Of a stretch of DNA of 38,035 bases, positions 1 through 38,035 are shown piece by piece. Positions within the stretch are counted from its first letter, which is position 1. Every line of letters starts with the position of its first letter. This stretch comes from Comamonadaceae bacterium (GTDB lineage Bacteria; Pseudomonadota; Gammaproteobacteria; Burkholderiales; Burkholderiaceae_C), in the NCBI GenBank assembly GCA_947449895.1, contig CANFSO010000012.1, forward strand, positions 1 through 38,035, in the 5' to 3' direction. A program made the position numbers and the translations under genes. Below the pieces are notes generated by a model that did not search any database, was not told the DNA's origin, and saw nothing but the letters and a program-made list of their open reading frames with translations.

Positions 1-1064
1 CCACGCCAGCCGCCATCAGCAACTGCCTCGACGTTGCCGATGACACCGATGTGCAGGTCGCGATTCACAGCGACACGCTGAATGAATCCGGTTTTGTCGA
101 GAACACCATTGCCGCCACCAAAGGCCGCGCGCTCTGCGCCTTTCACACCGAAGGTGCGGGCGGCGGTCATGCGCCGGACATCATGCGCGTCGTCGGTGAG
201 GCCAACTTTTTGCCGTCGTCGACCAACCCGACCATGCCCTACACCGTCAACACGCTGGACGAGCATGTCGACATGTTGATGGTCTGCCACCACCTCGATC
301 CGTCAATTGCCGAAGACCTGGCTTTTGCTGAAAGTCGCATCCGCAAAGAAACCATCGCCGCCGAAGACATCTTGCATGACCTCGGTGCCATCAGCATGAT
401 GAGCAGCGACAGCCAAGCCATGGGCCGCGTCGGTGAAGTCATCATCCGCACCTGGCAGAACGCGCACAAGATGAAGCAGCAGCGCGGCTGGCTGGCGAAT
501 CCGCTGGCCAGCGGCAAAGGCGAAGCCGAAGAGAACTCACGCAACGACAACTTCCGCGCCAAACGCTACATCAGCAAATACACCATCAACCCGGCGATTG
601 CGCACGGCATCTCACACGAAGTCGGTTCCATCGAGCCCGGCAAATGGGCTGACTTGGTGGTCTGGCGACCGGCTTTTTTCGGTATCAAACCCTCCATCAT
701 TTTGAAGGGCGGCTTCATCGCCATGGCCGCCATGGGTGACCCCAATGCTTCGATTCCGACGCCGCAGCCGGTGCATTACCGGCCGATGTTTGGCAGCTTT
801 GGCGGCGCTATCGCAAAGGGTTCTTTGACCTTTGTGTCGCAGGCGGCGCAAGCCGCCGGCGTCAAAGAACGCTTCGGTTTGGCCAAGACTTTGAGTGCCG
901 TGAAAAACATCCGCAGCGTGCGCAAACAGAACATGGTCCACAACAACTATCTGCCGAGGATGGAGATTGACCCGCAAACTTACCTGGTGCGCGCCGACGG
1001 CCAACTGCTGACCTGCGAACCCGCGACCAGCCTGCCCATGACGCAGCGCTACTTTTTGTTTTAA
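1..1064 (+). CDS. ureC: Urease subunit alpha (UreC), 3' portion; 5' end lies outside the window
   Basis: Open frame from the window edge (frame of nt 3) to TAA at 1064; contains [54 protein letters not shown]-type region and [16 protein letters not shown], characteristic of UreC. Confidence 0.97.
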
Positions 1065-1711
1065 TGAACGCCATGCTTCAAGTCTCCAAAATCATCGCGC
1101 AGGGCCAAGGCCTTGCACCCGTCTTGCTCAAACGCGCGGCTACCGTCGAACTCGACTGGGACGTGCGCCAGAAAAGCCGCTTCGACACCACCGATTCACT
1201 GGGCCGGCACCTCGGCGTGTTTTTGCCACGCGGCACACTGGTGCGTGGCGGCGACGTGCTGGTGGCCGAAGACGGCTCAATGGTCAAGGCGCTGGCTGCC
1301 CCGCAAGCGGTGCTGCGCATCACCGCCTGCAGCGCCCACGGCTCGCCGTTTGACCTGACGCGCGCGGCCTACCACCTCGGCAATCGGCATGTGCCGATTG
1401 AACTAAAACCCGACCACCTGAAAATCGAACCCGACCACGTGCTGGCCGACCTGCTGCGCGCCATGCACCTCATCGTCAACGAGGTTGAGGAAGCTTTTGA
1501 ACCCGAAGGTGGCGCTTACAGCGCAGCCACGCATGCCCACAGCCATGCCGTTACAGCAGCGCAAACGCCAGCACCGGCGCCGCATGTGCACGGCCCTGAC
1601 TGCCAGCACGACCATGGTCACGATCACGGTCATTCACACGCTGCACCCGCAGCGACCGCCGTGCCGATCCAGTTTCATTCGCAGCGTCCGCCCAAACCGA
1701 CGACGACCTGA
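1064..1711 (+). CDS. ureE: Urease accessory protein UreE with His-rich C-terminal tail
   Basis: Overlaps the ureC stop (TAATG); UreE-like N-terminal domain ([39 protein letters not shown]) and [11 protein letters not shown] tail. Confidence 0.95.
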
Positions 1712-1728
1712 GCCCCGCAGCCACCCCC

Positions 1729-2457
1729 ATGTCCAGCGAGATCAGTGCAGTCAGCGATTCCAGTGAGCAAAATAAAGCCCTGTCAGCGGCCAGCCTGATC
1801 CAGCTCATCTGGCTGGCATCGCCGGCGCTCCCCGTGGGTGGATTTTCATATTCGGAAGGGCTCGAAGCTGCGGTTGAGTGGGGCAACATCAGCACCGAAG
1901 CCAGCGCGTCGGACTGGCTCAGTGCGCAACTGCAACTGAGCTTGGCACGCGGTGACTTGCCGGTGATTGCCGGCGCTACCGCTGCTTGGCGCAGTGGCGA
2001 CTTCACGCGGGTGCGCGCCCTCAACGACTGGATTTTGCAAACCCGCGAAACCAGCGAGATGCGCTTGCAAACCGAGCAAATGGGCAAGTCGCTGCTGGAA
2101 TGGTTGCGCAACCACGACGGCGTCAACGCCGAGCACATTGCAGTCTGCGCGACACTGCCGCCCACCTACCCCGTGGCCTTTGCGCTGGCTGCCTCGCCCA
2201 CGGCAGCCAGTCTGCGCGATTGCCTGTTGGCCTTCGCCTTTGGCTGGGCAGAAAACATGATGCAAGCGGCGCTCAAATCTGTCCCACTCGGGCAAAGCGC
2301 GGGGCAACGTTTACTGGCCCGCTTGAGCCGAGAAATTCCATCCGCCGTTGAGGCTGCGCTGGTCATGGCCGATGAAGACCGACAAGCGTTTTCACCCATG
2401 CTGGCTATTTTGTCGGCGCGCCACGAAACCCAATACTCACGGCTATTTCGTTCCTAG
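1729..2457 (+). CDS. ureF: Urease accessory protein UreF
   Basis: [27 protein letters not shown] is a classic UreF N-terminus; operon position between ureE and ureG. Confidence 0.95.
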
Positions 2458-2492
2458 ATTTTCTGATCTTCACTGTCCGTTTTAAGTACATC

Positions 2493-3158
2493 ATGACCCT
2501 GCACCACATCCCGAACCGCACCAAAAAACTGCCACCCTTGCGCGTCGGCATCGGTGGACCAGTCGGCTCCGGAAAAACTACGTTGCTAGAGATGTTGTGC
2601 AAGGCCATGAAGGCTCAATACGACTTGGTCGCCATCACCAACGACATCTACACGAAAGAAGATCAGCGCCTGCTGACCGTCAGCGGTGCGCTCGACGCCG
2701 AACGCATCATGGGCGTCGAAACCGGTGGTTGCCCGCACACCGCTATTCGCGAAGACGCGTCTATCAACCTTGAAGCCATTGACCGCATGCTGGTGGATTT
2801 TCCGAACGCCGATGTGGTGTTTATTGAATCCGGCGGCGACAACCTGGCCGCCACCTTCAGCCCCGAACTCAGCGACCTGACGATTTACGTGATTGACGTT
2901 GCTGCCGGTGAAAAAATCCCGCGCAAAGGTGGTCCAGGCATCACCAAGAGCGACCTCTTCGTCATCAACAAAACAGACCTCGCACCTTACGTGGGCGCTG
3001 ACTTGGGCGTCATGGAAACCGACACGATACGCATGCGCACCAACGCCAAAGGCCTCAAGCCCTTCGTCATGACCAACCTCAAAACCTTGACGGGACTGTC
3101 ACAAATTGTCGAGTTCATTGAGACCCGGGGCATGCTTAAAGCCGTTGAGCTCCATTAA
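2493..3158 (+). CDS. ureG: Urease accessory GTPase UreG
   Basis: P-loop [54 protein letters not shown]. Confidence 0.97.
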
Positions 3159-3224
3159 CAAGCGCTCACAATCTAAGCCTCAAAATAAACGCCTCTAAGG
3201 CAAATTCCCGGCCATGATTCGAAG

Positions 3225-4076
3225 ATGGATCAACGTGCACTCGCCCCGACTCGGGAGCGCTCAAGCATCAAGCTTGACGACGTCCCGTCTACCCTGCTGA
3301 TACCTCTGGCTGCGCGGGCATTTGGCGACGCCATGTTTCCTACATTCGCCGTGAACGACGCCTATGCAGCACCCGCGTTGCGCAAGATGAATGTCGATGT
3401 CAGCCCTTATCTACGCGACAAGCCAAGCGTCTTCGGCGTACTGTCACGCACGCAAGTTTTCCGGCAATTGGCGCTTGATTTTTTTGAACGCTACCCGCAC
3501 GCCATCGGCGTCAACCTGGGCTGCGGGATGACCCACTATTTTCAATGGCTTGACAACCACGCCAACCATTGGCTGGACGCCGATGTAGCGCAAGTGATGC
3601 AACTGCGAAAACGACTGCTGCCAGCGGCCAATAAACGACGACTAAACGCTGTGGTCGACTTGAGGATACCGGGCTGGTGGCAGCGCCTCGGCTTGCCTGA
3701 TCGCAACAGCGATGTGCCGGTGCTGGTGATCTGCGAAGGCGTGCTCATGTACCTAGAGGCGCATGAGGTTGAACACGTGCTGCAGGAGTTTGGCCAAAAC
3801 GCACCGGCCGGCTCAGAAATGCTGTTAGACACACTCAGCTGGCTGGCCATTGGTTGCGCGGCCATGCACCAGTCGGTCTGCCACACCCACGCCGAATTCA
3901 AATGGGGCTCCAAACACATACGCGACTTCACGGCACCTCATCCACGGTTGTCACTCCGATCAGAGCATTCTGTCATGCAGGCTTATGACGGCAGCATGGC
4001 ATTGGCCTGCGCCAGCTTCAGGGCACTGTGGGGCGTGCCGCTCTACGGCATCATGCGGCTCAGCGTGGCGGGCTGA
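3225..4076 (+). CDS. Class I SAM-dependent methyltransferase, LCM/COG3315-like
   Basis: NLGCGMTHYFQWLDN (SAM-binding GxGxx-like), LDADVAQVMQLRKRLLP, VLVICEGVLMYLE motif typical of the LCM/Tcm family. Confidence 0.8.
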   Translation: MDQRALAPTRERSSIKLDDVPSTLLIPLAARAFGDAMFPTFAVNDAYAAPALRKMNVDVSPYLRDKPSVFGVLSRTQVFRQLALDFFERYPHAIGVNLGCGMTHYFQWLDNHANHWLDADVAQVMQLRKRLLPAANKRRLNAVVDLRIPGWWQRLGLPDRNSDVPVLVICEGVLMYLEAHEVEHVLQEFGQNAPAGSEMLLDTLSWLAIGCAAMHQSVCHTHAEFKWGSKHIRDFTAPHPRLSLRSEHSVMQAYDGSMALACASFRALWGVPLYGIMRLSVAG

Positions 4077-4109
4077 TCGCCGCAAAACTCAGGTTAAACT
4101 AGCTTGCTT

Positions 4110-4199
4110 GGAAGCGTGGCAGAGCGGTTGAATGCAGCAGTCTTGAAAACTGCCGAGGATGTGAGTCCTCCGTGAGTTCGAATCTCACCGCTTCCACCA
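4110..4199 (+). tRNA. tRNA-Ser(UGA), CCA encoded
   Basis: GGAAGCG acceptor pairs with CGCTTCC before CCA; anticodon loop CTTGAAA gives TGA; long variable arm; GTTCGAATC T-loop. Confidence 0.95.
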
Positions 4200-4206
4200 G
4201 AGATGT

Positions 4207-4243
4207 AAAACCCTTATAAGTCATTGATTTATAAGGGTTTTTT
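4207..4243 (+). terminator. Intrinsic terminator downstream of tRNA-Ser
   Basis: AAACCCTTATAA (4208-4219) / TTATAAGGGTTT (4229-4240) perfect 12-bp stem followed by T-run. Confidence 0.9.
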
Positions 4244-4382
4244 ACTTTCTGGATTTTGGAATTCAGAACTTGCATCCACCGCCCACTCAGTGCTGCCACT
4301 GAACAACACAAGTCCATTCCTCATCGCATAGTGGAGACTTGGGGCTCAACCAGCGGCCGCAGTTTATGCCGAGTATGGAGAC

Positions 4383-5366
4383 ATGATGAAACGAAGACAC
4401 TTCAATCAAGCAGCATTGGCCGCATTGGCATCCGGCTTTGGACTCAAAAGTGTGCAAGCCCAAAGCAACTACCCTGGCAAACTGATCACATTAGTGGTGG
4501 CGTATTCCAGCGGTGGCAGCACTGACCAGCGCGCCCGACAAATTGGACGATTCTTCAGCGACACGCTCGGTCAGCCAGTTGTCATTGACAACCGACCCGG
4601 GGCGGCCGGCAACATCGGTACGGAATTCATGGCCCGGGCCAAACCAGACGGTTACACGATTGGCATGGGTAACCTCGCGCCGCTTGCAGTCAACCCATGG
4701 CTGTTCAAAAAGATGGGGTTCGACCCGGCAAAGGATTTGACCAAGATCGCACTGATTGAACGCGGTCCGTTGATACTGGTGGTGCCACTCGGTTCGCCCT
4801 TCAAGTCTGTCGCCGATGTCGTGACTGCATCGAAGGTCAAGCAAGGCGGACTGTCTTACGGATCGAGTGGTGCCGGGAGTGCCCATCACCTTTGCGGTGA
4901 GATGTTCAAAGCGGGCAGTGGAGGCAACATGACCCACATACCCTACAGAAGCGGTGCCGCAGCCATGACGGACCTGTTTGGCGGGCACCTCGACTTTATG
5001 TTTGAGCCGATGTACTCAGCACTGCCCTCGACGCAAGCAGGCAAACTGCGAGCGCTGGCCATCACAAGTGTTTCGCGATCACCGCTGGTATCTGAAATTA
5101 TCACCATGGAAGAGGCTGGGTTCCCAGGCTTTCACATGGAAAACTGGCAAGGACTGATAGGCCCCGCCGATATGCCGGAGGCCATCGTGCGACTTCTGAA
5201 CGCGACCGTGAACAAGGCACTTGCTGATCCAGCCATCAAAGCTCAAATGCTTGCGCAAGGAAACGAAATCGGCGGGGGAACTCCTGAGCAATTCGCTGCA
5301 TTGGTAAAAACTGAGAGCGAACGTTGGGGCAAGATCGTGCGTGCCAACGGTATCGTGCAGGAATGA
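4383..5366 (+). CDS. Bug/TctC-family tripartite tricarboxylate transporter substrate-binding protein
   Basis: Twin-Arg-like signal (MKRRHFNQAALAALASGFGLKSVQAQ), YPGKLITLVVAYSSGGSTD, IDNRPGAAGNIGTEFMARAKPDGYT, HIPYRSGAAAMTDLFGG. Confidence 0.93.
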   Translation: MMKRRHFNQAALAALASGFGLKSVQAQSNYPGKLITLVVAYSSGGSTDQRARQIGRFFSDTLGQPVVIDNRPGAAGNIGTEFMARAKPDGYTIGMGNLAPLAVNPWLFKKMGFDPAKDLTKIALIERGPLILVVPLGSPFKSVADVVTASKVKQGGLSYGSSGAGSAHHLCGEMFKAGSGGNMTHIPYRSGAAAMTDLFGGHLDFMFEPMYSALPSTQAGKLRALAITSVSRSPLVSEIITMEEAGFPGFHMENWQGLIGPADMPEAIVRLLNATVNKALADPAIKAQMLAQGNEIGGGTPEQFAALVKTESERWGKIVRANGIVQE

Positions 5367-5385
5367 GATCGGAGAAAAATTGACC

Positions 5386-6387
5386 ATGAAAGCTATCACC
5401 ATCGACCGTTATGGCGGACCGGAAGTTTTGCAACGACGTGATATTGAAATACCTGAGCCTGCGGTCAACGAAGTATTGGTGCGGGTTGCATGCGCGGGTA
5501 TCAACTTCATGGATATCCACACTCGTCAGGGCAAGTATGCGTCGTCAAAATCATATCCGGTTCGGCTGCCTTGCACTCTGGGTATGGAGGGCTCGGGTAC
5601 GGTTGTGAAGGTGGGCCGAGACGTTACGCGCCTGCGCTCCGGCGACCGAGTGGCTTGGTGTATTTCATGGGGCAGTTATGCAGAATATGCGTGTGTGCCT
5701 GAAGCCTTGATTGCCAAGTTGCCTGAAGCCATTGACTTTGATGTCGCTGCGGCCAGCTTGTTTCAAGGTAGCACCGCACACTACCTCGTGCATGATGTTG
5801 CAGGTCTCGCGCCGGGGAGCACGTGCCTTGTGCATGCTGCATCAGGCAGCATTGGACAAATCCTGATTCAACTTGCCAAGCGCTTGGGAGCCATTGTCTT
5901 TGCCACGGCAAGTACGGCTGAAAAATGCGAGGTCGCGCGTCGACTCGGCGCAGACCACGCGATGCTGTATGAAAACGGGCGGTTTGCAGAGGCGATTAGA
6001 GAGGCGACTGGTGGGCGCGGCGTCGATGTTGTCTTCGACTCGCTAGGTCGATCGACCCTGCGCGACAGCTTTCGTGCTGCACGCGTGCGCGGGCTCGTGG
6101 TGAACTACGGCAATGTTTCAGGTTCCGTGACCGATCTGGATCCCCTTGAACTGGGTGAGGCCGGCTCGCTTTTCCTCACCCGCCCACGGCTTGCCGATCA
6201 TCTTGCGGATGCTGAAACTGTTCAGCGCAGGGCTGAAGATGTATTTTCTGCCCTGACCGAAGCCACGTTACAGATTCCTATCGTTGCACGCTACACGCTT
6301 GAAAATATCGAAAAAGCACACGCGATGATTGAACATCGCGAGCAAATTGGAAAGGCTATTCTGTGCCTAGAAAAACCCCCGAGCTAG
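5386..6387 (+). CDS. NADPH:quinone oxidoreductase-like MDR-family protein
   Basis: MKAITIDRYGGPEVLQ start at 5386; RVACAGINFMDIHTRQGKY; LVHAASGSIGQILIQLAKRLGA. Confidence 0.9.
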   Translation: MKAITIDRYGGPEVLQRRDIEIPEPAVNEVLVRVACAGINFMDIHTRQGKYASSKSYPVRLPCTLGMEGSGTVVKVGRDVTRLRSGDRVAWCISWGSYAEYACVPEALIAKLPEAIDFDVAAASLFQGSTAHYLVHDVAGLAPGSTCLVHAASGSIGQILIQLAKRLGAIVFATASTAEKCEVARRLGADHAMLYENGRFAEAIREATGGRGVDVVFDSLGRSTLRDSFRAARVRGLVVNYGNVSGSVTDLDPLELGEAGSLFLTRPRLADHLADAETVQRRAEDVFSALTEATLQIPIVARYTLENIEKAHAMIEHREQIGKAILCLEKPPS

Positions 6388-6458
6388 CTGAAACTAGCGC
6401 AAAGTTTCGGCCGACCCGTCCGAGGGGGTGACCCACTTTGCGATGACGGTCAACTCGC

Positions 6459-7424
6459 TTATTCGGCAACGATCCCTGCCGCCTTGACCATGGCAGCAGT
6501 CGCATCAGACTCTTTTTTGATCGTGTCACGAAGTTGCGCAGCATCACCGGCGACGACTGACAGACCCTTGGAGGTGACCTGCTGCTCCACGAACTGCGCG
6601 TCGGACATCGCCCATTGCACAGCTGCGCGAATTTCGTTCACCACTTCTGCCGGTGTGCCGGCAGGCGCGAACAGGGCATACCAGATAGACACCTTGGCGT
6701 AAGGGAAGCCCTGCTCCGTGGTCGTTGACACATTGGGATATTGCTTCATGCGCGCGTCACCGGCAACCGCCAGTGGCTTGACCCGCCCCGACTGTACAAA
6801 GGGAGCGACCACCGCCACGCTACCCATCCCCAGCTGAACGTCGCCGGCCGCTAGCGCGGTGAGGTTGGGCGTGATGCCGTTGTAGGGAATGTGCGTGAGG
6901 TCTATGTTTTCGCGGTCCTTGATCACGGAAAACAGCAGGTGTGGCTGGCTGCCGTTGCCGAACGATCCGTAGTTGATCGTGTTGGGTTTGCTGCGCGCCA
7001 ATGCGACTGCTTCCTTGAGCGTGTTGGCGCTCAAGCCGACGTTAGCCACGATCAACTGATCAGCCTTGATCATCATGGTGATGGGATCAAAAGCGGTATC
7101 GATGTCATACGGCAGCTTCTTGTAAAGGAAGCGGTTGCCCACCATGGTCTGGTTGACCGTGGCCAGCAATGTATAGCCGTCTGCAGGTGCGCGCGCCACC
7201 AGCGACGAGCCGATCAGCGACCCGGCACCCGGCTTGTTATCGACCACAATGGGTTTGCCCCAGCGGGCCGCCAGCTTGATGCTCAAAGCGCGCGTGAGCA
7301 CGTCGATGCCACCGCCTGGCGCAAAGGGCACGATGATGGTGATTGGCTTGGCTGGGTAGGGCTGAGCCTGAGCCAGGCTCCAAGTGCACGCGGCAATGGC
7401 TGCCGCAACGATCAGTTTGAACAT
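6459..7424 (-). CDS. Bug/TctC-family substrate-binding protein
   Basis: Signal peptide ending ...SLAQAQPYPAKPITIIVPFAPGGGIDV; VVDNKPGAGSLIGSSLVARAPADGYTLL; LTHIPYNG. Confidence 0.93.
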   Translation of the reverse strand: MFKLIVAAAIAACTWSLAQAQPYPAKPITIIVPFAPGGGIDVLTRALSIKLAARWGKPIVVDNKPGAGSLIGSSLVARAPADGYTLLATVNQTMVGNRFLYKKLPYDIDTAFDPITMMIKADQLIVANVGLSANTLKEAVALARSKPNTINYGSFGNGSQPHLLFSVIKDRENIDLTHIPYNGITPNLTALAAGDVQLGMGSVAVVAPFVQSGRVKPLAVAGDARMKQYPNVSTTTEQGFPYAKVSIWYALFAPAGTPAEVVNEIRAAVQWAMSDAQFVEQQVTSKGLSVVAGDAAQLRDTIKKESDATAAMVKAAGIVAE

Positions 7425-7492
7425 GTGTTCTCCATTTGCTTGTTACACGTAGTCATCGCCATCGAACAGGCGAGCCATTTCCACTGGTTTTT

Positions 7493-8380
7493 TCAGTAGG
7501 GACGCGGCGAGCGCTGTTCACACTCGCGCACCGGGAGCGTCATGCTGCCGACCGATTCAATCTCGATTTTCACCACATCGCCGGGTTTGAACGGCCCCAC
7601 ACCTTCGGGTGTTCCGGACGCGATCACATCGCCAGGCGAGATCTCTAAAACGGATGAGATCAGTTCGATCAACTCAGCGACGTCCACGATCATGTCTTTG
7701 GTGTTGGCCTGCTGCTTGAGTTCGCCATTGACCCACAGCCGGTTTTGTAGCGCGCCTGGATTGGGCACCTCGTCGGCGGTGACAATGTAAGGGCCGACCG
7801 GCGTGAAAGACTCGAAGGATTTGCGCATGGAGCGCTCTTCCTCGCCCACGCCCGGTTCGATGCGCATGGTCGCATCGATCAGGCAGGAGTAGCCGAAAAC
7901 GTGGTCCATCGCCTGGGCGCGCGGGATGTTGCGGCCAGCGCGGCCGACGATCACGGCCAGTTCGCTTTCATGGTCGAAGCGGCGTGATGATCCTTTGGGG
8001 ATCAGGATGGCGCCACCGGCACCCACCATCGATCCCGGCGCCATCAGAAAAAATCCTTGCTCGCGCGCCGTGCGGCCGGCTTTGGTCACGGCTCGATCGC
8101 CCAGTTCACCAATATGTTTTTGGTAGTTGGCAGGTGCCGCGAACACATGGCCAGCGCCCGGGTTGGGCGGCAGTAGCGTGACGCTGGCGATTGCAACTGC
8201 CGCTGCACTCTTCTTCGCTTGCTCGAGCTTGCCCTTCATTTCGTCCCAATGGGCGATCATCCAGTTGATGCGTTGCTTGGGCAGGTCCTGCAGCAGCGCT
8301 GGAAATGCCGATGTCACATCAAACAGCTGCTCGCCGTCGACGATGCCGACGCGGTAATCGTTGAAAACTGCGATCTTCAT
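7493..8380 (-). CDS. Fumarylacetoacetate hydrolase (FAH) family protein, candidate maleyl/fumarylpyruvate hydrolase
   Basis: MKIAVFNDYRVGIVDG start at 8380; NYQKHIGE, FDHESELAVIVGRAGRNI, GVGEEERSMRKSFESFTPVGPYIVTADEVPNP, SGTPEGVGPFKPGDVV. The longer listed ORF includes an unlikely N-terminal extension. Confidence 0.9.
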   Translation of the reverse strand: MKIAVFNDYRVGIVDGEQLFDVTSAFPALLQDLPKQRINWMIAHWDEMKGKLEQAKKSAAAVAIASVTLLPPNPGAGHVFAAPANYQKHIGELGDRAVTKAGRTAREQGFFLMAPGSMVGAGGAILIPKGSSRRFDHESELAVIVGRAGRNIPRAQAMDHVFGYSCLIDATMRIEPGVGEEERSMRKSFESFTPVGPYIVTADEVPNPGALQNRLWVNGELKQQANTKDMIVDVAELIELISSVLEISPGDVIASGTPEGVGPFKPGDVVKIEIESVGSMTLPVRECEQRSPRPY

Positions 8381-9354
8381 TTTGTGTTCCCGTTGGGTTG
8401 ATTTTCTGAGCGCACCCAATTGAGTCGACTCAAAAGTGGAGCATCCGACACCTGCAGCAGCACCGCATCGGACGCGGCGTTGTGCGTGTGCGCATACCAA
8501 CTGGGCAGGGTCATCATGTCCCCGGGCCCCCAGTCGAATTCTTGGCCATCCAGCGAGGAAGTGCCATGTCCGTCGATCACCGTGAAGATTCGGTTGACCG
8601 TGTCGCGGGGGCACTGCCAGCGCGCACCGGCTTCCAAGCAGACAACGGTGCGGTCGAAGGTGGCTAGGGTGGCTGGCCCCAACAGCAGCGTGCGCACACC
8701 CTTGGCGACCTCGGGTGCGGCGCGCAGGCGCGGCAGGTAGTCCGTGTACGCGAAGCGCATCGGGGAGTTTGCATCGACTGTGACGGAGCGTTCCAGCGTG
8801 TCGGGGTGCATTTCGAAGAACATCGGTCCTAGATGCTGCACCAGTGGCGCGTCGAGAACATCAACCCAATATGCGTCTTGGTTGCTTTCATTGGTGTGTC
8901 CATGAAAGCACCAGTTGGGTGTGAGCAGCACGTCGCCGTGCAGCATCGGCACCTTGATGCCGTCGACGATGGTGAAGGTGTTCTCGCCTGCTTCCAGCAC
9001 CACCCGCATCGCATTGGGTGTGTGGCGGTGGCTGCGCGCAGTCTCCCCGGCCTTGACCATCTGGTAGGCCCCCACCAGTGTGCGCACGGTGGCGTAGTCG
9101 TTGCCGGGCACTGGGTTGGCCATGATGAGGTTGCGCCGCTCAGCCCATTCGGTGCCGACCAGGCGGCCCGCGGTGTGCAGCGCGTCATGCGCGTCGCGGT
9201 AGCGCCAACGAAACGGTACGAAAGTTTGTTTGGGCTGGGGGTACAGCGAAGGCGTGGGCTTGGCCCAGCCGTTGCGCATCTGCACCTGCTCGAGCAGGCC
9301 GTAAAGCTCGGGCAGGTCTTGCGCCGAATCGAAAGGAATGCGGGAGGCGTTCAT
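8377..9354 (-). CDS. Gentisate 1,2-dioxygenase-like bicupin dioxygenase
   Basis: ARSHRHTPNAMRVVLEAG...TIVDG, HGDVLLTPNWCFHGHTNE, YWVDVLDAPLVQHLGPMFFE, second cupin FDWGPGDMMTLPSWYAHTHNA. Confidence 0.85.
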   Translation of the reverse strand: MNASRIPFDSAQDLPELYGLLEQVQMRNGWAKPTPSLYPQPKQTFVPFRWRYRDAHDALHTAGRLVGTEWAERRNLIMANPVPGNDYATVRTLVGAYQMVKAGETARSHRHTPNAMRVVLEAGENTFTIVDGIKVPMLHGDVLLTPNWCFHGHTNESNQDAYWVDVLDAPLVQHLGPMFFEMHPDTLERSVTVDANSPMRFAYTDYLPRLRAAPEVAKGVRTLLLGPATLATFDRTVVCLEAGARWQCPRDTVNRIFTVIDGHGTSSLDGQEFDWGPGDMMTLPSWYAHTHNAASDAVLLQVSDAPLLSRLNWVRSENQPNGNTK

Positions 9355-11015
9355 GCTGTGACCTTTTCAAAGACGTTGCCTGTGACCTTGGCTAAGACTT
9401 CGCCGGCCAGGTCGTTGATGTTCTCGCCGCGCCAAGCCACATGACCGTCAGGGCGCACCAGCACCTGCGGTTTTTCGTAGAGCGCTTGTACGACGGGATC
9501 GTCAATACGCGCTATCGCCAGCGGGATGCTGCGCGACTTTGCCGCGGCCTGCAGAGCCGCGAAATCGTTGCCACCGGCGGTCACGACCAGCACCAGGCCC
9601 TTGCCAAACAGGTCCAGCGTCGAGCGCCCATCGACCAGCCATGCATGGGGCGCACGGCAGCCGGGCCGCGTGCTGGGTCGGTAGTTAACGGCGTCCTCGC
9701 GTTCGGCCTCAATGGCGGCTGGATCTTCCGGCTCGTTGAACACGCAGACAGGTGAGTTGTCATAGCGGTACCCCAGGTGCATGTTCTGCGAGAACCATTC
9801 ACGCTTGAGGCCTTCGCCCAGCGCATGGCCCACGGCCTTGCGGGCGGCGTCGCCCTCCGGGCCCGTGTCAAGCACTTTGTCGGCGCTAGGCACCTGCTTC
9901 ATGGTCTGGAGGTTGCCGGTGGAAAAGCGCGTGATGCGGTGTGCGACCGGCCTGCGCTCGGTGGTGTACGAATCGAGCAGCGCGTCGCCACCCCACCCCT
10001 CAAGCACTGCGGCAAGCTTCCAAGAAAGGTCCACCGCGTCGCCAATGCCCGTGTTCATGCCCAAGCCACCGGTCGGCGAGGTCAGGTGCACGGCATCTCC
10101 AGCCATCAAGGCACGCCCTTCACGGTAGCGGTCGGCCACCTGTTCGATGCGGGTCCATCTCAATACGCTCAGGATCTCCGGATCAAACTCACGGCCCAAG
10201 GCTTGGCAAGCCATGATTTTGAGTTCTTGCTCTGTGTAGCGCTTGCGATCCTGCGCGTTGCCGATGATGGACATGCGCCATTGGTCGTTGCCGTTGATGG
10301 CAACGATGGTGGCCCAGGTACCTTCTTTGCCAACGAACATGTACCGGTATCCGGGAGCCTTGTCATGCAACTGGTTGAAGTGCGCGCAACGAAAGATGAT
10401 GTTGGTGGTGTGTGTCAGCACGCCGCGGCCCTGCATGCCAATGCCAAGTTGCTCACGCACCGCGCTCTTGGCGCCATCACAGCCCACCAAGTAGCGCGTC
10501 CGCAGCGTTAACTCTTTGCCGCTTGCCTGATCCACCAGAGTCGACGTGACACCCTCGGGGTCTTGTGTGAAAGACACGAGGCGGTGTCCGTAGCGAATGT
10601 CTACGCCAGGCTGTGCGCGAGCGAACTTCTGCAAGATGGGATCGAACATGTTCTGCGGGCACCGCTCACGCCGCTGCGGACTGTCCGCCGTGTAAGCCGC
10701 CGCATTCATCGACGGCATGGGTTGGCGCCCCATTTCCCAACCGTTGAGGGCAGTGAGGTAGACGTTGTCCTGTGGATAGTCCCGCCCATAAGGCGCCATC
10801 TCCACGTCCGCAACCAACCCCCAGCGCCGGCAAAATTCCATGGTGCGCACGCTGACCATATCCATTTTCGGCTGACCAATCACACCATCCCCTTGATCCA
10901 CAAGGATGCATGAGTGGCCGCGCCATCCCAAGTCGCCGCCCAAGGCCAAGCCCACTGGACCGGCACCGGCCACCAACACGTCGGCCTCAAAGCCATTTAA
11001 TTTATTAATTTGCAC
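9351..11015 (-). CDS. FAD-dependent aromatic-ring monooxygenase (MhpA/phenol hydroxylase-type, PF01494)
   Basis: VLVAGAGPVGLALGGDL (GXGXXG), RYLVGCDGAKSAVRE (DG motif), GRALMAGDAVHLTSPTGGLGMNTGIGDAVDLSWKLAAVL (GD motif). Apparent GTG start at 11015. Confidence 0.9.
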   Translation of the reverse strand: MQINKLNGFEADVLVAGAGPVGLALGGDLGWRGHSCILVDQGDGVIGQPKMDMVSVRTMEFCRRWGLVADVEMAPYGRDYPQDNVYLTALNGWEMGRQPMPSMNAAAYTADSPQRRERCPQNMFDPILQKFARAQPGVDIRYGHRLVSFTQDPEGVTSTLVDQASGKELTLRTRYLVGCDGAKSAVREQLGIGMQGRGVLTHTTNIIFRCAHFNQLHDKAPGYRYMFVGKEGTWATIVAINGNDQWRMSIIGNAQDRKRYTEQELKIMACQALGREFDPEILSVLRWTRIEQVADRYREGRALMAGDAVHLTSPTGGLGMNTGIGDAVDLSWKLAAVLEGWGGDALLDSYTTERRPVAHRITRFSTGNLQTMKQVPSADKVLDTGPEGDAARKAVGHALGEGLKREWFSQNMHLGYRYDNSPVCVFNEPEDPAAIEAEREDAVNYRPSTRPGCRAPHAWLVDGRSTLDLFGKGLVLVVTAGGNDFAALQAAAKSRSIPLAIARIDDPVVQALYEKPQVLVRPDGHVAWRGENINDLAGEVLAKVTGNVFEKVTA

Positions 11016-11039
11016 AGCGAATTGGTAAATTGCACAGCG
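11010..11039. promoter_or_regulatory. Direct repeat TTGCACAGCG x2 (11010-11019 and 11030-11039), candidate IclR operator in divergent promoter
   Basis: Two identical 10-mers spaced exactly 20 bp start to start between the divergent monooxygenase and iclR genes. Confidence 0.5.
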
Positions 11040-11081
11040 GTAATCCTACAATAGCTGACAACAAATGTAAAGGGGAGAGGC

Positions 11082-11885
11082 ATGGCAACCGACAACGGCA
11101 AACCCGCCTTGCAAGCAAAAGACCGCCAGTTCGTGACGGCTCTTGCGCGAGGTCTGGACATCCTGAGTTGCTTCAGCGCCGCCACCCCGAGTTTGGGCAC
11201 GGCCGATCTGTCCAGAATGACCGGCCTGCCGCAGGCAACGGTTTGGCGGCTTTGCCACACGCTCATCGAAAAGGGTTATCTCGTGCAGATGGACCGAAAG
11301 GACAAACTGCGGCCGGGCATTCCTGTACTGAGCCTAGGTTATTCGGCGATCTCAACGATGCCGCTGGCCGAACTGGCCCGCACCGAGATGCAGCAGCTGG
11401 CAGTCAAAATCCAAGGCGCCGTTTCACTGGGCGCTCGCGACGGCTTGAGCATGGTTTATCTGCAGCGATGCCAGGGCGCGGAGATCGTTCTGCGCAATAT
11501 GGTGGTGGGTTCAAGGGTTCCAATGCTCACCTCGGCGACAGGCTGGGCTTACATGGCCGGCCTGTCAGGTGAACAGCTCAACAATCTGTTTGCACAACTT
11601 CACCAGGAAGACGCGGTCGGCTTCAAGGAAGCTAAGCCGCATATCGAGCGGGCACTTGAAAACTACGCAGCAACGGGTATGGTGATCAACAAAGGCTTGT
11701 TGCACCCGCAAATTTATGCGGTGGGCGTTCCGGTCATTTCGCAGGATGGGGGCACAGTGTTAGCGCTGAGCTGCGGCGGCATCGCGCAGCTTTTCAATGA
11801 CACGGCGCTCAAGCAGGCTGGCAACGCTCTCAAGAAGCTGGCTGGGCAAATAAGCCTGATGCTTTCGAGCCAGCACAAGGCCTGA
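11082..11885 (+). CDS. IclR-family transcriptional regulator
   Basis: FVTALARGLDILSCFSAATPSLGTADLSRMTGLPQATVWRLCHTLIEKGYL winged-HTH; AVGVPVISQDGGTVLALSCGG effector domain. Confidence 0.92.
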   Translation: MATDNGKPALQAKDRQFVTALARGLDILSCFSAATPSLGTADLSRMTGLPQATVWRLCHTLIEKGYLVQMDRKDKLRPGIPVLSLGYSAISTMPLAELARTEMQQLAVKIQGAVSLGARDGLSMVYLQRCQGAEIVLRNMVVGSRVPMLTSATGWAYMAGLSGEQLNNLFAQLHQEDAVGFKEAKPHIERALENYAATGMVINKGLLHPQIYAVGVPVISQDGGTVLALSCGGIAQLFNDTALKQAGNALKKLAGQISLMLSSQHKA

Positions 11886-11915
11886 TGCCAAGAGCACTCA
11901 GCGGCAACTGAAATG

Positions 11916-12908
11916 TCACGGCTTCAGCAGGAGTTTACCGAGCACCTTGCCAGTCTCGAACAGCGCATGCGCTCTGCGGACATCGTGCAAGGGAATCTTT
12001 TCAAAGATGGGCGGCTTGATCAGTCCCTTAACCAGAAGCGGCACTAACTCGTCCATCGCTGCGCGACGTCTTGCAGGTTGACTGTCAAATGTATGCATCG
12101 AAAAGTACCGCAGTCCGACTGAGTCACCAAAGCGAGCCAGCATGGCTGGCGCAAAAGTAGCATCAGGGCTGCCCTCCAGCAAGCCGTAATTGACGACCAT
12201 CCCCAGCGGCGCGAGCCAAGCGAAATTACGACCAAAACTGGGGCCACCCACACAATCGAGAATGAGATCGACGCCACGGCCAGCGGTTAAATCGCCCACC
12301 GCTTGGCCAATATCCTGTGTCTTGTAATCAATGCAGGCATGCGCACCTTGGGACAAAACAAAATCACAGCGGTCGGAGCCACTGGCCAGACCAATCACTT
12401 TTTTCCCAGCCAGTCGGGCCAGTTGAACCACGGCTGTTCCAACACCGCCGGCAGCGGCCCAGACCAGCACAGAGTCAAATTGAAAGCCCTTGGTTGCACT
12501 TTTCAAAAGGTGCCAGGCCACTTGGTAGTTAGACAGGCAGGCAGCGGCATCAAGATCAGCGCCTTCCGGCAGCACATACACAGCCGATGCATCTGCCTTC
12601 AGGTATTCGGCATAACAGCCACCACGAAAGGGTAATTCGCGCGCACTGACAAAAACCGAATCCCCCACTTTCAGATGTCGCACCCCCTCCCCGACTGCAA
12701 AAATACGACCAGCCATCTCAATACCAAGAACCGTCGGCAAAGGTGGCATCCAGGCGTAGGTGCCCTTGCGAACCAAAATTTCCGGCATGCTCACACCAAT
12801 AGCCTCGGCCTTGACGACAACGTCGGCGAGTCCGGGCTCAGGCATGGGCTGCTCGACATAGTCAAGCACCTCAGGCCCACCCGTCTTAATGAGTTGCACA
12901 ACTCTCAT
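11916..12908 (-). CDS. NADPH:quinone oxidoreductase-like MDR-family protein
   Basis: MRVVQLIKTGGPEVLDYVEQPMPEPG (ATG 12908; alternative GTG 12917); VWAAAGGVGTAVVQLARLAGKKVIG. Confidence 0.9.
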   Translation of the reverse strand: MRVVQLIKTGGPEVLDYVEQPMPEPGLADVVVKAEAIGVSMPEILVRKGTYAWMPPLPTVLGIEMAGRIFAVGEGVRHLKVGDSVFVSARELPFRGGCYAEYLKADASAVYVLPEGADLDAAACLSNYQVAWHLLKSATKGFQFDSVLVWAAAGGVGTAVVQLARLAGKKVIGLASGSDRCDFVLSQGAHACIDYKTQDIGQAVGDLTAGRGVDLILDCVGGPSFGRNFAWLAPLGMVVNYGLLEGSPDATFAPAMLARFGDSVGLRYFSMHTFDSQPARRRAAMDELVPLLVKGLIKPPIFEKIPLHDVRRAHALFETGKVLGKLLLKP

Positions 12909-12913
12909 TATTT

Positions 12914-13891
12914 TCACTCCACCGGGATCTTGGCTTGCTCGACTATTTTTTTGAATTTGTCGATTGATTCAATCATCTGCTTACCCATTTCCGGGGTGTT
13001 GAGGTACTGCACATTCAGTCCTATCTCGTAAGCTCGGAGCCTTGTGTCGGGATCAGCCAAAGCGATCTTTGCGGCCTGAGCCAACTTTGCAATGACTTCG
13101 GGCGGTGTCCCTGCTGGAGCCGTCAAGCCTTGCCACCAAGTGACGTTGTAACCCTTCAATCCGGATTCATCAACAGTGGGGAGATTGGGAAAGCGCGGGT
13201 CGCGTTGCAGCCCGGTCGTCGCAATGGCCCTGACTTTTCCAGAATCAACATACTGCTTTGCAGTTCCATCGTGCGTACAGCTCGCCACCCCAGCGATCAC
13301 ATCGGCCATGGCCGGACCACTTCCCTTGTAGGGCACGTGCAATATTTGAACGCCAGCCATTGAGTTGAACAGCTCTCCGGAGAGGTGGTTGCCGCTGCCT
13401 TGACCGGCACTTGCATTGCTCAGCTTGTCGGGATTTTTCTTCGCATAAGCGATCATTTCGCCAACGTTGCTCACGGGAACGGAGGGATTGCAAACGATGG
13501 TCGACGCGTACCAAAACAGCCCCGCAATGGGTGAGAAATCTTTGATCGGGTCGTAGGACAAAGATCTGGACAAGGCAGACAAGGTTCCGTGCGTGACCGA
13601 GTAGGCATAAAGTAGGGTGTAGCCATCAGCAGGTGCCCTCGCCACGTATTCCGAACCAATTCGTGTCCCACCACCCGCCTTGTTTTCGACGAAGACAGTC
13701 TGACCAAGCAGGACACTCATCTTGGCAGCAATCAAACGTGCCGCAATATCCGTTACAGCGCCCGCTGCAGTTGGCACAATCAAGCGAATCGGCTTAGCAG
13801 GATAAGTTTGGGCGAAGGCGCTGGAGCCAACCATGGCTAAGCTGGTTAAAAAAAATACACGGCGCATAAAGTTCAAGCTTGAATGTGACAT
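12914..13891 (-). CDS. Bug/TctC-family substrate-binding protein (paralog of 15712-16683)
   Basis: Signal peptide ...GSSAFAQTYPAKPIRLIVPTAAGAVTDIAARL; ARAPADGYTLLYAYSVTHGTLSAL; ILHVPYKGSGPAMADVIAG. Confidence 0.93.
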   Translation of the reverse strand: MSHSSLNFMRRVFFLTSLAMVGSSAFAQTYPAKPIRLIVPTAAGAVTDIAARLIAAKMSVLLGQTVFVENKAGGGTRIGSEYVARAPADGYTLLYAYSVTHGTLSALSRSLSYDPIKDFSPIAGLFWYASTIVCNPSVPVSNVGEMIAYAKKNPDKLSNASAGQGSGNHLSGELFNSMAGVQILHVPYKGSGPAMADVIAGVASCTHDGTAKQYVDSGKVRAIATTGLQRDPRFPNLPTVDESGLKGYNVTWWQGLTAPAGTPPEVIAKLAQAAKIALADPDTRLRAYEIGLNVQYLNTPEMGKQMIESIDKFKKIVEQAKIPVE

Positions 13892-13916
13892 GTTGTCTCC
13901 GATTTTTAGAAATCAC

Positions 13917-14681
13917 TTATCGAACTGCGACGAGATCAGGCGTAGCCCCCAAGTGCTTGCACAAAAAGTCCAATGCCTCTTGAAGCTGAACATCCGCTGG
14001 GTTGACGTGACCGCCGGGGTAGTCCTTGAGAATTTTGTCTGAACTGGCCAGCGCATCAAACAAGGTTTTTTGCCCTTCCGCAGAAAAACGCTCGTCCGCC
14101 AACTTTCGATGGAACTCCACTGGGCACAACACGTTGCGGGCAGCTTCAAGCAACAAGTCACCATGGGGATGACTGGTCCCCCACATGCCCAAGAGTGCAG
14201 CCTTGATACGAGGTTCTGCAGCACACAATGGCAGCCCATAGGCAGTGCCCATGGAAAGTCCAAACCAAGCAAGTTGGTTGCAGTTCAGTTCTGGCAAAGC
14301 GCTCAAGGCGTCTACCGTGGCCTTCCAGTCTGATGTCATGCTGGTGATGCTTGGATTTTTTTTCCAAAGAAGCCGAAAGTCCTGAATCACTAAGGCGCTG
14401 TCACGGCCTTGATCTGCCCGACGATCACCATGAACAGGCCCATCAATCGCCACGACAGCAAATCCATGTTGACTCACCATGGGGACGACAACATCCAAAA
14501 CAGCACTGGCGTCTTTGCTCTGAGAGCCGCCATGACCAACCAAGACAACAGGCGATCGACGCTCGGATTGAGCGGGCATCCAGAGGACGCCAGGAATTTG
14601 CCTTGCATTGGCTTCAAGCTGAAAAAAGCGCTGTCGAATAGATCCGTCAACCACTTCCTTTGCCCATTGAATGCTTGTCAT
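13917..14681 (-). CDS. Alpha/beta hydrolase (dienelactone hydrolase-like)
   Basis: RRSPVVLVGHGGSQSKDA, GFAVVAIDGPVHGDR, LAWFGLSMGTAYGLPLCA (G-x-S-x-G nucleophile elbow). Confidence 0.8.
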   Translation of the reverse strand: MTSIQWAKEVVDGSIRQRFFQLEANARQIPGVLWMPAQSERRSPVVLVGHGGSQSKDASAVLDVVVPMVSQHGFAVVAIDGPVHGDRRADQGRDSALVIQDFRLLWKKNPSITSMTSDWKATVDALSALPELNCNQLAWFGLSMGTAYGLPLCAAEPRIKAALLGMWGTSHPHGDLLLEAARNVLCPVEFHRKLADERFSAEGQKTLFDALASSDKILKDYPGGHVNPADVQLQEALDFLCKHLGATPDLVAVR

Positions 14682-15706
14682 TATTGGCTTTCTATGAGCT
14701 TGCCGGCAGGGCCAATTGGAAGTCGGTCTCGCTTCAGCGTCTCATTCAGTACATCAAGGCAGGCCGCAATGGAGTTCAAGGTCGGGACTGCCACGCCCGT
14801 GAATGAAGCAAGCTCCACAACAGCATTGACGATCGCATCGCACTCCAGTGGCCTTCCTGCCCTGACATCTTGAAGCATGGAGGGTTGCTGATCCATGTTG
14901 CCCGCCACTCGGTCGAGTGCTTCATCGGCATCCAAGCTGAGATCCATGCCCACGCTGTGGGCAACGGCCAGACCCTCTGCGATGATATTTTTGACCAGAG
15001 CTCTGGCCTTTTGACTTGCAGCGATACGCCCCGAGGTTGACTGCGTGATGGCACACAAGCTGTTCCAGACCAGATTAATCATTAACTTTCGCCACTTGGC
15101 CAAGCGGATATTTTGTGTTGTCGTTGTCGGCAGTCCAGCCTCGCTCATCAACGCCGCTAGATTGTCCAGTCGTGGTGATTTTTGATTGTTGATCTCGCCA
15201 ATAACGAGCGAAGCAGAAGCCGAATCTGGAAGAAAAATGCGCCCAGGCTCCATTTGCATCACGGGTTTGTAAATCACCGCTCCAATGACTTTTTGAAGAG
15301 GTAAGTCAGAACGTAGCTTTCCGGTGCTGTCTAGGCAAGACAAATGGGCGCCCGGCAGGGGTGATTCCGCACCATCCAGATACCACCAAGGCAGTCCATT
15401 CTGGATCATCAAGGCCACGCCATCAGGCGTCAGCAGCGATGAGATGTCAGCTGCCGCAGCCTCCAGATGCATCGATTTCAAGGTCACAATCACCAGCTCA
15501 TAAGGCCCATGGCAGTCACCGCGAGCACGCGCAATCACCTGCGTTTTTTGGTCGGCTTGCCCATTGCGCACAACGACCAACCCAAGCGCACTCAGCGCTT
15601 CAAGCTGAGCACCTCTAGCCATCAAGGTGACATCTTGCCCCGCCTCTGTCAGCAGGCCTCCAAGGTAACTTCCAATCGCACCTGCACCATAAATTAATAT
15701 CTTCAT
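14681..15706 (-). CDS. Ketopantoate reductase (PanE/ApbA)-family oxidoreductase
   Basis: MKILIYGAGAIGSYLGGLLTEAGQDVTLMARG; LVIVTLKSMHLEAAA; WRKLMINLVWNSLCAIT. Start ATG 15706; GTG 15715 is an alternative. Confidence 0.85.
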   Translation of the reverse strand: MKILIYGAGAIGSYLGGLLTEAGQDVTLMARGAQLEALSALGLVVVRNGQADQKTQVIARARGDCHGPYELVIVTLKSMHLEAAAADISSLLTPDGVALMIQNGLPWWYLDGAESPLPGAHLSCLDSTGKLRSDLPLQKVIGAVIYKPVMQMEPGRIFLPDSASASLVIGEINNQKSPRLDNLAALMSEAGLPTTTTQNIRLAKWRKLMINLVWNSLCAITQSTSGRIAASQKARALVKNIIAEGLAVAHSVGMDLSLDADEALDRVAGNMDQQPSMLQDVRAGRPLECDAIVNAVVELASFTGVAVPTLNSIAACLDVLNETLKRDRLPIGPAGKLIESQ

Positions 15707-15711
15707 TGAAC

Positions 15712-16683
15712 TCACTCAGTTGGAATATTCGCGTCCTTGACGACTTTGCTGAATTTTGCAATATCAGTGCGCATCAACTGTCCTAATTTGTCAGGTGTCC
15801 CACCATAAATATTCAGACTCAGGTCAAAGGTTCGCTTCTGCAAGGCAGGATCTTTCAACGCCTCGTTGGCTACCGCATTGAGTCTGGCAATGATCTCTGG
15901 GGGCGTCCCGGTGGGGGCTGCAATACCTTGCCAAACCACAAAACTGAAGTCCTTCACCCCAGCAGCATCCATCGTGGGTGTTGAGGGGAAACGCGGGTCA
16001 ACCTGAAGGCCTGTGGTGGCCAACGCTTTAAGCCGTCCTGCATCGACATGAGGCTTGGCCGCGCTATCGCCATAAATACAGTTCACGTTTCCCGCCAACA
16101 CATCTTGCAAACCGGGACCGCCACCTTTGTAGTGAACCTGTGTGATGTCGACGCCGGCCATGCTGTTAAAAAGCGAACCCGCCAAATGATGACCAGAACC
16201 TGGTCCCGCTGTGGCATTTGTCACGCGTCCTGGATTCTTTTTGGCATAGGCGATCAGTTCAACAATGTTGTTGAACGGGGCCGCTGCATTGCAAACATAA
16301 ATGTTGGCATACCAAAACAAAGGCACCACCGGCGCGAAATCCTTGATGGGATCGAAAGGCAATGACTTCGCCATGGCCGGCATGGTGCCGTGCGTGATGG
16401 AGTTGACAAACAACAAGGTGTACCCGTCAGGTTGGGCCGTCGCGACGTGCTGCACCCCAATCCGCGTACCCGCTCCGCCTCGGTTTTCCACAATCATGGA
16501 TTGGCCAAGCAACGCGGACATTCGCTCAGCCGCCAATCGCGCAGCAATATCGGTGATGGCCCCTGGTGCGTAAGGCACCACAAGTTTCACTGGGCGATTT
16601 GGATAGCTTTGAGATAACGCCCATGAAGGCAATAACAAGGCGCCCGCCAACACAAAAACCAAGCCTAATTTTGAGAGAGTCAT
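15712..16683 (-). CDS. Bug/TctC-family substrate-binding protein (paralog of 12914-13891)
   Basis: MTLSKLGLVFVLAGALLLPSWALSQSYPNRPVKLVVPYAPGAITDIAARL; TAQPDGYTLLFVNSITHGTMPAM. Start 16683; the longer listed ORF has an unlikely extension. Confidence 0.92.
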   Translation of the reverse strand: MTLSKLGLVFVLAGALLLPSWALSQSYPNRPVKLVVPYAPGAITDIAARLAAERMSALLGQSMIVENRGGAGTRIGVQHVATAQPDGYTLLFVNSITHGTMPAMAKSLPFDPIKDFAPVVPLFWYANIYVCNAAAPFNNIVELIAYAKKNPGRVTNATAGPGSGHHLAGSLFNSMAGVDITQVHYKGGGPGLQDVLAGNVNCIYGDSAAKPHVDAGRLKALATTGLQVDPRFPSTPTMDAAGVKDFSFVVWQGIAAPTGTPPEIIARLNAVANEALKDPALQKRTFDLSLNIYGGTPDKLGQLMRTDIAKFSKVVKDANIPTE

Positions 16684-16696
16684 GCCTGACCTTTGG

Positions 16697-17635
16697 TTAG
16701 TGAGAAATGGCATCTTTGCTTTGTCTGGCGAGCAGCAAGCGTGTTGATTTATCGCTGAGGTTTCGGGCGTGCCACGCGCTGCCGGGCTCAATGCAAATCA
16801 CATCGAGCTGATTCAGGACCACAGGCTCACCGTCTATCGAAACTTCACACGCACCAGCATCCAAGTTAAAAACCCAGAGTCGGTTTTCAGCCCCCACCTT
16901 TTGAGCATGCTGAGTGACGGGACCCATGCTCAAGATCGAAACATCGAGCCCGGGCCAGCATGTCACCGGCGCGACATCTTTGTTGCCGGGTGAACTCATG
17001 ACCGCCGTCTCCTGAACCGGCCCCATCAAGTTCAAAGTCGACAGTTTTGGTTGCCGTGCAATACGCTCCTGCATTTGCGGCCAAGAGAACTCGGGCTCAT
17101 CTTCGCCTTGGAAGCGCATGTTGATTGCCGCTAATTTGTCAATCAGGTTTGATCCGTATTTTTCGCTCAGAGCCAAGCCGATAGCGCGTGGCATTTCAAT
17201 TTTGTCACTCATGTTTTTATCGCCCTGGATCAGGACCAGCAGTCGACCATCGTGGTCGGATAAATTATGGAAAGTGCGGTACATCCGGGGTGGCACCGAA
17301 CACAAATCGCCGGGCTCCAGTGTGACCTTGTGTTCGAGATTGTTGCCCCAGGAAATTTCGAATTGACCATCGATACAAAAAAATGTCTCAAGGGTCCCGG
17401 TGTGGTCGTGCGCTACGGGCCCATCTTTAGGCGTGCATTCAGCAATGGTGATGCAAAGCCCTGGCCATCCTCGCAGGGGTGCCATGGCGTTTCGGCCGAC
17501 CAAGCCCTCTGGACAAACCACGGGAAACACGCGTGTCGCAGCGAGGTGTTCCATGACCTCCCGGGGGATTCCATTGTTGGCGTGTTGCGATTGATATGGA
17601 ATCAATTCTTCATATTTGGCCATGACGTGCGTCAT
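16697..17635 (-). CDS. Bicupin-domain protein of unknown substrate
   Basis: Cupin 1: DGPVAHDHTGTLETFFCIDGQFEI...LEPGDLCSVPPRMYRTFHN; cupin 2: TQHAQKVGAENRLWVFNLDAGACEVSIDGEPVVLNQLDVICIEPGSAWHARN. Confidence 0.75.
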   Translation of the reverse strand: MTHVMAKYEELIPYQSQHANNGIPREVMEHLAATRVFPVVCPEGLVGRNAMAPLRGWPGLCITIAECTPKDGPVAHDHTGTLETFFCIDGQFEISWGNNLEHKVTLEPGDLCSVPPRMYRTFHNLSDHDGRLLVLIQGDKNMSDKIEMPRAIGLALSEKYGSNLIDKLAAINMRFQGEDEPEFSWPQMQERIARQPKLSTLNLMGPVQETAVMSSPGNKDVAPVTCWPGLDVSILSMGPVTQHAQKVGAENRLWVFNLDAGACEVSIDGEPVVLNQLDVICIEPGSAWHARNLSDKSTRLLLARQSKDAISH

Positions 17636-17670
17636 TTACGTTCTCCTGTATTAAATGGATGGGGCAGGTG

Positions 17671-17749
17671 TCGTCATCGAGATGACGAATTTCACGCCCT
17701 AGCGCCTTTGTTAAGATGCCGCGAGGTGAGAAAAAGTCAGTTTTGACTT
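17671..17749. promoter_or_regulatory. Two inverted repeats in the divergent LysR/bicupin promoter: TCGTCAT-CGAG-ATGACGA (17671-17688) and AAGTCA-GTTT-TGACTT (17734-17749)
   Basis: Perfect 7-bp and 6-bp arms, each with a 4-bp centre, both carrying GTCA...TGAC half-sites. Confidence 0.5.
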
Positions 17750-17779
17750 GCATTTAGCACCGTCAAAAGCTTGAAATTG

Positions 17780-18694
17780 ATGATGGAAAAAAACCTAAAA
17801 AAACTCGATCTTTTCCAGCTGAAGTGTTTGTCCACACTTGTCTCGCAGGCGCACGTGACAAGGGCTGCCGAACAACTGGGTTTGAGCCAGCCGGCCATGA
17901 GCGCGATCTTGTCGAAGTTACGCCGCATCTTTCAGAATCCTCTTTTGGTTCGTACCACCAAGGGTATGGTGGCCACACCAGTAGCGATTGAAATTGCAGC
18001 TCATGCCCGCAATGCTTTGGTTCATGTTGAACTTGCGCTGAATCTGAACAGTACGTTCAACCCCAGTGATTCTCGAACCACATTCAAGATCGGTGCCACC
18101 GAGTCTGTTGCGTTTGTACTCATGCCCTTGCTCGTCGCTGCGCTGGAAGCCGAGGCACCACACGTCCGGATATTGGTCGTCACGTTGGAACCAAGTCGCG
18201 TGCGCGAACAGTTGGAGGATGGGGAAATCGATCTGGTTGTGGCGTATCTTGGAACACCACCAGAGGGGCTGCACACAACATCTCTGTATCAGCAGGTGTT
18301 GAAGGTCGTCGCATCGACGAGTCACCCGGACATTCAAGGAAAGCTCTCCTTGCAGCAATACATCGACGCCGGCCATATTTATTACAAGCCACGCGTTGGA
18401 ACTTCGACTATTGAAGATCAAGTGGATGAAGCGTTCACCGCCGTGGGCGCTACCCGCACAGTCAAAGTGACTGTTCCCTCGGCCATGTCTTCGCCTCAAA
18501 TTGCCGCCAACTCGCGCCTGCTGGCGACATTGACCTTGGCCGTAGCGCAAGAGGCTTCGCGGGCGTACAAGCTGCAAATCTTGGAGCCCCCGCTTCCGCT
18601 GAAACTTGTTCATGTCGCGATGTACTGGCATGAACGAACTCATGCTATGGCACAGCAAACTTGGTTTCGCAAGTTCATCAAGAAACTTTTTTGA
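17780..18694 (+). CDS. LysR-family transcriptional regulator
   Basis: LDLFQLKCLSTLVSQAHVTRAAEQLGLSQPAMSAILSKLRRIFQNPLLVRTTKGM is a LysR HTH. Start at ATG 17780 (or 17783, or TTG 17771). Confidence 0.93.
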   Translation: MMEKNLKKLDLFQLKCLSTLVSQAHVTRAAEQLGLSQPAMSAILSKLRRIFQNPLLVRTTKGMVATPVAIEIAAHARNALVHVELALNLNSTFNPSDSRTTFKIGATESVAFVLMPLLVAALEAEAPHVRILVVTLEPSRVREQLEDGEIDLVVAYLGTPPEGLHTTSLYQQVLKVVASTSHPDIQGKLSLQQYIDAGHIYYKPRVGTSTIEDQVDEAFTAVGATRTVKVTVPSAMSSPQIAANSRLLATLTLAVAQEASRAYKLQILEPPLPLKLVHVAMYWHERTHAMAQQTWFRKFIKKLF

Positions 18695-18838
18695 ACGACA
18701 CAGCAAAGCCCATAGCCCGCAAAAAATAGGTAAGCAACATGGCTGTATTAGAACGACGGCACAGCTTATCCGCCATCTCAATTCAATGATGTGGCTATAC
18801 GTTTTTCATCATTCGTTTGAATTTCGCAGCCTGCAGTC

Positions 18839-19330
18839 TCAGGGTGCTTTGTCTTTCGGTGGTTCGGCGACCTCGGATTCCCGTTGAATGCCTAGCAACT
18901 TTTTGGTCAATCGCTCCAACGGCCCGCCCACCATCAAAATCAACAGCATGGCAGCTAGTGCGCAGCCGCCCAACACATAAAAGCCTGAGCCAAAAGTAGC
19001 GCCCAAAATGGCACAGGCCCAGAGGCTGGCAGCGGTCGTCAGGCCGTGGATGTTTTGAGAATTCGCCTGATGGATGATCACGCCGGCACCCAAAAAGCCA
19101 ATGCCGGTGATCAAGCCTTGAAGAACCCGACTGGCAGCCTGCACATCTGCGCCAGGGAAACTGCCAATCAACAGCATCACCAACGCAGCACCCAATGCCA
19201 CCAAGGAATGCGTGCGGATGCCCGCAGATTTGTGGTGTATCCAACGGTTCAGCCCCAAGGTGATGCCAGCCAACAAGGCCAAGCCCAGTCTGAGCAAAAT
19301 TTCAGGATAAGCGTTCATGTTGTCTATCAC
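18839..19330 (-). CDS. MgtC/SapB-family membrane protein
   Basis: LRLGLALLAGITLGLNRWIHHKSAGIRTHSLVALGAALVMLL...GLITGIGFLGAGVIIHQANSQNIHGLTTAASLWACAILGATFGSGFY. Confidence 0.9.
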   Translation of the reverse strand: MIDNMNAYPEILLRLGLALLAGITLGLNRWIHHKSAGIRTHSLVALGAALVMLLIGSFPGADVQAASRVLQGLITGIGFLGAGVIIHQANSQNIHGLTTAASLWACAILGATFGSGFYVLGGCALAAMLLILMVGGPLERLTKKLLGIQRESEVAEPPKDKAP

Positions 19331-19370
19331 CCTGGTTGAACCTTAAATAAAAACTTTGGGATCCTCTGCT

Positions 19371-20357
19371 TTACCCTTTATGTGCGGAAAAGACAGCCAG
19401 TGGTAGTTTGCCAGACAGTGCCAGGAGTAAGTTGCTGGTCGCCATTTGCGCCATGGCGGAGCGCGTCTCATGCGTTGCTGAGCCGATGTGCGGCAAGGCG
19501 GTGACCTTGGGATGCGTGCGCAGTGCTGAGTCTTGCGGCAAGGGTTCCGTGGCAAACACATCCAGCCCTGCGGCACGCAGTGTTCCGTGATTCAGGGCGT
19601 GCAGCAGGGCTGGCTCCTGCACGATGGCGCCACGGGCACCGTTGACCAATATCGCGCCCGGCTTCATCAGTCCAAACTCGCGAGCCCCGATCAAGCCCTG
19701 CGTTTCATCCGACAAGGGCAGCACCACGGCAACGATGTCGGACCGCTGCAGCAGATCATCCAGCGCCGCAGGCGTCACCTTGCCGACCAGCTCAGGGGCG
19801 TCTTGCGCGACATTGACTTCGCGTCGGTTGTTGTACAAAACAGGCATGCCAAAACCCAAGGCAGCACGGCGTGCAACAGCTTGACCGATACGGCCAAAAC
19901 CTATTACTCCCAACGTTTTTCCGTGGACGTCCCACCCGAAAAGATCGGTATCGATATTGCGCGTCCAGCGGCCCTCGCGCACATGGTTGGAAAGTTCCAC
20001 CAGACGCCTGCTAGACGCCATGATGAGTAAGAAAATAGTGTCGGCGGTGGTCTCCGTCAGCACACCGGGCGTGTGGCACAGCATGATGCCGCGCTCGGCC
20101 AGTGCTTGCAGCGCGTAGTTGTCGACGCCAACCGACACGCTGGAGATCACTTGCAGATGCGGCGCGGTGGCCAACACAGCGGCATCGACTTTGAAGCTTG
20201 AACCGATCATGCCTTCTGTCGTGGCCAGAGCTGCATGGAAAGCCGCTACTTGCGCAGGAATACGTGGGTTGGCCACGGTCACGTCGTGCTCCGCTTGCAG
20301 CCGGGCCAGTTGGTCGGGCGGCAACTCTCTAAAAACAAGGACTTTTTGACGCGTCAT
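19371..20357 (-). CDS. kguD: D-2-hydroxyacid dehydrogenase, 2-ketogluconate / 2-keto-6-phosphogluconate reductase-like (KguD/TkrA type)
   Basis: SSVSVGVDNYALQALAERGIMLCHTPGVLTETTADTIFLLIMASSRR, HGKTLGVIGFGRIGQAVARRAALGFGMPVLYNNR, LPHIGSATHETRSAMAQMA. The specific role is inferred from resemblance and the adjacent kinase. Confidence 0.75.
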   Translation of the reverse strand: MTRQKVLVFRELPPDQLARLQAEHDVTVANPRIPAQVAAFHAALATTEGMIGSSFKVDAAVLATAPHLQVISSVSVGVDNYALQALAERGIMLCHTPGVLTETTADTIFLLIMASSRRLVELSNHVREGRWTRNIDTDLFGWDVHGKTLGVIGFGRIGQAVARRAALGFGMPVLYNNRREVNVAQDAPELVGKVTPAALDDLLQRSDIVAVVLPLSDETQGLIGAREFGLMKPGAILVNGARGAIVQEPALLHALNHGTLRAAGLDVFATEPLPQDSALRTHPKVTALPHIGSATHETRSAMAQMATSNLLLALSGKLPLAVFSAHKG

Positions 20358-20392
20358 ATCAATGGCTGGTCAATGGTGGGTGTTGGCATGAA

Positions 20393-21364
20393 TCAAAGTT
20401 TTGCTTGAAGCAATTCGGCACGGGTCGGCAAACCTTCGCTGTCGCCCAACACCTGCACCGCGCGGGCACCGATCCATGCCCCTCGCTTGACTGCCTCGGG
20501 CACACTCAGTCCGTCCAGCAAAGCGCTGATCACGCCCACCGCGAAACCGTCGCCGGCACCCACTGTGTCCACCACCGTGTTCACGGGGAAACCAGCGATG
20601 TAACCGCAGCCGGCATCGGCATCGTAATAAGCACCTTCACTGCCCAGCTTGACAACCACCAGTTGCGCACCACGTTGCCGGTAAAAGCCGGCAATGCTTT
20701 CGGGCGAATGTTCACCCGTGAGAAAGCGCCCTTCCTCGATACCGGGCAGCACCCAGTTGGCGAGAGAAGCGAGCTCATTGATCGCGTCGCGCATGGTCTC
20801 GGGTGTGGCCCAAAGCGTGGGACGAAGATTCGGATCAAAGGACACGCTGCGGCCAGCGGCACGCATCAAGTCCATGGTTTTTCGGGCCGCAGGCAAGGTT
20901 GTGGACGAGACAGCGGCAAACACACCGGTGGCATGCAGATGCCGCGCACTGAGCAACCAATCGACATCGATGTCCGCCACCCCCATGTAGCTGGCTGCGG
21001 AGCCGGCGCGGTGGTATTCAACCGGTGGGTCGCTGCCATCGCTGACTTGACCTTTGAACTGGAAACCGGTTTTTTGAGTCGGGACGCAGACCACGTGCGA
21101 GCAGTCGACGCCTTCGCCAGCCAAGGCTGCGAGCAAATAACGACCCATCGAGTCAGTCCCCAGACGACTGGCCCAGCCCACTTTCAAACTCAGCCGTGCG
21201 AGTCCAATAGCGACATTGGTTTCGGCTCCGGCGGTTCGTTTGTGAAAGCCCTGCACCGATTCCAGCGGGCCGGGCTGGTCGGCGACCAGCAGCAGCATGG
21301 CTTCGCCAAAAGTAACAACGTCTAACGCGTGCGCTACGGCGCTGCCCGCGTTGTCAGTGCGCAT
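20393..21364 (-). CDS. kguK: PfkB-family sugar-acid kinase, 2-dehydrogluconokinase (KguK)-like
   Basis: [14 protein letters not shown]...[83 protein letters not shown]. Confidence 0.75.
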
Positions 21365-22142
21365 GTTGCGAATTCAGAATTTGCCCTAGGAAATTTCGGG
21401 TTGTTTCGTGTTGTGGATGGCTGAAGAATTGCTGCGGCGGCGCCTCTTCAATGATCTTGCCTTCTGCCATGAAGATCACGCGGTCGGCCACGCTGCGTGC
21501 AAAGCCCATTTCGTGGGTGACGCAGAGCATGGTCATGCCCTCTTCTGCCAAGCTCACCATGGTGTCCAGCACTTCCTTGACCATCTCCGGGTCAAGTGCC
21601 GACGTGGGTTCGTCAAACAGCATGATCTTCGGCGTCATGCACAAGGCACGCGCAATCGCCACACGCTGCTGTTGACCGCCTGAAAGCTGGCTCGGGTATT
21701 TGTGCGCCTGCTCTGGAATGCGCACGCGGTGCAGGTACTTCATGGCGATGGTCTCGGCCGCCTCCCGGCTCAAGCCGCGCGAGCGCATCGGCGCCAGCAT
21801 GCAGTTTTGCAACACGGTGAGGTGCGGAAACAAGTTGAACTGCTGGAACACCATGCCGACTTCTTGTCGCACCGAATCCACGTTTTTACCGCCGACCGTC
21901 AAGTCGATACCGTTCACCACAATACGGCCGCTTTGCACTGTCTCCAGCCGGTTGATGCAGCGGATCAGGGTCGACTTGCCCGAGCCCGACGGCCCGCAAA
22001 CCACAATGCGCTCTCCCGCACGCACGTTCAAGTTGATACCCGTCAGCACCTGAAACTTGCCGAACCATTTGTCCACGGCTTCCATGCGGATGATGGGTGT
22101 GGCGTCTTGGGTACTGGAGGGGGACTGCATTGTGTCTGTCAT
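21354..22142 (-). CDS. ABC transporter ATP-binding protein, polar amino acid uptake (PAAT/GlnQ) type
   Basis: Walker [29 protein letters not shown], signature [15 protein letters not shown], Walker [25 protein letters not shown]. Confidence 0.95.
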
Positions 22143-22154
22143 GAAAGCACCCGT

Positions 22155-22961
22155 TTATTGCATTTTTGGCAGGTCGGTTTCCAGCCATTTACGGTAAAGC
22201 TTGTTGAGCTCACCATTGGCCGTATTGCGGGCCACGAAGTCATCCACGGTTTTCAGGAGCTCGGCTTGGCCGGGGCGCATGGCCACAGCCATGACTTGCT
22301 GGCGCAACAAGAACTTGTTTTCATAGGTGTTGGCGGGTGCGCGTTTGTCGATTTGCGCGGCCACGGTGGTTGAGCAACCAATGGCATCGACCTGACCCGA
22401 CATCAAGGCTTGCATGGCCGACGCATCGTCGTCAAAGCGGCGGATCTCGGTGCCTTCTGGGGCGACAGCTGTCAGGGCGACGTCTTGCGTACTGGCGCGG
22501 GCAACCCCCACGCGCTTGCCTTTGAGGTCAGCGGCCGCTTTGATGCTCGCTTTTTTGTCGCCGTACAGAACGATGCTGGCTGCTGCATACGGCTTGGAGA
22601 ACTGCACCTGCTTGGCGCGCTCCGGCGTGACCGCCAGCGAGGCGACCAGCAAGTCAACCTTGTTGGTCAACAAGAAGGGAATGCGATTGGGGCCGGTCAC
22701 GGGGACCAGATTGACCTTGACGCCGAGGTCTTTGGCCATCAGGCGAGCCACGTCAGCGTCATAGCCGTCAGGCTGGTTGCTGCTGTTCATGGTGCCATAT
22801 GGGGGAAAGTCCACCAGCATGCCAATCGTCAGTTCGCCTTTTTTCTTGATGTCAGCGACAGTCTGCGCGCTGGCCGTCGTGACCCATGCAGAAAGGGTAG
22901 CGCTGAGGCCCAGCGCCAAGGCTGTACCCGTGAAAAGGCGGCGTTGCATAGGCTTGATCAT
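22155..22961 (-). CDS. ABC transporter substrate-binding protein, PAAT (SBP family 3) type
   Basis: Start MIKPMQRRLFTGTALALGLSATLSAWVTTASAQT at 22961; KKGELTIGMLVDFPPYGTMNSSNQPDGYDADVARLMAKDLGVKV; VASLAVTPERAKQVQFSKPY. Confidence 0.92.
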   Translation of the reverse strand: MIKPMQRRLFTGTALALGLSATLSAWVTTASAQTVADIKKKGELTIGMLVDFPPYGTMNSSNQPDGYDADVARLMAKDLGVKVNLVPVTGPNRIPFLLTNKVDLLVASLAVTPERAKQVQFSKPYAAASIVLYGDKKASIKAAADLKGKRVGVARASTQDVALTAVAPEGTEIRRFDDDASAMQALMSGQVDAIGCSTTVAAQIDKRAPANTYENKFLLRQQVMAVAMRPGQAELLKTVDDFVARNTANGELNKLYRKWLETDLPKMQ

Positions 22962-23014
22962 GGTGAAGTCTCCGTTTGTAGTGGTCAAAAATAATGAAGG
23001 GAAATAGACGTGGT

Positions 23015-23668
23015 TCAACGAGAAAGCGCCGCCGCTTGACGGCGTTCTATGCGCGCGGCCAGCAAAGACAAAGGCCAACACAACACAAAATAGATGGCAG
23101 CCACCACACTGAACACGATCAGCGGCTGAAAGGTGGCGTTGTTGATGATCTGCCCGGCGCGGGTGATTTCCACAAAACCAATGATCGCAGCCAACGACGT
23201 GCCCTTGATGATTTGCACCATGTAGCCGACCGTCGGCGCCAGTGCAATCTTGAAGGCTTGCGGCAAGACTACATCACGCATCCGCGACAGGTACGGCAAG
23301 CTGAGTGCATGCGCAGCCTCCCATTGCCCGCTAGGAATCGCCTGAATGCAGCCACGCCAGATCTCGCCCAAGAAAGCACTGCTGTTAAGGATCAGCGCCG
23401 CACCCGCCGCCACCCAAAGGTTGATTTCAATCCCCAATATCGGCGCGCCAAAGAACACCAAAAAGAGCTGCAACAGCAAAGGGGTGCCCTGAAACACCTG
23501 AATGAAGGCACCCGACAACAGGCGCGCAAAACCATTGTGTGAAGTACGGCTGAGCGCAATGATCAAGCCACCGATAGCGCCACCGATGAAGGCCATCATC
23601 GACAGTGCCACCGTCCACTTGGCCGCCTCCAGAATGAACAGAAATTCGGAAAATCCAAACGTACGCAT
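23015..23668 (-). CDS. ABC transporter permease, polar amino acid type
   Basis: LLSGAFIQVFQGTPLLLQLFLVFFG, LGEIWRGCIQAIPSGQWEAAHALSLPYLSRMRDVVLPQAFKIALAPTVGYMVQIIKGTSLAAIIG. Confidence 0.93.
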   Translation of the reverse strand: MRTFGFSEFLFILEAAKWTVALSMMAFIGGAIGGLIIALSRTSHNGFARLLSGAFIQVFQGTPLLLQLFLVFFGAPILGIEINLWVAAGAALILNSSAFLGEIWRGCIQAIPSGQWEAAHALSLPYLSRMRDVVLPQAFKIALAPTVGYMVQIIKGTSLAAIIGFVEITRAGQIINNATFQPLIVFSVVAAIYFVLCWPLSLLAARIERRQAAALSR

Positions 23669-24351
23669 CAGCGACCTGCCGGGTAGTTGAGGGCCAGCCG
23701 GTAAATCACCCGGAACAATGCAGAAAACGACAACGCCAGCAGCAGGTAGATCCCGGCCACAACGATGTAAATCTCGAAACTGCGAAAGGTCTGCGACTGC
23801 AAATTGGCCGCGACGGAGGTCAGGTCATTGGCAGAGATAGCCGACACCACGGCAGAGCTCAGCATCAGCAAAATGAACTGACTGGTCAGTGCCGGATAAA
23901 CCGTGCGCAGCGCCGGTTTCAAAATCACAAATCGAAAAATCTCGTGGCGCTTCAGGTTGAGCGCCAAGCCGGCTTCGATCTGTCCCTTCGGAATGGACTC
24001 AATCCCGGCACGGATGATTTCGGTCGCATAAGCCCCCAAGTTCACCACCATGGCGACCAATGCTGCGGTGTAAGCCGACCAGCGCAGGCCCAAGGCCGGG
24101 AGTGCAAAAAAGAAGAAGAACAGTTGCACCAAAAACGGCGTGTTGCGAATCAGCTCAATGTAAGCGTTGATGACGCAGCGCACGGGGCGCGCCCCGGCGG
24201 TCTTGCCCCAGGCGCAGACGATCGCCACCACCAACCCCAACACCATCGACAGCAAGGACAACTCAATGGTGTTGAGCGTGCCTTTGACGAGTTCCGGCCA
24301 AGCGGCAAAGACGGCATCAAATTGAAATGAATAGTTCATGAACAGGCGCAT
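23668..24351 (-). CDS. ABC transporter permease, polar amino acid type
   Basis: NAYIELIRNTPFLVQLFFFFFALPALG, YATEIIRAGIESIPKGQIEAGLALNLKRHEIFRFVILKPALRTVYPALTSQFILLMLSS. Alternative start 24339 (MNYSFQ). Confidence 0.93.
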   Translation of the reverse strand: MRLFMNYSFQFDAVFAAWPELVKGTLNTIELSLLSMVLGLVVAIVCAWGKTAGARPVRCVINAYIELIRNTPFLVQLFFFFFALPALGLRWSAYTAALVAMVVNLGAYATEIIRAGIESIPKGQIEAGLALNLKRHEIFRFVILKPALRTVYPALTSQFILLMLSSAVVSAISANDLTSVAANLQSQTFRSFEIYIVVAGIYLLLALSFSALFRVIYRLALNYPAGR

Positions 24352-24387
24352 TCGCCAGAGAAGACAAAAAGGTGAACTGACAATCAG

Positions 24388-24405
24388 ACTGAAACCGATT
24401 TCAGT
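24388..24405. promoter_or_regulatory. LacI/PtxS-like operator palindrome ACTGAAACCGATTTCAGT in the ABC-kguKD operon promoter
   Basis: Perfect 7-bp arms with CCGA centre; on the minus strand a TATAAT hexamer (24413-24408) lies 2 bp upstream of it. Confidence 0.7.
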
Positions 24406-24437
24406 TGATTATAAAAGTGTCCGATTGTGCATCGTAA

Positions 24438-25532
24438 TTATGGAAAACCCTGTACCGACTTGGTCACGCCGTGCAGAGACGACCCGCGCGCCACCAAGCG
24501 TCCTGACAACAATATCTGACGCGGTGGAAGTGCCGCACCCTTGAGCCGTTCAATCAGGCACCCCGCCGCAATCCGGCCCAATTCATCGGTCGGCTGCACG
24601 ATGGTGCTCAGACCCGGTCCGATGTAAGGCGACCACTCGGTGTCATCAAAACCTACAAAACCAAGATCGACACCGAACTGCCAACCAAGGCGCGCCATGG
24701 CAGCCACTACGCGCAAGGTCACCACCGCGTTGCTGGAGACCACAGCCGCCAAGCGCTGGCCGGCACGCTGACGCAGCTCGCGCAAGGCATTGTCTAGGGC
24801 TTTCGTGTCGTCGACGGTATTTTCATAAGTGTGACCTTGCAAGCCTGCCACACCTGGCGCCGAATCAGTGATGAAGCTGCGAAAAGCCGATTCGCGCTCT
24901 TCACGGGAGCTGACGCTTTTGATCGGCTCTGAGATAAAGAGCAACTCACGGTAGCCGCGCTCCACCAAGTGACTGGCAGCCAAGCGCACAGCGCCAGCAT
25001 TGTCCAATGACACGAAATCCGCCTGCATGCCTTGGTGACGACGATCCACCAGCACGACCGGCTTGCCTTGAAGCGCCGCTTGGGCAGCGGCTTTGGTATC
25101 ACGTCCTAATGTATTCAAAATGAAACCGTCCACCTGGTAGGCAGAGAGGGCCGCAATGGCATCGCTTTCACGTCGGCTGTCATTGCCCAGATTGAACAGC
25201 ATCAGCAGATAGCCAGACTCTTGACAGGCTTTTTCGGCGCCTCGCAGCACCGCCACCGAAAAGGGGTTGGTCACGTCCGCCACAACCAAACCGATCAGCC
25301 GTGAACGTCCACGCTTCAAGGCCTGCGCCATTGGACTTGGGCTGTAGGACAGAGCGGCAATAGCAAGCTCCACCCGTATCGCAATGTCTTTGGTAAGCAG
25401 TGTTTCCCGGTGATTTAAAAACCTAGAAACGGTCGCCTTAGAAACCCCCGCCTCACGCGCTACATCAGCGATAGTTGCGCGTGCGGTGGTAAGAGGGAGG
25501 GTGTTGAGGGGTGAAGGTGTTTGACTGGTCAT
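24438..25532 (-). CDS. LacI-family transcriptional regulator (PtxS-like)
   Basis: ARATIADVAREAGVSKATVSRFLNHRETLLTKDIAIRVELAIAALSYSPSPMAQALKRGRSRLIGLVVADVTNPFSVAVLRG; start taken as MTSQTPSP at 25532 because the longer ORF reads through the palindrome. Confidence 0.92.
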   Translation of the reverse strand: MTSQTPSPLNTLPLTTARATIADVAREAGVSKATVSRFLNHRETLLTKDIAIRVELAIAALSYSPSPMAQALKRGRSRLIGLVVADVTNPFSVAVLRGAEKACQESGYLLMLFNLGNDSRRESDAIAALSAYQVDGFILNTLGRDTKAAAQAALQGKPVVLVDRRHQGMQADFVSLDNAGAVRLAASHLVERGYRELLFISEPIKSVSSREERESAFRSFITDSAPGVAGLQGHTYENTVDDTKALDNALRELRQRAGQRLAAVVSSNAVVTLRVVAAMARLGWQFGVDLGFVGFDDTEWSPYIGPGLSTIVQPTDELGRIAAGCLIERLKGAALPPRQILLSGRLVARGSSLHGVTKSVQGFP

Positions 25533-25555
25533 CGGCAAATAGGCACGCTCTTTAT

Positions 25556-25581
25556 ATTCTCTGAAACCAATTTCAGAGAAT
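25556..25581. promoter_or_regulatory. 26-bp perfect palindrome ATTCTCTGAAA-CCAA-TTTCAGAGAAT upstream of the lacI-type gene, candidate autoregulatory operator
   Basis: 11-bp perfect arms; core CTGAAACC(A)ATTTCAG matches the 24388 palindrome. Confidence 0.7.
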
Positions 25582-25646
25582 GGTAGCACTGCCTAGCATC
25601 GACACCGGCTCAGTGACCTTATCTGCGCTCATTAAGCCTAAAACGA

Positions 25647-26672
25647 CTAGCTTGCATCGACCGATATTTTTCTATCTTTGACAACTTTTGTCCATCGCGT
25701 GATGTCTTCTCTGATGTAAGAGGTGAACTGCAGTGAAGTCATAGGCATCACCGCCAGCGCTTCGGCTTCAAATTTTGCAATCACCTCAGGCTCCAGTAAG
25801 ACGCGGTTGAGTTGAGCATTCAGCAGTTTGGTGATGTCCTCAGGTAATCGCGCTGGTCCGGACAATCCGTACCACTGCAAACTGGAAAATTCTTTAAGCC
25901 CTATTTCCGCAAAAGTAGGTACGTTCGGCAACAAGGGATGACGCGATGCGGAGGTCACCGCCAAGGCTTTGAGCTTGGGTGACTTGAGGTGCTGCAACAC
26001 CGCTGTTAACCCAGGGAACAGCACGTCGGTACGGCCCGCCATGAAGTCAACCAATGCGGGGCCAATACCGCGATAAGGCACATGGGTGAGCTCAATGCCG
26101 GTGACAAGTTTGAACTGCTCCATCACCAAGTGAGAAGACGTGCCCGGACCGGCGGAGCCATAAGCTGCATCACCGGCTTTTTTCTTCAGACTGCTGATCA
26201 AGTCATCCACAGTGTTGACATGAGCCAGACCGGGCCCAGCGACAAGCACATTCGGTGAGCCACCGACCATACCGATATGGGTAAAGTCTTTCAACGGTTC
26301 GTAGGGAAGTTTTCGAACAGCCGGGTTCGTGCCGTGGGTGCTGATGTTCACGATCATGAACGTTTGCCCATCCGCGGGTGCGCGGGCCGTGGTGATGCAA
26401 GCAATGGTGCCGCCACCACCGCCGATGTTTTCAACCACCCATGGCGTGCCCATTGCACGCGATAGACGATCGGCTGTGGTCCGAGCCACCAGATCCAGGC
26501 CACCGCCAGGTTGCGCAGGAACAATCAGCTTGATGGGTTTGGTACTGGGCCAAGTAGCAGCGGCATTGACGCCTTCCGGCAAAAGCCAAACGCCAACTCC
26601 TCCGACAAGAAGCTGCCAAGCCCTTGACAGACATTTGCGTCGGGACGCATCAAGCATCGTGCAGGTGGGCAT
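25647..26672 (-). CDS. Bug/TctC-family substrate-binding protein
   Basis: STKPIKLIVPAQPGGGLDLVARTTADRL, VVENIGGGGGTIACITTARAPADGQTFMIVN, LTHVPYRGIGPALVDFMAG. Confidence 0.92.
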   Translation of the reverse strand: MPTCTMLDASRRKCLSRAWQLLVGGVGVWLLPEGVNAAATWPSTKPIKLIVPAQPGGGLDLVARTTADRLSRAMGTPWVVENIGGGGGTIACITTARAPADGQTFMIVNISTHGTNPAVRKLPYEPLKDFTHIGMVGGSPNVLVAGPGLAHVNTVDDLISSLKKKAGDAAYGSAGPGTSSHLVMEQFKLVTGIELTHVPYRGIGPALVDFMAGRTDVLFPGLTAVLQHLKSPKLKALAVTSASRHPLLPNVPTFAEIGLKEFSSLQWYGLSGPARLPEDITKLLNAQLNRVLLEPEVIAKFEAEALAVMPMTSLQFTSYIREDITRWTKVVKDRKISVDAS

Positions 26673-26687
26673 GGCAGCGACTCGGAA

Positions 26688-27119
26688 TCAGGCCAACACT
26701 TCGCCATGAACACCTGCGGCCAAGGTTTTAGCTTCCCAGCGCTCCATCGGAACGACTTCAGCAACCGGACCACCAGGCGGACGGAACTTGACTGGCAAAT
26801 GGCCAGGGGCAGTCAAAATTTCACCACCGCTGGCTTTGATTTGCTCAATAAAGGCCGGCAAGTCTGGCACTTCCATGCCAATATGATGAATGCACGGAGC
26901 GGGTCCTGCGAAATCTGCCTCATCTGCATCGGCAGACTCATAGTGAATCAGTGTCAGATCCATGTACCCATCTGTCAGATGCCGTGAAATATGGTCGCCG
27001 ACTTTTCCTTTACGGCGAACGGTGTTGACATGCTTGTAGCCGAAAACAGTTTCGTAAAAATGACTGGTTTTTTCAACGTCGTTGACGCGAAGCGCAATGT
27101 GCTTGATGAAGTTAGCCAT
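26688..27119 (-). CDS. VOC (glyoxalase/bleomycin-resistance superfamily) metalloenzyme
   Basis: MANFIKHIALRVNDVEKTSHFYETVFGYKHV...; CIHHIGMEVPDLPAFIEQIKASGGE. Confidence 0.85.
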   Translation of the reverse strand: MANFIKHIALRVNDVEKTSHFYETVFGYKHVNTVRRKGKVGDHISRHLTDGYMDLTLIHYESADADEADFAGPAPCIHHIGMEVPDLPAFIEQIKASGGEILTAPGHLPVKFRPPGGPVAEVVPMERWEAKTLAAGVHGEVLA

Positions 27120-27165
27120 AGAAATCCTATTGGTTATAAAAACAGAGCCGCCTCTGAATTATATG

Positions 27166-27181
27166 AATCATACATATGATT
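27166..27181. promoter_or_regulatory. Palindrome AATCAT-ACAT-ATGATT, candidate GntR-family operator
   Basis: Perfect 6-bp arms in the VOC/GntR divergent intergenic region; nearly identical to 28737-28751. Confidence 0.55.
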
Positions 27182-27243
27182 GAAATCGCGTCAAGTATGA
27201 AAGTTAATTTTTAGTCTTTAAAATGGTTCTATGCACATACACC

Positions 27244-27981
27244 ATGACAAGCTTTAAACCGCAAGAACAGCCACTTTACGATGTTGTCCGCAGCAGCATC
27301 CTGCAGAAATTGCAAACAGGTGAATGGGCGGCTGGCAGTCGAATCCCTACAGAGAAAGAACTCGGCTCACTTTTTTCGGTGAGCGTTGGGACAGTGAGAA
27401 AAGCCGTGGAGGAATTGGTCTCCGAAAGGGTGCTGCTTCGCCGTGCGGGAATTGGGACAACCGTCGCCATTCATACCGATGCGCATGTTTTTGACGCGTA
27501 CTTTAACTTTGTGAATGCAGCAGGGCTTCGTGTCACACCCACCTCACGCTTGCTCAGCTTTAAAGAAATAGGGGCTGACGATGCTTTAGCCAAGAAGCTC
27601 AATCTGACCAAGGGTAAAACGCTGATCAGATTTGACAACTTGCGTTTGTGTGACGGCGAACCCGCCATGCTAGATCGAATTTGGGTATCCCGCGACCGGT
27701 TCCCGGGTTTGGATAAAGACAGTTTCCTGAGCCGACCTGGCTCCATCTATGGGCTGTATCAGGCTGGCTTCAACACCACGGTGGTGCGCATCCGCGAGCA
27801 GGTCGGGGCATCATTGCCCCCCACTTTTGTAGTCAATGGCTTGAAAATTTCGTCGAGCCTGCCCGTGCTCAAAATTGAACGCACGGCATTCACCTTCGGG
27901 GATAAAGTGGTGGAGTATCGGGAACGCTATGTCATCAGCTCGCTTTGCCAATATCAAAACGAAACCGGATTAAAAGCCTAG
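27244..27981 (+). CDS. GntR-family (HutC/UTRA-type) transcriptional regulator
   Basis: PLYDVVRSSILQKLQTGEWAAGSRIPTEKELGSLFSVSVGTVRKAVEELVSERVLLRRAGIGTTV; UTRA-like C-terminal domain. Start ATG 27244 (27223 alternative). Confidence 0.9.
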   Translation: MTSFKPQEQPLYDVVRSSILQKLQTGEWAAGSRIPTEKELGSLFSVSVGTVRKAVEELVSERVLLRRAGIGTTVAIHTDAHVFDAYFNFVNAAGLRVTPTSRLLSFKEIGADDALAKKLNLTKGKTLIRFDNLRLCDGEPAMLDRIWVSRDRFPGLDKDSFLSRPGSIYGLYQAGFNTTVVRIREQVGASLPPTFVVNGLKISSSLPVLKIERTAFTFGDKVVEYRERYVISSLCQYQNETGLKA

Positions 27982-27992
27982 TGTTGAGCCAA

Positions 27993-28727
27993 CTACGAAC
28001 GCATGTTGCGCATGCGTTCGCTGGCGCGCTCTATGAGCCGCTCTACGGCACTTACCGCTGCGTCTGGATCGTGATTTTCGATGGCCATGAGAAGCGCTTG
28101 GTGCAAGTTCAATGCATGTTCGCGATCGACATCCCGACCGGGTGTACTGGAAGCCTTAAAGCTCACCTTCAACACTTCGGAAATGGGAATTTGTAGCTGA
28201 CGAATGAACCGATTTTTGCAAGAACTCAGCACAGCACTATGAAAACGCAAATCAGCCTCTAAGTATTCTGCATGGGTTTCAGCATCAACCATAGCGACGT
28301 ATGCCTGCCTGATTTTCTCTATCTGCTCAGGGCTGGCCTGTGTGGCGGCAATGCCTGCAGCAACGGGCTCGATCATGTTGCGCAGTTCGACAAGATCCTT
28401 AGTGAATTCATCGTCGAAGGCGAATTGAACGTGCCATTGCAAAACATTGGGGTCGAATAGATTCCAGGACTCACGCGGCAAAACGTGGGTGCCCGTCTTT
28501 GGCAAGATCACCACCATCCCCATGGCGGCGAGAACCTTCATGGCTTCGCGTAGCGCGAGCCGTCCGACACCTAAACTTTCAGCCAGGATCGACTCAGTGG
28601 GTATCTGACTGCCAATCGGCATCCCACCTGTCACGATCTCGCGGCCGAGAGTTTCAACGATCTGGTGATGAATACTTTTCGGCCGTTTTTTGATCGGCCG
28701 TGAACTGACAGTGCGTTGATTTATCAT
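27993..28727 (-). CDS. GntR-family (FadR/FCD-type) transcriptional regulator
   Basis: KSIHHQIVETLGREIVTGGMPIGSQIPTESILAESLGVGRLALREAMKVLAAMGMVVILPKTGTHV; FCD domain DLVELRNMIEPVAAGIAA...FHSAVLSSCKNRFI. Start ATG 28727 (28745 alternative). Confidence 0.92.
   Translation of the reverse strand: MINQRTVSSRPIKKRPKSIHHQIVETLGREIVTGGMPIGSQIPTESILAESLGVGRLALREAMKVLAAMGMVVILPKTGTHVLPRESWNLFDPNVLQWHVQFAFDDEFTKDLVELRNMIEPVAAGIAATQASPEQIEKIRQAYVAMVDAETHAEYLEADLRFHSAVLSSCKNRFIRQLQIPISEVLKVSFKASSTPGRDVDREHALNLHQALLMAIENHDPDAAVSAVERLIERASERMRNMRS
27996..28020. terminator. Perfect hairpin CGAACGCATG-TTGCG-CATGCGTTCG at the junction of two convergent gntR genes
   Basis: 10-bp perfect arms, 5-nt loop; lies in the last codons of the minus-strand gntR; no U-tract, so a terminator role is uncertain. 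Confidence 0.35.
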
Positions 28728-28736
28728 TATTTTTTC

Positions 28737-28751
28737 AATCATCATATGATA
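28737..28751. promoter_or_regulatory. AATCATCATATGATA with internal 10-bp palindrome ATCATATGAT (28741-28750), candidate GntR-family operator
   Basis: Lies in the divergent gntR-FCD / bug intergenic region; differs from 27166-27181 by one base in the centre and one at the end. Confidence 0.55.
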
Positions 28752-28796
28752 AGCTTAGAATTAAAATCAGCATCAAAAATACACAAGGAGATCATC

Positions 28797-29765
28797 ATGT
28801 CAATTCGAAAAATTCTTGTGGCAGTTCTCACTGCCTTGGTTGCGATAGGAAGTGTCGCAGCACAGACGACGCCCTACCCGTCTCGACCCATCAAGCTTAT
28901 CGTGCCAGTGCCGCCTGGTGGCAGCGGTGATCTGGTCGGCCGCTTGATGGCGAACGCCACAACCAGCGAACTGGGTCAGCCGATCGTCATCGAAAACCGT
29001 GCCGGTGCCGCAGGTAGCATCGGTACTGCTATTGGCGCTAAAGCACCAGCAGATGGGTACACGCTGATTCAATGCAGCATCGGAAATTGCGCTATCAACC
29101 CAAGCCTTTATGAAAAAGTCGGCTACGACTTGTTCAAAGACCTGACGCCCGTGATTCTTTTGGGCAAGTCGATCAACGTGCTGACAGTCGGCAACGACTC
29201 GGGCATACATTCGGTCAAGGAACTGGTTGAGCAAGCTAAGAGCAAGCGCCTTGCTTATGCCTCTTCCGGTGTTGGTGCGTCTAATCACCTGTCCGGTGAG
29301 CTCCTGAAGAAGATGGCGGCCATTGAGCTGACGCACGTTCCCTATAGAGGATCTGGCCCGGCCATCACCGATCTGCTGGGTGGACAAGTGCCGATCTTCT
29401 TTGACAACGAGCCATCCATATTGCCGTTCATTAAAACCGGCAAGGTGCGGGCACTGGCGGTGACTGGGAAAACAAGATCACTGAATTTGCCAGATGTTCC
29501 AACGATGGAGGAACTTGGTTTCCCTGGATTTGTGATTGAGCCTTGGTACGGTTTTATTGCGCCGGCCAACACACCCAAACCCGTGATCAACCAGCTTAAC
29601 CAAGCCTTCGAACGCGCACTCAAAACCGCCACCGTTCGCCAAACCATGCTGGGCATGGGAATCACGCCGAGCGGAGGTTCAGCAGAGTTGATGGGCCAGT
29701 TCATGCGCTCCGAATATGAGCGCTGGGGTGAGCTGATCCGGACGCAAGGCATTAAAGGAGACTAA
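28797..29765 (+). CDS. Bug/TctC-family substrate-binding protein
   Basis: MSIRKILVAVLTALVAIGSVAAQTTPYPSRPIKLIVPVPPGGSGDLVGRLM; IENRAGAAGSIGTAIGAKAPADGYTL; LTHVPYRGSGPAITDLLGG. Confidence 0.93.
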   Translation: MSIRKILVAVLTALVAIGSVAAQTTPYPSRPIKLIVPVPPGGSGDLVGRLMANATTSELGQPIVIENRAGAAGSIGTAIGAKAPADGYTLIQCSIGNCAINPSLYEKVGYDLFKDLTPVILLGKSINVLTVGNDSGIHSVKELVEQAKSKRLAYASSGVGASNHLSGELLKKMAAIELTHVPYRGSGPAITDLLGGQVPIFFDNEPSILPFIKTGKVRALAVTGKTRSLNLPDVPTMEELGFPGFVIEPWYGFIAPANTPKPVINQLNQAFERALKTATVRQTMLGMGITPSGGSAELMGQFMRSEYERWGELIRTQGIKGD

Positions 29766-29768
29766 GAG

Positions 29769-30968
29769 ATGCGAATCACGGCCATTGAAACCATACGCAT
29801 TGGTGAGTTCCCCAACCTGATTTGGGTAGAAATTCATACCGACGAAGGCCTCATCGGCCTAGGTGAAACCTTCCGCGGCGCAGAAGCCGTCGAAAGCCAA
29901 ATCCATTCCATGTGTGCACCCTTGTTGCTCGGTAAAAATCCGCTGGAGATCGAGCGCATTAGCAAGGTTTTGCTACGCGGGTATCTCGGTTTCAACGGAT
30001 CGGGGGTGGAGACAAGGGCCGCTTCTGCTATTGATATCGCGCTGTGGGATTTATTCGGAAAGGTGGCTGGCCAACCGGTCTATCAAATGTTAGGTGGCCT
30101 TTGTCACGACCGCATGCGCAGCTACAACACATGTGCGGGCTACAACTACAACAACCACAGCGTGCAGCGACGAATGGTCTCGAAAACCGGCAGTGCATCA
30201 ATGGGGCCGTACGATGATCAGGTGGCCTTCACTGAGAACGCTGGGGAGCTGGCGCTGAGCCTGCTTGACGAAGGTTTTACGGCGATGAAAATCTGGCCCT
30301 TCGACGGTTTGGCAGCGGCGACCGATGGACAGTTCGTGTCGGCAGCACAAATGCGCCAAGGGCTAGAGCCCTTCGAAAAAATCCGGCGCGCGGTGGGCGA
30401 CAAAATTGAAGTGATGTGTGAGTTCCACTCGATGTGGAATCTCACCTCGGCCATCGCCATCGCCAAAGAACTCCGCGAGTACCGACCCTACTGGGCCGAA
30501 GACCCGATCAAGATGGACAGCGTCCAAGCACTGGCGGACTATCGACGCCACGCCGGCATTCCGGTGTGCGGCAGCGAAACACTGGCAACGCGCGGTGCGT
30601 TTCGGGATCTGCTTGCCGCCGATGCACTGGACTTCGTCATGCTTGACTTGTCCTGGTGCGGCGGCATCAGCGAGGGTAAAAAAATCGCCACCATGGCGGA
30701 GGCTTATCAAAAGCCGGTGGCCCCCCACGATTGCACGGGGCCAGTCGTCCTAATGGCGTCCTTGCACTTGGCACTCAGCTCTCCGAACGCGATATTCCAA
30801 GAGGTTGTCCGCGCCTTTCTGACCACTTTTTACCGAGAGCTGGTGACCGTGCTTCCGGTGTTGGAAATGGGCTATCTGAGCCCCCCCACAGGCCCAGGCC
30901 TTGGTACCGAACTCGCGCCTGGCCTCAAGCTTCGCGCAGACAGCATCATTCGCGTTAGCACCCTCTAG
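29769..30968 (+). CDS. Mandelate racemase/muconate lactonizing enzyme (enolase superfamily) protein, probable acid-sugar dehydratase
   Basis: MRITAIETIRIGEFPNLIWVEIHTDEGLIGLGETF; AASAIDIALWDLFGKVAGQPVYQMLGG; CEFHSMW, YWAEDP, CGSETLATR, APHDCTGPVVLMAS. Confidence 0.9.
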   Translation: MRITAIETIRIGEFPNLIWVEIHTDEGLIGLGETFRGAEAVESQIHSMCAPLLLGKNPLEIERISKVLLRGYLGFNGSGVETRAASAIDIALWDLFGKVAGQPVYQMLGGLCHDRMRSYNTCAGYNYNNHSVQRRMVSKTGSASMGPYDDQVAFTENAGELALSLLDEGFTAMKIWPFDGLAAATDGQFVSAAQMRQGLEPFEKIRRAVGDKIEVMCEFHSMWNLTSAIAIAKELREYRPYWAEDPIKMDSVQALADYRRHAGIPVCGSETLATRGAFRDLLAADALDFVMLDLSWCGGISEGKKIATMAEAYQKPVAPHDCTGPVVLMASLHLALSSPNAIFQEVVRAFLTTFYRELVTVLPVLEMGYLSPPTGPGLGTELAPGLKLRADSIIRVSTL

Positions 30969-30977
30969 AAACTGACC

Positions 30978-31886
30978 ATGACACTCTCAAAACAGACTCT
31001 GCGTGAAGCGCTAAACGGCATCTCCGGCATCCTCATCACACCGTTCAACGACGATGATGAAGTCGATCCACCGCGGCTCCAAACCGTCATTGACCGAGCG
31101 GTAGAGGCTGGTGTCCACGTGCTGGTGGCCAATGGCAACACCAGTGAGTTTTATGCGCTCGATGCCAGTGAAGCAGAGCGGATGGTGTTCGCTACTGCCG
31201 AACAGGTGGCCGGGCGCGTTCCCTTGCTGGGTGGTGTAGGTAAGAACATCAAAGACGCTTGCAAACTGGCGCGGGCGTCACGGGCCGCTGGCGTCACTGC
31301 ATTGATGGTGCACCAACCGCCGGATCCGTTTGTGGCTCCACGGGGCGTGATTGATTACGTTCAACGCATCGCGGAGGCTGGCGACGGCTTACCACTGGTG
31401 CTTTACCTGCGCGATGACGGCATCGGTTTGGACACCATTGAGATGCTGGCGCGATTGCCTGGCGTGGTTGGCCTGAAGTGGGCCTGCCCTACCCCGCTGC
31501 GCTTGGGAACAATGATCACGCGCACGCGTGACCTAGATTTGGCATGGGTGGGTGGCCTCGCAGAAAGCTGGGCACCCGCCTTTTACGCGGTCGGCTCACG
31601 CGGTTTTACCTCAGGTCTGATCAACGTCCTGCCAGCACGCTCAGTGGCCATCCATACGGCACTTCAGAACGGTGACTATGAGAAAGCCATGCAACTGATC
31701 AACGCCACAGCTGAATTCGAAGAACTTAGAACGGAAGAACGAAACGGCACGAATGTCACCGTCGTGAAGTCGGCATTGCAATTGATTGGCAACGATTGCG
31801 GCCGAGTCAGGCCCCCCGGCGCATGGCCTCTGACGAGCACCGCACGCGACAAACTGATCCGCCTCTTTCAAGAATCCACAAGTTGA
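30978..31886 (+). CDS. Dihydrodipicolinate synthase (DapA)/N-acetylneuraminate lyase-superfamily aldolase or dehydratase
   Basis: ISGILITPFNDDDEVD, VLVANGNTSEFYALDASE, LVLYLRDD (Tyr), VVGLKWA (Schiff-base Lys). Confidence 0.9.
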   Translation: MTLSKQTLREALNGISGILITPFNDDDEVDPPRLQTVIDRAVEAGVHVLVANGNTSEFYALDASEAERMVFATAEQVAGRVPLLGGVGKNIKDACKLARASRAAGVTALMVHQPPDPFVAPRGVIDYVQRIAEAGDGLPLVLYLRDDGIGLDTIEMLARLPGVVGLKWACPTPLRLGTMITRTRDLDLAWVGGLAESWAPAFYAVGSRGFTSGLINVLPARSVAIHTALQNGDYEKAMQLINATAEFEELRTEERNGTNVTVVKSALQLIGNDCGRVRPPGAWPLTSTARDKLIRLFQESTS

Positions 31887-33565
31887 TTCAAAGCACGTTG
31901 GCGCAGTGCCGACAGCGTGGTGCGCGGTGTGATCCCTTCCGGGTCGGTGCGTAGCTCGATGAGAGCGCCTGTGCCGGATTGGACTGCGCGTTCAAAAGCG
32001 GCGGGGAAGTCGGCCGTTCTCTCGACCAACTGGCCATGCAGTCCATAAGCTTTGGCGAGGGCTGGAAAATCAGGATTCTCCAGACTGGTGCCGTAAACCT
32101 TTCCGGGAAAGTTCATCTCTTGGTGCATGCGAATGCTGCCGTACATGCGGTTGTTGATGACGATGAAAATGATCGGCAACTGGTACTGCGTGACGGTCGC
32201 CAGCTCTTGCGCACTCATCTGAAAACAGCCATCGCCGGCAAAACAAATCACCATCCGATCAGGGTGCAGCAGCTTGGCAGCGATGGCGGCCGGTACGCCA
32301 TAGCCCATGGTGCCACTGATAGGCGCAAGCTCCGTGTGCAGGGCGCGGTATTGGTGAAAGCGGTGCACCCACGAGGTGTAGTTGCCCGCGCCATTGGTGA
32401 CGATCGTGTCGGGCGGTAAGCGGGTTTGCAGCCAGGTCACCACCTCAGCCAGATTGATCGGCCCCGGCATCGCAGTAGGTGTCAGTGTCTCCAAGTAATC
32501 GGCTTGCGCCGATTCGGTCCAAGCCTGCCATGAAGTAACCGCCGGCGATGTCAGTTGGCTCAAGGCTTGCGCCAACTCCGGCACACCGGAATGTATCGGC
32601 AGCGCGGCCTGATAAACACGGCCGAGTTCGTTCGCGTCGGCATGCACGTGCACCAGCGTCTGACACGGCCGGGGTGCCTGCAACAACTGGTATTCAGACG
32701 TGGTGGTTTCACCCAACCGAGTGCCGATAGCCAGCACCAGATCAGCGTCCGTGACCCGCTGTGCGAGTTTGGCGCTCAAACCGATCCCCAGACTCCCTGC
32801 GTATTGAGGGTGTCGGTTGTCCCATAAATCTTGTCGCCTGAAACTGGTGCAGACCGGCAGGTTGAAGCGTTCGACAAAGGCGCGCACTTGGTCACTGGCC
32901 AGCATGTTCCAACCACTGCCACCCAAAATGACCAAGGGGCTTTTCGCCGCATCCAATATCACCTGAAGCGACGCCAATTCTGAACCGCTCACCGCGGCAG
33001 GTTGCAGTGGCAGCGGGTCTAACGCAGGGCATGCGCTTAACGCATACAAAACATCTTCAGGAACCGCAATCACCACAGGCCCCGGACGACCCGACATCGC
33101 CACCTGAAAAGCCAGCCGCATGACCTCAGGCAGATGCTCGATCTGGTTGACTTGAGTCGCCCACTTAGCGATAGGTGCGAACATGCGAGCGATGTCGATT
33201 TCTTGCCAAGCGTCGCGCCCCATGAAGGCGGAGTTGACCTGCCCGACCAGCAAGATCATGGGCGTTGAGTCTTGCGAAGCCGTGTGCACGCCAATGCTGG
33301 CTTGCGTCGCCCCCGGTCCTCGCGTGACCAAGCAGATGCCGGGCTTGCCGGTCAACTTGCCATAGGCTTCGGCCATATGGGCGGCGGCGGCCTCATGGCG
33401 GCAGACAATCAATCGAATCGAATCACGCACATCATGCAAGGCATCGAGGGCCGGTAAAAAGCTCTCGCCGGGCACAGAAAAAGCCATGTCCACACCGTGG
33501 CTCACCAGGGCTTCAATCAAGATTTGACCGCCGTTTCGCGGCCGCTGGGTCACTTGCAGGGTCAT
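31868..33565 (-). CDS. Thiamine-pyrophosphate-dependent enzyme (acetolactate synthase/benzoylformate decarboxylase-like)
   Basis: GVDMAFSVPGESFLPALDAL, CRHEAAAAHMAEAYGKLTGKPGICLVTRGPGATQA, TPP-binding FAGDGCFQMSAQELATVTQYQLPIIFIVINNRMYGSI. Start MTLQVT at 33565. Confidence 0.92.
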   Translation of the reverse strand: MTLQVTQRPRNGGQILIEALVSHGVDMAFSVPGESFLPALDALHDVRDSIRLIVCRHEAAAAHMAEAYGKLTGKPGICLVTRGPGATQASIGVHTASQDSTPMILLVGQVNSAFMGRDAWQEIDIARMFAPIAKWATQVNQIEHLPEVMRLAFQVAMSGRPGPVVIAVPEDVLYALSACPALDPLPLQPAAVSGSELASLQVILDAAKSPLVILGGSGWNMLASDQVRAFVERFNLPVCTSFRRQDLWDNRHPQYAGSLGIGLSAKLAQRVTDADLVLAIGTRLGETTTSEYQLLQAPRPCQTLVHVHADANELGRVYQAALPIHSGVPELAQALSQLTSPAVTSWQAWTESAQADYLETLTPTAMPGPINLAEVVTWLQTRLPPDTIVTNGAGNYTSWVHRFHQYRALHTELAPISGTMGYGVPAAIAAKLLHPDRMVICFAGDGCFQMSAQELATVTQYQLPIIFIVINNRMYGSIRMHQEMNFPGKVYGTSLENPDFPALAKAYGLHGQLVERTADFPAAFERAVQSGTGALIELRTDPEGITPRTTLSALRQRALNQLVDS

Positions 33566-33567
33566 GT

Positions 33568-34530
33568 TCAATCCGCAGTAGCGCCAGAGGTTTCTACGAC
33601 CTTTTTCCACTTGCCCCGTTCACGCAATATGGCCGCTTTCATCTCTTCCGGCGGACCGGGCAAGGCCTCAAAGCTGACCTCGCGCAGCTTGGCAGCAAAG
33701 TCCGGACTTTTGAGGATGACGTTGATTTCACGATTCATGCGCATGACCACTTCTGGCGATACCCTGGCCTGCGCCATGAGGCCAAACCAAGCGCTGGTGG
33801 TCATGCCGGGAAAGCCGCTTTCCGCCACGGTCGGGATGTCCGGCAACTGAAACCAGCGCTTGCTGGAAGTGACCGCCAAGGGACGCAACTTGCCTGCGCG
33901 AATCTGCGGCAACAACTGCGGCAGGTTGTCGGTGGTGAACTGCACATCGCCGGCCAGCAGTGCGCCCATGGCCGGGCCGTTGCCACGGTAGGGAACATGC
34001 GTGAGCTCTATACCCACGGTGGTTTTAAACAACTCGTTGAGCAAGTGGCCCGCACTGCCAATGCTGGAACTGGAGTAAGACAAGGGGGTTGGACTGGTTT
34101 TACCAAAGCTGGCCAGTTCTTTGAGAGATTGCACAGGCAAGCTGGGTGAGACCACCACCACGTTAGGTGCCTGCCCCATCAAACCGATAGGAATCAAGTC
34201 GGCATCTGGGTCGTAGCCCAACTTTTTGTAGAGGTACGGGTTGATCGCCATCATGGGCAAGGATGCGACCAAGAAGTAATGATCATCAAGCGCCGACTTG
34301 ACAAAATAACTGGCCCCCACGCCGCCACTCGCACCGCCCCTGTTTTCAATGATGACGGCATGCCCGAGATTTTCAGACAGCTTTTGGCCGAGCAAGCGAG
34401 TCAAGATATCGGTAGAGCCTCCGGCCGGGTAAGGAACCAGCAAGCGGATAGGTCGATTGGGCCAATTTGCCTGAGCAAATACCGAGCCCTGAATCAACAG
34501 AGCAAAAATCATCACGAGCCATTTTTTCAT
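33568..34530 (-). CDS. Bug/TctC-family substrate-binding protein
   Basis: MKKWLVMIFALLIQGSVFAQANWPNRPIRLLVPYPAGGSTDILTRLLGQKL; LTHVPYRGNGPAMGALLAGDVQ. Confidence 0.93.
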   Translation of the reverse strand: MKKWLVMIFALLIQGSVFAQANWPNRPIRLLVPYPAGGSTDILTRLLGQKLSENLGHAVIIENRGGASGGVGASYFVKSALDDHYFLVASLPMMAINPYLYKKLGYDPDADLIPIGLMGQAPNVVVVSPSLPVQSLKELASFGKTSPTPLSYSSSSIGSAGHLLNELFKTTVGIELTHVPYRGNGPAMGALLAGDVQFTTDNLPQLLPQIRAGKLRPLAVTSSKRWFQLPDIPTVAESGFPGMTTSAWFGLMAQARVSPEVVMRMNREINVILKSPDFAAKLREVSFEALPGPPEEMKAAILRERGKWKKVVETSGATAD

Positions 34531-34592
34531 GCAGATGTCTCCAAAATACCCTGCCTCAGGGTTCCATTTTTACAATCAAAATTCCGCCAATT

Positions 34593-35810
34593 TTATCGGC
34601 GTTCGCGCCCCATCAGCGGTAAGTCGATCAGCACCCGATCTAAGCGCGCATGGCGCACCTCGCTGATGGCGTTGTAACCCATCATGCCAAGACCACGATG
34701 CACCTCGGCCTTGAGTAGGCTGATGGCATGTTCAACGCCGGCTTGTCCAGCCACCGAGCTGGCGAAGTTAAACGGCCGACCGACAAAAACAAAGTCCGCC
34801 CCCAGCGCCAGCGCCTTGAGTACATCATCACCACGGCGAAAACCGCTGTCAATCATCACCGGAATACGCGGCCCCGTTCTCGTCAGTTCCTCAAGGATGC
34901 CGGGCAAAACACGCAAGGGCGAAGGGCCAGCGTCGAGTTGTCGACCGCCATGATTGGAAACAATGATGCCGTCTGCGCCAAGATCACGCGCCATCCGGCA
35001 ATCGTCAACATGCAACAAGCCCTTGACGATCAGGCGCCCCTGCCAGTGGCGACGAATCAGGGCAAAACGATCCCAGTCCATGTGGTCTTTGCTGCCATGG
35101 TCGCGAGCAGCATTTTGGGAAATGATGGGTGCACCTCGAACCGCAAATGAATTTTCAAAGTGCGGCATGCCGTGTTTTAGCAATGTTCGAAAGAAGGTGC
35201 CAAAAAGCCAGCGCGGCCGAAGGATGCCGTCCCACGCTAACCGTAAGCTCGGGCGTAAAGGTGTTGAAAATCCAGCACGCGTCTGATTTTCCCGACTGGC
35301 CCCCAAGAAAGTGTCTACCGTCAGGACCAGCGTCTGATAGCCGGCCGTCTTGATGCGGTCAAGCAATGGCAAAGTACGCTCTAAATCACCCGGTACATAG
35401 GCTTGAAACCAAGCGTCGGGATTGTCCTGGATGACCTCCTCCATGCGGACCATCGAGGTGCCGCTCACCACCATCGGGATGCCGGCCTGCTTGGCTGCGC
35501 GCGTCAAAGCCAAGTCACCGCGGTAGCTTGACAGTGCGCTCAGACCCATAGGCGCAATGCCAAACGGTGCGGCCCATTCTTGGCCAAACAAAGTGGTCTT
35601 GATCGACCGCTTGGACACCTCGCGCAGCATCCGGCTGACGAGTCCGTACTCTTGGAACACGCGGCGGTTGTCGCCCAAGGTGAACTCATCTTCTGATCCG
35701 CCTGCAACATAAGCATAAACCGGTCGAGGGAGTATGTGTCGCGCCTTTTGCTCAAAGTCATTCAGCGACAGCAGGCGGCGAAGCCGCCGCAAAGGCTTTC
35801 GGGACATCAT
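34593..35810 (-). CDS. FMN-dependent alpha-hydroxy acid oxidase/dehydrogenase (LldD/MdlB/glycolate oxidase family)
   Basis: VYAYVAGGSEDEFTLGDNRRVF, FGIAPMGLSAL, LTVDTFLGASRENQTRAGF, IIVSNHGGRQLDAGPSPLRVLP, IPVMIDSGFRRGDDVLKALALGADFVFVGRPF. ATGA overlap with the upstream bug gene. Confidence 0.93.
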   Translation of the reverse strand: MMSRKPLRRLRRLLSLNDFEQKARHILPRPVYAYVAGGSEDEFTLGDNRRVFQEYGLVSRMLREVSKRSIKTTLFGQEWAAPFGIAPMGLSALSSYRGDLALTRAAKQAGIPMVVSGTSMVRMEEVIQDNPDAWFQAYVPGDLERTLPLLDRIKTAGYQTLVLTVDTFLGASRENQTRAGFSTPLRPSLRLAWDGILRPRWLFGTFFRTLLKHGMPHFENSFAVRGAPIISQNAARDHGSKDHMDWDRFALIRRHWQGRLIVKGLLHVDDCRMARDLGADGIIVSNHGGRQLDAGPSPLRVLPGILEELTRTGPRIPVMIDSGFRRGDDVLKALALGADFVFVGRPFNFASSVAGQAGVEHAISLLKAEVHRGLGMMGYNAISEVRHARLDRVLIDLPLMGRERR

Positions 35811-36802
35811 GTTGCTGTCACGCCAGAAGCCTTGACTATGACACGCCAGCGTTCCCATTCAGACTTGAGAAATTTCGCAAATTCTTCAGGCGTCCCCTTG
35901 GTCTTGAGATTGAGCCCCTCGCGAACAAATATGTCCTGCAGCTGTGGCAAGGCCAGTATCTCGTTCACATCACGACTAGTCTTGGCAACGATGTCGCCAG
36001 GCGTCCCCTTTGGCATGAAAATCCCACTCCATGACGACGTACTGAAACCCGGAAAACCTTGCTCTGCAATGGTTGGAATGTCTGGCAGTGAACTCGCTCG
36101 CTCCAGGCTACTCACAGCGATAGCGCGCAGCGTGCCGGCTTTGATGTGCTGCATGAATGAAGGAATGGTGCCAAACATAAAGCCGACGCGTCCGCCCAGC
36201 AAATCGTTCGCGCCGACCATCCCTTTGTAGGGGATGTGAATTGCCTCAAAACCTGCTTGCTGCGCCAACATGAAGCCAGACAAATGAGCCGAGGTGCCCA
36301 CGCCATTTGACGCATAAGACAGCTTGCCCTGTTGGCTCTTGGCGTAAGCAATTAGCTCGGGCAATGTCCGCGCGGGGAGCGAAGGATGCACCACCAGCAC
36401 ATTGGGAGCCTCCGCCATATGAACCACCGGAACCAAGTCAGTAAGCGTGTTGAACTTCTGCGCATAGACATGCGGATTGATGGTGATCGTGGCAGCAGAA
36501 CCGATGCCCCATGTGTAGCCGTCCGGCTTGGAACGGGACAGTTCTTCCATGCCAATGCTACCGCCCGCGCCGGCTCGGTTGTCAATCACAAACGACTGCT
36601 TCCAGCGCTCCGCCAGCGGCTGACTGATGGCCCGCGCCACGAAATCAGTACCACCTCCCGGGGTAAAAGGAATGATCAAACGAATGGGCTTCGCGGGGAA
36701 GTTGATATCTGCGGCACCGACTCTCAGCGAGGTCAGTAGCAAGCCGAGAGTGCTAGAAGCAAGCACGTCTCGTCGGCGCGCCAAAGGAAAAAACTGTTGC
36801 AT
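35807..36802 (-). CDS. Bug/TctC-family substrate-binding protein
   Basis: MQQFFPLARRRDVLASSTLGLLLTSLRVGAADINFPAKPIRLIIPFTPGGGTDFVARAI (Tat-like signal); IDNRAGAGGSIGMEELSRSKPDGYTW; AIHIPYKGMVGANDLLGG. Start 36802. Confidence 0.92.
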   Translation of the reverse strand: MQQFFPLARRRDVLASSTLGLLLTSLRVGAADINFPAKPIRLIIPFTPGGGTDFVARAISQPLAERWKQSFVIDNRAGAGGSIGMEELSRSKPDGYTWGIGSAATITINPHVYAQKFNTLTDLVPVVHMAEAPNVLVVHPSLPARTLPELIAYAKSQQGKLSYASNGVGTSAHLSGFMLAQQAGFEAIHIPYKGMVGANDLLGGRVGFMFGTIPSFMQHIKAGTLRAIAVSSLERASSLPDIPTIAEQGFPGFSTSSWSGIFMPKGTPGDIVAKTSRDVNEILALPQLQDIFVREGLNLKTKGTPEEFAKFLKSEWERWRVIVKASGVTAT

Positions 36803-36952
36803 AGGCCGGTCTCCATCATTTTTATAGTCTGCACCCAAAGTTTGTCACTTGAGTCCCTGACTTATACCTGATGCTTGGAATGACCGCCGCCTTGTAACCA
36901 CGCAGAAGAACGCAAGGCATCCCCTAGGCTACAGCGGCTATTCAACAGGTGA

Positions 36953-38035
36953 CTACTGACTGTGCCAGCCGCCACCCAGAGATTGGTACAGTGCGACCGT
37001 GTCGCCGAGGAAAGCTGCATGACTAGCGACCCGGCTCAGCTGTGACTGCAACAGCGACTGCTGCGCGGCCAACAAGCCCAGTCGGGAACTGTAGCCCTGC
37101 TCAAACTGACGCTGCGTGTGCCCCAACAACTGTTGAGTGGCCAATTCGACTTCGCGCGTCGCATTGAAAGAGCGGCCATCAGACTCCAGCGCATACAGCG
37201 TATCGGCAACGTTTTGGAACGCAACGAGCACGACACTTTGGTACTGCGCCCGAGCCGCTTCAGCACTGGCTATGGCCCCACGTTTGCGGGCGCTCAAAGC
37301 ACCGCCGTCGAACAAGGGTTGCGTCAAGCCGCCCAGCAACCCCCAGGACTTGCTGGTGTTCGACAGCAAACCAGCCAAACTGTTGTTGTTGTAGACAAGG
37401 CTGGCGGACAAGGACAGCTGCGGCAGCATGTTGGCAGTCGCCACGCCAATCTGCGCGTTGCTGGCGTGCAGTTGCGCTTGCGCGGCCTGAACATCAGGCC
37501 GATGCTCAACCAAGCTGGATGGCAGCACCGTCGGCAAAGCAGCCGGCGCATGGATCTGGTCCAACGCGCCGCCGGGCAACTGCTGCGCTGGCAACTGACC
37601 GCACAAAACAGCCAACAAGTTGCGGGTTTGCTCGATTTGTTTTTGCAGCGGCGGCAGCAAGGCCAGCGTCTGCACATAGGCCACTTGCTGTTGCGCAACG
37701 TCCATGCCGCTTGAATAACCGGCCACACTGAGCCCTTTGAAATGCTGGAGTTGTTCGCCAGCAACCTTGATGGCCTCCTGCGTCAACTCAATTTGCTCAC
37801 CCAAGAAGCGCTCTGAAATAGCCGCAGCCACCACGTTGCTGACCAGCGTGATTTTGAATGCGTCCAGCTGGTACTGCTGGCTGGAGGCCGACGCCTGCAG
37901 CGACTCAACCTGACGTCGATTGCCACCGAACAAGTCGGGCACAAAACCAACATTCAGCTGGGCCGTGTGCAAATTGAACAGCGTGCTGCCGGCGTTCAAA
38001 GGCGGCGCCAACACGCTGCCTGAGTTTTGTCGGGC
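36953..38035 (-). CDS. RND-type outer-membrane efflux protein (NodT/OprM/TolC family), 5' end beyond the window
   Basis: TLFNLHTAQLNVGFVPDLFGGNRRQVESLQA; LRNLLAVLCGQLP-like, ALPTVLPSSLVEHRPDVQAAQAQLHASNAQIGVATANMLPQLSLSA; QPLFDGGALSARKRGAIA. The frame stays open to the window end. Confidence 0.93.
   Translation of the reverse strand, partial: ARQNSGSVLAPPLNAGSTLFNLHTAQLNVGFVPDLFGGNRRQVESLQASASSQQYQLDAFKITLVSNVVAAAISERFLGEQIELTQEAIKVAGEQLQHFKGLSVAGYSSGMDVAQQQVAYVQTLALLPPLQKQIEQTRNLLAVLCGQLPAQQLPGGALDQIHAPAALPTVLPSSLVEHRPDVQAAQAQLHASNAQIGVATANMLPQLSLSASLVYNNNSLAGLLSNTSKSWGLLGGLTQPLFDGGALSARKRGAIASAEAARAQYQSVVLVAFQNVADTLYALESDGRSFNATREVELATQQLLGHTQRQFEQGYSSRLGLLAAQQSLLQSQLSRVASHAAFLGDTVALYQSLGGGWHSQ

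Follow-up and report, generated by a model that had tools for sequence, protein, structure and literature searches.

The window analyzed here, a 38,035-nucleotide stretch from a Comamonadaceae bacterium, contains an operon on the minus strand with the gene order lacI, permease, permease, substrate-binding protein (SBP), ATPase, PfkB kinase, and 2-hydroxyacid dehydrogenase. The SBP gene (22155..22961) encodes a periplasmic protein of 268 aa that matches the whole SBP_bac_3 domain (Pfam PF00497) with 125.6 bits (E 1.4e-36; curated cut-off 26.4). Its residues 1 to about 32 are signal-peptide-like, and in the AF2 model, which has a mean pLDDT of 84.7, residues 1-29 score below 50. The closest solved folds are those of amino-acid SBPs, among them T. 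maritima ArgBP, AncCDT-1, and TTC0807. Both permeases, encoded at 23668..24351 (permease 1, the first gene of the putative transcript) and 23015..23668 (permease 2), are of the HEQRo_perm_3TM type with TIGR01726 scores above the cut-off, and the ATPase (21354..22142) is of the polar-amino-acid type (GlnQ/HisP-like), with GlnQ as the nearest model. Judged by its domain and by the linked permeases and ATPase, the SBP is of the SBP_bac_3 / polar amino acid ABC importer type.

The transporter genes are followed on the same strand by two enzyme genes. The PfkB sugar kinase (20393..21364), a probable 2-ketogluconate kinase, is KguK-like, with 54% identity to Klebsiella aerogenes KguK, and matched PDB entry 4du5 with an E value of 1.5e-175. 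The 2-hydroxyacid dehydrogenase (19371..20357) is KguD-like, with 52% identity to Klebsiella KguD, and its best PDB match was 9m0t, 'Probable 2-ketogluconate reductase'. The kgu operon of K. aerogenes encodes PtxS, KguE, KguK, an MFS carrier, and KguD. Like the kgu operons of Pseudomonas and Klebsiella (ptxS-kguE-kguK-kguT-kguD), the window operon has a homologous kinase, reductase, and LacI regulator; unlike them, it has a four-gene ABC importer in the place of the MFS carrier KguT, which was not found in the operon, and no kguE was found between lacI and the reductase gene. A search for the kinase in 369 genomes of the class gave, apart from the window, a single distant match.

The LacI-family regulator (24438..25589, minus strand) is PtxS-like, with 36% identity to Klebsiella PtxS over 258 aa, and its real start is probably the ATG at 25530-25532. 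In Pseudomonas, PtxS recognizes the operator TGAAACCGGTTTCA with 2-ketogluconate as the effector (PMC5902321, PMC11678583); this palindrome was chosen for the scan before it was checked in the same two papers. Scanning the window for it at ≤3 mismatches gave 6 matches, compared to 1.65 expected. The PtxS-type palindrome TGAAACCGATTTCA (24390..24403; 1 mismatch) lies between lacI and permease 1, and a weaker operator-like palindrome, TGAAACCAATTTCA (25562..25575; 2 mismatches), precedes the likely lacI start by about 30 bp. The window operon and the Pseudomonas kgu system thus share an operator palindrome, and the Klebsiella kgu locus gave no match to it. When ≤1 mismatch was allowed, 64 of 76 orthologous loci had the operator no more than 260 bp upstream of permease 1; another 33 sites lay near the lacI start, and in the 1.09 Mb scanned there were only 3 sites at other positions. 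As far as can be judged from the sequence, the operon appears to carry both the PtxS-type regulator and the operator of a kgu operon. Because palindromes are often shared among LacI regulators, the effector cannot be read from the operator alone. A TctC-type tripartite transporter receptor gene (25647-26672) directly precedes lacI on the minus strand, and no membrane component adjoins it among the genes examined.

A MAFFT alignment was built from the SBP and seven binding proteins of E. coli K-12 (GlnH, HisJ, ArgT, GltI, ArtI, ArtJ, and TcyJ). Ser197 (codon TCA, 22371..22373, minus strand) was placed opposite the amine-contacting Asp157 of GlnH and Asp161 of HisJ, and Arg115 in the TPERAK motif (22617..22619, minus strand) opposite the carboxylate-binding Arg75 of GlnH and Arg77 of HisJ, confirming both the Ser codon that the initial annotation had assigned to the Asp position and the carboxylate-binding Arg region that it had described as retained. 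Misalignment of Ser197 was ruled out, since the segment SGQVDAIGCSTTVAAQ, found in the SBP translation, aligns without gaps to the reference SBPs, and in the AF2 model Ser197 ends a strand with a helix starting at 198. Arg115 was invariant in a wider SBP alignment and in a set of 59 sequences.

We then took the ligand contacts of LAO from the table in PMC5740067 and mapped all of them, except Phe191, onto the SBP. Arg77, Thr121, and Gln122 were kept, and Asp11, Ser72, and Asp161 were replaced by Leu49, Ala110 (22632..22634, minus strand, counted from the start codon at 22961), and Ser197, respectively. Both contacts of the ligand amine, the Asp at GlnH 157 / HisJ 161 and the Ser72/Thr70 residue, are therefore absent; the loss of Ser72, which the initial annotation overlooked, is as telling as that of the Asp. 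A nearby acidic residue as a substitute was rejected on the basis of the alignment, with no acidic residue at any mapped LAO contact position (Phe191 being the one unmapped). Asp51, another candidate, is conserved but in the alignment lies opposite the non-acidic Ala12 of GlnH and Thr13 of HisJ. The SBP thus shares the fold, the Pfam family, and Arg75/77 with GlnH, HisJ, and LAO and differs from them in lacking Asp157/161, Asp10/11, and Thr70/Ser72. GltI resembles it in an NRIP motif with Arg at position 93 but has the amine Asp.

The ortholog set comprised 80 named loci from one-genome-per-species data, with 74-98% identity to the SBP. Position 197 was Ser in all 80, with the segment pattern D[AV][IL]GCS[TV][TA], ruling out a sequencing accident as its source. 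Across 301 genomes of the family, there was a clear gap between the orthologs (≥71% identity) and the next relatives (≤49%). The operon was conserved as well: where at least 3.5 kb of downstream sequence was available, the kinase was found in 67, the dehydrogenase in 65, and both in 65 of 69 orthologous loci, and lacI was found in 54 of the 63 loci with room upstream.

In a tree of 59 SBPs, the protein fell inside a clade of 46 sequences (support 99/96). The Asp was absent from all 46 members, which have Ser, Asn, Gly, Ala, Pro, or Val instead, and present in all 13 sequences outside, among them a Pantoea protein adjoining an alanine racemase and three paralogs from the genome to which the window belongs; these frequencies are not a census, because similarity to the query governed the choice of sequences, and some of the branches are long. 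GltI also lies outside this clade. By parsimony, the loss of the Asp was probably ancestral to the clade. A loss unique to this protein was excluded, with Ser fixed in the orthologs and the Asp missing clade-wide. The Asp loss described in the initial annotation is thus real in that the residue is absent here, but it did not arise in this protein and is common to the clade.

The gene contexts of the clade members were diverse. In alphaproteobacterial relatives with 52-64% identity (Azospirillum, Sinorhizobium, Neorhizobium, Rhizobium, and Paracoccus), a 2-hydroxyacid dehydrogenase or another oxidoreductase adjoins the ABC genes, with or without a kinase. Quinate-type clusters, whose SBPs have Asn, contain a type II dehydroquinase (L145:3775-11714 and L144:4551-7986), accompanied in L145 (Rhizobium johnstonii) by a QuiC-like dehydratase and shikimate dehydrogenase and alone in L144 (Roseomonas). 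Hexuronate-type operons with a polar-amino-acid-type ABC importer (L160:411-6011 and L159:575-5918) encode an altronate/galactarate dehydratase and a sugar kinase; in L160 (Diaphorobacter) a tagaturonate-reductase-like enzyme is also present, and L159 (Cupriavidus) has the dehydratase and kinase. The context is rpiB-ribokinase in Ancylobacter and a tagatose-bisphosphate aldolase in Devosia. Three SBPs could be exceptions that are perhaps amino-acid-related. Those of Agrobacterium fabrum and Chelatococcus (Asn; L147:2563-8946 and L164:2551-9327) have as neighbors an aspartoacylase-family gene together with a gene for an amino acid deaminase or alanine racemase, and that of Agrobacterium tumefaciens Sut002 (Gly; L167) has an ornithine cyclodeaminase nearby. 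We tentatively propose, at somewhat less than even odds, that the alpha-amine Asp was lost a single time, at the base of the whole SBP_bac_3 clade, whose members then became importers of various amine-free hydroxy and sugar acids (2-ketogluconate, hexuronates, and quinate/shikimate). Asp-less clade members occur in many soil- and plant-associated Proteobacteria, and if the proposal is true, many 'amino-acid transporter' annotations are wrong.

For the window operon, we propose, with a probability of about 0.72, that a polar-amino-acid-type ABC importer was recruited for 2-keto-D-gluconate, or for a 2-keto sugar acid closely resembling it, and that the SBP is its binding component. From the observed residue states, conservation, operon content, and operator, we infer the ligand, its contacts, the reaction order, and the regulation as follows. 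Arg115 would hold the ligand carboxylate, like Arg77 of LAO/HisJ, and replacement of the alpha-ammonium clamp (Asp161 and Ser72 of LAO/HisJ) by Ser197 and Ala110 would accommodate a keto or hydroxyl group by offering it space and a neutral polar group. After import, the KguK-like kinase would phosphorylate 2-ketogluconate, and the KguD-like dehydrogenase would then reduce the product to 6-phosphogluconate, which may enter the Entner-Doudoroff pathway; phosphorylation and reduction of 2-ketogluconate to 6-phosphogluconate are known from Pseudomonas (PMC11678583). This phosphorylate-then-reduce order is not universal, since some alphaproteobacterial relatives lack the kinase; in these, reduction to gluconate may come first. 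The PtxS-like repressor on the TGAAACCGGTTTCA palindromes would free the operon when 2-ketogluconate is present. In Pseudomonas and Klebsiella, uptake is the task of the MFS carrier KguT, for which the ABC importer would stand in here.

The initial annotation had read the Asp loss as pointing to a carboxylate ligand that has no alpha-amine, for example a 2-keto sugar acid. This direction fits the KguK/KguD-like neighbors, the PtxS-type operator, and the conservation of this combination across Burkholderiales, but the Asp loss is insufficient as evidence. The interpretation is supported in part; on the ligand class it was largely right, on better grounds than the residue alone. Two Agrobacterium SBPs of cluster F, NocT and OccJ, depict what the residue can say. 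Like the SBP, both keep the carboxylate Arg and have the amine Asp replaced (Ser207 and Asn202, respectively), a likeness in residue states. NocT, with Gly97 at the Ser72 position and Ser207, is changed at both positions, as is the SBP, and does not bind arginine (PMC4192606). OccJ has Asn202 at the Asp site and nevertheless binds arginine with micromolar affinity; reverting this residue to Asp (N202D) had no effect (PMC5740067). The ligands of NocT and OccJ are substituted amino acids, whereas that proposed for the SBP is a sugar acid, and the LAO Asp11 position is Glu in both but Leu49 in the SBP. Because OccJ with Asn still binds arginine, the Asp loss alone is weak evidence; it is consistent with an amine-free ligand and not proof of one. 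Likewise, an S-to-D reversion of the SBP may be uninformative or misleading, because N202D was silent in OccJ.

The OccJ results also speak for a reading in which the protein is still an importer of an amino acid or amino-acid derivative, with the amine handled by other residues, as do the deaminase, racemase, and ornithine cyclodeaminase genes beside the three exceptional SBPs. We regard this as highly improbable: the neighbors in the window and in the orthologous loci are sugar-acid enzymes rather than amino-acid enzymes, both amine ligands are gone with no acidic residue at the mapped contact positions, and the aspartoacylase-family genes of L147 and L164 mean that the ligand there could be an N-acylated amino acid. 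A further reading takes Ser197 to be no ligand-specific adaptation at all, the Asp having been lost long ago in the clade ancestor and the ligand being recognized mainly by other residues. The presence of six different residues at this position in a 46-member clade entirely without the Asp speaks for it. However, there was no drift in the ketogluconate-like group, with Ser in 80 of 80 orthologs and 6 of 7 distant relatives, and the hexuronate (Ser) and quinate (Asn) subgroups are each uniform, with few sequences sampled. This reading, which is compatible with 2-ketogluconate as the ligand, therefore seems to us rather unlikely.

The importer might instead carry another sugar acid (gluconate, 5-ketogluconate, 2-keto-3-deoxygluconate, or a hexuronate), with a KDG-type kinase and a reductase acting on a different 2-keto acid. 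The kinase is also 54% identical to that of the Diaphorobacter altronate dehydratase/tagaturonate reductase operon, its nearest NCBIfam model is KDG kinase (with a score below the cut-off), and the SBPs of the hexuronate operons L159 and L160 likewise have Ser at the 197 position. The kinase was rejected as proof of KguK, given the equal similarity of the hexuronate-operon kinase and the low resolution of the kinase tree. Against another sugar acid, no dehydratase, aldolase, or uronate isomerase was found in the window operon, the hexuronate-operon kinases form a separate pair (support 100/99) in an otherwise poorly resolved tree, and the known effector of the PtxS-type operator is 2-ketogluconate, which together leave this alternative improbable, and 2-ketogluconate remains our preferred ligand.

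Known uptake of 2-ketogluconate is by the MFS carrier KguT. No earlier description of an ABC importer for this compound was found in the open-access literature searched. What would be new is the substitution of an ABC importer for KguT, along with the Asp-less pattern across the clade. If the assignment is true, a binding-protein-dependent ABC route would serve Comamonadaceae and their relatives as a scavenging system for a product of glucose oxidation, and the presence or absence of Asp at the GlnH 157 position could serve, together with gene context, as a one-residue flag for correcting 'amino acid ABC transporter' annotations.

The named carriers of the orthologous group belong to Comamonadaceae, Oxalobacteraceae, and Alcaligenaceae. 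Among the ortholog loci, the operon is common in the genus Variovorax, several described species of which use 2-ketogluconate (PMC12396923). In Variovorax sp. J22G73, one orthologous SBP (L093:8001-8807; 77% identity) is an orphan, as neither the permeases and ATPase nor the kinase and reductase had a match within 8 kb of it, and a second locus (L113) has the full operon.
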